Origin: Saccharomonospora viridis DSM 43017
GTDB taxonomy: Bacteria; Actinomycetota; Actinomycetes; Mycobacteriales; Pseudonocardiaceae
Direction: 5' to 3'
DNA: 64,000 nt
Assembly: GCF_000023865.1 (NCBI RefSeq)
Contig: NC_013159.1
Coordinates: 894,001 to 958,000 of the forward strand
Shown here: in pieces, positions 1 through 64,000 of the stretch
How the letters are laid out: every line of letters starts with the position of its first letter
Numbering within the stretch: position 1 is the first letter of the stretch
Notes under the pieces: generated by a model
What the model saw: only the letters and a program-made list of their open reading frames with translations
What the model was told of the DNA's origin: nothing
The model's database searches: none
Position numbers and translations under genes: made by a program

Positions 1-610
1 TGTCCTTGCGCAGCAGCACGGCGACGACCAGGGCGATCGTCGTCACCCCGAGACCCGCCACCACCGTGCCGCCCAGGCCGAGGTGATCGACGACCCACGC
101 GAGTGTCTTGCGGCTGCGTGACTCGGGATCGGCCAGGACGGTGGCGGCGAACACCGCCGCCACGGCGCCCACCCCGGCCAGGGCCCAGCGGCCGCGACGC
201 TCGTCGAGTCCGGTGCGATGCACGATCATGCGCCCCGCGCGCAGGATCCGCCGTACCCGCAGGATGCGGAACGCCCCGAGCATCAACAGGATCCGTAACA
301 CCTGTGTCGGGCCGATGACGAACACCACTGCGGGCACGGTGATCGCGACGATCAGCAGCTGGGCCCGATAGCGTCGCACGAACAGGCGTACGCTGCCGCT
401 GAACCACAACAGCGCGGCCGATTCGCCCACCAACACGGCGAGGGAGAGCCAGTTGAGCACCCTGCCGACCACGCCGGGGAGGCCGGGTGCGGTGGTGAGG
501 AAGACCGCGGGTATCGACAGGAGCGCGGCAGCCAGGACGGGGACGGCCAGGGATTGTTGAATCCGTCGGGCACGGTCGTCGTCCGGGGCGGTACGGCGCA
601 TCAGCCGCAT
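1..610 (-). CDS. Voltage-sensor-like integral membrane protein (3' end outside window)
   Basis: An uninterrupted frame of about 203 codons runs off the left edge. Translation shows several hydrophobic helices, then a segment L-R-I-L-L-M-L-G-A-F-R-I-L-R-V-R-R-I-L-R-A-G-R with arginine about every third residue, as in the S4 helix of voltage-gated channels. Two further hydrophobic segments follow before the edge. The S1-S4 reading is inference from hydropathy and the S4-like motif; a pore loop would lie outside the window. The start is ATG at 610 or, three codons on, ATG at 601. It could instead be a voltage-sensor-only protein or an unrelated polytopic protein. Confidence 0.7.
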   Translation of the reverse strand, partial: MRLMRRTAPDDDRARRIQQSLAVPVLAAALLSIPAVFLTTAPGLPGVVGRVLNWLSLAVLVGESAALLWFSGSVRLFVRRYRAQLLIVAITVPAVVFVIGPTQVLRILLMLGAFRILRVRRILRAGRMIVHRTGLDERRGRWALAGVGAVAAVFAATVLADPESRSRKTLAWVVDHLGLGGTVVAGLGVTTIALVVAVLLRKD

Positions 611-672
611 GACGGTACACGGCGTCGGTCCGGTTCGACCCACTGGACCGGTATGTCAGGGATGGCGGGTTC

Positions 673-715
673 GACTACGCGGACCGTGGGCGCGGCTACG
701 CAGGGTGTGGACGCG
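673..715. repeat. Degenerate copies of the 21-bp repeat family
   Basis: Two diverged units lie 21 bp apart (GACTACGC at 673 and GGCTACGC at 694). The second continues as GGCTACGCAGGGTGTGGACG, close to the junction sequence of the clean arrays at 29499, 50518 and 62184. It lies just beyond the stop codon of the ACT-domain gene. Confidence 0.5.
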
Positions 716-731
716 AGATGTTGGGAGAGGT

Positions 732-1400
732 TCAGCCTTGCAGGACCACCGTCACGATGCCGGCGAGGTGAGCCAGGCGTGCGACCTCGGCGGCGCGGAA
801 CATCGGTCCTCCGGGCCGGCCCACCAGAAGTGCCCGTTCGGGTTTGCCGATGGGGGTGGCGGCGAGTTCGGTGCCGAGTTCGCGCCACATCTCGGGCACC
901 CACGGCGCTTCGGCGTCCAGCACGGTGGCGTGTTCCAACGGCAGCCACGGCAGTTCACCCAATGGTGCTTCCGGTGCGGCGGTGGACGACGCCAGCCGGG
1001 TGACGCCGCTGTCCCCGTCGTCCTCACTGCCGACCTCCACGACGATCGACCACCCGGCTCGCACGATCCGGGGAACCCCGTCGGCCAACAGTTCGAGTCC
1101 GGACTCGGGCTGAGAGGCGATCGCCTCGACGAGTTCGAGCTCTCGGTGTGTGTCGAGGACACCCGCGTACGGCCGCACGGCGTCGACCTCGACCCCGTCG
1201 ACGCTCTCGGCCGCGGTGATGAGCGTGTCGGGCAATCGACCGGCGGGAAGCTCGACCACGAAGTCGTCGATCGCGATACCGTTGCCCCGCTCGACGACGT
1301 TGACACTGAGAATGTCGGCTCCCGCCATGCCCAGGGCGCTGGCCACGGCGCCGAGAGTCCCAGGAGCGTCCGGGAGCTGAACCCGGATCAGGAAAGACAA
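732..1400 (-). CDS. ACT-domain protein (Rv3013-like)
   Basis: This 222-residue protein begins with a clear ACT domain (about residues 1-75, with P-D-A-P-G-T-L-G-A-V-A and the G-A-D-I-L-S-V-N-V-V strand), the small-molecule-binding fold of amino-acid-responsive proteins. The rest is unassigned. The start is TTG at 1400, preceded by an AAAGGGG ribosome-binding site. It is divergent from gatC, the arrangement remembered for Rv3013/gatC in M. tuberculosis. The ligand is unknown; amino-acid sensing is inferred from the fold. Confidence 0.85.
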   Translation of the reverse strand: MSFLIRVQLPDAPGTLGAVASALGMAGADILSVNVVERGNGIAIDDFVVELPAGRLPDTLITAAESVDGVEVDAVRPYAGVLDTHRELELVEAIASQPESGLELLADGVPRIVRAGWSIVVEVGSEDDGDSGVTRLASSTAAPEAPLGELPWLPLEHATVLDAEAPWVPEMWRELGTELAATPIGKPERALLVGRPGGPMFRAAEVARLAHLAGIVTVVLQG

Positions 1401-1612
1401 CGTGAACCCCTTTCCTCGGCCAGCGTCCTCACCTCTTCATGCTCACGTTCACCGACCGATGATTGTGACAGTTCGGGCTCCTGTGTGGGTAGTCGCTGTC
1501 GGGGCCGGACCCGAGACGAGCGAATGACACCGCAGGTCATAGACTGCCTTGGGTAACACCCGAATCGGCAACGTCTGAGTTGAGAATCGAGAACACCCCG
1601 GGAGTCGCCCGC

Positions 1613-1912
1613 GTGTCGAACATTTCCCGCGACGAGATCGCGCATTTGGCCAAGCTGGCGCGAATGAATGTCACTGAGGAAGAGCTGGACCTTTTCGTGG
1701 GCCGGCTCGACCAGGTCCTGAACGAAGTGGCGAAGGTCAGCGAGGTCGCGTCCGACGACATTCCGCCGATGACGCACGCCGTCGCGTTGACCAATGCCTT
1801 CCGTGACGACGAGGTGCGGCCGGGGCTGAGTCAGGAAGAGGCGCTGTCGGGTGCTCCGGCGGTGGAGGACGGCAGGTTCCGGGTGCCGCGCATTCTTGGG
1901 GAAGAGCAGTGA
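1613..1912 (+). CDS. gatC: Asp/Glu-tRNA amidotransferase subunit C
   Basis: GatC is the small subunit that holds GatA and GatB together in the enzyme converting Glu-tRNA(Gln) to Gln-tRNA(Gln). The 99-residue product starts [16 protein letters not shown], the family N-terminus, so I chose GTG 1613 over the in-frame start 33 bp upstream. The C-terminal half carries the R-D-D-E-V-R-P-G-L segment that lies along GatA. Its stop overlaps the gatA GTG (GTGA), indicating translational coupling. Confidence 0.96.
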
Positions 1913-3420
1913 CCGATCTGACGAGGCTGTCCGCCGCCGAATTGGCGGAGAAAATCCATTCGCGTGAGGTGTCCGCCGAGGAGGTGACCAAGGCTCATCT
2001 CGACCGGATCACCGAGGTGGACTCCGAGATCAACGCGTTCCTGCACGTCGACGCCGAGGGCGCGCTCGCCGCGGCGCGCGCTGTGGACGCCAGTCTGGCC
2101 AACGGCGAACAGCCGGCGTCGCCACTGGCGGGTGTGCCGCTGGCGTTGAAGGACGCCTTCACCACGCGTGGCATGCCGACGACGTGTGGTTCGCGGACGC
2201 TGGAGAACTGGGTCCCGCCGTACGACGCGACGGTGACGCGCAAGCTGCGTGAGGCGGGCGTGCCGATCCTCGGCAAGACCAACATGGACGAGTTCGCCAT
2301 GGGGTCCTCCACCGAGAACTCGGCGTTCGGTCCGACGCTCAACCCGTGGGACCTCACGCGTGTCTCCGGTGGTTCGGGTGGTGGTTCGGCGGCGTCACTC
2401 GCCGCGTTCGAGGCCCCGTTGGCCATCGGCACGGACACGGGGGGTTCCATCCGCCAGCCCGCTGCCCTCACCGGCACGGTCGGCGTCAAGCCGACGTACG
2501 GCGCTGTGTCGCGCTACGGGATGGTGGCGTTCTCGTCGTCCCTGGACCAGGGTGGTCCGTGCGCGCGCACTGTGCTCGACGCGGCCCTGCTGCACGAGAT
2601 CATCGCCGGTCACGACCCGCTCGACTCCACGTCGATCGACGTGCCGGTTCCAGCGTTGGCGGAGGCCGCCAGGCAGGGCGGCCGCGGTGATCTCTCGGGC
2701 GTGAAGGTCGGCGTGGTGCGTGAGCTGCGTGAGCTGGGTGGTGCGTCCTACCAGCCCGGTGTGGTGGCCTCGTTCGAGGCGGCTGTGGCCCAGCTGCGTG
2801 AGCTGGGTGCGGAGGTCGTCGAGATCTCGTGCCCGCACTTCCCCTACAGCCTGTCCGCGTACTACTTGATCGCGCCGAGCGAGTGTTCGTCGAACCTCGC
2901 CCGGTTCGACGCCATGCGGTACGGGTTGCGCGTGGCCGACGACGGTGAGCACAGTGCCGAGGAGGTCATGGCGGCCTCTCGCGAGGCCGGCTTCGGTCCC
3001 GAGGTCAAGCTCCGCATCATGCTGGGCACGTATGCGTTGTCTGCGGGTTACTACGAGGCCTACTACGGCTCGGCGCAGAAGGTGCGCACGTTGGTCGCGC
3101 GTGACTTCATGAACGCCTTCGAGCAGGTCGACGTGCTGGTGTCGCCGACGACGCCCACGACCGCGTTCCGGCTGGGAGAGCGGGCGGAACCGCTGGAGAT
3201 GTATCTGGCCGATCTGTGCACCATCCCGACGAACCTCGCGGGTAACACGGCGATGAGCGTGCCCAGCGGTCTGTCCGACGACGGTCTGCCGGTCGGATTG
3301 CAGATCATGGCGCCGGCTCTGGCCGAGGAGCGCCTGTACCGCGTCGGCGCGGCCTACGAGGCGGCCCGCGGTCCGGTGCTGGACGAGATGCCTGAGCTGA
3401 AGGGAGCGGCGGCGAAGTGA
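1909..3420 (+). CDS. gatA: Asp/Glu-tRNA amidotransferase subunit A
   Basis: GatA is the amidase subunit that releases ammonia from glutamine for the GatB reaction. The 503-residue protein has the amidase-signature triad: Lys81 (G-V-P-L-A-L-K-D), cis-Ser156 (G-G-S-G-G-G-S) and the nucleophile Ser180 ([11 protein letters not shown]). Spacing matches known GatA proteins. It starts with GTG inside the gatC stop and its own stop overlaps the gatB GTG, so gatC-gatA-gatB form one tightly coupled operon. Confidence 0.98.
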
Positions 3421-4922
3421 CGACTGTTGCCGACCTGATGGACTACGACGAGGTCGTCGAGAAGTACGACCCGGTGCTCGGGCTCGAGGTGCACGTCGAG
3501 CTCAACACGAAGACCAAGATGTTCTGCGGCTGCCCGAACGAGTTCGGGGGTGAGCCGAACACGCACGTGTGCCCCACGTGTCTCGGCCTTCCCGGCGGGT
3601 TGCCCGTGGTCAACGGCAAGGCGGTCGAGTCGGCCATCCGGATCGGCCTGGCGCTGAACTGCGAGATCGCCGAGTGGTGTCGGTTCGCCCGGAAGAACTA
3701 CTTCTATCCGGACATGCCGAAGAACTTCCAGACCTCGCAGCACGACGAGCCGATCGCGTTCAACGGTTACCTCGACGTGGTGCTCGACGACGGCGAGGTC
3801 GTGCGGGTGGGCATCGAACGTGCCCACATGGAGGAGGACACCGGCAAGTCGTTGCACGTCGGTGGTACCGCCGGGCGGATCCACGGTGCCGAGCACTCGC
3901 TGCTGGACTACAACCGTGCGGGCGTGCCGCTCATCGAGATCGTCACCAAGCCCATCGAGGGCGTGGGGGAGCGGGCGCCGGAGGTCGCGCGGGCGTACGT
4001 GACGGCCCTGCGGGATCTGCTGCGCGCCATGGACGTCTCCGACGTGCGCATGGACCAGGGGTCGCTGCGGTGTGACGCCAACGTGTCGCTGCGCCCGAAG
4101 GGCTCGACCGAGTTCGGGACCCGCACGGAGACGAAGAACGTCAACTCGCTGCGCAGCGTCGAGCGCGCTGTGCGGTACGAGATGATGCGCCAGGCTGGGG
4201 TGCTGGCCGCGGGTGGCACCGTGACGCAGGAGACCCGCCACTTCCAGGAGGCCGACGGCACCACGTCGCCCGGGCGCCCCAAGGAGACCGCGGAGGACTA
4301 CCGCTACTTCCCCGAACCGGACCTGGTGCCCGTCGCGCCGTCGCGGGAGTGGGTGGAGGAGCTGCGCAAGACGTTGCCCGAACTGCCGTGGGAGCGTCGT
4401 AAGCGCATCCAGCAGGAGTGGAACCTCACCGACGAGGAACTGCGGGACCTGTTCAACACGGGTGCCGTCGACCTCGTGGCGGCGACGGTGGAGGCCGGTG
4501 CCAAGCCGGGCGAGGCGCGCAGCTGGTGGGTGCAGTACCTGACCCAGCAGGCCAACGCCCGGGGGGTGGAGCTCAGCGAACTGCCGATCACCCCGGCCCA
4601 GGTGGCGCGTGTGATCGAACTCGTCAACTCCGGTGAGCTGACGAACAAGCTCGCGCGCGAAGTGGTCCAAGGCGTGTTGGCCGGTGAGGGCGAACCCGAC
4701 GAGGTCGTGGAGCAGCGCGGTCTCAAGGTGGTCTCCGACGACTCGGCCCTGATCGCCGCCGTCGACGAGGCCCTCGCCGCACAGCCGGACGTGGCCGACA
4801 AGATCCGCGGCGGCAAGGTGCAGGCCGCAGGTGCCATCGTCGGTGCGGTGATGAAGGCGACCAAGGGACAGGCCGACGCCAAGCGCGTGCGGGAGCTGGT
4901 CCTGGAAAGGGTCGGCGCCTGA
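3417..4922 (+). CDS. gatB: Asp/Glu-tRNA amidotransferase subunit B
   Basis: GatB binds the mischarged tRNA, phosphorylates the glutamyl group and transfers ammonia from GatA. The 501-residue protein has the catalytic-core start [10 protein letters not shown], a zinc site with Cys37, Cys39, Cys52 and Cys55, and a C-terminal GatB/YqeY helical domain for tRNA recognition. GTG start overlapping gatA by 4 bp. With the GluRS and tRNA-Gln at 31.7-34.3 kb it makes up the indirect route to Gln-tRNA. Confidence 0.98.
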
Positions 4923-4924
4923 CC

Positions 4925-5467
4925 GTGTCGACGCGCGACCGTCGGAAGCCGGGATGGTCGCCCGCTCAGGTGTCATGGCGCGAGTGGCTCGGCCTCGCGG
5001 CCGGGCTGCTCGCCGTCGCGTCGTTGTTCCTGCCGTGGACGCAGTTGAGCTCCGCCAATCCCGAGGTGAGTGCCGCGCTGGCGGAGCTACCCGCCGAGGA
5101 CGTGTCCCGCTCGGTGTGGAAGGCGACGTTCTTCGGTTGGTTGGCCCCGCTGTTGGTGGCCATCTCCGGCGTGTGTGTCGTACTGCTCGGCCAGCGACCT
5201 CTGCTGCGTAGAAGCGGGCTACCGCAGTTGTGGTTGATCGCCGCCTCGGTGGCCGCGTGTGCGACGGTGTTGGCCTGGGTGTTCGTCGAGTGGCAGTTCG
5301 GGGCGGAGCAGCGCGCTTTCCTCGCTGTGAGTGGGGTGAACTTCGACGCCGCGTCCGGCCGGTACCTGGGTGCCCTGGCGGTGTTGCTCTCGTTCGTGGG
5401 AGCCGTGCTCGACGTGCGGGCGGCCGTCAGTCGCGGCCGGAGCCGGAAGCGGGCTGCCGGACGATGA
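4925..5467 (+). CDS. Hypothetical four-helix membrane protein
   Basis: This 180-residue protein begins 2 bp after gatB with GTG and probably shares its transcript. It shows four hydrophobic segments (about residues 22-40, 68-88, 101-120 and 148-165), a basic N-terminus and a basic tail ending R-S-R-K-R-A-A-G-R. The loop after helix 1 (about residues 43-65) is probably extracytoplasmic. I recognise no family. Its 3' end overlaps the convergent lipoprotein gene by 41 bp. Confidence 0.75.
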   Translation: MSTRDRRKPGWSPAQVSWREWLGLAAGLLAVASLFLPWTQLSSANPEVSAALAELPAEDVSRSVWKATFFGWLAPLLVAISGVCVVLLGQRPLLRRSGLPQLWLIAASVAACATVLAWVFVEWQFGAEQRAFLAVSGVNFDAASGRYLGALAVLLSFVGAVLDVRAAVSRGRSRKRAAGR

Positions 5468-6617
5468 GCACGACGCGGTCGTCGCTGGACACCGGGTCAC
5501 CACCGTCCTTGTTGACCGTGCCCGCGACGGCGACGTCCTGAGTCACCTGGTCGAGGCTGCCGATCCGGCCGTAGCCGGGGCCGTTCCTGCCGTCCAACGT
5601 GGTCTGGGGGTCACCGCTGACCGAACCTTCCGCGGTGAGGGGGAGGTTTTGGATGTTGCCGGCCTCCTCCGTGGACACGGCGAGGGTGTCGGTCCAGTCG
5701 GAGCAACCACTGACCCCGGGTTTGTCCTTCCACGTCCACACGGGCGAGGTCAGTTCCTCGCCCGCTTCGATGCGGTACACCGCGTCGTGTCGTTCGGTCC
5801 GGTCGGTGACCCACAGTCGGGAGCCGTCCATGGCCTGGCACATCCCGCCGGGTGAGTGCAGGCCGCTGGCGTACACGGCCGAGTCGGCCTCGGGGTTGTC
5901 CTCGGCGGGTCTCCCCGACGCGTCGATGCGCAGGATCTTGCCCGCCAGCGACGTGCGATCGGCCGCGGCACGAGGGTTCCCCGCGTCTCCGGTGGCGACC
6001 AGCAGGGACCCGTCCGCGGTGGCCAGGAGCGCGCCTCCGTTGTTCTTCGGCCCCTTCGGGATTCCCGTGAGTACGGGTTTGGCCGATTGTCCCTCGGCGA
6101 ACCGGACGACCCGGTTGTCGGTGGACGTCGTGACGTAGGCGAAGACGAGGCCGTCCTCGGCGTAGGTGGGGGAGAGCGCGAGCCCGGTCAGTCCCCCGTC
6201 TCCGGCGGCCTGGACGTCGAGAGCGGCGAATTCGCGTTCTTCTCCGTCGGTGTTGACGAGGAACACCCGGCCACTGCGTCGTTCCCCGGCGAGCGCGGTG
6301 ACGCTGGAGCCGTCCGAGGGCAACGCCGCGACGGCCGACACGGTGTCCAGACAGGTGGCGATGACCGCCTTGTCGAAGTCGGTGCAGCCCTCGGGGGGAC
6401 GCATGGGAGTCGTGGAGGTCGAGGGGGGATCGGGGATGACGTTGGGGCCGGCTTCGGGCAACTGTGGTTGGGGTCCGGCCTCGGCGGTGAGTTCGGGTGC
6501 CGCGTGCCAATCGGTGGCGGCGGTGGAGTCGTCGAATTCGGCGCACCCCGCAAGCCCCAACGCGGCACAGGCCACGACGGTCATCGGCCACGAGCGTCTC
6601 GGAGCTGCCCTGCGCAC
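5427..6617 (-). CDS. LppZ-like lipoprotein with sugar-dehydrogenase beta-propeller
   Basis: The product (about 396 residues) has a lipoprotein signal: basic N-terminus, hydrophobic stretch and lipobox L-G-L-A-G-C. The mature part resembles the soluble glucose/sorbosone dehydrogenase propeller (G-D-G-G-L-T-G-L-A-L-S-P, Y-A-S-G-L-H-S-P-G-G-M, W-T-W-K-D). It takes the place of M. tuberculosis lppZ (Rv3006). I prefer GTG 6617, which starts M-R-R-A-A-P-R-R-S-W right before the hydrophobic core, over the start at 6683, which nearly abuts the divergent gene. Substrate and PQQ dependence are unknown. Confidence 0.85.
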   Translation of the reverse strand: MRRAAPRRSWPMTVVACAALGLAGCAEFDDSTAATDWHAAPELTAEAGPQPQLPEAGPNVIPDPPSTSTTPMRPPEGCTDFDKAVIATCLDTVSAVAALPSDGSSVTALAGERRSGRVFLVNTDGEEREFAALDVQAAGDGGLTGLALSPTYAEDGLVFAYVTTSTDNRVVRFAEGQSAKPVLTGIPKGPKNNGGALLATADGSLLVATGDAGNPRAAADRTSLAGKILRIDASGRPAEDNPEADSAVYASGLHSPGGMCQAMDGSRLWVTDRTERHDAVYRIEAGEELTSPVWTWKDKPGVSGCSDWTDTLAVSTEEAGNIQNLPLTAEGSVSGDPQTTLDGRNGPGYGRIGSLDQVTQDVAVAGTVNKDGGDPVSSDDRVVLIVRQPASGSGRD

Positions 6618-6689
6618 AATGGTCCAGCCTAGGGCGTCGGGCGTGAACCTTCGGTAAGCGGGGCTGATGAAATCGGCCACCATGGGTGT

Positions 6690-7601
6690 GTGACGATCAC
6701 TGTTCTCGTTCCGGACGACGACGGCGTGGCCGCGCTGTCGGAAGTGGCCGGGGTACGACCGGTGCGATACAGCCTCGACGAACCGTTGCCGGCGGAGGCC
6801 GCCGAGGCCGAGGTGCTGATCCCGGGGGCCCGAGCCGCCGATGTGCTACCGCTGCTCGAGAAGACACCCAGGTTGCGGCTGATCCAGTTGTTGTCGGCCG
6901 GTGCGGAGGACTGGACGGGGGTCCTTCCGGAGGGTGTGCTGTTGTCCACCTGCCGTGGTGCACACGGTGGGAGTACGGCCGAGTGGGTGATGGCGGTCCT
7001 GCTGTCGTGGTGCCGACGACTGCCGGAGTTCGCCGAGGCGCAGCGGGCTCGCCGATGGTCCCGACTCGTCTCCGACACGCTTCAGGGCAAGCGGGTCCTC
7101 ATCGTGGGGGCGGGGGACCTCGGACAGCAGTTGCGTCGCAGGCTGGAGCCGTTCGACGCGTGGGTGACGATGGTGGGACTGTCGGCCCGCGACGACATCC
7201 ACGGAGTCGAAAAGCTGCCCGCGCTCCTGCCCGAGGCCGACGTCGTGGTGTTGTTGGTGCCGTTGACCACCCGGACCCGGGGGATGGTCGACGCGAAGTT
7301 CCTCGCGTCCCTTCCCGATGGGGCGTTGCTGGTGAACGCTTCCCGAGGGCCGGTCGTGGACACCGCGGCCTTGTTGGCCGAGTTGGAGTCGGGACGGCTG
7401 GAGGCGGCGTTGGACGTCACGGACCCGGAGCCGTTGCCGGAGGACCATCCGTTGTGGGGGTTGCCGAACGTGGTCATCACCCCGCATGTCGGCGGTGCGG
7501 TGGTGGACGCGCGTCGGCGTTCCTACGTGGTCGCGGCGGCGGAGATCGGACGATACGTGCGGGGTGAGCTGCCGAACAACCTCGTCCGCGGTGAGTACTG
7601 A
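6690..7601 (+). CDS. D-isomer-specific 2-hydroxyacid dehydrogenase
   Basis: This 303-residue NAD(P)-dependent oxidoreductase interconverts 2-oxoacids and D-2-hydroxyacids. It has the Rossmann motif G-A-G-D-L-G, the N-A-S-R-G-P-V-V-D segment with the substrate Arg, the A-L-D-V-T-D-P-E-P-L-P segment (Glu/Asp region) and the catalytic His in I-T-P-H-V-G-G. It has no C-terminal ACT domain, unlike SerA at 21731. GTG start at 6690, divergent from the LppZ-like gene with about 70 bp between starts. Glyoxylate/hydroxypyruvate reductase is a likely role, unproven. Confidence 0.9.
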   Translation: MTITVLVPDDDGVAALSEVAGVRPVRYSLDEPLPAEAAEAEVLIPGARAADVLPLLEKTPRLRLIQLLSAGAEDWTGVLPEGVLLSTCRGAHGGSTAEWVMAVLLSWCRRLPEFAEAQRARRWSRLVSDTLQGKRVLIVGAGDLGQQLRRRLEPFDAWVTMVGLSARDDIHGVEKLPALLPEADVVVLLVPLTTRTRGMVDAKFLASLPDGALLVNASRGPVVDTAALLAELESGRLEAALDVTDPEPLPEDHPLWGLPNVVITPHVGGAVVDARRRSYVVAAAEIGRYVRGELPNNLVRGEY

Positions 7602-7697
7602 GCACCGGTAGCACACCATGGCCTGGCGGGAGGACCGGGTGGTCCCCCGAAGGGGGTCGGCCGGTGACCGGGCCGCGACCCGTGGGCCACGGCCAGG

Positions 7698-8192
7698 TCA
7701 GCGCAACATCGATCCGCCGAAGTAGTCGTCGTCGTCCAGATCGCTCTCCTCGCCGGTGGACTGCGGCGTGGACGGGGAAGCCGCATCGGACTTGGACGTG
7801 ATCGACGACGATGGGCCACCCGGCTCGATGATGTCGTCGAGGGCGTGACCCTCCTGGATCATCAGGTACGCCTGGCGCATGCCCTCGACACCGCCTTCCA
7901 ACGCCTTGCGGACCTGGGGATCGTCGAGGAACCGCCCGGCGGCGATGTCGTTCCAGGACAGATCGCCCTTGTCGATGCGGGCCTGGAGTTCGCGTAGTTC
8001 CTTGGGCGCGTCCTTGCTGCGGGCGTGCTCGGTGATCTGCTCGATGTCCTGCTGCGACAGCCCGCTCTTCGGGAGCTTGGCCTCCAGCTGTTTGGCGTTG
8101 CTGATACTGCGGTCGAGTCCGAGTTCCGCCTGTTCGAGTTGTGCCATCGCCGCGGCAATGCGCGGATCCCGGGAAAGGTCGGGACCGGTCAT
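7698..8192 (-). CDS. Hypothetical helical protein at the end of the Rhs cassette
   Basis: The 164-residue product has no membrane segment or signal peptide. Residues 1-120 are charged and predicted helical (repeated A-Q-L-E-Q-A, K-E-L-R-E-L-Q-A-R-I). Then comes a Ser/Thr/Pro-rich acidic linker ending D-L-D-D-D-D-Y-F-G-G-S-M-L-R. It is the last gene on the minus strand downstream of the Rhs toxin and lies 46 bp from the next unknown gene. I recognise no family. A chaperone or secretion accessory role is only a guess from position. Confidence 0.75.
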   Translation of the reverse strand: MTGPDLSRDPRIAAAMAQLEQAELGLDRSISNAKQLEAKLPKSGLSQQDIEQITEHARSKDAPKELRELQARIDKGDLSWNDIAAGRFLDDPQVRKALEGGVEGMRQAYLMIQEGHALDDIIEPGGPSSSITSKSDAASPSTPQSTGEESDLDDDDYFGGSMLR

Positions 8193-8238
8193 GATGAACC
8201 CCTAACGAGTTGAAGTCGATACCAATGACGAGTGAACG

Positions 8239-8679
8239 TCAGGGTCGACCACGTGACGTGACGATCCAGTTCTCGTCTTCTTCTTCGAATACGCCAACCA
8301 CCGTCCCGTCGGTGGGACAGACGGTGACGAATTCCAGTGAGCCGAATTCCGTCTGCAGCGCACGAAGGAACTCGCCGGGCGCCGCTGCGCGGACCCGGGC
8401 CCACGGCAACCTGAACGCACCGGGGCAGGTGGGGCTGAGGTGGAAGGCGTTGTCGTCGGTGAGAACGCCGACATCACGGGCGATGTCCCACCAGATTTGC
8501 TCGGTCCTCGCCACGCTGTCCGCCGTTTCGTGATCGACGCGGACGTCCGGTCGGACATCCAGGTGGATGACCGACCGGACGGCGCTTTCCGGTGTCACGC
8601 CCGCGACTGTCCACGCCTCGCCGAGCAGAGTCATGCCCGCCGCCTCAAGCAGTGTGGCCCGTTCGGCCCGAGAGGTCAT
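8239..8679 (-). CDS. Hypothetical protein, possible second immunity or accessory factor
   Basis: The 146-residue soluble protein shows no motif I can assign. It has a central W-W-D-I-A-R-D-V-G segment and an acidic stretch (F-E-E-E-D-E-N-W-I-V) near the C-terminus. Mixed alpha/beta composition, no signal peptide. It lies between the EF-Tu-like gene (94 bp upstream) and the helical hypothetical, all on the minus strand downstream of the Rhs gene. Small unknown genes behind Rhs toxins are often immunity genes; that is the only basis for a role. Confidence 0.75.
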   Translation of the reverse strand: MTSRAERATLLEAAGMTLLGEAWTVAGVTPESAVRSVIHLDVRPDVRVDHETADSVARTEQIWWDIARDVGVLTDDNAFHLSPTCPGAFRLPWARVRAAAPGEFLRALQTEFGSLEFVTVCPTDGTVVGVFEEEDENWIVTSRGRP

Positions 8680-8773
8680 CGCGTTCGCCTCGCGCCTCGG
8701 GCACCGGACGGGTGGTCCGTTGAGCTTGCGTCGTGAGGCCGTTCAGGATGTGCGCTCCGTGCGCCGAGCCGCA

Positions 8774-9139
8774 TCACGCCTGCTCGTCCTCGGTCAGCAC
8801 CTCGGTGATGACGGCGTGGGCGACCTGTTTCGGACCTTCCAGAATGACCAGTTCAGCGCCTTCGTGGAGGTACGGCCGAGCCAGTTCGGGGGCGAGGAAG
8901 CCGACCTTGACGAGCTCGGTGGTCTGTGGCGTCGGATCGATCCGCTGCAACAGAACGCTGACGGTCCTGGGGTCCGTGGCGGGCCACCCCGGTTCCGATT
9001 CGACCGCATCACCGGTCCGGAACGTCGTCGTCGACGCATAGACCGGTGCCGACGGGGGCCCGGAACGCCGCCCGCCCTGCTCCGGGGGAAGCCATGTCAC
9101 GGTGGCGAGGGCGAGCGGGTTCTCGATGTTCTCAAGCAT
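8774..9139 (-). CDS. Putative Rhs immunity protein, EF-Tu domain III-like
   Basis: The 121-residue protein follows the Rhs toxin, and its ATG at 9139 overlaps the toxin stop by 8 bp, so the two are coupled. The sequence resembles the third (beta-barrel) domain of elongation factor Tu. It has V-T-W-L-P-P-E-Q-G-G-R-R, where EF-Tu has L-S-K-D-E-G-G-R-H, then T-T-F-R-T-G-D against F-R-T-T-D. It ends I-L-E-G-P-K-Q-V-A-H-A-V-I-T-E-V-L against I-R-E-G-G-R-T-V-G-A-G-V-V-A-K-V-L. No GTPase domain. The coupling argues for immunity; the fold is my motif reading. An in-frame start further upstream lies inside the toxin gene and is less likely. Confidence 0.8.
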   Translation of the reverse strand: MLENIENPLALATVTWLPPEQGGRRSGPPSAPVYASTTTFRTGDAVESEPGWPATDPRTVSVLLQRIDPTPQTTELVKVGFLAPELARPYLHEGAELVILEGPKQVAHAVITEVLTEDEQA

Positions 9140-12100
9140 GTCCGCTGTTACTACCTTCCCAGATCCTGATTCCATCGCCTTGCTGGTTGATCTGCTCGAG
9201 CTGATCGGCGTCGGCGTACACAGCGGGCCCGATGCCGTCCAGGTTGTCACCTGGATGCCGATGCAGGCCATCGACCACGGACGACGGAACGTTGGTCTCC
9301 ATCGTCACACCGTCACCCTGGTTGAGCACCTCTCCCCACCGGTCGGCATGTTCCCCGTGGAGCGCGAACCACTTGCCTTCCGAACTCCCACCTCCGGATT
9401 CGAAGCGGCCGGTCTCGGCGATCGCGTCGAACTCCCTGCCGTCGACGTTGCGGTAGAGGGTCACCGCGTCGTCGTCGCCACAACTCATGAGCCCGAGCGG
9501 GTCGAGCCACCGCAGCGGATTCACCACATACGCGTAGTGGTTCGGGGACGGTCTGAGCCCGAGCGGGTCGCACGAGACGTAGCGTCCGGTGTCCGGGTCG
9601 TAGTAGCGGTGGTAGTTGTAGTGGAGCCCGGTCTCCGGATCGCTGTACTGGCCGGGGAAACGCCACGGCGTCGACGCACTGCCGTGGTGCTTGATGACCG
9701 TTTTCCCCCAGAGCGTGGTGCGGTTGCGCCACGCGAGGTTGCCGGAGCCGTCCAACAGCTCCGTCGACGTGCCGATGCCGTCGGTGATCACCGCGTGGAA
9801 GTCGCCGCCGACCCACTGCTTCGCGGGGGACAACCGGCGCCGGATCTGGGTGAGGGGCCGGAACCGGCGAGGATGCCATTCCCATGTCGTCGCGTCGACG
9901 CCCGCGAGTACCTGCTCGGCGAGTCGCACGCCGTCCCAGATGAACTCGGTGCGTTCCACGACGGTGGAGCCGTCGGGTGCGAGCTTGTGCTTGGCGATAC
10001 GCCTGCCGAGGGCGTCGTAGAGGTAGCGCCAGCGGGAACCGTCCGGCGTGCCGACCTCCACCAGGCGATCCTCGGCGTTCCAGGTGTAGTGCCACCGGAG
10101 CGTTGTCCCGCCCGCCTCGTACCGCACTTTGGTGACGACGCGACCTTGCCGGTCGTAGGTGTATCGGACGTTGCCCGCGGTGGTCAATCTGGTGCCGTCG
10201 TAGGCATACGAGTGTTGGCCATGGCCGCTCGGCGTATGCCAGCTCGCGTTCCGGATGTTGCCCGCGCGGTCGTAGGAATACTGTTCCTGTCCGCCCGGGC
10301 CGGCCACCTGCCTCACCCGCCCGGTTCCGTCGAGTTGGAGCCGCACCGTGCCGGTGGATGTGTCGTCCACGGCCTGTGGGGAGCCGTCCGGTCCGTAGCG
10401 GTACGACCGCTGCTGCAGCAGCCGGTAGCGCGGGGGCACCGTCGGTGTTCCGTCGGCGATCGAGATCGATTGGTCGATCAGGCGGCCGTTGCGGTCCCAT
10501 TGCTGTGCGATCGTGGCGCCGTTGTCGAGTCGGCGTTCGATCTCACGGCCCGCCCCATCGAAACCGAATGTGATCATCCGGTCCGCCATCCGGAGTTCCC
10601 GAGGACACCCTCGGACGTCGTAGGACCATGTGCTCTCGACCCCGGTCGACGTGCGGCGGTGGACCCGTCTTCCCAACGCGTCGTAACGAGACGTCACCGT
10701 GTGGCCGTTGATCTGCTCGCTGAGCACCCGGCCACGCGCGTCTCGCCGGTAACGCACGGTGGCGTCGGGACTGGTCGCGGACAGCATCCTGCCCATCGGG
10801 TCGTACTCGAAGGTCGACACCCTGTCCTGGGCGCGTCGTTCGACGACCCGGCCGGAGAGATCCCTGCGGAACGTGGTCGTCTCTCCCGCACCGTTGACCC
10901 TGCTCGTCAACTGCCCGGCCGCGTCGTAGAAGTAGCGGATCTCCCGGCCGTCGTAGTCGATCTCGCGCACCACGTTGCCCGCGGCGTCCCGTTCATAGCG
11001 CCACGTCAGGCCGTGCGCGTTGGTGACCGCGGTCAAGCGAAGCAGCGGATCGTAGGTGTAGGTGAGGGTGTTGCCTTCCGCATCGGTGACCGAGACGGGA
11101 AGGTCGAACTGGGTGTAGCTGATCCGCCTCGTCAGCCCCGAGGGACCCACGTACGCGATCTCGTTGCCTTCGCCGTCGTATTCCCACCGTTCGGTGGTGC
11201 CGTCCGGCAGGGTCCGCCACGCCCGTTTGCCTTCGACGGTCCAGCCGAAGCGCGTGACGGCACCCACTTCGTCGATGATCGCCGTGATGCGTCCGAAGTG
11301 GTCCCGTTCGAAGCGTCGTGTCGCCCCTGAGGGGTCCGTCACCGCGAGCGGCAATCCGGCGGGATCGTACTCGATACGGCGGGTCTGGCCGAGCGCGTCG
11401 GTGATGGCGGTCGCGTTGCCCCGCTCGTCGTAGGAGTAGCGGGTCGTCGCACCGGTCGGATCCGTGAGGGACACCCGGTTGCCCCGCTCGTCGTAGGACT
11501 GCCGCCACACCGCGCCGTCGGGATCGACCACGGAGGTGGGCAGGCCCCACTCGTTGTACTCGGCGCGCGACTGTGTGCCGTCCGGTCCGCTGACGCCGGT
11601 GAGGTTGCCGTCGTCGTCGTAGCTGTAGCGAGTGGTGCGGCCGAGCGGGTCCGTGCGGGAGATCAGCCTGTTGTGCTCGTCCCATTCGCTGGTCGTGGTG
11701 TGTCCGAGCGGGTCGGTCTCCGCGATGACGTTGCCCTTGGCGTCGAGCTGGTAAACGGTGCTGTGGCCGAGAGCGTCGGTGAACCGGGTGATTCGGTTGT
11801 CGGGGTCGTAGGAGAACGTGCCGCTGAGGTACTTGCTGGAGCTGTGGTTGGCGACGCAGCGGCCGGCGTCGTCGTAGAAGTAGTGGTACCAGTGTCCGTT
11901 TCGGTCGGTCCACCGGACGAGCCGTGACTGATCGTCGTAGGAGAACCGCAAAGACCGTCCGGACGAGTTGACCACTTCGGCCAACAGGCCGGCATCGTCG
12001 TAGCGGTAGCGGACGAGCCGGGTCGTGGCCGTTGCCTCGGCCCTGTGACGAAGCCGCAGTTCGGTGATGCGGTCCCGGTCAGTGTCGACCTCGATGTGGT

Positions 12101-13589
12101 AACCGCCGCTGTGCCGGACGGCGGTGACACAGCCGACGGCATCGCGATCGAGGTCGAAGCGGTTGCCATTCCGGTCGGTGACGGCGGTCAACCGACGGAC
12201 GGGATTGTCCCCCGCCGCGAAATGCAGTATCCGGCCGGACGTACGGTCGGTGACGCACCAGCCATCGGCCGTGGCGGCCAAGGTCCATCGCGGGCCGGTG
12301 ACGGGAAGTACTTCGCCCTCCTCGGGGACCCGGGGATAGACCAGGACCATGCCGTCGTCGGCGACGAACACGACGCCGTCGTCGTCGAACTCCAGTCGTT
12401 GATCGAACGTCGACGCCCAGGAGCGGCCGTAGAAGCGACCCGCACGGTAGGACGACACATGCGTGCGTTTGATCACCAGCGGCAAGGCTCCGGGAAGTTC
12501 GACATCGGTCTGGCTCAGCACGACCTCACCGGAGGACACGTCCACGGGGTCGTTCTCACAGACCCGGTTCTGTTCCGGTGTCCGGGTGGTCTCCGGGTCC
12601 TGCGGTCGCGCTAGGCCCTCGCCGTCGCCACCGGAGTGCTGCAGCGCGTTGCTTCTGCCGGGTCGGTTTCCGTTGCCGGTGCCGGATGTGGCCGTGTCCG
12701 TGCTGCTGCTGGAAGCGGTGTTCTGTTCGCGTGCGCTCGCGCGTTCGTCGACGAGTCCCCGAGCGTTCTCCGAGGCGCTGGACGTCGAGGTGCGGAGATC
12801 CCCCGCCGCGCTGGAGGCCTGCGTCGCGCCGTCCCTGATCTGGCTTCCGCCGTCCCTGATGTCGGTGACGCCTTTGTGCACGTCGTTCGCGACGTTCATC
12901 AGGTCGCTGATGCTGTCCGCGCTGCCCAACTTGGACAGCGCCGTGCCCACATCCATGATCCCGTTGACGACCTGCGTGGCTCCGTCGATGATCGACTTGA
13001 TGCCCTCGATCAGGTCCATGATGGCGTTGTAGATCTGGATGCCGTCGTAGACGAGCTTGACGGCACGGCCCCAGCCGACCACCGGGATCGGCAGCATCGC
13101 CGCCGCTTCGATCAGCTTGTTGACCAGGCGCTCGATCAGTTTCAGCACCTGATCGCAGGCGCGTTTGGAGCCGTCGGCGACCTTGCTCAGCGCAACGCCG
13201 ATCAACTTCGCGGCCTGGGCGTCCGCTTCCAGCCCCACGGTCCAGGTGATGCCGATCAGATTGGCGAAGCTTTCCGCCGCCGGCCCCGACCAGGAGGGCT
13301 GCAGTTCCTCCGCACCGGCGTTGATGTTCTTACGCACCGCCTGCAACGCGGCGCACACGTTGTTCCACTGCGCCGCGGCGGCCGCGATCTTCTCGAAGTC
13401 ACCGGTGATCGGCGTGATGATCGAGGACACGAGGTCCTCGCCCACGATCTTCTGCCACACCCAGTTGACGGCCTGCACCTGGAAGCCGGCGTTTTTGATC
13501 GCGTCCTCGATCGACGAACCGCCGGACAGGCCGGGATCCTGGCCGAGTATCTCCAGTGGGTTCTCGACCTCGCTGTACGCCGCGGTCAT
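9132..13589 (-). CDS. Rhs-repeat polymorphic toxin, type VII-type N-terminus, ART-like C-terminus
   Basis: A 1485-residue protein. Residues about 65-115 form a WXG100-like helical hairpin (Trp100-Ser-Gly102), followed by helices to about 290, a low-complexity linker, and a DUF6531-type entry (P-V-D-V-S-S-G-E-V-V-L near 349). More than 900 residues of Rhs/YD repeats (Y-D-x-x-G-R/N) follow, ending at the D-P-L-G-L core boundary (about 1363-1367). The last 118 residues differ: L-Y-R-N-V, E-F-D-A-I, G-R-F, S-S-E-G-K-W-F-A and H-A-D-R-W-G, a pattern of ADP-ribosyltransferase-like toxin domains. Export by a type VII system is inferred from the WXG region and the EspC-like partner. ATG overlaps the upstream stop (ATGA). 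Confidence 0.92.
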   Translation of the reverse strand: MTAAYSEVENPLEILGQDPGLSGGSSIEDAIKNAGFQVQAVNWVWQKIVGEDLVSSIITPITGDFEKIAAAAAQWNNVCAALQAVRKNINAGAEELQPSWSGPAAESFANLIGITWTVGLEADAQAAKLIGVALSKVADGSKRACDQVLKLIERLVNKLIEAAAMLPIPVVGWGRAVKLVYDGIQIYNAIMDLIEGIKSIIDGATQVVNGIMDVGTALSKLGSADSISDLMNVANDVHKGVTDIRDGGSQIRDGATQASSAAGDLRTSTSSASENARGLVDERASAREQNTASSSSTDTATSGTGNGNRPGRSNALQHSGGDGEGLARPQDPETTRTPEQNRVCENDPVDVSSGEVVLSQTDVELPGALPLVIKRTHVSSYRAGRFYGRSWASTFDQRLEFDDDGVVFVADDGMVLVYPRVPEEGEVLPVTGPRWTLAATADGWCVTDRTSGRILHFAAGDNPVRRLTAVTDRNGNRFDLDRDAVGCVTAVRHSGGYHIEVDTDRDRITELRLRHRAEATATTRLVRYRYDDAGLLAEVVNSSGRSLRFSYDDQSRLVRWTDRNGHWYHYFYDDAGRCVANHSSSKYLSGTFSYDPDNRITRFTDALGHSTVYQLDAKGNVIAETDPLGHTTTSEWDEHNRLISRTDPLGRTTRYSYDDDGNLTGVSGPDGTQSRAEYNEWGLPTSVVDPDGAVWRQSYDERGNRVSLTDPTGATTRYSYDERGNATAITDALGQTRRIEYDPAGLPLAVTDPSGATRRFERDHFGRITAIIDEVGAVTRFGWTVEGKRAWRTLPDGTTERWEYDGEGNEIAYVGPSGLTRRISYTQFDLPVSVTDAEGNTLTYTYDPLLRLTAVTNAHGLTWRYERDAAGNVVREIDYDGREIRYFYDAAGQLTSRVNGAGETTTFRRDLSGRVVERRAQDRVSTFEYDPMGRMLSATSPDATVRYRRDARGRVLSEQINGHTVTSRYDALGRRVHRRTSTGVESTWSYDVRGCPRELRMADRMITFGFDGAGREIERRLDNGATIAQQWDRNGRLIDQSISIADGTPTVPPRYRLLQQRSYRYGPDGSPQAVDDTSTGTVRLQLDGTGRVRQVAGPGGQEQYSYDRAGNIRNASWHTPSGHGQHSYAYDGTRLTTAGNVRYTYDRQGRVVTKVRYEAGGTTLRWHYTWNAEDRLVEVGTPDGSRWRYLYDALGRRIAKHKLAPDGSTVVERTEFIWDGVRLAEQVLAGVDATTWEWHPRRFRPLTQIRRRLSPAKQWVGGDFHAVITDGIGTSTELLDGSGNLAWRNRTTLWGKTVIKHHGSASTPWRFPGQYSDPETGLHYNYHRYYDPDTGRYVSCDPLGLRPSPNHYAYVVNPLRWLDPLGLMSCGDDDAVTLYRNVDGREFDAIAETGRFESGGGSSEGKWFALHGEHADRWGEVLNQGDGVTMETNVPSSVVDGLHRHPGDNLDGIGPAVYADADQLEQINQQGDGIRIWEGSNSGHA

Positions 13590-13942
13590 CCGGCGCTCCC
13601 CACGGTCACGTCGCCGACACCGTCGACCAGGTTGCCGAGCCGGTCCATTTCGGCTCGTGAGGCCTCGTCGCGAGCCTCGTACTCGTCGGCCGCGTTGAGG
13701 AGGTTGTCACGGACCTCCCCCATCTTTCCGCTCGCGAAGTCCAATGTGTCGGCGTACAGGCCGACCACACCCGTCACCACGGGGGCGAGTAGGGCCAACA
13801 GTCCGGTGTAGCCACTGGTGTCGCCGCCCTTCTCGGTGGCATGGCGTCCGATGGCCGCGAGGTGATCCGCTTGCTGTCCCAACAATTCCGCGCATCCCCG
13901 CAGCTCTGCGGGTTCGACGTGATGTCCGCCACCATTCGGCAT
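13586..13942 (-). CDS. EspC/WXG100-like partner of the Rhs toxin
   Basis: A 118-residue, mostly helical protein without signal peptide. The N-terminal part (E-P-A-E-L-R-G-C-A-E-L-L-G-Q-Q-A-D-H-L) resembles EspC-type ESX-secreted proteins. A Gly/Ala/Val-rich stretch at about 48-62 and a charged helix follow. It is the first gene of the cassette and its stop overlaps the Rhs ATG by 4 bp. Such proteins usually travel with, or chaperone, the large effector encoded next; that role is inferred. Confidence 0.85.
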   Translation of the reverse strand: MPNGGGHHVEPAELRGCAELLGQQADHLAAIGRHATEKGGDTSGYTGLLALLAPVVTGVVGLYADTLDFASGKMGEVRDNLLNAADEYEARDEASRAEMDRLGNLVDGVGDVTVGSAG

Positions 13943-14049
13943 GACGTACCCCCAGTTCGTTGACGAGTTTTCAGATATGACGCGCTGATGTGGGAACGGT
14001 TCCCGGAAGAGACGGCGCTGAGAGCGCGATTACTCTACGCTGCGCGCCC

Positions 14050-14685
14050 ATGACTGTTCCTAGTGACCGATACGCGAACGACGAATCCGACGGTCCCACC
14101 GCGGCCTTCCCCGCCGGTGCCTTCGACAGCAGCGGTTTCACCGCCGCGGAGTCAGTCGATACCCGCTCGGGCCCCGACGCGCGCCCGGCCGATCAGTGGC
14201 ACGGCAGCCTCGACTTCGGCCTGTTCGTCCTCCGGGTCGCCCTCGGTGGGCTGATGATCGCGCATGGGCTGCAGAAATTCGGTCTGTTGGACGGGCCCGG
14301 CATCAACGGGTTCGCGCAGGTACTCACCTCGATGGGTTTCACCGGCCCGACGACCCTGTTGGCGTGGGTGACCGCGTTGGCGGAGGTCGGTGGTGGCGCC
14401 CTGCTGGTGCTCGGCCTGTTCACGCCCCTCGGTGCCGCCGCCGTGCTCGGCGTGCTGTCCAACGCGGTCTACAGCAAATTCGACAGCGGATTCTTCGCCG
14501 CCACAGGGGGGTTCGAGTTCGACCTGTTCCTCGCGCTCGCCGCGTTCGCGGTGCTGTTCACGGGTTCGGGCCGTATCGCGATCGACAAGAACACACCGTG
14601 GCGGCGCAGGCCGTGGCCGTTCGGTCTGGCGGCGCTGGTGCTGTCGGCAGCGGCATCGGCCGCCGTCATCCTGTTGTGCCGCTGA
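14050..14685 (+). CDS. DoxX-family membrane protein
   Basis: A 211-residue protein with a hydrophilic N-terminus (about 55 residues) and four transmembrane helices. The first carries L-R-V-A-L-G-G-L-M-I-A-H-G-L-Q-K-F-G, the DoxX signature. Basic residues precede the last helix (W-R-R-R-P-W-P-F). DoxX proteins act in membrane redox processes; M. tuberculosis DoxX (Rv3005c), in the equivalent position, belongs to a radical-detoxifying complex. I chose ATG 14050 over a start 60 bp upstream. Confidence 0.88.
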   Translation: MTVPSDRYANDESDGPTAAFPAGAFDSSGFTAAESVDTRSGPDARPADQWHGSLDFGLFVLRVALGGLMIAHGLQKFGLLDGPGINGFAQVLTSMGFTGPTTLLAWVTALAEVGGGALLVLGLFTPLGAAAVLGVLSNAVYSKFDSGFFAATGGFEFDLFLALAAFAVLFTGSGRIAIDKNTPWRRRPWPFGLAALVLSAAASAAVILLCR

Positions 14686-14712
14686 CCGTTGGCCCGCTGA
14701 CTCCGAACGAGG

Positions 14713-14748
14713 AGGGCGAAAGCGCGGCCCCGAGCCGGCTTTCGCCCT
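14713..14748. terminator. Bidirectional terminator between the DoxX gene and ilvD
   Basis: Inverted repeat AGGGCGAAAGC (14713-14723) / GCTTTCGCCCT (14738-14748), with further GC pairing inside the loop. It sits between two convergent genes. The T-run is weak. Confidence 0.7.
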
Positions 14749-14754
14749 CGCCCA

Positions 14755-16599
14755 TCACTTGTCCGGGTTACGTACGGCGCCGGTGTCGGCCGAGGTGGCC
14801 ATGCGCGCGTAGGCGCGCAGCGCTGCGCTCACCGGCCGCTGCCTGTCGGCGGGTTGCCACGGCCGTTCCGAAGCCTCCATCTTGGCCCTCCGCTCGGCGA
14901 GGACCTCGTCGTCGACGAGCAGTTCGAGCTTGCGCTCGTGCACGTCGATGAGGATCTCGTCGCCGTTTTCGACCAGGCCGATGTTGCCGCCCGCGGCGGC
15001 CTCGGGGGAGATGTGGCCCACCGAGATGCCCGAGGAACCACCCGAGAAACGTCCATCGGTGATGAGCGCGCACACCTTGCCCAGGCCCGCCCCCTTCAGG
15101 AACGCGGTCGGGTGCAACATCTCCTGCATGCCCGGGCCGCCCGCCGGTCCCTCGTAGCGAACGACGAGCACCTCACCGGGCTGCACCTCCTTGTTGAGGA
15201 TGACCGAGACGGCCTCCTCCTGGCTCTCCACCACCCGGGCGGGGCCGCGGAAGCGCCACAGTTCCTCGTCGATGCCCGCCGACTTGATCACCGCGCCGTT
15301 CTCCGCGAGATTTCCGCGCAGCACGGCGAGTCCACCGCTGGCGGTGTAGGCGTGGGCGACGTCGCGAATGCAGCCGTTCTCCGCGTCGGTGTCGAGCGAC
15401 GACCACCGGTTGGTCGTGGAGAACGCCTCCGTGGTGCGCATTCCACCCGGCGCGGCGTGGAACAGCTCGAACGCCTCCTCCGACGCGGAACCCCCTCGGA
15501 TGTCCCACGTGGACAGCCACTCCTCCAACGAGGAGGAATGCACGGCGTGGACGTCGGGGTTGAGGAACCCACCCCGATGCAGCTCGCCCAGGATGGCGGG
15601 GATGCCGCCCGCGCGGTGCACGTCCTCCATGTGGTAGTCGGAGTTCGGCGAGACCTTGGAAAGGCAGGGCACCTCACGCCCGATGCGATCGATGTCGTCG
15701 AGCGTGAAGTCGATCTCGCCCTCCTGTGCGGCGGCGAGGATGTGCAACACGGTGTTGGTGGAACCGCCCATCGCCATGTCCAACGCCATGGCGTTCTCGA
15801 AGGCCTTCTTGCTCGCGATCGAACGCGGCAACGCCGATTCGTCGTCCTTCTCGTACCAACGCCGGGCCAGTTCCACCACCGTGCGTCCGGCGTCGACGAA
15901 CAGCTGCCTCCGCGCGGCGTGAGTGGCCAGTGTGGACCCGTTGCCGGGCAACGACAGTCCCAGCGCCTCGGTGAGGCAGTTCATCGAGTTCGCGGTGAAC
16001 ATGCCCGAGCAGGAACCGCACGTCGGGCACGCGGAGCGCTCGACGATGGACAGCCCCTCGTCGTCGACGGAGGAGTTGGCCGAAGCGGAGATCGCGGTGA
16101 TGAGGTCGGTCGGTGCGTGCGCGACGCCGTCGACGACCACGGCCTTACCGGCCTCCATGGGGCCGCCCGAGACGAACACCGTCGGGATGTTGAGCCGCAT
16201 GGCGGCGTTGAGCATCCCAGGGGTGATCTTGTCGCAGTTCGAGATGCACACCAGCGCGTCGGCCTGGTGGGCGTTGACCATGTACTCGACGGAGTCGGCG
16301 ATGATCTCGCGCGAGGGCAACGAGTACAGCATTCCGCTGTGGCCCATGGCGATGCCGTCGTCCACCGCGATGGTGTGGAATTCGCGGGGCACGCCGCCGG
16401 CTTCACGCACGGCCTCGGCGACGATCTCACCGAGGTCCTTGAGGTGGACGTGTCCCGGTACGAACTGGGTGTAGGAGTTGGCGATCGCGACGATGGGCTT
16501 GCCGAAGTCGCTGTCGGTCATACCGGTCGCGCGCCACAGGGAGCGAGCTCCCGCGGCGTTGCGGCCGTGGGTCGTGGTTCGGGAGCGCAGAGCAGGCAT
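14755..16599 (-). CDS. ilvD: Dihydroxy-acid dehydratase
   Basis: IlvD removes water from 2,3-dihydroxy-isovalerate or -methylvalerate, the third common step of valine and isoleucine synthesis. The 614-residue protein has the Fe-S cysteines in [10 protein letters not shown] and [12 protein letters not shown], the [15 protein letters not shown] motif and the C-terminal [13 protein letters not shown] at 16599. It is alone on its strand and convergent with the DoxX gene, close to ilvBNC but transcribed the other way. Confidence 0.97.
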
Positions 16600-16652
16600 A
16601 TTCCAAGCGTACGCTCGCCTTATCGGTCCACCGCCCCCGGTCCGAGGCTCGG

Positions 16653-17246
16653 TTACTTGTCGTTTCGGCCCGTGTCGTCCTCGCCGGAGTCGTTCTGGGA
16701 GCCGTTGTCGGGGTCGCCGGCGGAGTCCTTGCCGGAGTCGGCGGGGTCCTCATCGGAGTGGCCGTCGGCGCCGCCGGCGGACTCGTCCTCGTCGTCCGGC
16801 TGGTCGAGCAGACCCGACGGATCGGGGACCCGGCCGTCGCTGACCAACGACAGCACCGGCAAGTGGCGGGTGCGCACGGAGGGCAGCGGTACGGTGGTGT
16901 CGTCGTGGAGTACCGCGACGACCGCGGACTTCGGGGTGATGGTGAAGCCCTTGAGCGAGTCCCAGGCCAGTTTCCGGGTGCCGCGCAGGGTGCGCACGAT
17001 GAGGCCTTGTTCCGTGGCCTCCGTGCGGGTGCGGACGACCCACACGGCCAGGACGATGGGCACGAGCAGCAGCACCAGCAGATACGGCAGGGTGGCCGCG
17101 AGCGGGAACATGCACATGAAGAGCATCAGCACGCCGATCAGCGCGGTTCCCGGGATGCGGAACACGGCCCTCTTGCCCCGGGTGCCGGTGCTTTGGTCAC
17201 CGGAGGTGCCGTCGTGTGTCGTCTGTGTCGTCCGAGTCGAGGTCAT
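16653..17246 (-). CDS. PH-domain membrane protein (Cfp6-like)
   Basis: The 197-residue protein has two adjacent hydrophobic segments (about residues 34-68). Next comes a bacterial PH-like domain ([27 protein letters not shown]) and a long acidic Asp/Ser/Gly tail. Position between the DoxX gene/ilvD and ilvB matches M. tuberculosis cfp6 (Rv3004), to which the PH part looks similar; the tail is extra. ATG 17246 has AGGAA upstream and gives a better start than 17288. Function unknown. Confidence 0.85.
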
Positions 17247-17365
17247 AGCCGGTTCCTGCCTTCCTCCCACCACACTCCGATGGTGCACCGCAGCTCGGAG
17301 GCGGGGTTAGCTGGGGCCTGCCGACCGTCGGAGGGTCCAGTATCCGGGATCACTATCCCGCAGAG

Positions 17366-17395
17366 TTGACACCTCTCGCCGTGGACGATTACCGT
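17366..17395 (+). promoter_or_regulatory. Promoter of the ilvB leader and ilvBNC
   Basis: -35 TTGACA (17366-17371), 18-bp spacer, -10 TACCGT (17390-17395). The predicted transcription start falls at 17402/17403, the G of the leader-peptide GTG, so the leader message would be leaderless. No Shine-Dalgarno precedes that GTG, which agrees. Confidence 0.65.
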
Positions 17396-17402
17396 CGTTG
17401 TC

Positions 17403-17450
17403 GTGACACCGCAGATCGCTCTTGTACTTCCCCCGCGCGTCGGCGCGTAG
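17403..17450 (+). CDS. ilvB leader peptide (attenuator)
   Basis: A 15-codon ORF encodes MTPQIALVLPPRVGA, with one Ile, two Leu and two Val codons. This is the composition expected of a leader that senses branched-chain aminoacyl-tRNA. It lies right after a consensus promoter and before a hairpin/terminator region in front of ilvB. Too short for similarity evidence; the call rests on position, codon content and RNA structure. Confidence 0.75.
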   Translation: MTPQIALVLPPRVGA

Positions 17451-17511
17451 GGGAATCTCTGCGTCGACGCGCGACCCTCGTGCGACCACTCATGGTCGGC
17501 GGGGGTTTTTT
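17434..17511 (+). terminator. ilvB attenuator: anti-stem plus terminator
   Basis: First stem: CGCGCGTCG (17434-17442, over the leader stop region) pairs with CGACGCGCG (17465-17473). Terminator: CGACCA (17483-17488), loop CTCA, TGGTCG (17493-17498), then a G-run and six Ts (17506-17511). A competing smaller hairpin uses CCCC and CGCG near 17431 with CGCG and GGGG ending at 17453. ilvB starts 92 bp beyond the T-run. Confidence 0.7.
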
Positions 17512-17603
17512 AATGCGTAAGCGACATCCGAGCGCTCCTGCCACCAATGAGACAACCGAAAACCCTGACCAACCGCAAACCGACACTCACGAGGCGAGAA
17601 CCG

Positions 17604-19462
<1,859 letters not shown>

Positions 19463-19466
<4 letters not shown>

Positions 19467-19569
19467 GCCCCGAGGATCGAATGGACCGAACAGATCGAAC
19501 GGATCGGACAACGGATCGGACAACGGATCGGACATCGAGTACCGACGACCGGAGGGAGCACGCACGTCC

Positions 19570-19573
<4 letters not shown>
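19463..19573 (+). CDS. 36-codon ORF bridging ilvB and ilvN
   Basis: ATG 19463 overlaps the ilvB stop (ATGA) and the TGA at 19571-19573 overlaps the ilvN ATG at 19570 (ATGA again). The 36-residue product is very hydrophilic, dominated by T-D-R-T units encoded by a 12-bp tandem repeat. No hydrophobic core, so probably not a folded protein. It may carry ribosomes from ilvB to ilvN. It could also be a chance frame created by the repeat; the exact double overlap is the main support. Confidence 0.45.
19499..19534 (+). repeat. Three tandem 12-bp repeats
   Basis: ACGGATCGGACA occurs three times in a row (19499-19510, 19511-19522, 19523-19534), with a diverged GACCGAACAGATCGA just before. The unit length keeps the T-D-R-T frame of the bridging ORF open. 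Confidence 0.9.
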
Positions 19574-21136
<1,563 letters not shown>

Positions 21137-21164
21137 TCAGGCCGTACGTCGCTCGTACACCGTT

Positions 21165-21193
21165 CCCGGGGGCCCGAGTGGCCCCCGGGTTTT
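21165..21193 (+). terminator. Terminator of ilvBNC
   Basis: CCCGGGGGCC (21165-21174), loop CGAGT, GGCCCCCGGG (21180-21189), then TTTT. A 10-bp perfect GC stem. Confidence 0.9.
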
Positions 21194-21246
21194 CCTCTGG
21201 TCGTCGATTGTTCGGAAAGGGCGGGAATGTCCTACTGTGGCCCCCT

Positions 21247-21525
21247 ATGAGGAATGACCGCCACGGTATCGACGACAAATCCTCCGTTCGCGGGGGACTC
21301 GACCTTTCCTCCGCGAGCTGGCGACGACTTCCCGGCTCCTCCGGGGATTGCGGAAACGAATCCGGTGGTCCGGTGGAGTACGCGTTCGTCACCCATGGCA
21401 ACGCCACTTATGCCGTGTTGCGGCAGAGTCTCGAATCCGACGGCACGGTGTTGGTCTTCACACCGTCCGAGTGGGACGCCTTCCTGCTCGGTGTCAGGGA
21501 CGGGGAGTTCGACCGTCCCCGTTGA
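21247..21525 (+). CDS. DUF397-domain protein, solitary
   Basis: The 92-residue product from ATG 21247 carries a DUF397 domain. It reads S-S-A-S-W-R-R-L-P-G-S-S-G-D-C-G-N, then V-E-Y-A-F-V, Y-A-V-L-R-Q-S and F-T-P-S-E-W-D-A-F-L-L-G-V-R-D-G-E-F-D, which is the usual end of such proteins. DUF397 proteins generally sit beside a Scr1-type helix-turn-helix regulator, sometimes as its antagonist; none is present here. Role unknown. Confidence 0.8.
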   Translation: MRNDRHGIDDKSSVRGGLDLSSASWRRLPGSSGDCGNESGGPVEYAFVTHGNATYAVLRQSLESDGTVLVFTPSEWDAFLLGVRDGEFDRPR

Positions 21526-21730
21526 GAACGTCCGGGGCGGGCCGCACGGGCTCGCGATGTGTGCGCGAGAACCGTCCCGGCGTCGACCTGACCGCGTTCG
21601 TCTTCCTTCGTGGATGTATTGCGATCCGGGGGCTTTTCGGGTCTAGACTTCGAAACCCGAGGACACAGTGTCGTGGCCTGCCAATGAGCGCGTCTGCAAT
21701 GGCCCCAATCTCTGAGACGAAAGGCGCATC

Positions 21731-23326
21731 GTGAGCAATCCCAGCCAGCCCGTCGTTCTCCTCGCCGAGAAACTCGCCCCTTCCGCAGTCGACGTGTTCG
21801 GTGACGAGATCGAGATCCGGCATGTGGACGGAACGGACCGCCCTGCGCTGTTGCAAGCGGTGAAGGAGGCCGACGCGCTCCTGGTGCGATCCGCCACGAA
21901 GGTCGACAAGGAGGTCCTGGCCGAGGCCACGAAGCTCAAGGTCGTCGCGCGTGCGGGTGTCGGTCTCGACAACGTCGACGTGGCCGAGGCGACCGAACGC
22001 GGGGTGCTCGTGGTGAACGCCCCGACCTCCAACATCGTGTCGGCCGCCGAGCACGCCATCGCGCTGTTGCTGGCGGTGGCCCGCAACATCCCGGCCGCCG
22101 ATCAGAGCCTGCGAAGCGGTGAGTGGAAGCGCAGCGCGTTCACGGGTGTGGAACTGTCCGGAAAGACGGTCGGCGTGGTGGGCTTCGGCAAGATCGGCCA
22201 GCTCGTCGCCTCCCGGCTCGCCTCGTTCGGCACGAAACTCCTCGCCTACGACCCGTATGTCTCGGCCGCGCGGGCCGCTCAGTTGGGTGCCGAGCTGGTG
22301 TCGTTGGACGAGCTGTTGGAGCGTGCCGACATCATCACGATCCACCTGCCGAAGACACCGGAGACCCAAGGGATCATCGGTGCCACGGCGCTGTCGAAGG
22401 TCAAGCCCGGCGTGCTCATCGTCAACGCCGCTCGCGGTGGGCTCGTCGACGAGAACGCCCTCGCGGAGGCGTTGCGGGAAGGCCGTGTGGCGGGCGCGGG
22501 CATCGACGTGTTCGTCGAGGAGCCCACGACATCGAGCCCGTTGTTCGAACTGCCCAACGTCGTCGTCACCCCGCACCTGGGTGCCTCCACGCGAGAGGCA
22601 CAGGACCGAGCGGGCACCGATGTGGCGCGTTCGGTGTTGTTGGCGTTGCGCGGTGACTTCGTTCCCGACGCCGTCAACGTCACCGGTGGGGCCGTCAGCG
22701 AAGAGGTGCGGCCGTACCTGGGGCTCACCCAGAAACTCGGCACGGTGCTCTCCGCGTTCAGCGCCAAGGCCCCGTCGTCGGTGTCCGTGATCGCCAGCGG
22801 CGAACTGGCCAGTGAGGACGTCAGCGTGCTCCAGCTCGCCGCGTTGCGGGGGGTGTTCTCGAGTGTCGTCGAGGACCAGGTCACGTTCGTCAACGCGCCG
22901 CGGCTGGCCGAGGAGCTCGGTGTGCAGGTGAGCGTGTCGACCCAGCCGGAGAGCACCAACTACCGCAGCCAGGTCACCGTGCGCACCGTGCACGCCGACG
23001 GCAGTTCGTACTCGGTGTCGGGAGCGGTGACGGGTAAGGACGACGTGCACAAGCTGATCGAGGTCAACGGTCGGCACTTCGACATCCGCGCTGAAGGCCA
23101 CATGCTGCTGCTGGAGTACCCGGACCGTCCGGGCATCATGGGCCGGGTCGGCACGTTGCTCGGTGAGGCGGGCATCAACATCGAGGCGGCGCAGATCAGC
23201 CAGACCACCAACCGTGCCGACGCGGTGATGCTGCTGCGTGTCGACCGCGCCGTGAACGCCCACATGCTCGACCCCATCGGCGCCACCGTCGACGCGAAGA
23301 TGATCCGCGCGGTCAACTTCGACTGA
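21731..23326 (+). CDS. serA: D-3-phosphoglycerate dehydrogenase
   Basis: SerA oxidises 3-phosphoglycerate, the committed step of serine synthesis. The 531-residue protein is the long actinobacterial type: catalytic domains with V-G-F-G-K-I-G, N-A-A-R-G-G-L-V-D and the His in V-T-P-H-L-G-A-S-T, then an intervening (ASB) domain and a C-terminal ACT domain (L-E-Y-P-D-R-P-G-I-M-G-R-V-G) for serine feedback. GTG start at 21731. A weak promoter (TTGCGA at 21619, TAGACT at 21644, 19-bp spacer) lies upstream. Confidence 0.97.
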   Translation: MSNPSQPVVLLAEKLAPSAVDVFGDEIEIRHVDGTDRPALLQAVKEADALLVRSATKVDKEVLAEATKLKVVARAGVGLDNVDVAEATERGVLVVNAPTSNIVSAAEHAIALLLAVARNIPAADQSLRSGEWKRSAFTGVELSGKTVGVVGFGKIGQLVASRLASFGTKLLAYDPYVSAARAAQLGAELVSLDELLERADIITIHLPKTPETQGIIGATALSKVKPGVLIVNAARGGLVDENALAEALREGRVAGAGIDVFVEEPTTSSPLFELPNVVVTPHLGASTREAQDRAGTDVARSVLLALRGDFVPDAVNVTGGAVSEEVRPYLGLTQKLGTVLSAFSAKAPSSVSVIASGELASEDVSVLQLAALRGVFSSVVEDQVTFVNAPRLAEELGVQVSVSTQPESTNYRSQVTVRTVHADGSSYSVSGAVTGKDDVHKLIEVNGRHFDIRAEGHMLLLEYPDRPGIMGRVGTLLGEAGINIEAAQISQTTNRADAVMLLRVDRAVNAHMLDPIGATVDAKMIRAVNFD

Positions 23327-23441
23327 TTCTCCGGATCGGGGAACCGACCGCTCCAAAGCCTCGTCGTAACCGTCGTCCATGTCGGTGCGGGACCCGGTTG
23401 GTCCCGCACCGACGGTTCTGATGAGGCACTGGGGTCGGTGT

Positions 23442-23729
23442 ATGGGATTCGAGGTTGTCACCAAGTCCTTGCGGAATGCCGCGGACGCGGCCGAGGAGGC
23501 CGCGGATCAGCTTCGCAAGGTGGATCTCGGCGTCGTGGGAGACCTCGCGCAGGCGCTGCCCGGAGCGAAGGCCGCGGGCAGCGCCAAGAAGGTGGCGACG
23601 CAGTGGGACGACGATAAATCAACCTGGTCCACGTCCATGGACGGCTACGCGGAGAAACTGACGGCGGCAGCCGACGCCTACGACAAGAACGACCAGGACG
23701 CCGGTGGCACCCTCGGGGGTGGCAACTGA
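23442..23729 (+). CDS. EspC-like small helical protein, cassette 2
   Basis: A 95-residue helical protein starting M-G-F-E-V-V-T-K-S-L, ending in G-G-T-L-G-G-G-N, without signal peptide. Heptad-like helices (A-D-A-A-E-E-A-A-D-Q-L and W-S-T-S-M-D-G-Y-A-E-K-L) and its size match ESX-type secretion partners; a true W-x-G turn is not evident. The next gene begins on its stop codon (TGATG). I chose ATG 23442 over a start 63 bp upstream. Partner or chaperone of the following effector is inferred. Confidence 0.82.
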   Translation: MGFEVVTKSLRNAADAAEEAADQLRKVDLGVVGDLAQALPGAKAAGSAKKVATQWDDDKSTWSTSMDGYAEKLTAAADAYDKNDQDAGGTLGGGN

Positions 23730-24871
23730 TGGTGTCCTGGAACGATGTCGAGGAGTGGGACGCCGACGGCGTCGCTGCGGTCGGTGACGCGCTCGTGAAG
23801 GCCCGCAACGCGATCGTCGAGCTGGAGGACGAGCTCACCGACTCCGCTTCTCCGGAGGAATGGACCGGGCCGAGCGCGGAGTCCGCGCGGCAGAACCTGG
23901 CCAAGTACCGCCAGGACCTGGAGACCCTTGTCACCGAGGTGGCGGCGATGGTCGCGACGGTCGACACGGTCGAGGACGCGGTCCGGCAACTCCGTCGGGA
24001 CATCGACGAGGCGAAGGGACTGGCGGCGACCCACGGTTTCCGGATCGACGACGGAAGGATCGTCGAACCGGAGGGGGAGGCCGGGGCCGATACGGCGTCC
24101 GTCAAGTCGGACCTCGTCGAGCGGGTGGATTCCATCCTCGCCAAGGCGAAGGAAGTGGACACCGACCTCGCCACGATGTTGGACAAGGTCCTCGCCGACA
24201 AGATCAGCGATGAGGGCGCGACCACGCTCGCCCAGGCCGCCGAGGTGGGGGAGGAGCGTGTTCGACTCGACCGGATCCTGGAGGACTACCAGGTCGATCC
24301 GGACCCGGACGGGCTGGTCAACTTCTTCGGCAAGACGATCACGAAGTCGGAGGCCGAGTTGCTCGACGACATCGGCCTGCTCGGGATCAAGGACATGTAC
24401 GACATCCAGAACAAGGCTTTCGAAACCGCGGAGGAACGGTTCGAAGGACAGGACTCCAACGACAGCCATCAAGATGCGTTCCGGCATGCGTACTGGAACG
24501 CGCTCATGACGCAACGGTTCGGCGAGGAGTGGGCGGAGCAGTACGGCACGGCCCACGAGCGGTTGCCGGGCAACCCCGCCGATCGGGAGGCCATGGACCT
24601 CTACAACAACGAGGTGGGTCGCAAGATCGCGGTGGATAACCCGGACGCCGACCCGAAGAAGTTGGCGGATCTCGTCGAGCAGGCGGTGAAGGACGGCCGC
24701 ATGGTGGTGATCGACGAGAACGGTGAGCTCGCCTACAGCGATGACGTCGCTGAGGGGAAGACCGGGAGAGCCGATGATCCGGCGCCGGAAAAGGAAGGCG
24801 GCGACGTCGCTGGCTCGCACACCAGCGGGGGCTCCGGTGACAACAGTGGCGACTACGACTGGGGTAGCTGA
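23729..24871 (+). CDS. Putative type VII effector with C-terminal DUF6973-like domain
   Basis: The 380-residue protein has an N-terminal helical hairpin with E-E-W-T-G-P-S-A-E-S-A (W-T-G as the WXG turn, about residue 48) and a helical middle. The C-terminal domain (about 240-340) has N-D-S-H-Q-D-A-F-R-H-A-Y-W-N-A-L and E-A-M-D-L-Y-N-N-E-V-G-R, a DUF6973-like pattern with conserved His, Asp and Asn that looks enzymatic. The activity is unknown to me. The Gly/Ser tail is disordered. It is coupled to the small partner upstream and followed at once by a lipoprotein gene. Confidence 0.82.
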   Translation: MVSWNDVEEWDADGVAAVGDALVKARNAIVELEDELTDSASPEEWTGPSAESARQNLAKYRQDLETLVTEVAAMVATVDTVEDAVRQLRRDIDEAKGLAATHGFRIDDGRIVEPEGEAGADTASVKSDLVERVDSILAKAKEVDTDLATMLDKVLADKISDEGATTLAQAAEVGEERVRLDRILEDYQVDPDPDGLVNFFGKTITKSEAELLDDIGLLGIKDMYDIQNKAFETAEERFEGQDSNDSHQDAFRHAYWNALMTQRFGEEWAEQYGTAHERLPGNPADREAMDLYNNEVGRKIAVDNPDADPKKLADLVEQAVKDGRMVVIDENGELAYSDDVAEGKTGRADDPAPEKEGGDVAGSHTSGGSGDNSGDYDWGS

Positions 24872-25303
24872 GTGAAGCGTGCGATCACGGCGCTGTTCGT
24901 GCTGTTCCTGATCGTGTGCGCCGGATGTGGCATGGGAGGAGTATCGGTGGAACACGACGAGGAACTGCAGGACAGGTTGAGGGAACTCAGCGCGGCAGGT
25001 GCGTCGGCGTCGCTGGCCGAGCTGACCGAGGGCGGCTGGGACACCGTGTACGTGTTCAGTGAGGGCGCGTCCGCCGAGCGGATCGAACGTGAGGTCGGTC
25101 AGGCCGTACTCAGCTCGGAGTACTACTACGACGCGGGTAATCTGCTCGTCTTCGCTCGGGACGGGGAGGTGGTCCGTGCCGTCACCGTGCTTCCCGACCT
25201 GTTGGCCACGGGCGGACAGTCGCGGTGGAGCCACGACGTCCGGCTGGAGCCACAGGGGAAGCGGACACCTGCCGTGCTCCGGTTGGTCGAGCCCGCGCCG
25301 TAG
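24872..25303 (+). CDS. Small lipoprotein, possible immunity factor for the DUF6973 effector
   Basis: A 143-residue protein with a lipoprotein signal: K-R, hydrophobic core, lipobox V-C-A-G-C at about residue 19. The mature part is alpha/beta, with no family I recognise. The GTG start directly follows the effector stop, so they are co-transcribed. A membrane-anchored outward-facing protein next to a secreted toxin-like protein suggests immunity, but this is inference from order only. Confidence 0.8.
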   Translation: MKRAITALFVLFLIVCAGCGMGGVSVEHDEELQDRLRELSAAGASASLAELTEGGWDTVYVFSEGASAERIEREVGQAVLSSEYYYDAGNLLVFARDGEVVRAVTVLPDLLATGGQSRWSHDVRLEPQGKRTPAVLRLVEPAP

Positions 25304-25436
25304 TCGGGTTCCACTATGGATCGAGCTCGCGGACGCGTGGTGAACCGCACCTCTTTCGAATGCCGTTTCCCTCGGCCCATATGACACGATTGAGTGACGA
25401 GATGTCGCCCTGACTGCAGCATACGGGTGGTCGTGC

Positions 25437-25465
25437 TTCGACGTCCTATCCACGAACGGTAACCT
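25437..25465 (+). promoter_or_regulatory. Possible leuB promoter
   Basis: TTCGAC (25437-25442), 17-bp spacer, TAACCT (25460-25465), about 70 bp before leuB. The 231-bp gap before leuB shows no Leu-rich leader ORF. Confidence 0.35.
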
Positions 25466-25534
25466 GCCGTCGCTGGAGTTCGATCGCGGATGGGCTTCCG
25501 GAGCGCCGGGTGCCTGACTGACGGAGGTGTGTGG

Positions 25535-26575
25535 ATGCGGCTCGCTGTGATCCCCGGTGACGGGATCGGGCCCGAGGTCGTGACCGAGGCGCTGAAGGTG
25601 CTGACCGAGGTCGTGCCGAATGCCGAGATCACCAAGTACGACCTCGGCGCATCTCGCTGGCATGCCACAGGCGAATTGCTGCCCGAGTCGGTGTTGAATG
25701 AACTCCGCCAGCACGATGCCATCCTGCTTGGCGCCGTCGGTGATCCGAGTGTGCCCAGCGGCATCCTGGAGCGCGGTCTGCTGCTGCGTCTGCGCTTCGA
25801 GCTCGATCACCATGTCAACCTTCGTCCGGGCCGGCTCTATCCGGGCGTGCGCAGCCCGCTCGCCGCGCCGGGGGAAGTGGACATGGTCGTGGTGCGGGAG
25901 GGCACCGAGGGGCCGTACGCGGGTAACGGCGGCCTGCTGCGCAAGGACACCGAGCAGGAGATCGCCACCGAGGTCAGTGTCAACACGGCGTTCGGTATCC
26001 GGCGTGTGGTGGCCGACGCCTTCGCCCGTGCCGAACGGCGTCCGCGCAAGCATCTCACCCTGGTGCACAAGACGAACGTCCTCGAACACGCTGGTTCGCT
26101 GTGGTCGCGGATCGTGGAAGAGGAGTCGCTGAAGCACCCCGACGTGACCGTGGCGTACTCGCACGTGGACGCCGCCACGATCCACCTCGTCACCGACCCC
26201 GGTCGCTTCGACGTCATCGTCACCGACAACCTGTTCGGCGACATCATCACCGATCTCGTCGCCGCGGTGACCGGTGGTATCGGGCTGGCGGCGAGCGGCA
26301 ACCTCGACATCACGCGCCGCAACCCGAGCATGTTCGAGCCCGTGCACGGCAGCGCCCCCGACATCGCGGGGCAGAACCTCGCCGACCCCACGGCGGCCGT
26401 GCTGTCCGTCGCGCTGCTGCTCGATCACCTCGGGGAGAAGGAGGCCGCGCGTCGTATCGAGGCGTCGGTGGCGTTCGACCTCGCTACCCGGGATCAGAAC
26501 TCGCCGGGCAGCACGCAGGCGATCGGCGACCGGCTGGCCGCGTTGGTCTCCTCGAACACCCGTCAGACGAGCTGA
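25535..26575 (+). CDS. leuB: 3-isopropylmalate dehydrogenase
   Basis: LeuB oxidatively decarboxylates 3-isopropylmalate in leucine synthesis and can act on 3-methylmalate in the citramalate route to isoleucine. The 346-residue protein starts [18 protein letters not shown] 25535 after ACGGAGG is preferred to an in-frame start 45 bp upstream. Visible motifs: the N-x-R-P-G substrate Arg region, [15 protein letters not shown] and H-G-S-A-P-D-I. It lies between effector cassette 2 and cimA. Confidence 0.96.
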
Positions 26576-26638
26576 ACCGTCGCATCGGAGGCCGTGCCCA
26601 CCGTTTTCGGGCGCGGTCTCCAGGGGTAACCGGCGCCT

Positions 26639-26896
26639 ATGCGCACCTGGCTGAGGAAGTTGTTGGGGCGTCGGGAGCCTGTCTCGTCCAGCGCGCCGGA
26701 GGCCGATGCCGCCGACGATCCCGCCGTGTCGAGGACGCGTGCCACAGGCGGCAGGCACGGCGACGAACGCAGCGACAATCCGTCGTCCACCGGCCCCGGA
26801 CACAGCGGTACGTTCGTCGGTCGGGTCGAAGGCCAGGACCTGGGTTACGCCGAGGAGACCGGGGCGGAACGGCGCAGCCAAGACGGTAAGGACTGA
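26639..26896 (+). CDS. Small hypothetical hydrophilic protein
   Basis: An 85-residue ORF starting M-R-T-W-L-R-K-L-L-G-R-R, a short amphipathic basic helix, followed by a disordered Ser/Gly/Asp-rich region. No domain seen. It fills the gap between leuB and a convergent acetyltransferase. The basic N-terminal helix could touch membranes. Coding status rests only on the open frame and plausible start. Confidence 0.45.
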   Translation: MRTWLRKLLGRREPVSSSAPEADAADDPAVSRTRATGGRHGDERSDNPSSTGPGHSGTFVGRVEGQDLGYAEETGAERRSQDGKD

Positions 26897-26907
26897 CGCC
26901 GTACTCG

Positions 26908-27696
26908 TTACGAGTCGTCCTCGGTGCGGTCCGGACGTGGCGCCGCGCGGTAGTGATATCCGCAGAGTTCGGTGAAGCCGGCCCGCGCGTAGAGGTGACA
27001 TGCCGCGACGTTGTCCCGCTCCACCTGGAGATACAGGTGATCGGCGTGCCGGGCGGCGGCCCAGTGAGCCAGCGCGGCGACCACCGCGCGGGCCGCGCCC
27101 CTACCCCGGGCCTTCGGAAGTGTCGCGATCCCGAACAACCCCGCCCAGCCCGTGTCGGCGACGGCTCGGCCCACCGCCACCACGACGCCGTCGAGCACCG
27201 CGCGGGCGAACCCGCAAGGCTGTGTCACACGCTCCAGCAGCGCCCACTCGGTTCGGGGATCACCACCGTGTACGGCGTGCCAGGTGTCGAACCACGCCCG
27301 TGTCGGCCGCTCGTCCACCGCCACCCACGGTGGAGGCGGGCCGAGGCGGTCGACGACGTGCGCGGTGCCGGCCGTTTGCAACGACATCGGGCTCTGCTCG
27401 TCGTAACCACGTTCGGCGAGCAGGGAGTCGAGCGAGTCGGGACACGCTCCCGGAGTGATCTGGAACCGGGTGGGCACGCCCCGGCGGGCGTAGAAGTCCT
27501 CCGCTTGTTCGATCCGATACGTCAACCGCTCGCCCGAGGCGTCCGCGTGGGGGAGCACCGACCGCACCCACCACGCCGCTCCGACGGCGTCGCGCAGCCA
27601 CCAACCGGCCACGTGTCGCACGGTTTCGGCGGGCACCGCTCGGGCCGTTCTTTCCTGAAGCAGACGCGCCAGTTCGGGCAATGACGGGCTCCTCAC
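26908..27696 (-). CDS. GNAT-family N-acetyltransferase
   Basis: A 262-residue protein whose C-terminal half is a GNAT domain. Strand 4 and the acetyl-CoA loop are in F-G-I-A-T-L-P-K-A-R-G-R-G-A-A-R-A-V (R/Q-x-x-G-x-G/A type), followed by L-Y-L-Q-V-E-R-D-N-V-A-A-C-H-L-Y-A-R-A-G-F. The N-terminal half (W-W-L-R-D-A, R-G-V-P-T-R-F-Q-I-T-P) looks like a degenerate second GNAT lobe. Start GTG 27696. Substrate unknown. Divergent from the cimA leader. Confidence 0.85.
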   Translation of the reverse strand: MRSPSLPELARLLQERTARAVPAETVRHVAGWWLRDAVGAAWWVRSVLPHADASGERLTYRIEQAEDFYARRGVPTRFQITPGACPDSLDSLLAERGYDEQSPMSLQTAGTAHVVDRLGPPPPWVAVDERPTRAWFDTWHAVHGGDPRTEWALLERVTQPCGFARAVLDGVVVAVGRAVADTGWAGLFGIATLPKARGRGAARAVVAALAHWAAARHADHLYLQVERDNVAACHLYARAGFTELCGYHYRAAPRPDRTEDDS

Positions 27697-27746
27697 CGAG
27701 TGGACTCACGGCAGTGGCGGAGAGTGTCTGTGGCAGGATGACGGAC

Positions 27747-27791
27747 GTGACCACCTCTCGCGTGATCATTATCGGCAGGCGCGTCGGGTAG
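27747..27791 (+). CDS. cimA leader peptide (attenuator)
   Basis: A 14-codon ORF encodes MTTSRVIIIGRRVG, with Val followed by three successive Ile codons, as expected for a leader sensing isoleucyl-tRNA. AGGA lies 8 bp before the GTG. A long hairpin overlaps its stop codon, then a terminator, then cimA, whose product feeds isoleucine synthesis. Confidence 0.78.
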   Translation: MTTSRVIIIGRRVG

Positions 27792-27818
27792 TACTGCCAA
27801 GGCCAGTACCCGACGCGC
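27779..27818 (+). promoter_or_regulatory. Leader hairpin over the cimA leader stop codon
   Basis: GCGCGTCGGG (27779-27788) pairs perfectly with CCCGACGCGC (27809-27818). Inside, TACTG pairs with CAGTA, leaving the leader TAG as a bulge. A ribosome at the leader stop codon would prevent this stem. Confidence 0.75.
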
Positions 27819-27819
27819 A

Positions 27820-27850
27820 GACCTCTCGCGTGCCGCGAGGGGTCTTTTTT
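27820..27850 (+). terminator. cimA attenuator terminator
   Basis: GACCTCTCGCG (27820-27830), loop TGC, CGCGAGGGGTC (27834-27844), then six Ts. The sequence ACCTCTCGCGTG of its 5' arm (27821-27832) also occurs inside the leader ORF (27753-27764), so the 3' arm has an alternative partner. Confidence 0.85.
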
Positions 27851-27881
27851 GTTGGTCCGTTCATCGTCACAAGGAGACACC

Positions 27882-29594
27882 GTGAGTCGCACGGAACCTG
27901 CAGGTACCCCGCTCGGCGATCGATTCCACCTGTACGACACGACGCTGCGTGACGGCGCCCAGCGCGAGGGTATCTCGTATTCCATCGCCGACAAGTTCGC
28001 CGTGGCCCGGCTGCTGGACGATCTCGGTGTCGGGTTCATCGAAGGCGGTTGGCCGGGTGCGATGCCGAAGGACACCGAATTCTTCGCGCGTGCGGCAGCG
28101 GGGGAGCTGACGTTGCGACACGCGGTGTTGGTGGCCTTCGGCTCCACCCGGCGTGCCGGTTTGTCCGTCACCGAGGACCCCCAGGTGCGGGCCCTGCTGG
28201 ATTCGCAGGCGCCGGTGGTGACGTTGGTGGCGAAGTCGGACGTGCGGCACATCGAGCGGGCGTTGCGCGTGGATGTCGACGAGGCCTGCGCGATGGTGCG
28301 GGACACCGTGTCGTTCCTCGTGTCGGAGGGGCGGCGGGTCTTCGTGGACGCCGAGCACTTCTTCGACGGCTACGCCCACGATCCGGACACGGCGTTGCGG
28401 GTGATCGACGCGGCGGGACAGGCGGGCGCCGACGTGGTGGTGTTGTGCGACACCAACGGTGGCCAGCTTCCGCTGGGGATCGCGGAAACCGTGCGCGAAG
28501 TGGCCGACCGCACGGGACTGCGGCTCGGTATCCACTGCCAGGACGACACGGGCTGCGCGGTGGCCAACAGCATCGCGGCCGTGCAGGCGGGGGCGACGCA
28601 CGTGCAGTGCACCGCCAACGGCTACGGCGAGCGCGCGGGGAACGCGGACCTGTTCGTGGTGGCCGGAAACCTCGTGGCCAAACTCGGGATGCCGGTACTG
28701 CCGGAAGGACGCGCCGCCGAACTGACTCGCACCGCGCACGCGCTCGCCGAGATCGCCAACATCGCCCCCGACACCCATCAGGCCTATGTGGGAGCGTCCG
28801 CTTTCGCGCACAAGGCGGGACTGCACGCGAGCGCCATCAAGGTCGATCCGTTGCTGTACAACCACATCGATCCGGCCGTGGTGGGCAACGACATGCGGGT
28901 GTTGGTCACCGAGATGGCGGGCCGGGCGAGTCTGGAACTCAAGGGCGCACAACTGGGAGTGGACCTCGCGGACAAACCTGAGGCGGCTTCCAGCGCGTTG
29001 AAGAAGGTGAAGGCGCTGGAGGCCGAAGGGTGGTCGTTCGAGGCCGCGGACGCCTCGTTGGAACTGTTGCTCCGCGCCGAGGCCGACGACGTACCCGTCG
29101 AGGCGCCGTTCCGACTGGAGTCCTATCGCGTGGTACTCGAACACCGGGTCGACGGAGAGGTCGTGTCGGAGGCGACGGTCAAGGTGCACGTCGGCGGGGA
29201 GCGGGTGATCGCGACGGCTGAGGGCAACGGCCCGGTGCACGCGCTCGATGCCGCGTTGCGTCAGGCCCTGCGGGGGCACCTGTCCTGGTTGGACAGCGTG
29301 GAGTTGGCCGATTACAAGGTGCGTATCCTCGCCGGCAAACCGGGGACCGACGCCGTGACGCGCGTGCTCGTGGAATCCAGCGACGGTGAGCGCACGTGGA
29401 CCACCGTGGGGGTCCACGCGAACATCGTCGAGGCGAGCTGGATGGCCTTGTGCGATGCGTTGGTGCACAAATCGCTGCGGATGCGGGACGCGAACGACGC
29501 GGACACGGCTACGCAGGTTGCGGACACGACTGCGCAGGCTGCGGACACGGCTGCACAGGTCGCGCGGGGCGCGGACGCCTCGGCGTCACGTTAG
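27882..29594 (+). CDS. cimA: (R)-citramalate synthase
   Basis: CimA condenses acetyl-CoA and pyruvate to citramalate, a threonine-independent entry to 2-oxobutyrate and isoleucine. The 570-residue protein has the HMGL-like barrel (Y-D-T-T-L-R-D-G-A-Q-R-E-G, metal ligands in H-C-Q-D-D-T-G and A-N-G-Y-G-E-R-A-G-N) and a C-terminal LeuA allosteric dimer domain. It resembles CimA-type proteins more than LeuA. GTG 27882 follows AAGGAG. The last about 30 residues are A-D-T-A-x-Q-V repeats made by the 21-bp repeat and probably are not part of the domain. Regulation: the Ile leader upstream. Confidence 0.92.
   Translation: MSRTEPAGTPLGDRFHLYDTTLRDGAQREGISYSIADKFAVARLLDDLGVGFIEGGWPGAMPKDTEFFARAAAGELTLRHAVLVAFGSTRRAGLSVTEDPQVRALLDSQAPVVTLVAKSDVRHIERALRVDVDEACAMVRDTVSFLVSEGRRVFVDAEHFFDGYAHDPDTALRVIDAAGQAGADVVVLCDTNGGQLPLGIAETVREVADRTGLRLGIHCQDDTGCAVANSIAAVQAGATHVQCTANGYGERAGNADLFVVAGNLVAKLGMPVLPEGRAAELTRTAHALAEIANIAPDTHQAYVGASAFAHKAGLHASAIKVDPLLYNHIDPAVVGNDMRVLVTEMAGRASLELKGAQLGVDLADKPEAASSALKKVKALEAEGWSFEAADASLELLLRAEADDVPVEAPFRLESYRVVLEHRVDGEVVSEATVKVHVGGERVIATAEGNGPVHALDAALRQALRGHLSWLDSVELADYKVRILAGKPGTDAVTRVLVESSDGERTWTTVGVHANIVEASWMALCDALVHKSLRMRDANDADTATQVADTTAQAADTAAQVARGADASASR
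29499..29561 (+). repeat. 21-bp tandem repeats inside the cimA 3' end
   Basis: Three units of 21 bp (29499, 29520, 29541). Each begins GCGGACACG and continues with an ACTGCGCAG or GCTACGCAG type sequence plus three variable bases. In the cimA frame they encode the seven-residue repeat A-D-T-A-T-Q-V. Confidence 0.9.
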
Positions 29595-29603
29595 GATGGT
29601 GCC

Positions 29604-30383
29604 GTGCGTTTGGCTCGAATCGCGCATCCTGATGGCGTCGCATTCGGCTCGATCGAGGCCGAGGGGGACAACGACGACGCGGCACAGGTTCTTGAGATCG
29701 CCGACCATCCGTTCGGGAAGCCGAATTACACGGGCAGGCGGTGGCCGCTGTCCGACGTCCGGCTCCTGGCGCCCATCCTGCCGACGAAGGTGATCGCGGT
29801 GGGTCGGAACTACGCCAAGCACGCCGAGGAGTTCGGCAACGAGGTTCCGGCCGAGCCGATGATCTTCCTCAAGCCGTCGACGAGTGTCATCGGCCCGAAC
29901 GCGCCCATCAAACTGCCGCCCGCCTCGTCGCGTGTGGATTTCGAGGGCGAGCTCGCCGTGGTGATCGGCCAGCCGATCAAGAACATCCCCGTCGACCGGG
30001 CTCAGGCCGCCATCCTCGGCTACACCATCGCCAATGACGTCAGCGCACGCGATCTGCAGCAGACCGACGGGCAGTGGGGCCGGGCCAAGGGCTTCGACAC
30101 GTTCTGTCCGCTCGGCCCGTGGATCTCCACGGATGTGGACCCGGCCGACCTCACGTTGACCACCGAGGTGGACGGCGTGGTGAAACAGGACGCCCGGACC
30201 TCGGAGATGGTGCACAAGGTCGCCGATCTCGTCGCCTTCGTGTCGTCGGTGATGACACTGCTGCCGGGGGACGTGATCCTCACCGGTACGCCGGAGGGCG
30301 TCGGTCCCATCGAGGCCGGGCAGCAGGTCTCGGTCACCATCGAGGGCATCGGCACGCTCACGAACCCGGTCCAAGCGGCCTGA
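29604..30383 (+). CDS. Fumarylacetoacetate hydrolase-family protein
   Basis: A 259-residue FAH-domain enzyme of the type that cleaves C-C bonds in, or decarboxylates, acylpyruvates. Motifs: V-G-R-N-Y-A-K-H-A-E-E, the metal-ligand region D-F-E-G-E-L-A-V-V-I-G, Y-T-I-A-N-D-V-S-A-R-D-L-Q and T-G-T-P-E-G-V-G. GTG at 29604, ten bases after the cimA stop, so perhaps co-transcribed. It corresponds in place to Rv2993c. Exact substrate unknown. Confidence 0.92.
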   Translation: MRLARIAHPDGVAFGSIEAEGDNDDAAQVLEIADHPFGKPNYTGRRWPLSDVRLLAPILPTKVIAVGRNYAKHAEEFGNEVPAEPMIFLKPSTSVIGPNAPIKLPPASSRVDFEGELAVVIGQPIKNIPVDRAQAAILGYTIANDVSARDLQQTDGQWGRAKGFDTFCPLGPWISTDVDPADLTLTTEVDGVVKQDARTSEMVHKVADLVAFVSSVMTLLPGDVILTGTPEGVGPIEAGQQVSVTIEGIGTLTNPVQAA

Positions 30384-30398
30384 GGTCGTCTCCCGACC

Positions 30399-31649
30399 TC
30401 AGGCCGCGGGTGGCCTCCGCGCGAACGCGGGCGCCCGCTCCGGGCGGGGCCCCACTCCGAGCAGGTAGGCCGGGACGAACGAGAGCCACGGCGCTCGCCG
30501 CAGCAGCGTCAGCATCGGCTTCGGCGGGCCCGACCTCCTGCCCTCCACGACGGGCGCGACGACCAGGTGGTGCAACGCGCGTTGCAGTCCTTGGATGACA
30601 AGAGTCGGCATGAGCCGTCTGCGACGCACCAAGGCCAGCGTCTCCGGGCTGACCCTCCCCTGCCGTAGCGGTTCGGCCAGGGTCCGAGCGGCGGCGACGG
30701 CGTCCTGCACGGCGAGGTTGATGCCCACCCCGCCGATCGGGGACATGGCGTGGGCCGCGTCGCCGATGCACAGCAACCCGTCGGTGTGCCACCGGTGCAG
30801 GCGGTTGAGCCGGACGTCCAGGTGTTTGATCTGGTCCATCGTGGTCAGCTCGTCGACCCGGTCGGCCAGTTCGGGTAGTGCCGCGGCGATGTCCTCGCGT
30901 AGCGCGGCGATGCCACGCCGCCGAAGCTGGGGGTCGAGTCCCTTCTTCGCCACCAAGGCGATCTGGAAGTAGTCACGGCGGGGAATGACGACGAAGAACT
31001 GGCCGGCCCGCATGGTCGGGGTGAGCTCCTGCGGCCCTGTCCCGGGTTTCCGGCTCAGTCGGAACCACCAGACGTCGATGGGTACGGGTGTCTCCCGGGG
31101 GCGCAATCCGGCTTGGGCGCGGGCCAACGACCAGCGGCCGTCACAGGCCACCGTCACGTCGGCCAACAGCGTGTGGGTGTCGCCGTCCTCGGTGCGGTAA
31201 CGCACGCCCCGAACGCGTCCACCGTCCCGCACGAGTTCGGTGACCTCGGACCGCATGCGTAGCGAGAAGGTCGGCTCCTCCGCGGCGGCGGAGGCGAGGA
31301 GGTTGAGGAAATCCCATTGCGGGGTAATGGCGATGTAGGGATACGGATATCGGATTCGCCGCAGGCGGTTCAGGTCGCCGACCACGACGCGCTCGCCATC
31401 ACCGTACGGGAAGGCGATCTCCGTCAGTGCGGTGTGCGGCAGGCGTGCGAACCGTTCTCCGAGACCGAGGTCGTCGAGCAAGCGGAGGGTCGAAGGGTGC
31501 ACGGTGTCGCCCCGGAAGTCCCGGAGGAAGTCGGCGTGTTTCTCCAGCACCGTCACGTCGACACCGGCTCTGGCTAGCAGGAGTCCGAGAACCATGCCGG
31601 CGGGTCCGCCACCGATCACGGCGCATGTCGTGCGTTCGGTCGTCGCCAC
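30399..31649 (-). CDS. FAD-dependent monooxygenase (PHBH/UbiH type)
   Basis: The 416-residue class A flavoprotein has the FAD-binding G-G-G-P-A-G-M-V-L-G, the R-G-D-T-V-H region, the D-G motif (A-C-D-G-R-W-S) and the G-D motif (C-I-G-D-A-A-H-A-M-S-P-I-G-G-V-G-I-N). Such enzymes hydroxylate aromatic or polyketide substrates with NAD(P)H and oxygen. GTG start at 31649. Convergent with the FAH gene and divergent from gltX; I do not recall it in the mycobacterial block, so it may be an insertion. Substrate unknown. Confidence 0.9.
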   Translation of the reverse strand: MATTERTTCAVIGGGPAGMVLGLLLARAGVDVTVLEKHADFLRDFRGDTVHPSTLRLLDDLGLGERFARLPHTALTEIAFPYGDGERVVVGDLNRLRRIRYPYPYIAITPQWDFLNLLASAAAEEPTFSLRMRSEVTELVRDGGRVRGVRYRTEDGDTHTLLADVTVACDGRWSLARAQAGLRPRETPVPIDVWWFRLSRKPGTGPQELTPTMRAGQFFVVIPRRDYFQIALVAKKGLDPQLRRRGIAALREDIAAALPELADRVDELTTMDQIKHLDVRLNRLHRWHTDGLLCIGDAAHAMSPIGGVGINLAVQDAVAAARTLAEPLRQGRVSPETLALVRRRRLMPTLVIQGLQRALHHLVVAPVVEGRRSGPPKPMLTLLRRAPWLSFVPAYLLGVGPRPERAPAFARRPPAA

Positions 31650-31736
31650 ACCGCCACCCCTATTTCATCGTTTGTTGAATAATTCCACCGTGCACGGAGT
31701 CGCGGCTTACGTCAAGGGAGATACGCTGACACTGCT

Positions 31737-33218
31737 ATGAGTGAGACGAAGGCTGTACGCGCCCGCTTCTGTCCGTCACCCACCGGGACCCCGCACGTGG
31801 GGCTGATCCGCACGGCCCTGTTCAACTGGGCTTTCGCGCGCCACCACGGTGGTTCCCTCGTGTTCCGCATCGAGGACACCGACGCCGCTCGGGACAGTGA
31901 GGAGTCCTACGAGGCGCTGCTCGACGCGCTGCGGTGGTTGGGGCTCGACTGGGACGAAGGCCCCGAGGTCGGGGGTGACTACGGTCCGTACCGGCAAAGT
32001 CAGCGAGGCGACATCTACAACGACGTCGCTCGCAAGCTGTTGGAGGCGGGTGAGCTGTACGAGGCCTTCTCCACCAACGAGGAGGTCGAGCAGCGCCGCC
32101 GCGAGGCAGGCCAGGACCCCAAGCTCGGCTACGACAACTTCGACCGCGACCTCACCGAGGAGCAGAAGGAGCGCTACCGCGCCGAAGGCCGGTCGCCGGT
32201 GCTGCGCCTGCGGATGCCCGATGAGGACATCACATGGCACGACCTCGTGCGCGGTGAGATCACCTTCAAGGCGGGCACCATTCCCGACCCCGTGCTCGTG
32301 CGGGCCAACGGGCAGCCGCTCTACACGCTCACCAACCCGGTCGACGACGCGCTCATGCGCATCACCCACGTGCTGCGCGGCGAGGATCTGCTGCCGTCGA
32401 CCCCGCGTCAGATCGCGCTGTACCGGGCCATGCAGCGTGTCGGCATCACCGACTTCACCCCCGAGTTCGGGCACCTGCCCTACGTCATGGGGGACGGCAA
32501 CAAGAAGCTGTCCAAACGCGACCCGAAGTCGAACCTGTTCAACTACCGCGAACAGGGCTTCATCCGAGAAGGACTGCTCAACTACCTCGCCCTGCTCGGT
32601 TGGTCGATCGCCGACGACCGTGACGTCTTCACCGTCGACGAGCTCGTCGAGGCCTTCGACATCACCAAAGTCAGTGCCAACCCGGCGCGATTCGACCCCA
32701 AGAAGGCCGAGGCCATCAACGGCACGCACGTACGGGCCTTGCCGGTGGAGGACTTCGTCCGGCGTACCGTGCCCTATCTGAGCGCGGCGGGGGTGTTGCC
32801 CGAGCAGCCCAGCGACGAGCAGCTCGAGAAGTTCCGCGCCATCGCGCCGTTGGTGCAGGAACGCGTCACGGTGTTGTCCGACGCCGTCGACCTGGTGCGG
32901 TTCCTGTTCGTCGACGAGGAGACCTTCGCGCCGGAGGAGGCCGCCGCGGCCAAGGCGCTCGGTCCCGATTCCGAACCCGTGCTGCGGGCCGCCGTCGACG
33001 CGCTGGAGGCGCTCGACGAATGGCGCACCGAGGCCATCGAAGCGGCGTTGAAGGAGGCTCTCGTCGAGAAGCTCGGACTCAAGCCTCGCAAGGCGTTCGC
33101 GCCTGTTCGCGTCGCTGTGACCGGGCGCACGGTGTCCCCGCCGTTGTACGAGTCGATGGAGCTGCTCGGCCGAGAGATTTCACTCGGGCGGTTGCGTCGC
33201 GCGCTGTCGGGCCACTGA
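31737..33218 (+). CDS. gltX: Glutamyl-tRNA synthetase
   Basis: GluRS attaches glutamate to tRNA-Glu and, in organisms with GatCAB and no GlnRS, also to tRNA-Gln. The 493-residue class I enzyme has the HIGH-type motif [11 protein letters not shown] and the KMSKS-type K-L-S-K-R-D, with the two C-terminal anticodon-binding helical domains. ATG 31737. Whether it is non-discriminating cannot be told from sequence alone, but the context favours it. Confidence 0.97.
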
Positions 33219-33304
33219 GCGTAGACAACCTGGACCGAAACAGAGGCGCTTTTATCACCTACTCAGCAGAGTTGGTGACGCGAAATCTGCCCTAGCCTCG
33301 CGGG

Positions 33305-34096
33305 GTGGCTTCTGCGCTTGGCTTTCCATCGGGCTCGCACACTGTTTCCGATTTCGACGGTGCTCCGCCTTGGGCACCGCCCGAACTACGGTTGGTGTGC
33401 CTCGACATCGACGACACCCTCATCGATTTCACGTCGGCCGGCCGGAGATCCCTTGAGGACCTCATCGGCCGCGCCGACATGTGGCCGTTGTGGGAACGCA
33501 TCACGGACGATCACGTCGCGCGCGTCGTGTCCGGTGAACTTCCTTACGCCGACATGCACACCGTCCGCACGCGGGCTTTCCTCGCCGAGCTCGGCGTGGA
33601 CATCGACATGGCGGTGGCCGGCGAAGTCGAAGCGCGCCGTAAGGAAGTGTTGCGTCGGTCGTGGCGATTGTTCGAGGACGTGTTGCCGTGTCTGGAATGG
33701 CTCGCCACGGCGGGCGTGAAGCTCGCCGCTGTGACCAATGCCTCAGGTGAGCATCAGCGCGACAAACTCGCCCGCCTGGGACTCAGCGAATTCTTCGACC
33801 ACGTCGCCATCGCCGGTGAGATGGGGGTGGCCAAACCCGATCCTGTGATGTTCCACAAAGTGTGCTGTGCGCTGGGCTGTGAGCCCGCCAACGCCGTACA
33901 CGTCGGCGACAAGCTCACCACCGACGCCGTGGGGGCCCGAGACGCCGGGCTCGGGGGTGTCTGGCTCGATCGGCGTGGTTCCGCCGGTGTCGATGTCGAG
34001 GTGCCGCCCGGCGTGCATGTCTTACACACCCTCGCCGACCTTCCTGAGCTGCTCGTTTCCGAGTACGCCCGGGTCGGGGTGCCCACCCAACGTTGA
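33305..34096 (+). CDS. HAD-family hydrolase
   Basis: The 263-residue protein has the HAD motifs: I, C-L-D-I-D-D-T-L-I-D (nucleophile Asp); II, V-T-N-A-S; III, Lys in G-V-A-K-P-D-P; IV, G-D-K-L-T-T-D-A-V-G-A. A helical cap lies between I and II. Likely a small phosphatase; substrate unknown. The first about 30 residues from GTG 33305 are not typical of the fold, so translation might start later. The tRNA genes follow. Confidence 0.9.
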   Translation: MASALGFPSGSHTVSDFDGAPPWAPPELRLVCLDIDDTLIDFTSAGRRSLEDLIGRADMWPLWERITDDHVARVVSGELPYADMHTVRTRAFLAELGVDIDMAVAGEVEARRKEVLRRSWRLFEDVLPCLEWLATAGVKLAAVTNASGEHQRDKLARLGLSEFFDHVAIAGEMGVAKPDPVMFHKVCCALGCEPANAVHVGDKLTTDAVGARDAGLGGVWLDRRGSAGVDVEVPPGVHVLHTLADLPELLVSEYARVGVPTQR

Positions 34097-34112
34097 TGTT
34101 GGGGACCCCCGG

Positions 34113-34143
34113 TTGTCAGGCCTGTAGGGGCATGTTCTAGTAT
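34113..34143 (+). promoter_or_regulatory. Probable tRNA operon promoter
   Basis: TTGTCA (34113-34118), 19-bp spacer, TAGTAT (34138-34143), 46 bp before tRNA-Gln. The spacer is longer than ideal. Confidence 0.45.
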
Positions 34144-34189
34144 TTCTTTCCAGCGGCACCGATCCGGAGAGATTCGGTGAGGTGCCCGA

Positions 34190-34261
34190 TGGGGTATGGT
34201 GTAATTGGCAGCACAACTGATTCTGGTTCAGTTAGTCTAGGTTCGAGTCCTGGTACCCCAG
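34190..34261 (+). tRNA. tRNA-Gln (CTG anticodon)
   Basis: The acceptor stem TGGGGTA pairs with TACCCCA. The anticodon stem ACTGA/TCAGT encloses loop TTCTGGT (anticodon CTG), and the T-arm has GGTTCGAGTCC. The discriminator is G at 34261 and no CCA is encoded. With GatCAB and GluRS in the same window it is the substrate of the transamidation route. Confidence 0.96.
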
Positions 34262-34306
34262 CGGGAAGCGAAATCCGAACTGGTAGAGTTCCTTCGCGGA
34301 CCACAG

Positions 34307-34379
34307 GCCCCCGTCGTCTAGCGGCCTAGGACGCCGGCCTCTCACGCCGGTAGCGTGGGTTCGAATCCCATCGGGGGTA
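34307..34379 (+). tRNA. tRNA-Glu (CTC anticodon)
   Basis: The acceptor stem GCCCCCG pairs with CGGGGGT (one G-T pair at position 1). The anticodon stem CCGGC/GCCGG encloses loop CTCTCAC (anticodon CTC), and the T-arm has GGTTCGAATCC. The discriminator is A, with no encoded CCA. It is 45 bp after tRNA-Gln and followed by a strong terminator, so both are one transcript. Confidence 0.96.
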
Positions 34380-34386
34380 CAAGAAA

Positions 34387-34418
34387 GGGCCCTCCCCGCG
34401 GAAACGCGGGGAGGGCCC
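34387..34418 (+). terminator. Terminator of the tRNA-Gln/tRNA-Glu transcript
   Basis: GGGCCCTCCCCGCG (34387-34400), GAAA loop, CGCGGGGAGGGCCC (34405-34418), then TTCTCGTTT. Perfect 14-bp stem. Confidence 0.93.
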
Positions 34419-34812
34419 TTCTCGTTTGCCCCTCATCGCCTCATTCGTTGCCTCATCGCGTCGTTGCCGGTGCCCTGGCCGTCTCCTCGGGTCCGTGTGC
34501 CCCGGTGGCGTCCTTGCGGCCCCGGGCGTCCTGTGTCGCCCTGTGGGTTCGGCCAGGACGCCCGGAGGGCTGTCGATGCCTCATTCCCCTCGTCGAACCC
34601 TTCGCGGCGTTCTCGTGCGGATCGCGGGCCCATACGGAAGGTTCCGCGGGAGGCGAGGCCTTGGACGGTCCTCGGCCTCGCTTCGCTCACCCGCCATGTG
34701 CGCTTCGTTCCACACGGACCGTCGTGCTCGGCCGTGTTCGATATCTCGGGCCCTCTGCGCAGCTTCCGTGCAGCCCGGTGGGGTCCTGGACGGGCCTTCG
34801 TGGCGCGGGACG
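34419..34812. other. 394-bp region with no convincing gene
   Basis: Several frames stay open here, but they have low-complexity Arg/Pro/Gly composition typical of non-coding GC-rich DNA, and no start has a ribosome-binding site. I see no integrase, att-like duplication of the tRNA end, or RNA gene. It may be a decayed insertion next to the tRNAs. Confidence 0.4.
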
Positions 34813-35550
34813 TTACAGGCGTTCCTGAAGAGCGCTGGCCGCTTGGAGCAGATCGCTGGCCCACTTCGCTCCCGGGCGGCGGCCGATGCGGTCCACCGGC
34901 CCCGACACCGACACCGCGGCGATCACGTTGCCCGCGCTGTCACGGACCGGTGCCGACACGCTCGCCACGCCCGGTTCCCGCTCCGCCACGCTCTGCGCCC
35001 AGCCACGGCGGCGTACCTCAAGCAACGTTCGCTCGCCGAACACGGCGTCGGCGAGGATCGCTTGTCGTGTATGCGCATCCGCCCAGGCGGCCAGGACTTT
35101 CGCGCCCGAGCCGGCCGTCATCGGCAGCCGTGCCCCCACGGGCACCGTGTCGCGCAGTCCGCTCGGCGGTTCCGCCACCGCCACACACACCCGCACGATG
35201 CCGTCGCGGCGGTACAACTGCACGCTCTCGCCGGTCAGATCCCGCAATTTCGGTAGCACCACGCTGGCGGCGTCGAGCAGCGGGTCCACCGTGCCGCCCG
35301 CCAGTTCCGCCAGCGCGGGTCCCGGGTGCCATCGACCGTCCGGGCCCCGCCGCAGCATTCGGTGCACCTCAAGACCCACCGCGAGCCGATGTGCCGTCGC
35401 ACGCGGAAGTCCCGTTCGCGTGCACAACTCCGCCAGTCCGCACGGTTGTTCCGCGACCGCGTGCAACACGGACATGGCCTTGTCCAGTACGCCGATTCCG
35501 CTCTGCTGGGTCTGTGAGTCAGTGCTGTTGCTAGTATCGGGTTGTCCCAC
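34813..35550 (-). CDS. ndgR: IclR-family regulator of leuCD (NdgR/LtbR type)
   Basis: The 245-residue protein has an N-terminal winged helix ([33 protein letters not shown]) and the IclR effector domain. Divergent from leuC, the arrangement of NdgR/LtbR proteins that control leuCD and other amino-acid genes in actinobacteria. GTG 35550 is the only suitable start. A TATAGT box seven bases upstream suggests leaderless expression. The effector ligand is not visible. Confidence 0.92.
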
Positions 35551-35587
35551 AAAGCGATACTATAATCTCGCGATTTGGGATAGTCCA
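35532..35587. promoter_or_regulatory. ndgR-leuC divergent control region
   Basis: A perfect inverted repeat TAGTATCG (35532-35539) / CGATACTA (35555-35562) spans the ndgR start. On the minus strand, TGGACT (35587-35582), 18 bp, TATAGT (35563-35558) form an ndgR promoter. On the plus strand, TATAAT (35561-35566) is a leuC -10 box with no clear -35. The boxes overlap, so one bound repressor could block both. Confidence 0.55.
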
Positions 35588-35642
35588 TGTTTCCCGAAGT
35601 GAGTCCGCTCGCTTTCCGACACACGTTCACGGAGGAGCCCTG

Positions 35643-37058
35643 ATGACCGAGAAGCGGGGCCGCACACTGGCGGAAAAGGTGTGGGACGCACACGTGGTGC
35701 GTCGCGGCGAGGGCGCCGAACCCGACTTGCTCTACATCGACCTGCACCTCGTCCACGAGGTCACCAGCCCGCAGGCATTCGACGGGCTGCGGCTGGCGGG
35801 ACGCAAGGTGCGGCGTCCGGATCTCACGATCGCCACGGAGGACCACAACGTCCCCACGACCGGCATCGATCTGCCCATCGCCGACCCGGTGTCGCGTACG
35901 CAGGTCGAGACATTGCGGCGCAACTGCGAGGAGTTCGGCATCCGGTTGCACCCGATGGGGGATGACGAACAGGGCATCGTGCACGTCATCGGCCCCCAGC
36001 TCGGCCTCACCCAGCCCGGTATGACCGTGGTGTGCGGCGACAGCCACACGTCCACGCACGGCGCGTTCGGGGCGATGGCCTTCGGTATCGGCACCTCCGA
36101 GGTGGAGCACGTACTGGCCACCCAGACCCTGCCGATGCGGCCGTTCAAGACCATGGCGGTCAACGTGGACGGTCAGTTGCGTCCCGGTGTGACGGCCAAG
36201 GACATCATCCTCGCGGTCATCGCGAAGATCGGTACGGGCGGCGGTCAGGGCCACGTCATCGAGTACCGGGGCAGCACCATCGAAGCGCTGTCGATGGAAG
36301 CCCGCATGACCATCTGCAACATGTCCATCGAGGCCGGCGCCCGGGCGGGCATGATCGCGCCGGACGAGACGACGTTCGCCTATCTGAAGGACCGGCCGCA
36401 CGCGCCGCAGGGCGCCGATTGGGACGCCGCCCTCGCCGAGTGGCGGGAATTGCGCACCGACGACGACGCCGTGTTCGACACCGAGGTGCACCTCGACGCC
36501 TCCGAGCTCACCCCGTTCGTGACGTGGGGTACCAACCCGGGTCAGGGGTTGCCGCTGTCGGAGTCCGTGCCCGACCCCGAGCAGATGACCGACGAGACCG
36601 AGCGTCTCGCCGCCGAGAAGGCCCTGTCCTATATGGATCTCAAGCCGGGGACGCCGCTGCGGGAGATCGCGGTGGACACCGTGTTCCTCGGTTCGTGCAC
36701 CAACGGTCGCCTGGAGGACCTCCGCGCCGCCGCCGAGGTGCTGAAGGGCCGGAAGGTGGCCGACGGGGTGCGGATGCTCGTCGTGCCCGGTTCCATGCGG
36801 GTGCGTAAGGCCGCCGAGGAAGAGGGGCTGCACGAGGTCTTCACGGAAGCGGGCGCGGAGTGGCGTGCCGCCGGGTGTTCGATGTGCCTGGGCATGAACC
36901 CGGACCAACTGAAGCCCGGGGAGCGCAGCGCCTCGACCTCCAACCGCAACTTCGAGGGCCGACAGGGCAAGGGCGGCAGGACCCACCTGGTGTCGCCGCT
37001 CGTGGCCGCCGCGACCGCTGTGCGCGGCACCCTGTCCTCGCCCGAGGACCTCGATTGA
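35643..37058 (+). CDS. leuC: 3-isopropylmalate dehydratase large subunit
   Basis: LeuC, with LeuD, isomerises 2- to 3-isopropylmalate (and citramalate to methylmalate). The 471-residue aconitase-family protein has H[11 protein letters not shown], the [11 protein letters not shown] loop, and the 4Fe-4S cysteines in L-G-S-C-T-N-G-R and [15 protein letters not shown] lies before ATG 35643. First gene of leuCD, opposite ndgR. Confidence 0.98.
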
Positions 37059-37103
37059 CGATCTGACAGCGACCGCCACCGAACAGCGACGAGGAGCAAC
37101 GTC

Positions 37104-37697
37104 ATGGAACCGTTCACCACACACACCGGCATCGGGGTCCCCCTGCGCGCGTCTAACGTGGACACTGACCAGATCATCCCGGCCGTTTACCTCAAGCGGG
37201 TGTCCCGAACCGGGTTCGAGGACGGCTTGTTCGCGGGCTGGCGTCGCGACGAGCAGTTCGTGCTGAACCGTGAGCCCTACAACCGCGGCACCGTGCTCGT
37301 CGCGGGTCCGGATTTCGGCACCGGATCGTCCCGGGAACACGCGGTGTGGGCGCTGATGGACTACGGATTCCGGGTCGTCATCTCCTCCCGGTTCGCCGAC
37401 ATCTTCCGCGGCAACTCCGGCAAACAGGGATTGCTGACAGCCCAATGCGAGCAGGCCGACGTCGAGCAGCTGTGGAAGCTGTTGGAAACCGAGCCGGGCA
37501 CCGAGGTGACCGTGGACCTGCGGGAGAAGACCGTACGGGCCAAGGACTTCGTCACCCGGTTCTCGATCGACGACTACACCCGCTGGCGGCTGTTGGAAGG
37601 TCTCGACGACATTGCGCTGACACTTCGGCACGTCGACGACATCGAGGCTTTCGAGAAGCAGCGGCCCGCGTATAAACCCACCACCACTCCGAGGTAG
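37104..37697 (+). CDS. leuD: 3-isopropylmalate dehydratase small subunit
   Basis: The 197-residue swivelling domain that completes the active site of LeuC. Motifs: [26 protein letters not shown] and [18 protein letters not shown]. It begins 45 bp after leuC and ends at a hairpin, so leuCD is a two-gene operon. Confidence 0.98.
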
Positions 37698-37704
37698 AGC
37701 GACG

Positions 37705-37744
37705 GCCCCCGGATTTCGTGTCATCGCAAAAGGAATCCGGGGGC
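37705..37744 (+). terminator. leuCD terminator-like hairpin
   Basis: GCCCCCGGATT (37705-37715) and AATCCGGGGGC (37734-37744) form an 11-bp perfect stem with an 18-base loop. No T-run follows. Confidence 0.65.
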
Positions 37745-37859
37745 TCGGTGCCCGGCTCACAGAACAGCCGAACACTCACGCCGAACGGCGCGCGAGAGGC
37801 TCACACGGGCTTGCGGATGCGTAATCGCGCACACGATAAGGAAAAAATCCGCGTGCCGT

Positions 37860-37889
37860 TTGGAATTTGTGCTGTGTTGGTAATACCGT
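37860..37889 (+). promoter_or_regulatory. Probable HU-gene promoter
   Basis: TTGGAA (37860-37865), 18-bp spacer, TACCGT (37884-37889), 55 bp before the HU ATG. The 247-bp gap after leuD holds only this and the hairpin. Confidence 0.5.
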
Positions 37890-37944
37890 GTGCGCATGTC
37901 GGCCGGTGTGGCCGGGTAACACGTAGTTCTTCTTGGAGGACTGA

Positions 37945-38775
37945 ATGGCCAACAAGGCCCAACTCATTGAAGCGCTCGCCGAGCGCTTGGGCGACAAGAA
38001 GGTCGCCGCGCAGGCAGTCGACAACCTCGTCGACATCATCATCCGTACGGTCAACAAGGGCGAGAAGGTCAACATCACCGGCTTCGGTGTGTTCGAGAAG
38101 CGTACCCGCGCCGCCCGTACCGCCAGGAACCCGCGCACAGGCGAGACCGTGCGTGTGAAGAAGACCAACGTGCCCGCTTTCCGTGCGGGGACGACGTTCA
38201 AGGAAGTGGTGAGCGGCGCGAGGAAACTGCCGAGGGCCACCACCGTGAAGCGGGCTACCGGCACGTCGAAGACGGCCACCACTCGCCCGACCACGACGCG
38301 CACCACCACGAGTCGTACTCGCGGCACCACCACGGCACGTACCACGTCTGCTCGGACGACGAAGGCGACGGCTCCGACCAAGAGCACCAGGACCACGACG
38401 AAGGCGACTGCGCCGAAGACCACGACGAAGGCGAGCACCACCAAGGCGGCGTCGAAGACGACACCGAAGACGGCGACCAAGTCGACCACCAAGTCGACGG
38501 CCAAGTCGACCACGGCCAAGGCGGCTCCGAAGACCACCAAGGCAGCGAGCAAGACCACGAGCAGGGCGTCGTCGACGAAGGCGAGCACCACCAAGGCGGC
38601 GAGCAAGAGCACCGCCACCAAGGCCACGAAGGCCACCAAGACCACGGCGGCCACGGCGAAGAAGACTCCCGCCAAGACCACGCGGGCTACGGCGAAGACC
38701 ACGCCGAAGACCACCGCGAGGACGACGTCGCGGACCTCTCCTGCGAAGAAGACCACTACCGCGAGGAAGAAGTAA
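37945..38775 (+). CDS. hupB: HU-family nucleoid protein with long basic tail
   Basis: Residues 1-95 are a complete HU domain ([19 protein letters not shown][12 protein letters not shown]), which bends and compacts DNA. Residues 96-276 are a Lys/Thr/Ala tail of T-K-A, T-T-K and A-K-S-T repeats. This is the HupB architecture of actinobacteria, but unusually Thr-rich. A TTCTTGGAGGA ribosome-binding site precedes the ATG. Own promoter and strong terminator: a monocistronic, probably highly expressed gene. Confidence 0.95.
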
Positions 38776-38777
38776 TG

Positions 38778-38809
38778 CCGAACGCCGCACCCAGCGGCGT
38801 TCGGTCTTT
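38778..38809 (+). terminator. Terminator of the HU gene
   Basis: CCGAACGCCGC (38778-38788), loop ACCCA, GCGGCGTTCGG (38794-38804), then TCTTT. Perfect 11-bp stem. Confidence 0.9.
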
Positions 38810-38879
38810 CGGCGGGGCTTTCACGATCTGAGCGAACGTGGGGGCCCTGCCGTGTGCCGGAGGGGATCTCCCCCGAAGA

Positions 38880-39797
38880 TCAACAGGGTTCGGGCAGCGC
38901 GGTGGGCAGGTAGTGAGCCGCCACGAGCCGGGGAGTGTCGTTGGTGGTGTCGAACGACAGCACCCACACCGAGCCCTTCTTGCTCGGCACCTCGCCCGTT
39001 CGTTTCCGGGGCAGCTCGACGCCGTGCCGTTGCGCCAGGGTGTCGAGCAGATCGGGTATGACACCGCCCTGGCTGCACACGACCGAGCTGGTGTGCGAGG
39101 CCGCTACGAACAGCAGCCATTTGATCCCGATCTCGGGGTTTTTGGAGTACTCCTCTTCCGAGATCGACGGTTCGATCTGCACCTCACCGTCGATGTCGTC
39201 GGCCACGGCACGTACCGTCTGGACACACCGCAGCCGGGGCGCCGAGTACACCTGTTCGGGGCGGAACGCGCCCAACAACGGCCGTAACGCCTCGGCCTGG
39301 CGGATTCCCGCGTCCGAGAGCGGACGGAGGTCGTCGTCTCCCGCCCAATCCTCCCGTTTACCCGCTTTGGCGTGCCGTACCAGCAGCACGGTGGCGGTGT
39401 CCGAAGGCAATCTCCCGGCGAGGTCACAGACGTCGCGGTCGCTGGGATAGGTCAGAAGCGATCGCGCCTCCTGCAGCGGCAGCCAGCGCAATTCGTCCAC
39501 TTCCTCATTGGGGGTGAACTCGCCGGAAACGGTCTGCGCTGTGAAATAGTCCACCTTTTTCGGCGCCCCGTGCACGTCGTATTCGACGGTGGTGAGGAAC
39601 TGGCCGAGAGCGGCGTCGAAGCCGGTCTCCTCCGCCACTTCTCTGACGGCGGCGACGGGGGAGGTCTCCCCGGGGTCCAGTTTTCCTTTCGGTAGTGACC
39701 AGTCGTCGTAATGGGGCCTGTGCACGACTGCGATCTCGGTCCCTGCGGAGGTTCGGCGACACAGTGCCGCCCCCGCGGCCTTCACGACCTTGCTCAC
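38880..39797 (-). CDS. mutT1: Nudix hydrolase-histidine phosphatase fusion (MutT1)
   Basis: A 305-residue two-domain protein. The N-terminal Nudix domain has the box [22 protein letters not shown] (given with separators). A phosphoglycerate-mutase-like domain follows, with [11 protein letters not shown] and a His near C-S-Q-G-G-V. In M. tuberculosis MutT1 removes oxidised nucleotides such as 8-oxo-GTP, using the second domain to go on to the monophosphate. The GTG start 39797 overlaps the ppk stop (GTGA), so it is the second gene of a ppk-mutT1 operon. Confidence 0.94.
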
Positions 39798-42025
39798 CCT
39801 GAGGCTCCGTGCTTGCGCAGCATTTCCAACTGATGGTCGCGGACTTGGCCGCTGTCCGTGGGAGAGGGTACCCATTCGCCCGTGGGTTGAAGGACCCAGC
39901 ACCGGGTCATGGGGTCCAACGCGGAGTTGAGGACGGTATCGAGTTGTGCGGTGAGTTTCGGGTCGGTTACCCGCACGAGTGCCTCGATACGGCGGTCGAG
40001 GTTGCGGTGCATGATGTCGGCGCTGCCGATCCAGTGGGTGTTCGCTCCCCGGAAGTGGAAGATGCGGGAGTGCTCCAGGAAACGGCCGAGGATGGAGCGC
40101 ACGGTGATGTTGTCGCTCAGGCCGGGCACGCCGGGTTTGAGGGCGCAGATGCCCCGCACCACCACCTCGACCGGGACGCCCGCCTGTGAGGCCCGATAGA
40201 GACTGTCGATGATCTGTTCGTCGACCAGGGCGTTGCACTTGATGCGGATGCCGGACGGTTCACCGGCCTTGGCGAACGCGATCTCGTTGTCGATGAACTC
40301 CAGCAGCCCCCGCCGGATGCCGTTGGGGGAGGTGAGGATGTTGCGGTACGTCTGCTGCCGGGAGTATCCGGTGAGGACGTTGAACAGGTCGGTCAGGTCG
40401 GTGCCGATGTCGGGGTCGGCGGTGAACAATCCGATGTCCTCGTACTGACGCGCGGTCCTGGGGTTGTAGTTGCCGCTGCCGACATGGCAGTAGCGGCGGA
40501 TCGTGCTCCCTTCCTGGCGTATGACGAGCGCGATCTTGCAGTGCGTCTTGAGTCCGACGAGTCCGTAGACGACGTGCACCCCCGCGCGTTCCAAGGTGCG
40601 AGCCCAGGCGATGTTGGCGTGTTCGTCGAACCGTGCCTTGATCTCCACCAACGCCACGACCTGTTTCCCGGCTTCGGCGGCGTCGATGAGCGCGTCCACG
40701 ATCGGTGACTCGCCCGATTCCCCGGACGTGCGGTACAGCGTCTGCTTGATGGCCAGGACCTTGTCGTCCGCGGCGGCCTGCTCGATGAACCGTTGCACGC
40801 TCGTGGAGAACGAGTGATACGGGTGCTGCACCAGCACGTCCCCCTCACGCAGGGTCGCGAACACGCTCTTGGGCGTCTCGTGCTCCCCGAACGCGGGGTG
40901 GGTGGCGGGGACGAACGGGGGGTGCTTGAGTTCCTTGCGGTCCAACGAGTACAGCTGATGCAGGCAGCTGAGGTCGAGCAGGCCCGGGACGGCCACCACG
41001 TCCTGGGGGTCGACCTCCAGTTCGCGCAGCAGGAGTTCGAGCACGTGCTCGCTCATGTCGCTGGCGACCTCCAGCCGCACGGGCGGGCCGAACCGACGTT
41101 GCGCGAGTTCCCGTTCCAGAGCCTGGAGCAGGTCCTCGTCGCGGTCCTCCTCGACCTCGAAGTCGGCGTTGCGGGTGACGCGGAAGACATGGTGTTCGCT
41201 GACCTGCATCCCGCTGAACAGCTCGTCCAGGTGCGCGGCGATGAGTTCCTCCAGCGGAAGGAACGTCGCGGTGCGGGCATCCCGGCTGGTCTCGATGCGG
41301 ACGAGCCGGGGGACGTTGTTGGGCACCTTCACCCTGGCGAACCGTTCGGTGCCGTCCTCGGGATCGCGGACGGTCACGGCGAGGTTGAGCGAGAGGCCGG
41401 AGATGTAGGGGAACGGATGCGCCGGGTCGACGGCCAGCGGGGTCAACACAGGGAAGACCTGCTTGGTGAAGTACTCCGACATGCGGGTTCGTTCCTCGCC
41501 CCCGAGGTCGGCCCAAGCGACGATGCGGATACCGGCCTCGGCCAGTGCGGGCCGCACCCCCTTCTCGAACGCCTGCGCGTGCCGCTGCACCAGTTCGGCG
41601 TTCCGTTCGGCCACGTAGGCGAGCTGCTCGGAAGGGGTGAGGCCGTCGGCGCTGCGGACGGGCAGGCCGGTCTGTTCGCGGCGTTTCAACCCGGCCACGC
41701 GAACCATGTAGAACTCGTCCAGATTGGACGCGAAGATGGCGAGGAACTTGGCGCGTTCCAGCAGTGGCTGGGATTCGTCCTCGGCCAACGCCAGCACCCT
41801 CGCGTTGAAGTCCTGCCAAGAGAGTTCCCGGTTGAAGTAACGGTCGGCCGGAAGCGTGTTCTCGGCGGGGTCGACGTCGGTGGCGGCGGGAGGCGCGGAC
41901 GGTACCGGGCAGGCGCGGCTGGTGTTCGCCCCGGGCGGCGGCGTGGTGGTGGCGGACCGACGCCCCGGGTCGTTGTCGCTCTGGTCGAATCCGGTGGCCG
42001 GGGATGCCTGGGTCTCATCGCTCAC
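39794..42025 (-). CDS. ppk: Polyphosphate kinase 1
   Basis: PPK1 makes polyphosphate from ATP. The 743-residue protein has the family start [22 protein letters not shown], and the autophosphorylated-His region [11 protein letters not shown]-x-T-A-R-x-Y. Residues 1-60 form a disordered Thr/Pro-rich extension. ATG 42025. Convergent with nothing: fbiD upstream is on the same strand 40 bp away. Confidence 0.96.
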
Positions 42026-42065
42026 ACGACCATTGTCCCTTATGAGCGGGTGTTTTTGCCCCTAC

Positions 42066-42863
42066 TCAGGACGGTAGACAGACCCGGTCGAGAACGGTTC
42101 GGGTGCGCTCTCCCAGCCCCAGCAGGCGAGCGTGTTCCAGGTCACCCGGAGTGTCCACGTCGGTGCGTAGTGAGGGCAGCGGCGCCGACAACGGCAACGC
42201 ACCCGAAAGCGCGTGTGCCCGAGCCGACCCCGGGCCGAAGTGGGGATCGAGGCGTTGTCCCGGTGCGGACAGCAACAGCGTGGTGCCGCTGCCGTGTCGA
42301 TCGGCGGTGAACGCCCTACGCCCGTCGGCGGCGGCGAGGGCGGCGGCGAGTTCGTCAGGGCGTAATGCGGGCAGATCCGCCTGGAGAGCGCCGATGACGC
42401 ATCCCGGGTCCGTGGCTCGCAACACCCGTTCCCCGGTGCGCAGAGCCGCGTTCAGGCCGGTGTTCGCGGCGTCCGCGCCGTCGGTCGTGCCCACCGGCCC
42501 CGCCGCGCCATTCCCCGCCCCGTTGCGTCCGGACGGGGCTCCATCGTCGCTGTCGCTGCCGTCGCTGTCGTCGCCGTCGTCGTCGCTGTCACTGTCGTTA
42601 CCGATGTCGCCGGTGTCGTCGGCATGTTCGCCGACGACGTCGACCCCCAGCTCCCGCAACGCCGTCAGTGCCGCGGGGACGGAGCTGACGACCAACACCC
42701 GGCGTACACCCGGTGTCGCGGTGGCTGCGCGCAGTGTGTCGAACGCGAACGCGAGCACGAGTTCGGCGTGCCGGTGGTCACTCACCGGACAGCCCAGGCC
42801 GTCCCTCAGCCGGGACTTGCCCCTGCTCGGTTCCTTGAGCGGCACGATCAGGTCGACAGCCAC
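42066..42863 (-). CDS. fbiD: Phosphoenolpyruvate/2-phospholactate guanylyltransferase (F420 pathway)
   Basis: FbiD/CofC activates PEP or 2-phospholactate with GTP for coenzyme F420 synthesis. The 265-residue product starts V-D-L-I-V-P-L-K-E-P-S-R-G-K-S-R-L and has L-Q-A-D-L-P-A-L (metal Asp) and D-V-D-T-P-G-D-L. GTG 42863 is chosen over a longer frame because the family begins here. An Asp/Ser/Gly-rich insert of about 45 residues (81-130) interrupts the domain. In place it equals Rv2983. F420 in this organism is inferred. Confidence 0.9.
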   Translation of the reverse strand: MAVDLIVPLKEPSRGKSRLRDGLGCPVSDHRHAELVLAFAFDTLRAATATPGVRRVLVVSSVPAALTALRELGVDVVGEHADDTGDIGNDSDSDDDGDDSDGSDSDDGAPSGRNGAGNGAAGPVGTTDGADAANTGLNAALRTGERVLRATDPGCVIGALQADLPALRPDELAAALAAADGRRAFTADRHGSGTTLLLSAPGQRLDPHFGPGSARAHALSGALPLSAPLPSLRTDVDTPGDLEHARLLGLGERTRTVLDRVCLPS

Positions 42864-42980
42864 ACCACCATTCTTTACTGGAGAGTGGATACGGTCGCGG
42901 TCAGGAGGCCGTGCAGGACTGTGGGAGGATCGTTCGGACGCGTCGGAGACGATGGGAAACGGACGTCGGGAGGAACAGCC

Positions 42981-43691
42981 TTGGCAGATCGCGAGAAAGG
43001 TGGCTTCTGGGTCGGCGCCGCCGCGGCGTTGTTCTACCCGCTGACCTGGATGGGCCGCAGTGTGTACCGCAACGCGGAGCGCATCCCGCGGAGTGGACCC
43101 GCGCTGCTGGTGCTGAACCACATATCGCACTTGGACCCCGCGGTGGACGCCGTCTTCGTGCACCGGAACGGGCGCGTGCCGCGGTTCATGGCCAAGGACA
43201 GCCTGTTCCGGACCCCGATCTTCGGCAAGATCATCGCGGGTTCGGGCGGCATCCCGGTGTATCGGGACTCCAGTGATGCGGGCGACAGCCTGCGGGCGGC
43301 GCACCGCACCCTGCAGGAGGGCAAGATCGTGGTCATCTATCCCGAGGGGACGATCACGAAGGACCCCGACGTGTGGCCCAAACGGCCCTACACGGGTGTG
43401 GCCAGGTTGGCTCTGGAGAACGACGTGCCGGTGATCCCGATCGCCCGCTGGGGCACGCACCAGATCTGGAACGGCTACACCAAGAAGTTCCGCCCGTTGC
43501 CGCGCAAGACCGTGTACCACTACGTCGGCGAGCCGGTGGACCTGTCCGCGTATCGGGAGCGGAAACGTGATCAGGCGCTGCTACGCGAGGTCACCGAGCT
43601 GATCATGGACCGAGTGCTGGAGCAGCTCGTGGAGATTCGGGGTGAGCAGCCGCCGTCACGTCATCGGGACAGTGCGGAGGGACGCGCCTGA
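42981..43691 (+). CDS. 1-acyl-glycerol-3-phosphate acyltransferase-family protein
   Basis: A 236-residue PlsC-type membrane acyltransferase: motif I N-H-I-S-H-L-D-P (H-x4-D), motif II around [16 protein letters not shown], and motif [10 protein letters not shown]. One hydrophobic segment near the N-terminus ([13 protein letters not shown]). I choose TTG 42981 with GGGAGGAA eight bases upstream. It ends 2 bp before gpsA, so both belong to phospholipid synthesis and share a transcript. Confidence 0.92.
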
Positions 43692-43693
43692 CG

Positions 43694-44704
43694 ATGTCGG
43701 TGCAACGTGTGACGGTGCTGGGCGCGGGCTCGTGGGGCACGACGTTCGCGAAGGTCCTCGCGGACGCCGGACGTGACGTCACCTTGTGGGCACGGCGAGC
43801 CGAGGTCGCCGACGAGATCCGCACTCAGCACACCAATTCCTCCTACCTGCCCGGGGTCCGGCTTCCCGAGCGGCTGACGGCCACCTCCGACGCGGCGACG
43901 GCGTTGGAGGCGGCGGACGCCGTGGTGTTCGCCGTACCCAGCCAGAAGCTGCGGGAGAACCTCGCCGCATGGCGGGATTTGCTACCCGCCGACGCCATCC
44001 TCGTCAGCCTCGCCAAGGGCGTGGAACTCGGCACGCTCAAACGCATGAGCGAGGTCATCTCGGACATCACCGGGGTCGAACCCGGTGATGTGGTCGTGGT
44101 GTCCGGCCCCAACCTCGCCAAGGAGATCGCGCAGCAGCAGCCGGCGGCGGCGGTGCTGGCATGCGCCGACCACGATCGGGCCGTGGCCATCCAGCAGGCC
44201 AGTTTCAACTCCTACTTCCGTCCGTACACCAACACCGACGTCGTCGGCTGCGAACTCGGTGGTGCGTGCAAGAACGTCATCGCGTTGAGCTGTGGCATGG
44301 CGGCCGGGCTGGGCTACGGGACCAACACGATGGCCACGCTGATCACCCGGGGGCTCGCGGAGATGGCCCGGTTGGGCGCGGCACTCGGTGCGGATCCGCT
44401 CACGTTCGCCGGGCTCGCGGGCGTCGGCGACCTCGTGGCGACCTGTTCGTCACCCCTGTCCCGCAACCGCACGTTCGGTGAGCGCATCGGTCGCGGCGAG
44501 ACGATGGAACAGGCCCGGGCCGCGCAGGGGGGACAGGTGGCGGAAGGCGTGACGTCCTGTCGCTCGATCCGGGAGTTGGCGCGTCGACTCGACGTCGACA
44601 TGCCCATCACCGACGCCATGTACCGCGTGTGTCACGAAGGGGTCGATCCCGGCACGGTCGGCGCGGAACTGTTGGGGCGCAGGCAGAAACACGAGTGGTC
44701 GTGA
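43694..44704 (+). CDS. gpsA: Glycerol-3-phosphate dehydrogenase [NAD(P)+]
   Basis: GpsA reduces dihydroxyacetone phosphate to sn-glycerol 3-phosphate, the backbone used by the acyltransferase encoded just upstream. The 336-residue protein has [10 protein letters not shown], the Lys in [16 protein letters not shown] and the second catalytic Lys in [13 protein letters not shown] 43694. A strong hairpin follows the stop. Confidence 0.97.
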
Positions 44705-44724
44705 CGGCCACTCGGTTCGTTTCG

Positions 44725-44762
44725 CGGCTCGTGGACCGGTGTCAAGCCCCGTCCACGAGCCG
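44725..44762 (+). terminator. Terminator of the acyltransferase-gpsA operon
   Basis: CGGCTCGTGGAC (44725-44736) and GTCCACGAGCCG (44751-44762), perfect 12-bp stem, followed by ATTCTGCGTTT. Confidence 0.8.
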
Positions 44763-44806
44763 ATTCTGCGTTTGACGCGGCTCGGTGGCTCTGTTTGCCT
44801 GGGCCT

Positions 44807-44899
44807 ATGTCAGTCATCGGTGCGTCGAATCCCCTGCCGCGTTCGCGGGATGTCCTCGTCCGCACCTGTTCGGGGCGCTGCTGTCGCTGTTGTCGGTGA
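44807..44899 (+). CDS. Cys-rich leader peptide before the cysteine dioxygenase gene
   Basis: A 30-codon ORF (ATG 44807, TGA 44897) ends C-S-G-R-C-C-R-C-C-R: five Cys codons in the last ten. TTGACG (44772-44777), 17 bp and TTGCCT (44795-44800) would place the RNA start at the ATG, so it may be leaderless. After it, CGCGTG-AGGA-CACGCG forms a hairpin followed by TGTGCTCTTTT. Cys-rich upstream ORFs that sense cysteine are known in actinobacteria. The start is uncertain; an MPRRA frame overlaps the stop (TGATG). Confidence 0.65.
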   Translation: MSVIGASNPLPRSRDVLVRTCSGRCCRCCR

Positions 44900-44991
44900 T
44901 GCCACGCCGCGCGTGAGGACACGCGTGTGCTCTTTTCGTACGTTCGTCGCCCTTTTTTCGCATTCTTAGCTGATATCGAGGATTCCCACGT

Positions 44992-45393
44992 ATGTTCGCC
45001 GTGCCCGAGAACACCATCGCGCCCCTGCCCGCTGATGTGCTGTCCCGCCATCCCGTGCGGACGGCCATGGAGTTCGCCGCCGATCGAGGCCGTTGGCGCT
45101 CGCTGCTGCGTTACGACCCGGACGAACGGTTCGCCGTCCTGGTCGACACCGTGGTCAGCGGGGAACTCGTCGAAACGGTCCACCGGGACGGGTCGCCCGG
45201 CGTGATGGCGGAGACACACGTGGTGCGGGCCGGGAGTTCGCGGGTGTTCGGACCGGGCTACGTGCACCGGGTCCGTAACGTCGGTCCCGATCCCGCCGTG
45301 AGCGTGCACGTCTATCAGGACGGGGACAGGACCGTGCGTCCCGTGCGGTGGTCGGACGCGTGCCCGAAGGCGGTGACCGCGACGGACGCGTAG
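44992..45393 (+). CDS. Cysteine dioxygenase-like cupin with internal deletion
   Basis: The 133-residue product matches actinobacterial cysteine dioxygenases at both ends: R-H-P-V-R-T-A-M-E-F-A-A-D-R-G-R-W then R-Y-D-P-D-E-R-F, and later R-V-F-G-P-G-Y-V-H-R-V-R-N. Between Asp52 and Thr53 about 30 residues are missing, namely the segment that normally carries W-L-P-G-Q-x-T-x-L-H-D-H-G, with the His-x-His iron ligands. The third ligand (His92) remains. The deletion keeps the frame. The protein is unlikely to oxidise cysteine as it stands. Preceded by the Cys-rich leader. Confidence 0.75.
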   Translation: MFAVPENTIAPLPADVLSRHPVRTAMEFAADRGRWRSLLRYDPDERFAVLVDTVVSGELVETVHRDGSPGVMAETHVVRAGSSRVFGPGYVHRVRNVGPDPAVSVHVYQDGDRTVRPVRWSDACPKAVTATDA

Positions 45394-45487
45394 TCGACGG
45401 CGGTTCGACGGGCGGGAGGTCGGGAGATCCCCGCACGCCATGGCGCATCGTGGAAAGGCCGTGACAGAACGTCGCAGTGGCATGATG

Positions 45488-45523
45488 AAGTGGCCACGTT
45501 GACAGGATCAGGTCAGTCCACTT
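45488..45523. promoter_or_regulatory. Inverted repeat before the MocR gene
   Basis: AAGTGG (45488-45493) and CCACTT (45518-45523) flank a TTGACA box (45499-45504). MocR/PdxR proteins often bind repeats near their own start, so this may be an operator. Weak support. Confidence 0.3.
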
Positions 45524-45532
45524 GAGGCGAAG

Positions 45533-46933
45533 GTGGCCCCGATGCGTGCGGATGCGGTTCAGACGGTTGTGCCGGTGACGTTGGACCGTTCCTCGTCGGT
45601 GCCGCTGTCGGTGCAGCTCGCCGACGCCTTGCGGGAGGCCGCCTCGGCCGGGCATCTGAGGGGAGGTGACCGACTCCCGTCCACCCGGGCCCTGGCGGCC
45701 AGCTTGGGCGTGAGCAGGGCCGTCACCTCGGCCGCCTACGAACAGCTGCACGCCGAGGGGTGGATCGTCGGTCGCCACGGTTCGGGCACCTACGTCACCA
45801 CCTCGCCGCCCACACCGGTGGCCCGCCGCCGGGGCGCGGTGGACGTCGACCGGAAGCCCACACCGACACTGCTGGCGCTGACCCCCGGTGTTCCCTGGGC
45901 CGAGGGCCTCGACCGGGCCGCGTGGCGGCGGGCCTGGCGCGTGGCGGCCGACACGCCGCCGTTGTCGGTGGCCGAACGCGCGGGGATCGTGGAGTACCGC
46001 GCTGCCATCGCCGAACACCTGCTCCGCCACCGGGGTTTGGACGCAGCACCCGAATCCGTGCTCGCCACCGCGGGCACGACCGCCGCCGTCGCGGAACTGG
46101 CCGCGGCCATGCTGCGCCCCGGTGACCTCGTGGGGGTGGAGGAACCCGGATATCAGCGGGCGGTGGAGGCGTTCCGCCGAGCGGGCGCGCGGGTCGCGCC
46201 CGTGGCGGTGGATTCGGAGGGGCTCCGGCCCGACGCGATACCCGACGGCGTGCGTATGGTGTTCTGCTCCCCGGCACACCAGTACCCGCTCGGCGGCAGG
46301 ATGAGCGCGGCCCGTCGCGTGGAACTCGTCGAACGTGCCCGAGCCCAAGGTTTCCTGGTGGTGGAGGACGATTACGACGGTGAGTTGCGTTACGACGTCG
46401 CACCGTTGCCGTTGCTCGCCTCACTGGCACCCGACGTCGTCGTACACCTCGGGACCACCAGCAAGATCCTCACCCCGACGTTGGGGGTGGGGTGGATGGT
46501 GGCGCCGCCCGCCGTCACATCCGCCGTGCTGGCTTACCGGGACGACACGGGCACCCGGGCGTCCCCGGCGGGCCAGTTGGTGTTCGTGGAACTGGCGCGG
46601 CACGGGGACCTCGGGCGGCATCTGCGGCGGCTGCGCAGAGAATTGTCCGAGCGCCGTTCCATGCTCGTCACCGCGCTGCAGGAGGCGGACATCCCCGTCC
46701 TCGGGGACGACGCCGGGGCACATCTTGTGATTCCGCTCGCTTCCACCCGGGAGGAACGAGAACGCCTGGAGGCGGGACGCGAACGTGGACTGTTGCTCGA
46801 CGGATTGGCGCGACACTTCGCGGGCACTCCCACCACTGCGGGCATCGCTGTCGGATACGCGGGCTGCTCACGCGAGACGCTGCGGAACATCCTCGGGGTG
46901 CTCGTCGACATACTCCATCCGACGCGAAGGTAG
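45533..46933 (+). CDS. MocR/PdxR-type transcription regulator
   Basis: The 466-residue protein fuses a GntR winged helix (residues about 15-85: [29 protein letters not shown]) to a class I aminotransferase-like domain. PLP-binding elements are visible: [10 protein letters not shown] and the Schiff-base Lys in [15 protein letters not shown]. MocR proteins use PLP as effector and often control PLP or amino-acid genes. GTG 45533 or ATG 45542. The target is not obvious; ddl follows 10 bp later. Confidence 0.92.
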
Positions 46934-46943
46934 GGTGCCGCCC

Positions 46944-48041
46944 ATGAGTAGCCGTAAGACCCGAGTGGCCGTCGTCTTCGGCGGTCGAAGCACCGAGCAC
47001 ACCATTTCCTGTGTGTCGGCGGGCAGCATCATGGCGAACCTCGATCCCGACCGGTTCGAGGTCGTCCCCATCGGTATCACCCAGGAAGGTGGCTGGGTAC
47101 TCGGCACGAACGACCCCGAACAGTTGCGCATCAAAGGCAGGGAACTGCCCGTCGTCGAACACGGGAAGACACTGGTGCTCGCCGGCGACCCCACGACGGG
47201 TGGTGTGCTGAGCCTGACAGCCGGAGAACCCGCCGAGGTGTTGTCCGGGGTGGATGTGGTGTTCCCCGCATTGCACGGTGCTTTCGGCGAGGACGGCACC
47301 ATTCAGGGCCTGCTGGAGCTGGCCGACATCCCCTATGTGGGTTCCGGCGTGTTCGCCAGTGCGGCCGCCATGGACAAGGAATACGCCAAGAAACTGCTCG
47401 CCGCCGAGGGACTGGAGGTCGGCCGCTACGCCGTGGTCCGACGCGGCCAGGACACCCTGCCCGCCGAGGAACGGGAACGCCTCGGCCTGCCCGTGTTCGT
47501 CAAACCCGCGCGCGCCGGGTCGTCCATCGGCATCTCCCGGGTGACCGATTGGTCGCAATTGGACGCCGCCATCGCGCATGCCAGACAGACCGACCCCAAG
47601 GTGCTCGTGGAGGCCGAGACCGTGGGAAGGGAAGTCGAGTGCGGGGTGCTCGAATTCGCCGACGGCAGGGTGGAGGCGTCGTTCCCCTCCGAGATCCGCG
47701 TGCTGTCCGACGACGCCGACGCCTGGTACGACTTCGAGACCAAATACCTCGGTGAGGACGCCGAACTCGACATCCCCGCCAAACTCGACGACACGATCAC
47801 CGAACGCCTCCGCGACATGGCCGTGCGTGCTTTCACCGCGCTCGAGTGCCAGGGGCTGGCCAGGGTGGACTTCTTCGTCGGTCCCGACGGCACCCTCACC
47901 GTCAACGAGGTCAACACGATGCCCGGGTTCACCCCCACCTCGGCCTACCCGAAGATGTGGGAGGTCACCGGGATCGACTATCCGACGTTGCTCACCACGC
48001 TCGTGGAGACCGCGCTCGCCCGCGGCACCGGGTTGCGCTGA
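46944..48041 (+). CDS. ddl: D-alanine-D-alanine ligase
   Basis: Ddl joins two D-alanines for peptidoglycan precursors. The 365-residue protein has the start [30 protein letters not shown], the ATP-grasp body with [12 protein letters not shown], and [10 protein letters not shown] at the end. I choose ATG 46944, since the longer frame lies inside the MocR gene. Confidence 0.97.
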
Positions 48042-48092
48042 CGAAGAAGCGCCGACGCAGAGAAGAACCGCGAAGAAGCTGCCCGGAACCGT

Positions 48093-48650
48093 TCATTCGA
48101 ATTCCAGCGGAACGGCGGGCAGCTCCTCCGCCACCGTTTCGGAGATCTGCTGCAGGGGCCCCGTCCCCGCGGTCTCCGGAACGGTGAGGGCGATGTACAC
48201 GGGCCGGTCGACGACGTACCACGTCGTCGTGCCCTCACCCTCGACGGGCAGCCACTGCACTGTCTGGATCTGACGCAGCGGTGAGGACCGTGTGAGCTCA
48301 GGCGGCCGTTCCAACCCGCACCGCAGTACCACCGGGTTGTCCTCACCCCACGCGAGTGCGGCCGGGGGAGCGGGTTGTGCCAGTTCCCGCGGGGCCAATC
48401 GCTGTCCGGCCGACTCCAGTTCGCGTGGCGCGGCCTCGATGAGCTTTGTACATTCCTCGGAGTCGGCTTCAGGAGCCGGAACGGAGACCAGCGGCAGCGG
48501 GCCGGGCTCGTCGACGTCGCCGGGGCCACCGTTCGAATCGGTGTCGGACGAGAGTACGAAACCCAGCACAGTGATCGCGACGACCAGCGCCGTGGCCAGT
48601 ACCGCGGCGACGATGATCAGAATCCGGGGTGGGGCACCGGTTTCACTCAC
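48093..48650 (-). CDS. DUF3515 membrane-anchored protein
   Basis: A 185-residue protein with one N-terminal transmembrane helix (about 9-33) and an extracytoplasmic domain resembling DUF3515: C-T-K-L-I-E-A-A-P-R-E-L near the start, V-L-R-C-G-L-E-R-P and W-Y-V-V-D-R-P-V-Y-I-A-L. Two Cys could form a disulfide. It equals Rv2980 in position, next to ddl and convergent with it. Function unknown. Confidence 0.88.
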   Translation of the reverse strand: MSETGAPPRILIIVAAVLATALVVAITVLGFVLSSDTDSNGGPGDVDEPGPLPLVSVPAPEADSEECTKLIEAAPRELESAGQRLAPRELAQPAPPAALAWGEDNPVVLRCGLERPPELTRSSPLRQIQTVQWLPVEGEGTTTWYVVDRPVYIALTVPETAGTGPLQQISETVAEELPAVPLEFE

Positions 48651-48669
48651 CCCTCCACTACATCACAGC

Positions 48670-48903
48670 TCACAGGTTCACGACTGGGCAGGTGAGAGTA
48701 CGCGTGATGCCCTCTACGTTCTGTATCCGCGCGACCACGAGCTTGCCCAGTTGGTCGACGTTCTCCGCTTCGGCACGCACGATCACGTCGTACGGTCCCG
48801 TGACGTCCTCGGACGTGGTGACGCCCGGAATGCCGGTGATCTCGGCGGCCACGTCCGCGGCCTTGCCCACTTCGGTCTGGATGAGGATGTATGCGTGGAC
48901 CAC
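48670..48903 (-). CDS. Stand-alone RAM (Lrp/AsnC ligand-binding) domain protein
   Basis: The 77-residue protein is only the ligand-binding half of an Lrp/AsnC regulator: A-Y-I-L-I-Q-T-E, G-P-Y-D-V-I-V-R-A-E-A and I-Q-N-V-E-G-I-T-R-T-L-T-C. No DNA-binding domain. Such proteins form oligomers that bind amino acids and may modify other Lrp proteins. Divergent from thiL. Ligand unknown. Confidence 0.9.
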   Translation of the reverse strand: MVHAYILIQTEVGKAADVAAEITGIPGVTTSEDVTGPYDVIVRAEAENVDQLGKLVVARIQNVEGITRTLTCPVVNL

Positions 48904-49044
48904 AGAGCTGCTCCCCTTCGGGTACGGCGGTTGGACGAGAAGGTAGGAATGTAGCCAGCAACGTACCGCAGACCTGCGACGTTCGGATATCCGACAATTT
49001 GGTGGCGCGTGGTGGCGCGGTCACGTGACAACCGGAGGTTAGGT

Positions 49045-50013
49045 GTGGGAGACAATCCCGCGTCCGGGGCGGACACCGTCGCGGAAATCGGTGAATTCGG
49101 ACTGATCCGGCAAGCCACGGGGGATCGGCCGCAGCCGTCGACGACGCTGTTGGGTCCCGGTGACGACGCCGCCGTGGTGGCCGCGCCGGACGGGCGTGTG
49201 GTGGTCGCGACGGACGCCCTCGTGGAGGGCGTGCACTTCAGGCTGGACTGGTCCACCCCGACGCACGTGGGGCGGAAGGCCGTCGCCGTCAACCTCGCCG
49301 ACATCGCCGCGATGGGAGCCGTGCCGATGTCGGTGGTCGTCACGTTGGCCTGTCCCGCGGACACCCCGGCCGCCGTGGCCACCGAATTGCTGGACGGTGT
49401 GGCAGCCGAGGCGAAACAGGCCGAGGTGGGCGTCGTGGGCGGTGACATGGTGCGGGCCGACGAGATCGTGGTGAGTGTCACCGCACTCGGTGACCTCGGC
49501 GGTCGGGCCCCCGTGACCCGCTCGGGCGCCCGGCCCGGCGACATCGTCGCCATGTGTGGCCGGCTCGGCTGGGCCGCCGCGGGACTCGCCGTGTTGGGAA
49601 GGGGGTTCCGTTCACCGGTGAACGTGGTGAACGCCCAGCGCTGCCCCGAGCCCCCGTACGCGGCCGGCCCCGCAGCGGCGTTGGCCGGAGCCACCGCGAT
49701 GATCGACGTCTCCGACGGGCTGCTCGCCGACCTCGGGCACATCGCGGAGGCCTCCGGGGTCGGTATCGACGTGCACACCGACAAACTCACCGTGGCCGAG
49801 CGCTTGGTGGACGTGAGCACGGCACTCGGGGCCGATCCGCTGCACTGGGTGCTCACCGGGGGGGAGGATCACGCGCTCGTGGCGACGTTTCCGCCGTCCA
49901 CCGACTTGCCCGAGGGGTGGTCGATCATCGGGTCGGTGGGGGAGCCCGACGGTGGCGTCACCGTGGATGGTGGCCCGTATGACAGGGAAACCGGTTGGCA
50001 GCACTGGAATTGA
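49045..50013 (+). CDS. thiL: Thiamine-monophosphate kinase
   Basis: ThiL phosphorylates thiamine monophosphate to ThDP, the cofactor of IlvB. The 322-residue protein has L-L-G-P-G-D-D-A-A-V-V, T-D-A-L-V-E-G-V-H-F, the metal/ATP site V-G-G-D-M-V-R-A and I-D-V-S-D-G-L-L-A-D-L. I prefer GTG 49045 after GGAGGTTA over a start 36 bp upstream. No TPP riboswitch is seen before it. Confidence 0.95.
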   Translation: MGDNPASGADTVAEIGEFGLIRQATGDRPQPSTTLLGPGDDAAVVAAPDGRVVVATDALVEGVHFRLDWSTPTHVGRKAVAVNLADIAAMGAVPMSVVVTLACPADTPAAVATELLDGVAAEAKQAEVGVVGGDMVRADEIVVSVTALGDLGGRAPVTRSGARPGDIVAMCGRLGWAAAGLAVLGRGFRSPVNVVNAQRCPEPPYAAGPAAALAGATAMIDVSDGLLADLGHIAEASGVGIDVHTDKLTVAERLVDVSTALGADPLHWVLTGGEDHALVATFPPSTDLPEGWSIIGSVGEPDGGVTVDGGPYDRETGWQHWN

Positions 50014-50015
50014 AC

Positions 50016-50501
50016 GTGTTCACTGGGACCGTGGAGTTTCGCACGGTGCCGTTCGACCATCCCGACGCGGTCAAGCTCATCGATGCGGTGCAGCAGGAGT
50101 ACGTCACCCGTTACGGCGACCCGGACATCACCCCGGTCGATCCGGTCGAGTTCGCACCTCCCGGGGGGATCTTCCTCGTGGGCTACGCCGAAGGGACGCC
50201 CGCGGTGTGCGGTGGGTGGAGAGCGCACGATGACCCCGAGCCGCCGTTGGCGCCCGGGGACGCGGAGATGAAGCGGCTGTACGTCGTGCCCGCCATGCGC
50301 GGACGGGGATTCGCTCGGCGGATGCTCGCGGAGCTGGAACGCTCGGCTCGGGAAGCGGGCCGCACGCGGATGGTGTTGGAAACGGGTGAGAAACAACCCG
50401 AAGCCATCGCGCTGTATCGGTCGTCGGGCTACGAGACCATGCCGAAGTTCGGCGTGTACGCGAACGAACCGCTGAGCCTGTGCCTGGCGAAAACCCTGTG
50501 A
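50016..50501 (+). CDS. GNAT-family N-acetyltransferase
   Basis: A GNAT protein of about 161 residues with the acetyl-CoA loop in L-Y-V-V-P-A-M-R-G-R-G-F-A-R-R-M-L and the final A-I-A-L-Y-R-S-S-G-Y-E. It directly follows the thiL stop; possible starts are TTG 49995 (inside thiL), GTG 50016 or GTG 50031, with no clear ribosome-binding site for any. Substrate unknown. Confidence 0.88.
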   Translation: MFTGTVEFRTVPFDHPDAVKLIDAVQQEYVTRYGDPDITPVDPVEFAPPGGIFLVGYAEGTPAVCGGWRAHDDPEPPLAPGDAEMKRLYVVPAMRGRGFARRMLAELERSAREAGRTRMVLETGEKQPEAIALYRSSGYETMPKFGVYANEPLSLCLAKTL

Positions 50502-50517
50502 AACGCCCGGACCGTCG

Positions 50518-50601
50518 TGTCCGCAGCTCATGTAGCCGTGTCCGCAGTTCATGTAGCCGTGTCCGCAGGCCATGTCACCGTGTCCGCCGGTGACGTACAC
50601 C
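50518..50601 (-). repeat. 21-bp tandem repeats, third locus
   Basis: Four units (50518, 50539, 50560 and 50581, the last diverged) in reverse orientation, each starting TGTCCGCAG on the plus strand, with the core CATGTAGCCG. They begin 16 bp after the acetyltransferase stop and end shortly before ung. On the minus strand one frame reads C-G-H-G-Y-M-N repeats. Confidence 0.92.
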
Positions 50602-50664
50602 GGGGAAGCCATGACCTACGCCGGGAAACGGTGGGATCACCCCGCTGAGCTAAGCTGCCGTGCC

Positions 50665-51342
50665 GTGACCGCACGACCACTGCACGAGATCCTGGATCCG
50701 GGCTGGGCCAAAGCGCTGGAACCGGTCGCCGACGAAATCGCCGCCATGGGCCAGTTCCTGCGCGCCGAGATCGCGGCGGGGCGCACGTACCTGCCCGCCG
50801 GCGACAAGATCCTCCGCGCGTTCCAACAGCCGTTCGACGACGTACGCGTGCTGATCGTCGGACAGGACCCCTATCCCACACCGGGTCACCCGATCGGGTT
50901 GTCCTTCGCGGTCGCGCCGGATGTGCGTCCGCTCCCCAAGAGTCTCGTCAACATCTTCCGCGAGTACTGCGACGACCTCGGGTATCCGGAGCCGTCCAAC
51001 GGCGATCTCACCCCGTGGGCCGAACAAGGGGTACTGCTGCTCAACAGGGCGCTCACGGTGCAGCCCGGCAAACCGAACTCCCACCAGGGCAAGGGTTGGG
51101 AGGAGATCACCGAGCGGGCCATCGTGGCGCTGGTGGAACGGAACAAACCGTTGGTGGCGATCCTGTGGGGGAGCAACGCGCGCAAGCTCAAGCCACTGCT
51201 CGGCTCGGTCCCGTGTGTTGAATCGGTGCACCCGAGCCCGCTTTCAGCACGGAACGGTTTCTTCGGTTCCCGGCCGTTCAGCCGCACCAACGCGTTGCTC
51301 CGACAGCAAGGCGCCGAGCCGATCGACTGGAAACTGCCGTGA
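50665..51342 (+). CDS. ung: Uracil-DNA glycosylase, family 1
   Basis: Ung removes uracil from DNA. The 225-residue protein has the catalytic [24 protein letters not shown] and the leucine-loop H-P-S-P-L-S-A. GTG 50665 is the family-length start; the longer frame would include repeat DNA. The 21-bp repeats lie between it and the acetyltransferase. A bidirectional terminator follows. Confidence 0.96.
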
Positions 51343-51399
51343 CGGCGGCGTCACCACAGCGGTGGTGAAAGCGGTGGTGAACCTCTCCGAGGCATGACA

Positions 51400-51433
51400 A
51401 ACGGCTCGGCGACCCGCTGGTCACCGAGCCGTT
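51400..51433. terminator. Bidirectional terminator between ung and rpmB
   Basis: AACGGCTCGG-GACC (51400-51414, with one bulged base) pairs with GGTC-CCGAGCCGTT (51419-51433). Convergent genes on both sides. Confidence 0.85.
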
Positions 51434-51453
51434 CGACGTTGAAAGCCCGAGGG

Positions 51454-51645
51454 TCAGCCCCGAACGACCTTGCCCGCCTTGATGCAGGAGGTGCACACGT
51501 TCAGGCGCTTCTTCTGGGAAAGCCCGACCCTGGCGTGCACGGTCTGGATGTTCGGGTTCCACCGGCGGTTGGTGCGCCGGTGAGAGTGTGAGACCGACTT
51601 GCCGAAGCCCGGCCCCTTGCCACAGACGTCGCACACGGCAGCCAC
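51454..51645 (-). CDS. rpmB: Ribosomal protein L28, zinc-ribbon (C+) form
   Basis: A 63-residue large-subunit ribosomal protein: [28 protein letters not shown], and [10 protein letters not shown]. The two C-x-x-C pairs mark the zinc-containing type; actinobacteria often also carry a zinc-free paralogue used under zinc limitation. GTG 51645 after GAGGAG; longer frames upstream are not L28. Divergent from the DAK-domain gene. Confidence 0.96.
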
Positions 51646-51778
51646 GTCGAACACTCCTCGAAAAGATCGGTAAACGAACCACCCGGCGGCACCGGGCAAC
51701 TCGAACAGCTTAACTGGTGCGCTCTCCGCCACCTCAGCGGGGTCGCTACCCTCGCCTGAAGATGCCTCGATACCGGCT

Positions 51779-53458
51779 ATGGAGGATACGCGGGTGCGGG
51801 CCTTGGACGCGGAGGCGGTACGGGATTGGGCTGAAGCCTGTGTGCGCGACTTGCGCGCGTTACGGGGCGAGATCGACGATATCAACGTCTACCCCGTCGC
51901 CGATTCCGATACCGGCTCCAATCTGCTGCACACGATGACCGCTGCGCGGAACGCGTTGGCGGAGGTCGTGCCACCCAACGCGGGTGCCGCGCTGACCGCT
52001 TTGGCCGACGCCGCCGTACGAGCGGCGAAAGGCAACTCCGGAATCATCCTGTCGCAGGTGCTGCGGGGGATGGCCCGTTCGGCGGGGAACGCGGCGGAAC
52101 TCGACGGTGCGGCGCTGGCGGCCGCGTTGCGCGCGGCCGACACCGCGGCGACGGCGGCGGTGGCCCGCCCGATGGCGGGAACGATGCTCAGCGTGTTGCA
52201 TGCCGTGGCCGTCGCGCTCGACGAAACCTTCGGCTCGGACTTCGGCAGCGCCGACAGAACCACCGAAGCCACTGAAGCCGCCGAAGTCACCGCCACGACG
52301 GGGCCGGAGCCCGGTGAGGTCGCCACGCTGGCCGCCAAGATCGCCGCCGACGCGTTGGCGCAGACCCCGCACCAGCTCGCCCCCCTCGCCGCGGCGGGGG
52401 TGGTGGACGCGGGTGGCCGTGGACTGCTCGTCGTCCTCGACGCGCTCGCCGAGGCCCTGACCGGGGTCCGGAAACAGAGCTTCGACGACGTCACCGACAC
52501 GACCCACGCGAACACCGCTCAGCAGGCGTGGGAGGTCATGTACCTGCTCACCGTTTCTGACGAGAACCGGGCGGCGGCTTTGTCCGAACTACGCCGTGCA
52601 CTGTCGGAGCTGGGGGACAGCGTGACGGTGGCGGAGGCGGGTGAGGCCGAGTACGCGATCCACGTGCATTGCGCCGACATCGGCGCCGCACTGGAGGCGG
52701 GACTCGACCACGGCAGGCCGCATCACGTCCGGGTGGAGCCGTTGCTCACCCCGAAGCCCCCCGACACCGTCGCCGCGGGAGCCGACCGTGCCGTGGTGGC
52801 GGTGGTACACGGCGAGGCGCTGGCCCGGCTCATCGAGGCCGAGGGCACCCCCGTACTCACCGTGGCGGCGGATCGGGAACCCACCACCGAGGAACTTCTG
52901 AACCTGATCAACGGGACGGCCGCCGCCCACGTCACCGTCCTCCCCGGCGGGATCCACCTGACCGCGGCGGCCGAACGCGTCACCAATCACCCGATGGTGG
53001 CCGGTCGGGACGTCGTCGTGGTGCCGTGCTCCTCGCCCGTCCAGGTGCTGGCCGCCCTCGCGGTCCACGACCCTGGCCGCAGGGCGGGTGCCGACGTGGT
53101 GGCCATGGCCGAGGCGGCGGCGGCGACCCGCAGAGGCGAACTCACGGTCGCGGCCGAGGACGCCATCACGTGGGTCGGCCGGGTCTTTGCGGGGGACGTG
53201 CTGGGGTTCATCGACGGCGAGGTGGTGCTCGTCGAGCCGCGGGACACGGCCGATCGCGTGGAACGCGCGGCGATCGGGGTGCTCGACCGCATGCTCGCGG
53301 TGGGTGGCGAACTGGTCACCGTCCTCGTGGGGGACGACGCCCCCGCGGGCATCGCCGACGTCCTGGCCGAACACGTGCGCGCCGAACGGCCGGATGTCGA
53401 ACTGGTGTGTTATCCCGGTGGGCAGGCCGACGCGATGCTGCTGATAGGTGTGGAGTGA
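51779..53458 (+). CDS. DAK2-domain protein (FakA/YloV family)
   Basis: The 559-residue protein has an N-terminal DhaL/DAK2 kinase-like domain ([32 protein letters not shown]), which binds ATP and Mg, a middle domain and a C-terminal FakA-type domain (G-G-Q-A-D near the end). In Firmicutes such proteins phosphorylate fatty acids with a FakB partner. I see no FakB here, so the substrate is open. It overlaps the upstream region of recG (Rv2974c-like). Confidence 0.92.
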
Positions 53459-53459
53459 C

Positions 53460-55628
53460 ATGGCCGGGTTGGGTGACGGTCTCACGGACGTGGTGGGCGC
53501 GAGGACGGCGAAGGCGCTGGCCGCCTCGCTCGACCTGCACACCGTCGGGGACCTGCTGCGGCACTACCCGCGCCGGTACGCCCGCCGGGGTGAACTCACC
53601 GACATCGCCGGGCTGGAGATCGGCGAACACGTCACCGTGCTGGCCCGCGTGGAACACGTGACGAAGAAACCCATGCGTTCGCGCAAGGGGTCGATCCTGG
53701 AGGTCACCATCACCGACGGCCAGCGCAGGCTGTCGTGCGCGTTCTTCGGCAACCAGACGTGGCGGGAGCGCGAATTACGCCCGGGACGGACGGGATTGTT
53801 CGCGGGCAAGGTCACGATGTTCCGCCGCACGCTGCAACTGGCCAATCCGGAATACGAACTCATCGACACCGACTCCACCGACCCGGCCGATGGGTTGTCG
53901 ACTGTGGACGATTTCCTGTCCCAGATCATCCCGGTGTACCCGGCGGCACAGGGATTGCCGTCGTGGCGGATCGCCAAGGCGGTGCGCCAGACGTTGGAGC
54001 TGCTCGACGAGGAACCGGATCCGCTGCCGGAGTGGTTGCGCACCGAACACCGGCTGCCGACGTTGTTCGAGGCGTTGCACGACATCCACCGTCCGCGCAG
54101 CGACGCCGATCTGCAGGCCGCCCGCACCCGTCTCAAGTGGGACGAGGCGTTGGCGGTGCAACTGGTGCTCGCCCAACGCCGACATTCCTCCGGCGCGCGA
54201 CCCGCACCGGAGTGCCCCCCGCGTCGGGGCGGTATCGCGGAAGCGTTCGACGAACGGCTCCCCTTCCGCCTCACCGAGGGGCAACGCGAGGTCGGAGAGG
54301 CCATCAGCGTCGATCTGGCCGGGAAACACCCGATGAACCGGCTGCTGCAAGGCGAGGTCGGCAGTGGCAAGACCATCGTCGCGCTACGCGCGATGCTGCA
54401 GGTCGTGGACGCGGGCAGGCAGGCGGCCCTCCTCGCCCCCACGGAGGTGTTGGCCGCCCAACACGCGCGGTCGCTGCGGGAGATGCTCGGTGACCTGGCC
54501 CGGGCGGGCGAGTTGGGTGCTCCGGAGGTGGCGACCCGGGTCACGTTGCTCACCGGTTCCCTGCCCGCGCGGGAACGTAAACAGGCGTTGCTCGACGCGG
54601 CCAGCGGTGCGGCCGGGATCGTGGTGGGTACGCACGCATTGCTCAGCGAGCACGTCTCGTTCGCCGATCTCGCGTTCGTGGTGATCGACGAACAGCACCG
54701 TTTCGGGGTCGAGCAGCGCGACGCCCTGCGCACCCGGGGCTCGGAGGACACCAGTCCACACGTCCTGGTGATGACCGCGACACCCATTCCCAGGACCGTC
54801 GCGATGACCGTCTACGGCGATCTGGAGACCTCCTCGTTGCGACAGTTGCCCTCGGGCCGGTCGCCGATCTCCACCACCGTGGTGCCCGCGGCGGAGAAAC
54901 CCGCCTGGCTGGACCGGGCCTGGCAGCGGCTGCGGGAAGAGGTCGACAAAGGACACCAGGCGTACGTCGTGTGCCCACGCATCGGCGACGAACCGCCGTC
55001 GGACAAGACCGAACGTCCGCCGATCGCGGTGCTGGACCTCGCCCCCGAACTGGAAAGCGGTGTGCTCGCCGGGCTGCGGATCGGGGTGTTGCACGGCCGG
55101 CTGCCCGGGGACGAGAAGGACGCGGTGATGCGCGCCTTCGCCGCCGGTGAGTTGGACGTACTGGTGGCGACGACGGTCGTCGAGGTCGGGGTCAACGTCC
55201 CCAACGCCACACTCATGATCATCATGGACGCCGATCGGTTCGGGGTCAGTCAGCTGCACCAGCTGCGAGGCCGGGTGGGGCGAGGGGACGTGCCCGGCCT
55301 GTGCCTGCTCGTCACCGAGGCGGTCGACGGAACGGCCGCTCGGGCACGGCTGGCGGCCGTCGAATCGACCACCGACGGTTTCGAGCTGTCGAAACTCGAC
55401 CTGGAGCTGCGCAGGGAGGGGGACATCCTCGGGGCCGCGCAGTCGGGCAGGCGTTCGGGTCTGAAGCTGCTGTCGCTGTTGCGGGACGAGGACCTGATCG
55501 CGACGTCGCGGCGGGCCGCGCAGCGGATCGTGGCCGCCGACCCCGGACTCACGGAGTACCCGGGGCTCGCCAAGCTGGTCGCCGACACGATCGACGAGGA
55601 GCGCGCCGAGTACCTGGAGAAGAGCTGA
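53460..55628 (+). CDS. recG: ATP-dependent DNA helicase RecG
   Basis: RecG remodels stalled replication forks and branched DNA. The 722-residue protein has the N-terminal wedge/OB domain (R-Y-A-R-R-G-E-L-T-D-I), Walker A G-E-V-G-S-G-K-T, the DEAD-like box V-I-D-E-Q-H-R-F-G-V-E-Q-R, T-A-T-P-I-P-R-T and helicase motif VI H-Q-L-R-G-R-V-G-R-G. I take ATG 53460, two bases after the DAK stop; a start 12 bp earlier is possible. Confidence 0.97.
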   Translation: MAGLGDGLTDVVGARTAKALAASLDLHTVGDLLRHYPRRYARRGELTDIAGLEIGEHVTVLARVEHVTKKPMRSRKGSILEVTITDGQRRLSCAFFGNQTWRERELRPGRTGLFAGKVTMFRRTLQLANPEYELIDTDSTDPADGLSTVDDFLSQIIPVYPAAQGLPSWRIAKAVRQTLELLDEEPDPLPEWLRTEHRLPTLFEALHDIHRPRSDADLQAARTRLKWDEALAVQLVLAQRRHSSGARPAPECPPRRGGIAEAFDERLPFRLTEGQREVGEAISVDLAGKHPMNRLLQGEVGSGKTIVALRAMLQVVDAGRQAALLAPTEVLAAQHARSLREMLGDLARAGELGAPEVATRVTLLTGSLPARERKQALLDAASGAAGIVVGTHALLSEHVSFADLAFVVIDEQHRFGVEQRDALRTRGSEDTSPHVLVMTATPIPRTVAMTVYGDLETSSLRQLPSGRSPISTTVVPAAEKPAWLDRAWQRLREEVDKGHQAYVVCPRIGDEPPSDKTERPPIAVLDLAPELESGVLAGLRIGVLHGRLPGDEKDAVMRAFAAGELDVLVATTVVEVGVNVPNATLMIIMDADRFGVSQLHQLRGRVGRGDVPGLCLLVTEAVDGTAARARLAAVESTTDGFELSKLDLELRREGDILGAAQSGRRSGLKLLSLLRDEDLIATSRRAAQRIVAADPGLTEYPGLAKLVADTIDEERAEYLEKS

Positions 55629-55779
55629 GCGACCCGGTCGAACGCTATGACGTGCGCCGTCGGGGCGTCCCACATACCGGGCGCATGATCTCCGTCACGG
55701 CAAGTCGACCTCCCGCCGGGCCGGAAAGCCGGGGTAACGTCCCTTTCGCGACCGATCCGAAAACGGGAAGGGACCGGGC

Positions 55780-58700
55780 ATGTTCCGCAAGGTACTCGTC
55801 GCCAACAGGGGCGAGATCGCGATCCGCGCGTTCCGTGCGGCCTACGAGTTGGGCGCGGGAACCGTCGCGGTGTTCCCCTACGAGGACCGCAACTCACTGC
55901 ATCGGCTGAAAGCCGACGAGGCGTACGAGATCGGCGAGCCGGGTCACCCGGTGAGGGCCTATCTGTCGGTCGAGGAGATCGTGAACGCCGCCAGGCGGGC
56001 GGGTGCCGACGCGGTCTATCCGGGCTACGGGTTCCTCTCCGAGAACCCGGATCTGGCCAGGGCGTGCGAGGAAGCCGGGATCACGTTCATCGGGCCGAGT
56101 GCCGAGGTGTTGGAGCTGACCGGCAACAAGGCGCGCGCGGTACACGCGGCGAAGCAGGCCGGTGTCCCCGTCCTCGGGTCCTCGGAGCCGTCAGCCGATG
56201 TGGACACGCTGGTCGAGGCGGCCGAGGAGCTGGGCTTCCCGTTGTTCGTCAAGGCCGTCGCCGGTGGTGGTGGTCGCGGTATGCGGCTGGTACAGGACCG
56301 GGCCTCGTTGCGGGAGTCGATCGAGGCCGCGGCGCGCGAGGCCGAGTCGGCTTTCGGCGATCCCACGGTGTTCCTGGAGAAGGCGGTCGTCCAACCCCGG
56401 CACATCGAGGTGCAGATCCTCAGCGACGGGACCGGTCGTGAGGACGGTGTCATCCACCTGTACGAACGGGACTGCTCGGTGCAGCGACGGCACCAGAAGG
56501 TGATCGAACTCGCCCCGGCCCCCAATCTCGACCCCGAGTTGCGGGAACGCATCTGCGCCGACGCGGTGCGGTTCGCCCGGCAGATCGGATACCGCAACGC
56601 GGGCACGGTGGAATTCCTCGTGGACCGCGACGGCAACCACGTGTTCATCGAGATGAACCCACGCATCCAGGTGGAACACACGGTGACCGAGGAGGTCACC
56701 GACGTGGACCTGGTGCAGGCCCAGATGCGGATCGCCGCGGGGGAGACGCTGGCCGATCTCGGGTTGTCGCAGGAGACCGTGTACCTGCGTGGCGCGGCGT
56801 TGCAATGTCGCATCACCACCGAGGACCCGGCCAACGGATTCCGGCCCGACACCGGCATGATCAGCGCCTATCGATCACCCGGTGGGGCGGGGATCCGGCT
56901 CGACGGCGGTACGGCGTTCGCGGGTGCGGAGGTCAGCGCGCACTTCGACTCCATGCTCGTGAAGCTCACCTGCCGGGGCCGGACGTTCGCCACGGCCGTG
57001 GACAAGGCCCAGCGGGCGGTGGCCGAGTTCCGCATCCGGGGAGTGGCCACCAACATCCCGTTCCTGCAAGCCGTGCTCGACGACCCCGATTTCCGCGCGG
57101 GTCGCATCACCACGGCGTTCATCGAGGAACGTCCGTACCTGTTGACGGCTCGGCGTTCCGCCGACCGGGGCACCAGGCTGCTCACGTATCTGGCGGACGT
57201 GACCGTCAACAAGCCCCACGGCGAACGGCCCCGGCTGATCGACCCTGAGAAGAAGCTGCCCGAGGTGCCCGAGGGGGAGCCGCCCGCCGGCTCGAAGCAG
57301 AAGTTGGAGGAGCTCGGACCGGAGGGTTTCGCGCAGTGGCTGCGGTCGTCGCCGTATCTCGGCGTGACCGACACGACGTTCCGCGACGCCCACCAATCGC
57401 TGCTCGCCACCCGGGTGCGCACCAAGGACCTGCTCACGGTGGCGCCGGTCGTGGCGAGGACCACGCCGGAACTGCTGTCGGTGGAGTGCTGGGGCGGGGC
57501 GACCTACGACGTCGCGTTGCGATTCCTCGCCGAGGATCCGTGGGAGCGCCTGGCGGCGTTGCGTGAGGCGATCCCGAACATCTGCCTGCAGATGTTGTTG
57601 CGGGGCCGCAACACCGTGGGCTACACGCCGTACCCCACGGAGGTGACCGAGGCGTTCGTGGAGGAGGCCACCGCCACCGGCATCGACATCTTCCGCATCT
57701 TCGACGCCCTCAACGACGTCGAGCAGATGCGTCCGGCGATCGACGCGGTGCGGGCCACGGGGAAGGCCGTGGCCGAGGTGGCGCTGTGCTACACGTCCGA
57801 TCTGCTGGATCCCGACGAGAAGATCTACACGCTCGACTACTACCTCAAGCTCGCCGAGCAGATCGTCGGAGCGGGGGCGCACGTCCTGGCGATCAAGGAC
57901 ATGGCCGGGTTGTTGCGGGCACCCGCGGCGGCCAAGCTCGTGGGCGCGCTGCGCAGGGAATTCGACCTGCCGGTGCACATCCACACACACGACACGGCGG
58001 GTGGGCAGTTGGCGACCTATCTCGCCGCCGTCGGCGCGGGCGCGGACGCCGTGGACGGCGCCGTGGCGTCGATGGCGGGCACCACGTCGCAGCCGTCGTT
58101 GTCGGCGCTCGTGGCCGCCACCGACCATTCCGACCGGCCCACCGGTCTGAGCCTGCAGGCCGTCAGCGACCTGGAGCCGTACTGGGAGGCCGTGCGCAAG
58201 ATCTACGCGCCGTTCGAGGCCGGACTGGCGTCCCCCACAGGTCGGGTCTACCACCACGAGATCCCCGGTGGGCAGCTGTCGAACCTGCGCACCCAGGCCG
58301 TCGCGCTGGGATTGGGTGACCGGTTCGAGGAGATCGAGGCGATGTACGCCGCCGCCGACCGCATCCTCGGTCGCCTCGTGAAGGTCACCCCGTCGTCCAA
58401 GGTGGTCGGTGATCTGGCCCTGCATCTCGTGGGCGCGGGCGTGTCCCCCGAGGACTTCGAAGCCGATCCCGGCAAGTACGACATCCCCGATTCGGTGATC
58501 GGATTCCTGCGGGGCGAGCTGGGGGACCCGCCCGGTGGCTGGCCCGAGCCGTTCCGCAGCAAGGCGCTGCAGGGACGCGCACAACCCCGCCCGACCGCGG
58601 AACTGTCCGATGAGGATCGGCGGGAGCTGGCGGAGAACCGGCGGGCGACGTTGAACCGACTGTTGTTCCCGGGGCCGACGAAGGAGTTCGAGGAGCACCG

Positions 58701-59163
58701 CCATGACTACGGCGACACGAGTGTGTTGCCGAGCAAGGACTTCTTCTACGGGTTGCGCCCGGGTGAGGAGTACGCGGTCGATCTCGAGCCCGGGGTGCGG
58801 TTGCTGATCGAGTTGGAGGCGATCGGGGAGGCCGACGAACGGGGCATCCGCATCGTCATGGCGACCCTCAACGGACAGCTGCGACCCATCCAGGTGCGCG
58901 ACCGTTCGGTGGCCGTCGACCTGCCGGCGAAGGAGAAGGCCGACAAGAACAACCCGAAGCACGTCGCGGCACCGTTCGCCGGCGTGGTGACGGCGACGGT
59001 GTCCGAGGGTGATGTCGTGAAGGCGGGTGACACCGTGGCGACGATCGAGGCGATGAAGATGGAGGCCACCATCACCGCCCAGACCGGTGGCACGGTGTCG
59101 CGACTGGCCATCAACTCCGTGCAGCAGGTGGAAGGCGGCGACCTGCTGGTGGTCCTGGAGTAA
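55780..59163 (+). CDS. pyc: Pyruvate carboxylase
   Basis: Pyc makes oxaloacetate from pyruvate, bicarbonate and ATP. The 1127-residue single-chain enzyme has, in order, biotin carboxylase (V-A-N-R-G-E-I-A-I-R, Y-P-G-Y-G-F-L-S-E-N, A-G-G-G-G-R-G-M), carboxyltransferase (D-T-T-F-R-D-A-H-Q-S-L-L-A-T-R) and the biotin carrier with E-A-M-K-M-E. ATG 55780 at a M-F-R-K-V-L-V-A-N start. It supplies C4 units and competes for pyruvate with the IlvB and CimA reactions. Confidence 0.98.
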   Translation: MFRKVLVANRGEIAIRAFRAAYELGAGTVAVFPYEDRNSLHRLKADEAYEIGEPGHPVRAYLSVEEIVNAARRAGADAVYPGYGFLSENPDLARACEEAGITFIGPSAEVLELTGNKARAVHAAKQAGVPVLGSSEPSADVDTLVEAAEELGFPLFVKAVAGGGGRGMRLVQDRASLRESIEAAAREAESAFGDPTVFLEKAVVQPRHIEVQILSDGTGREDGVIHLYERDCSVQRRHQKVIELAPAPNLDPELRERICADAVRFARQIGYRNAGTVEFLVDRDGNHVFIEMNPRIQVEHTVTEEVTDVDLVQAQMRIAAGETLADLGLSQETVYLRGAALQCRITTEDPANGFRPDTGMISAYRSPGGAGIRLDGGTAFAGAEVSAHFDSMLVKLTCRGRTFATAVDKAQRAVAEFRIRGVATNIPFLQAVLDDPDFRAGRITTAFIEERPYLLTARRSADRGTRLLTYLADVTVNKPHGERPRLIDPEKKLPEVPEGEPPAGSKQKLEELGPEGFAQWLRSSPYLGVTDTTFRDAHQSLLATRVRTKDLLTVAPVVARTTPELLSVECWGGATYDVALRFLAEDPWERLAALREAIPNICLQMLLRGRNTVGYTPYPTEVTEAFVEEATATGIDIFRIFDALNDVEQMRPAIDAVRATGKAVAEVALCYTSDLLDPDEKIYTLDYYLKLAEQIVGAGAHVLAIKDMAGLLRAPAAAKLVGALRREFDLPVHIHTHDTAGGQLATYLAAVGAGADAVDGAVASMAGTTSQPSLSALVAATDHSDRPTGLSLQAVSDLEPYWEAVRKIYAPFEAGLASPTGRVYHHEIPGGQLSNLRTQAVALGLGDRFEEIEAMYAAADRILGRLVKVTPSSKVVGDLALHLVGAGVSPEDFEADPGKYDIPDSVIGFLRGELGDPPGGWPEPFRSKALQGRAQPRPTAELSDEDRRELAENRRATLNRLLFPGPTKEFEEHRHDYGDTSVLPSKDFFYGLRPGEEYAVDLEPGVRLLIELEAIGEADERGIRIVMATLNGQLRPIQVRDRSVAVDLPAKEKADKNNPKHVAAPFAGVVTATVSEGDVVKAGDTVATIEAMKMEATITAQTGGTVSRLAINSVQQVEGGDLLVVLE

Positions 59164-59230
59164 CCAGGTCGGTTCTCGTCGACGTCGTCGATGTAGCCGA
59201 CGTCACCGTCCCGCCCCTAGGGTGAACGTC

Positions 59231-60064
59231 ATGCGTGTGCATGCGGTGCCGCAATGGCAGGGAGCGGGGTGGGACGGAGCGCCTTCTCGGTTGCCCGTCG
59301 GGTGCGAGGTACTCGCCTCGCTCGCCGAGGAGGTGCTCGGCACACCCGTTTCGCGGGTGCCGGTCGACCATGAGGGTTCCCCCGTCGAACGCGGTGTGGT
59401 CAACCGCGCCGCGTTGCTCGGAAACCGTCCCGCGCAGCTCATGGTGTTGGAGAACCCTGAAGGTCCGGTGCTGACGCTCGGCGGGGACTGCGCGAGCGAC
59501 CTCGTGCCGATCGGGGTCGCCCGCTACCGCTACGGGCCGAAACTGGGGGTGCTGTGGTTCGACGCGCACGCCGACGCCAACACCCCGGACACCTCACCGT
59601 CCGGCGCGTTCCACGGCATGGTGCTGCGGGCGCTGCTCGGCGAGGGCGACGAAGACTTCGTGGCCGACCCCGCCGTGGAGCCGGGACGTGCCGTGCTGGT
59701 GGGGACGCGGTCGTTCGACCCCGCCGAGACGGAGGCCGTCCGGGCCGGGGTGCTCCGCCACGTGCCACCCCCCGCGGAACCGGCCGACGTCGTCGCCGCG
59801 GTACGCGAGTCCGGGGCGGAGAGGCTGTACGTGCACGTCGACGTGGACGTACTCGACCCCGGGGAGTTCTCGGGAACCCACTATCACGAACCCGGCGGCC
59901 TCACCGTCGAGCGTCTCGTCGCCTGCCTGGACGCACTCGCCGAGTTCGACGTCGTCGGAGCGGCGCTGACTGAGTGCACGGCACAGGACCGTACGGAGGC
60001 CGCCGCGCTGATCCCCGTGGTGCGGGCACTGCACCGTTCACTGTCCCGCGCCGAAACTCGGTAG
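59231..60064 (+). CDS. Arginase/agmatinase-family protein
   Basis: The 277-residue ureohydrolase-fold protein has W-F-D-A-H-A-D-A-N-T-P and H-V-D-V-D-V-L-D-P metal motifs. The usual G-G-D-H is G-G-D-C (Cys87), a replacement seen in some actinobacterial members, so the first metal site may differ. ATG 59231, eight bases after a GGGTGAA stretch. Arginase, formimidoylglutamase or another guanidine hydrolase are all possible. Confidence 0.88.
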   Translation: MRVHAVPQWQGAGWDGAPSRLPVGCEVLASLAEEVLGTPVSRVPVDHEGSPVERGVVNRAALLGNRPAQLMVLENPEGPVLTLGGDCASDLVPIGVARYRYGPKLGVLWFDAHADANTPDTSPSGAFHGMVLRALLGEGDEDFVADPAVEPGRAVLVGTRSFDPAETEAVRAGVLRHVPPPAEPADVVAAVRESGAERLYVHVDVDVLDPGEFSGTHYHEPGGLTVERLVACLDALAEFDVVGAALTECTAQDRTEAAALIPVVRALHRSLSRAETR

Positions 60065-60088
60065 GGCGGAGTGTTTGGCTGATCGACA

Positions 60089-60595
60089 TGCCGATCAAGC
60101 GCTCGGCGCCGCCGTTACGCGGCGGCGAACGAGAAACCCTGCGCGCGTTCCTCGACTGATCACCGCGCCACGCTGGTGTGGAAGTGCGAAGGCCTGTCCG
60201 ACGAACAACTGCGCCGCTGTTCGATGCCGCCGTCGACGCTGTCGCTGTCGGGGCTCGTGCGGCACTTGGCCGAGGTGGAACGGGCCTGGTTCAGGCGAGT
60301 GATCAACGCCGAGGACGTGCCGCTGGTGTGGTCCGCCGACGGTGATTACCAGGCGGCGTACGACGCTAGCGCAGCCACGCGTTCAGAGACGTTCGCGGCG
60401 TGGGAGGCGGAGGTGGAGCATTCCCGTCGCATCGAGCGTGAGGCGGAGTCCCTCGATGTGACCGGGTATGACCCGCGTTCGGGCGAGCAGGTGTCGCTGC
60501 GGCTCGTGATGTCGCACTTGGTTCACGAATACGCGCGCCACAACGGGCACGCAGACTTCCTGCGCGAGGGAGTCGACGGCACCGTCGGGGCGTAA
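60089..60595 (+). pseudogene. DUF664 (DinB-like) gene, frameshifted
   Basis: Two frames together make one DUF664 protein. From ATG 60089 the N-terminus runs M-P-I-K-R-S-A-P-P-L-R-G-G-E-R to F-L-D, then hits TGA at 60157. Removing one base around 60158 restores F-L-D-Y-H-R-A-T-L-V-W-K-C-E-G-L and continues to L-V-H-E-Y-A-R-H-N-G-H-A-D-F-L-R. The family is a four-helix bundle with His metal ligands. Either a recent mutation or a sequencing error. Confidence 0.75.
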
Positions 60596-60933
60596 CTCGG
60601 TGTCGTGTCCGCCCCCTGTGTACGGGTGTTTGCGCCGTGCGATGCCAACGCCCGTGCCCGGCAGGCGACATGTGTGCGTGGGGTGCAAAACACGCCGCTT
60701 CCGGCTCTCGTCCGGAGGGAGGTGTCGGCGTTGGTTCCGGTGGCGGATACGCCGCACCGCTGGTCGGTGGACCGAGCGCGAAAGTCGTCATCCGTGGGAC
60801 AACAGTTCCGCGGGATTTCGTCAGATCAGCGTGAAAGGCCCTTCCGCCTTTCGATTCCGGTGATACCTTTTCGATCATTGCTGGACCGGACGGGCGAGTG
60901 TGATCCCCCAACGTTGTGGGAAGGAGCTTGTCG
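60596..60933. other. Intergenic region before the PucR gene
   Basis: About 340 bp with no convincing ORF. AAGGAG at 60921-60926 is the PucR ribosome-binding site. TGTCCGCC (60606) and TGTTTGCG (60627) are 21 bp apart and may be faint traces of the 21-bp repeat. Confidence 0.4.
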
Positions 60934-62169
60934 GTGACGGGACGATCGGCGAACGAGGCCACCGATTCGGCGGTTCTCCCGGGACAGCTCGCGCAGATCA
61001 TGCGGTCCGAGATGGAGAGTGTGGCCGATGAGATCGTCACCGAGATCCGCGCCTCGATCCCCGAGTACCGCAGACCGATCGACGGCCCCTACGGCAAGTC
61101 CATCAGAGCGGGTGTGCAGCACGCGGTGTCGCTGTTCATCGCCCAGATCGCCGATCCCAGCGCGTCCAAACAACACGCCCACGAGGTGCATCGAAGACTC
61201 GGCCAGTACGAGATGCGAGAGGGACGCAGTCTCGACACGTTGCAGGCCGCCTACCGTGTGGGGGCGAGGGTGGCGTGGCGACGGATCATGGAGGTCGGCC
61301 GGCGCAGCGGGTTCTCGTCGGCGGTGATGTCCCATCTGGCCGACGCGATCCTCGGGTTCATGGACGAGTTGGCCTCGGTGGCGCTCGACGGATTTCTGGA
61401 GGCGAAGGCGAGTTCCGCGGACGCGCTCGACACGTGGCGGCGTCGACTGTTGCAACTGATCCTGGAGCGCCCCGCCGCCCCGCCCGAGGCGATCGACGAG
61501 CTCGCGCAGCTCGTCGGGTGGGCGACGCCGAAGAAGGCGACGCCGGTCGCGGTGCGTCCACTGTATCCGTTCAAGGCCACGCACCGGCCTCCGCTCGACG
61601 CGGACGTGCTGGCCGAGCTGAGCGGGGTCGAACCGCGGTTGCTGTTGCCCGGGCCGATGACCCGGGAACGCATCGTCTCGCTCGAACAGGCGTTGCCACG
61701 GTGCCGGTTGTCGGTGGGGCCGTGCGTGCCACTGGAAGGGGTGGCCGACTCGTTACGGTGGGCACGCAAGGCGTTGGCGTTGGTGGACGAGGGTGTGTTG
61801 CCGCCACGTCGGATCGTGTGGGTGCAGGAGTGCCTTCCGGTGTTGTTGCTGCATTCGGACGAGGCGCTGGTGGCCCAGTTGCGGCGACGGTTGTTCATGG
61901 CGTTCGACGGGTTCACGCCGCGTCAGCGTGAGCGCATGGTGGAGACCTTGCGGGCATGGCTCGACGCGCAGGGGAACGTGGTGGACATGGCCGAGCGGCT
62001 GGCGGTGCATCCGCAGACGGTGCGATATCGGATGCGGCAGTTGGAGTCGGTGTTCGGTGGGCGACTGCACGATCCCGACGCTCGGTTCGAGCTGGAGTTG
62101 GCGTTGCGCACCATGCCGACGTCGAAGCCGACGTCGAATGTCTCCGTCGGTGAGGCGTACCGCTCGTGA
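60934..62169 (+). CDS. PucR/CdaR-family transcription regulator
   Basis: The 411-residue protein ends with the PucR helix-turn-helix (T-L-R-A-W-L-D-A-Q-G-N-V-V-D-M-A, then L-A-V-H-P-Q-T-V-R-Y-R-M-R-Q-L-E). The N-terminal half is the helical RsbRD/GGDEF-like region of mycobacterial PucR proteins. GTG 60934 after AAGGAG is preferred to the start at 60916. Signal and target unknown; the 21-bp repeats lie just after its stop. Confidence 0.9.
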   Translation: MTGRSANEATDSAVLPGQLAQIMRSEMESVADEIVTEIRASIPEYRRPIDGPYGKSIRAGVQHAVSLFIAQIADPSASKQHAHEVHRRLGQYEMREGRSLDTLQAAYRVGARVAWRRIMEVGRRSGFSSAVMSHLADAILGFMDELASVALDGFLEAKASSADALDTWRRRLLQLILERPAAPPEAIDELAQLVGWATPKKATPVAVRPLYPFKATHRPPLDADVLAELSGVEPRLLLPGPMTRERIVSLEQALPRCRLSVGPCVPLEGVADSLRWARKALALVDEGVLPPRRIVWVQECLPVLLLHSDEALVAQLRRRLFMAFDGFTPRQRERMVETLRAWLDAQGNVVDMAERLAVHPQTVRYRMRQLESVFGGRLHDPDARFELELALRTMPTSKPTSNVSVGEAYRS

Positions 62170-62183
62170 CGTGGACGGAAACC

Positions 62184-62260
62184 GCGGACACGGCTACGCA
62201 GTCTGCGGACACGGCTACGCAGTCTGCGGACACGACCGCACAGGCTGCGGACACGGTGTG
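62184..62260 (+). repeat. 21-bp tandem repeats, fourth locus
   Basis: Units begin at 62184, 62205, 62226 and 62247 (partial), reading GCGGACACGGCTACGCAG plus TCT in the first two. They start 14 bp after the PucR stop and end at the convergent Mce-associated gene. One plus-strand frame reads C-G-H-G-Y-A-V repeats. Confidence 0.93.
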
Positions 62261-62262
62261 GG

Positions 62263-62760
62263 TCAAAGTTGGGTCAGGTCGGTCACCAGCCAGCGGTCGT
62301 CGTGGCGTTCGACCGTGACCACGAGTTGGGCCGCGGCGTACGTCGGTTCGCCGTCGTCGCGGGTCGCGGTCTGCTCGGTGAACACGAGCACTTCCGCGCG
62401 GTTTTTCGTCAACGACAGCACCGCCGTGTCCACCACGCGCGTGAGGACGCTGAGCCGCTGCTTTGGTGCGTGACCGCTCACGTGGGTGAACAGCCGTCGG
62501 TATTCTTCGCGTGCGGCTCCGCGTAGCAGGCCCTCGGCGGCGTGGGCGGTGGCCTCCACGTCGTCGTGGTGGTAGGTCAGTATCTTGTTCACCGCCCGCG
62601 TGACCGCCGAACGCACCTCCAACGTGGCGTCGACGTCGACATGGGCGAGATTACGCGCCGACGGTGACGTCCGCGCCTGCTCCGCCTGCAGGACGCCCAC
62701 CGTCCCGATACCGGTGAGCAGGGCTGCGAGGACCAACGACGCCAGGACACGGCGATTCAC
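62263..62760 (-). CDS. Mce-associated membrane protein 2
   Basis: The 165-residue protein has an uncleaved N-terminal transmembrane helix (about 5-26) and an extracytoplasmic alpha/beta domain (T-R-A-V-N-K-I-L-T-Y; W-L-V-T-D-L-T-Q-L at the end), typical of Mas/Mam proteins. Its ATG overlaps the previous gene by 4 bp. These accessory proteins stabilise Mce lipid-import complexes. Last gene of the mce operon seen here. Confidence 0.88.
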   Translation of the reverse strand: MNRRVLASLVLAALLTGIGTVGVLQAEQARTSPSARNLAHVDVDATLEVRSAVTRAVNKILTYHHDDVEATAHAAEGLLRGAAREEYRRLFTHVSGHAPKQRLSVLTRVVDTAVLSLTKNRAEVLVFTEQTATRDDGEPTYAAAQLVVTVERHDDRWLVTDLTQL

Positions 62761-63272
62761 GACGCACCCCCGGCGGGCATCGGTTCGAACGCCGCGACCT
62801 TCCAGCCGTCGTCGGTGTGCCGTAGTTGCGCGCGATACCGGTGGCGCACGTGCACCGGTTCGGTGTCCCCGGCCACGGTGGTGATCTCCACCGTGGCCAG
62901 CAGCGTGGCGGTGCCGTGGTCGGCGTTGAACTCGCTGAGACCGGCCGCCAGCACCGCTCCGGTCGCCACCGTGCCCGCCCGTTCCACGGCGTGGAGTGTG
63001 GCCGGGTCGGTGTCCTCCAGTTCGGAGCGCAACGGGCCCGTGGTGACCTCCAACCAGCTCCGCAACCCGGCCTCGACGTCACTGTGGTCCATTGTGGTCA
63101 GGCGGGCGACGTGTTCCCGACCTGCCCGCAGGGCATCGTCGCGTGCGGCCGCTGTGGCCAGGTCCCCGTCACCGGCGGCGGACACCCAGGCCAGGACCCC
63201 CCACAGCGCGAACACCGCGGCGGCGACGGCCAGGGCGGTGGCCGCGCCGGTGAGCACGCGCCGTGCGGTCAT
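62757..63272 (-). CDS. Mce-associated membrane protein 1
   Basis: A 171-residue protein with an N-terminal helix (about 8-30: A-A-T-A-L-A-V-A-A-A-V-F-A-L-W-G-V) and a Mas-type domain ending D-D-G-W-K-V-A-A-F-E-P. ATG 63272 overlaps the MceF stop as ATGA, a better start than 63284. Similar in build to its neighbour; probably an ancient duplication. Confidence 0.87.
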   Translation of the reverse strand: MTARRVLTGAATALAVAAAVFALWGVLAWVSAAGDGDLATAAARDDALRAGREHVARLTTMDHSDVEAGLRSWLEVTTGPLRSELEDTDPATLHAVERAGTVATGAVLAAGLSEFNADHGTATLLATVEITTVAGDTEPVHVRHRYRAQLRHTDDGWKVAAFEPMPAGGAS

Positions 63273-64000
63273 TCGTCGAGCCACAGCAGATCCCTCAACG
63301 AGGTGCGGGTGTTGTCGTCACCGGTGGACACACCCGGTGGCACCACCGGTGGTAGGCCGCCTTCCGGCACGTGCTGCGACCCTCGCACGGCACGCGGGTC
63401 CCCGTGGGGCACGGTGCACGCGGCATCGGTGTTGAACGGTGCGTCGCTGCCGTCCTCCCCGGCGCGGCGGGGGGTCCCTTCGTAACCGCGCAGACACGGC
63501 GGGGGGTCGAAGAACGTCAGCGCCACCGAGAATTGGTCACCGTCGAGCGCGGCGGACGTGGCCGCGGTCGCCTTCGGCAGCATGACGAACAGGTGCTCCA
63601 GCCCGTCCACCCGGTCGGAGAACAGTCGTGACGTGGTCACCAGATTCGCGATGAGCACCGACAGTCCGGGGTCGGTGTCGGACAGCAGGCCGCTGAGTTG
63701 CGTGGCCGCTCCGGGGGTGCGGGCGATGAGTTCGCGTAGATCCCCGTCGGCGCCGGCGAGTTCCCGGGCGAAGAGCTTGGTGTTGTCGGCGAACGAGCGC
63801 CAGGCCTCGGCCGATTCGGCCTGGGTGCGCAGCACGGTCGCGCCGTCCTCGATGAGGGTGGTGGTCTGGGGCAGGTACTCGGTGGCGGTGTGGGTGAACT
63901 CGCGTGAGGAGTCGAGGAGCACCTGGAGGTCGTCGCCGGTCCCCTGGAAAGCGGTGTACAACTCGTCCACGACGGTGCGCAGGGATTCGGTGGGCACGGA
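63269..64000 (-). CDS. MCE-family protein, C-terminal part (MceF position)
   Basis: About 243 residues of the helical and tail region of an Mce protein; the N-terminal MCE domain lies beyond the right edge. The coiled, Leu/Asp-rich helices (L-R-T-V-V-D-E-L-Y-T-A-F, R-V-D-G-L-E-H-L-F-V-M-L-P) and the F-F-D-P-P-P-C-L-R-G-Y motif are typical of the sixth Mce subunit. Its tail is Pro/Thr-rich. Being last before the Mas genes supports MceF. Mce complexes import lipids or sterols; the substrate is unknown. Confidence 0.88.
   Translation of the reverse strand, partial: SVPTESLRTVVDELYTAFQGTGDDLQVLLDSSREFTHTATEYLPQTTTLIEDGATVLRTQAESAEAWRSFADNTKLFARELAGADGDLRELIARTPGAATQLSGLLSDTDPGLSVLIANLVTTSRLFSDRVDGLEHLFVMLPKATAATSAALDGDQFSVALTFFDPPPCLRGYEGTPRRAGEDGSDAPFNTDAACTVPHGDPRAVRGSQHVPEGGLPPVVPPGVSTGDDNTRTSLRDLLWLDE

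Follow-up and report, generated by a model that had tools for sequence, protein, structure and literature searches.

The genome of Saccharomonospora viridis DSM 43017 comprises 4.31 Mb in a single contig, and the stretch analysed here, which we call the window, covers 64 kb of it with a GC content of 68%. Three genes follow one another on its minus strand, namely an EspC-like gene, an Rhs gene and a gene for a protein of 121 aa, with overlaps of 4 and 8 bp; this order and these overlaps, reported in the initial annotation, were found again. The features of the locus and of two genes downstream are as follows (positions within the window).

13586..13942, minus strand: EspC-like type VII secretion partner gene, 118 aa (PF10824, E 1.9e-6, 28.7 bits against a cut-off of 23.5)
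9132..13589, minus strand: Rhs polymorphic toxin, 1485 aa (PF05593, E 1e-105, 19 stretches; DUF6531; TIGR03696 Rhs_assc_core at aa 1293-1367)
13077..13466, minus strand: WXG100-like N-terminal region of the toxin, aa 42-171 (WXG100_2 22.1 bits, WXG100 23.2 bits, both below cut-off)
9489..12551, minus strand: DUF6531, RHS repeats and Rhs core, aa 347-1367 (Pfam and NCBIfam matches)
9132..9488, minus strand: C-terminal toxin domain, aa 1368-1485 and stop, with a predicted ART fold (from the model)
8774..9139, minus strand: candidate immunity protein, 121 aa, with a predicted EF-Tu domain III fold (from the model)
9068..9073, minus strand: Gly23-Arg24 codons of the small protein, aligned with EF-Tu Gly317-Arg318 in E. 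coli numbering (structural-alignment register; invariant in 16/16 rows of alignment A1)
8834..8839, minus strand: Glu101-Gly102 codons, aligned with EF-Tu Glu378-Gly379 (structural-alignment register; invariant in 16/16 rows of A1)
8966..9013, minus strand: acidic PGWP loop of the small protein, aa 43-58, candidate toxin-contact element (from a loop-length comparison)
8239..8679, minus strand: 146-aa downstream gene (no Pfam match above cut-off and no NCBIfam match; among the loci read, also in L003)
7698..8192, minus strand: 164-aa downstream gene with no family assigned (L003-L007 have a homologue downstream of the small gene, and L019 has one next to the small-gene remnant)

The start of the small gene was set at the 121-aa reading, which matches start codons located at the toxin stop in relatives (e.g., L030 and L031); the start of a longer reading of 165 aa would fall within the toxin tail. 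With regard to the genes further downstream, the 146-aa protein could be the product of a second immunity gene and the 164-aa protein may belong to an export module.

The Rhs protein carries the features of a polymorphic toxin, with a match to PF05593 at 1e-105 and a TIGR03696 match of 83.5 bits (against 32.5) that ends at aa 1367 and is followed by the tail, aa 1368-1485. Of the type VII markers, the EspC partner scored above its cut-off, and one EccC-type match above cut-off lies elsewhere in the genome. The WXG-like N-terminus named in the initial annotation was recovered below cut-off; this WXG100-like region is a probable type VII export signal. In a scan of five carriers (the intact tails total 12), the same tail was borne by a T7SS_signal-Rhs protein in L040, by an Rhs protein with SpvB/DUF6443 in L043, and by proteins without any Pfam match in L039 and L037.

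Pairing of the toxin tail and the small gene across genomes

Of 297 Pseudonocardiaceae genomes, 13 have the tail and 26 have the small protein; each of the 13 genomes with the tail also has the small protein, and the two matches lie next to each other. Two of the 26 (G123 and G138) were set aside as probable chance matches and four (G064, G113, G162 and G175) as a standalone sister family, which left a core of 20; the small gene is reduced to a remnant in G111 and G044. A combined count, which added 23 further loci, several of them from the same genomes, came to 18 distinct tails. Twelve tails are intact (the window, G173, G185, G053, G256, G279, G179, G026, G003, L034, L037 and L040), and the small gene lies directly after each, with no intact tail lacking it (0/12). 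Six are disrupted: the frame is broken in G024, G167 and L036, many substitutions are present in G160 and G207, and a remnant is left in G044. The small gene is still open beside five of these six. A programmed frameshift was considered for the split tails of L035 and L036 and rejected; the pieces do not lie in the same frames in L035 as in L036, and the split tails were treated as disrupted genes. In two Saccharomonospora iraqiensis records (L032 and L033) the tail frame is open with many substitutions at conserved positions, and the small gene is open in both. In L037 a second, divergent tail-like sequence (2546-3028, plus strand) is located downstream of the immunity gene, with a partial profile match at E 7.5e-6 and no Pfam or NCBIfam family; it is possibly a silent toxin cassette.

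The junction of the two genes was examined in eight loci. Seven of them show an overlap of 1-8 bp between the toxin stop and the start of the small gene, and in the remaining one the two lie 1 bp apart. A mirror-tree comparison of the 12 pairs gave r 0.89, a value reached in none of 5000 permutations, although joint inheritance can also be its cause. For the small gene, three comparisons put dN/dS at about 0.10-0.27, and the corresponding three for the tail put it at 0.07-0.14; in a fourth comparison dS was saturated. In Nocardia vaccinii (L041) the small gene comes third, after a T7SS_signal-Rhs-Tox-HNH-EHHH toxin gene and Imm50. The third place, behind a toxin and its immunity gene, is the usual position of spare immunity genes. 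The array behind this Rhs nuclease toxin (6272-7710, plus strand) consists of Imm50, the EF-Tu-like protein and a 115-aa protein without a family.

Adjacency, retention beside broken toxins and the polyimmunity context thus give good comparative-genomic support to the earlier suggestion of a putative immunity protein, and the small protein is very probably the immunity protein of the tail. We also weighed the reading that the small gene encodes an unrelated housekeeping or regulatory protein, which would agree with the six core members (G086, G250, G136, G289, G034 and L041) that have no such tail within the stretch read, 1.5-7 kb on each side, and with the tail-free sister family. We regard it as highly improbable: it does not account for the presence of the small gene at every intact tail, for genes that overlap or abut in 8/8 loci, for open small genes beside five of six broken tails, or for the place in the L041 array.

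In a phylum-wide sample the tail was present in one of 396 genomes, the window's own, and in an order-wide sample the small-protein family was present in 13 of 298, with five strong matches (E < 1e-30), all in Pseudonocardiaceae, and eight weak ones. Single cases occur in other Actinomycetota (L034, L036, L037, L040 and L041). Plasmid searches with both proteins found nothing, scans of viral contigs found no relative, and a search of the window's own genome with the small-protein family profile returned only the window gene. The sister family (L044-L049 and L052) consists of free-standing proteins of about 110 aa that share the motif WLTxEQGGRxSGPP, and no tail of the window type was seen near them in the stretches read. 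In L012/L028 (G250:C16) the EF-Tu-like domain is closely followed, on its downstream side, by a second, partial copy that is part of a longer ORF.

Modelled folds of the tail and the small protein

The tail, aa 1368-1485, was modelled with an ART fold, as the initial annotation had supposed, and we predict this fold with high confidence. Its top Foldseek match among 350,542 PDB chains was TreTu, while RhsP2 superposed on it better than TreTu and gave the highest VIA Z. This likeness is one of fold only, as the tail profile did not return TreTu from the PDB sequences at E ≤ 10. Single-sequence PDB searches with the tail and the small protein found neither EF-Tu nor ART, and neither protein could be assigned to a family above cut-off, or at better than E 0.05, with Pfam, NCBIfam, PHROGs or PADLOC. 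With regard to catalytic residues, the Arg or His sought on strand 1 is represented by R13, which lies in the modelled strand 8-15, is present in 12/12 tails and has a predicted catalytic role. No invariant Glu was found near strand 5 (89-92), the invariant acids being E19, D73 and D84.

The lack of an invariant Glu near strand 5 would agree with the reading that the tail, like Tne5 or Tne2, uses an ART fold to degrade NAD and does not act on a macromolecule. According to the available text of PMC13285283, Tne5 has an ART-like modelled fold yet hydrolyses NAD(P), and Tne2 (6b12) was present in the Foldseek list of the tail at E 0.70. We consider this reading unlikely, as Tne2 ranks 31st, below TreTu and RhsP2, and NAD degradation gives no reason for an EF-Tu-like partner.

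The small protein was modelled as the β-barrel of EF-Tu domain III, with the same barrel and register, and in fold searches all matches listed were EF-Tu; on these models it almost certainly has the EF-Tu domain III fold, in agreement with what had been read from three short matches in the initial annotation. By the end points of the structural alignment, Gly23-Arg24 correspond to Gly317-Arg318 and Glu101-Gly102 correspond to Glu378-Gly379. The sequences fit this register, with 6/18 and 6/23 identities across two ungapped stretches. By sequence profile the relationship was hardly detected: PF03143 (EF-Tu domain III) had no match at E ≤ 1 to the window protein or to seven relatives (four core, three from the sister family), no Pfam family matched the four core relatives, no Pfam or NCBIfam family matched the window protein, and an HH-suite comparison with EF-Tu was weak (6-7%; Neff of the EF-Tu alignment 1.7; usable sequence from 11 of 23 loci).

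The available text of PMC10653918 describes a pocket in EF-Tu domain III, close to tRNA and tmRNA, that is made up of the strictly conserved residues Gly317, Arg318, His319 and Glu378, and reports that Arg318 is required for viability of E. coli and that single mutation of Glu378 or His319 has little effect on inhibitor binding. In alignment A1, the rows of which came from a similarity search and not from choice by motif, and which is biased to close matches, G23, R24, E101 and G102 are invariant in 16/16 rows together with A10, W16, P29, F40, F81, G94 and V106. For a further alignment, A4, the loci had been selected with the motif [EDT][EQ]GGRxSGPP, so that the conservation of those columns in it is partly built in. 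His319 is not retained, its place being taken by R25, which is variable. Of the 23 members, the 12 with an intact toxin next to them all keep R24, as do 10 of the 11 others; the exception, G167, lies beside a broken toxin, and a single member proves nothing. Among the standalone relatives, which have no such toxin, G23 and R24 are conserved in 7/7 and E101 in 6/7. As the pocket is mostly shared by these toxin-free relatives, a purely structural reason for its conservation is possible.

The segment between F40 and S61 varies from 7 to 20 residues over the 23 members. It forms an acidic loop of 9-20 residues (median 19) in the 12 toxin-linked members as against 7-18 in six orphans (p 0.008, ignoring relatedness), and the loop residue E47 is kept in 12/12 toxin-linked and 7/11 other members. 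A plug-like contribution of this loop is therefore also possible.

We read the locus as encoding an Rhs polymorphic toxin of the type VII kind, whose C-terminal domain has a modelled ART fold and which is accompanied by an immunity gene of its own.

Target of the toxin and mode of immunity

Two independent structure searches lead to EF-Tu, one through the fold of the small protein and the other through TreTu, the best Foldseek match of the tail. TreTu is reported to ADP-ribosylate EF-Tu in the available text of PMC10469887 and PMC12288458, and the title of Jurenas 2022, cited there, says likewise; the TreTu match therefore fits the idea of an EF-Tu target. We put an action of the tail on EF-Tu at about an even chance. 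The analysis supports the order of the genes, both modelled folds, the pairing, and the persistence of the small gene next to disrupted toxins; the export route, the EF-Tu target, binding of the toxin by the immunity protein, and mimicry are inferred. The toxin would be exported by the type VII route with its EspC partner, and the tail would be released inside a neighbouring competitor bacterium, where it would recognise a face of EF-Tu domain III and modify EF-Tu. The immunity protein would present that same face, including the Gly317-Arg318-Glu378 pocket, and occupy the toxin before EF-Tu does, and the acidic loop particular to this family may make further contacts close to the active site; kin would then be protected by an EF-Tu-like protein bound to the toxin in place of EF-Tu. 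Taken whole, an EF-Tu-directed ART-fold Rhs toxin with immunity by EF-Tu domain III mimicry falls a little short of an even chance. Mimicry by itself ranges from that level to slightly beneath it, and at the lower end of this range stands the tentative proposal that the immunity protein is a decoy, a free-standing EF-Tu domain III that captures the toxin through the pocket. The interpretation in the initial annotation is borne out in part: both folds on which it depended were obtained in the models, and its steps to EF-Tu as target and to a decoy are weakened by the lack of an invariant Glu near strand 5 of the tail, by the better superposition of RhsP2 than of TreTu, and by the pocket that standalone, toxin-free relatives largely share.

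A different account is that the EF-Tu domain III barrel is a scaffold only, the immunity protein plugging the NAD cleft (for example with its acidic loop) of a toxin whose target is RNA or another protein. Immunity proteins of ART toxins are described as blocking the catalytic site in the available text on RhsFi (PMC13324451) and, as a model, on Tni5 (PMC13285283). The longer loop with its kept E47, the sharing of the pocket with toxin-free relatives, and the highest VIA Z of the tail being with RhsP2, which modifies RNA, all agree with it. What this account leaves unexplained is that the antidote has the fold of the very factor attacked by the toxin's best Foldseek match, and we consider it possible, at clearly less than an even chance. 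It would also be conceivable that the small protein acts on the side of the victim, binding EF-Tu partners (tRNA, EF-Ts) or EF-Tu domain I and shielding EF-Tu, with no binding to the toxin; the retained residues that form the EF-Tu pocket near bound tRNA and tmRNA are in line with this. Such a protein would need to act on EF-Tu, a very abundant factor, and the specific pairing with one toxin family fits direct binding better, so that we hold this to be very improbable.

If the decoy reading is true, the toxin could dock on, or even modify, domain III, and immunity would be achieved via target mimicry and not via an unrelated plug. It would also indicate a route for the origin of immunity genes, from a domain split from the target or shaped like it, and would provide a natural mimic of the EF-Tu surface where a trans-translation inhibitor sits. 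Immunity proteins seldom disclose the target of their toxin; here the fold of the antidote itself hints at the target, which makes the idea directly testable.

Comparison with known systems

The gene order and pairing logic of the window pair are common to the immunity families of polymorphic toxins (Zhang 2012, PMC3482391), in the available text of which (the first 300,000 characters) the terms EF-Tu, elongation factor and mimic are absent. An EF-Tu-like or target-mimicking immunity protein was not among the literature matches listed, which gave the openings of abstracts, and absence is not proven by this. In comparison with EF-Tu domain III, the small protein is free-standing, without a GTPase domain or domain II, has 110 residues as against 93 over the aligned span, and is not recognised by PF03143. 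The RNA-modifying ART toxin RhsP2 (RhsP2/RhsI2, PDB 7rt7) uses, according to the available text of PMC12340436, an R-Y-E triad with the Glu at the start of strand 5, whereas the window tail family has no invariant Glu there. TreTu/TriTu (PDB 7zhl and 7zhm), a Salmonella Rhs ART toxin and its immunity protein, is delivered by type VI secretion and the window toxin by a putative type VII-like route, and the match of TreTu with the window tail is one of fold, the tail profile having found no sequence match to it. TriTu is reported to form a lid on the active site of its toxin. Polymorphic toxins and ART tails are already known, and the immunity family with an EF-Tu domain fold appears to be new; EF-Tu-directed ART toxins may extend from Gram-negative type VI systems to type VII-type Rhs proteins of Actinomycetota.
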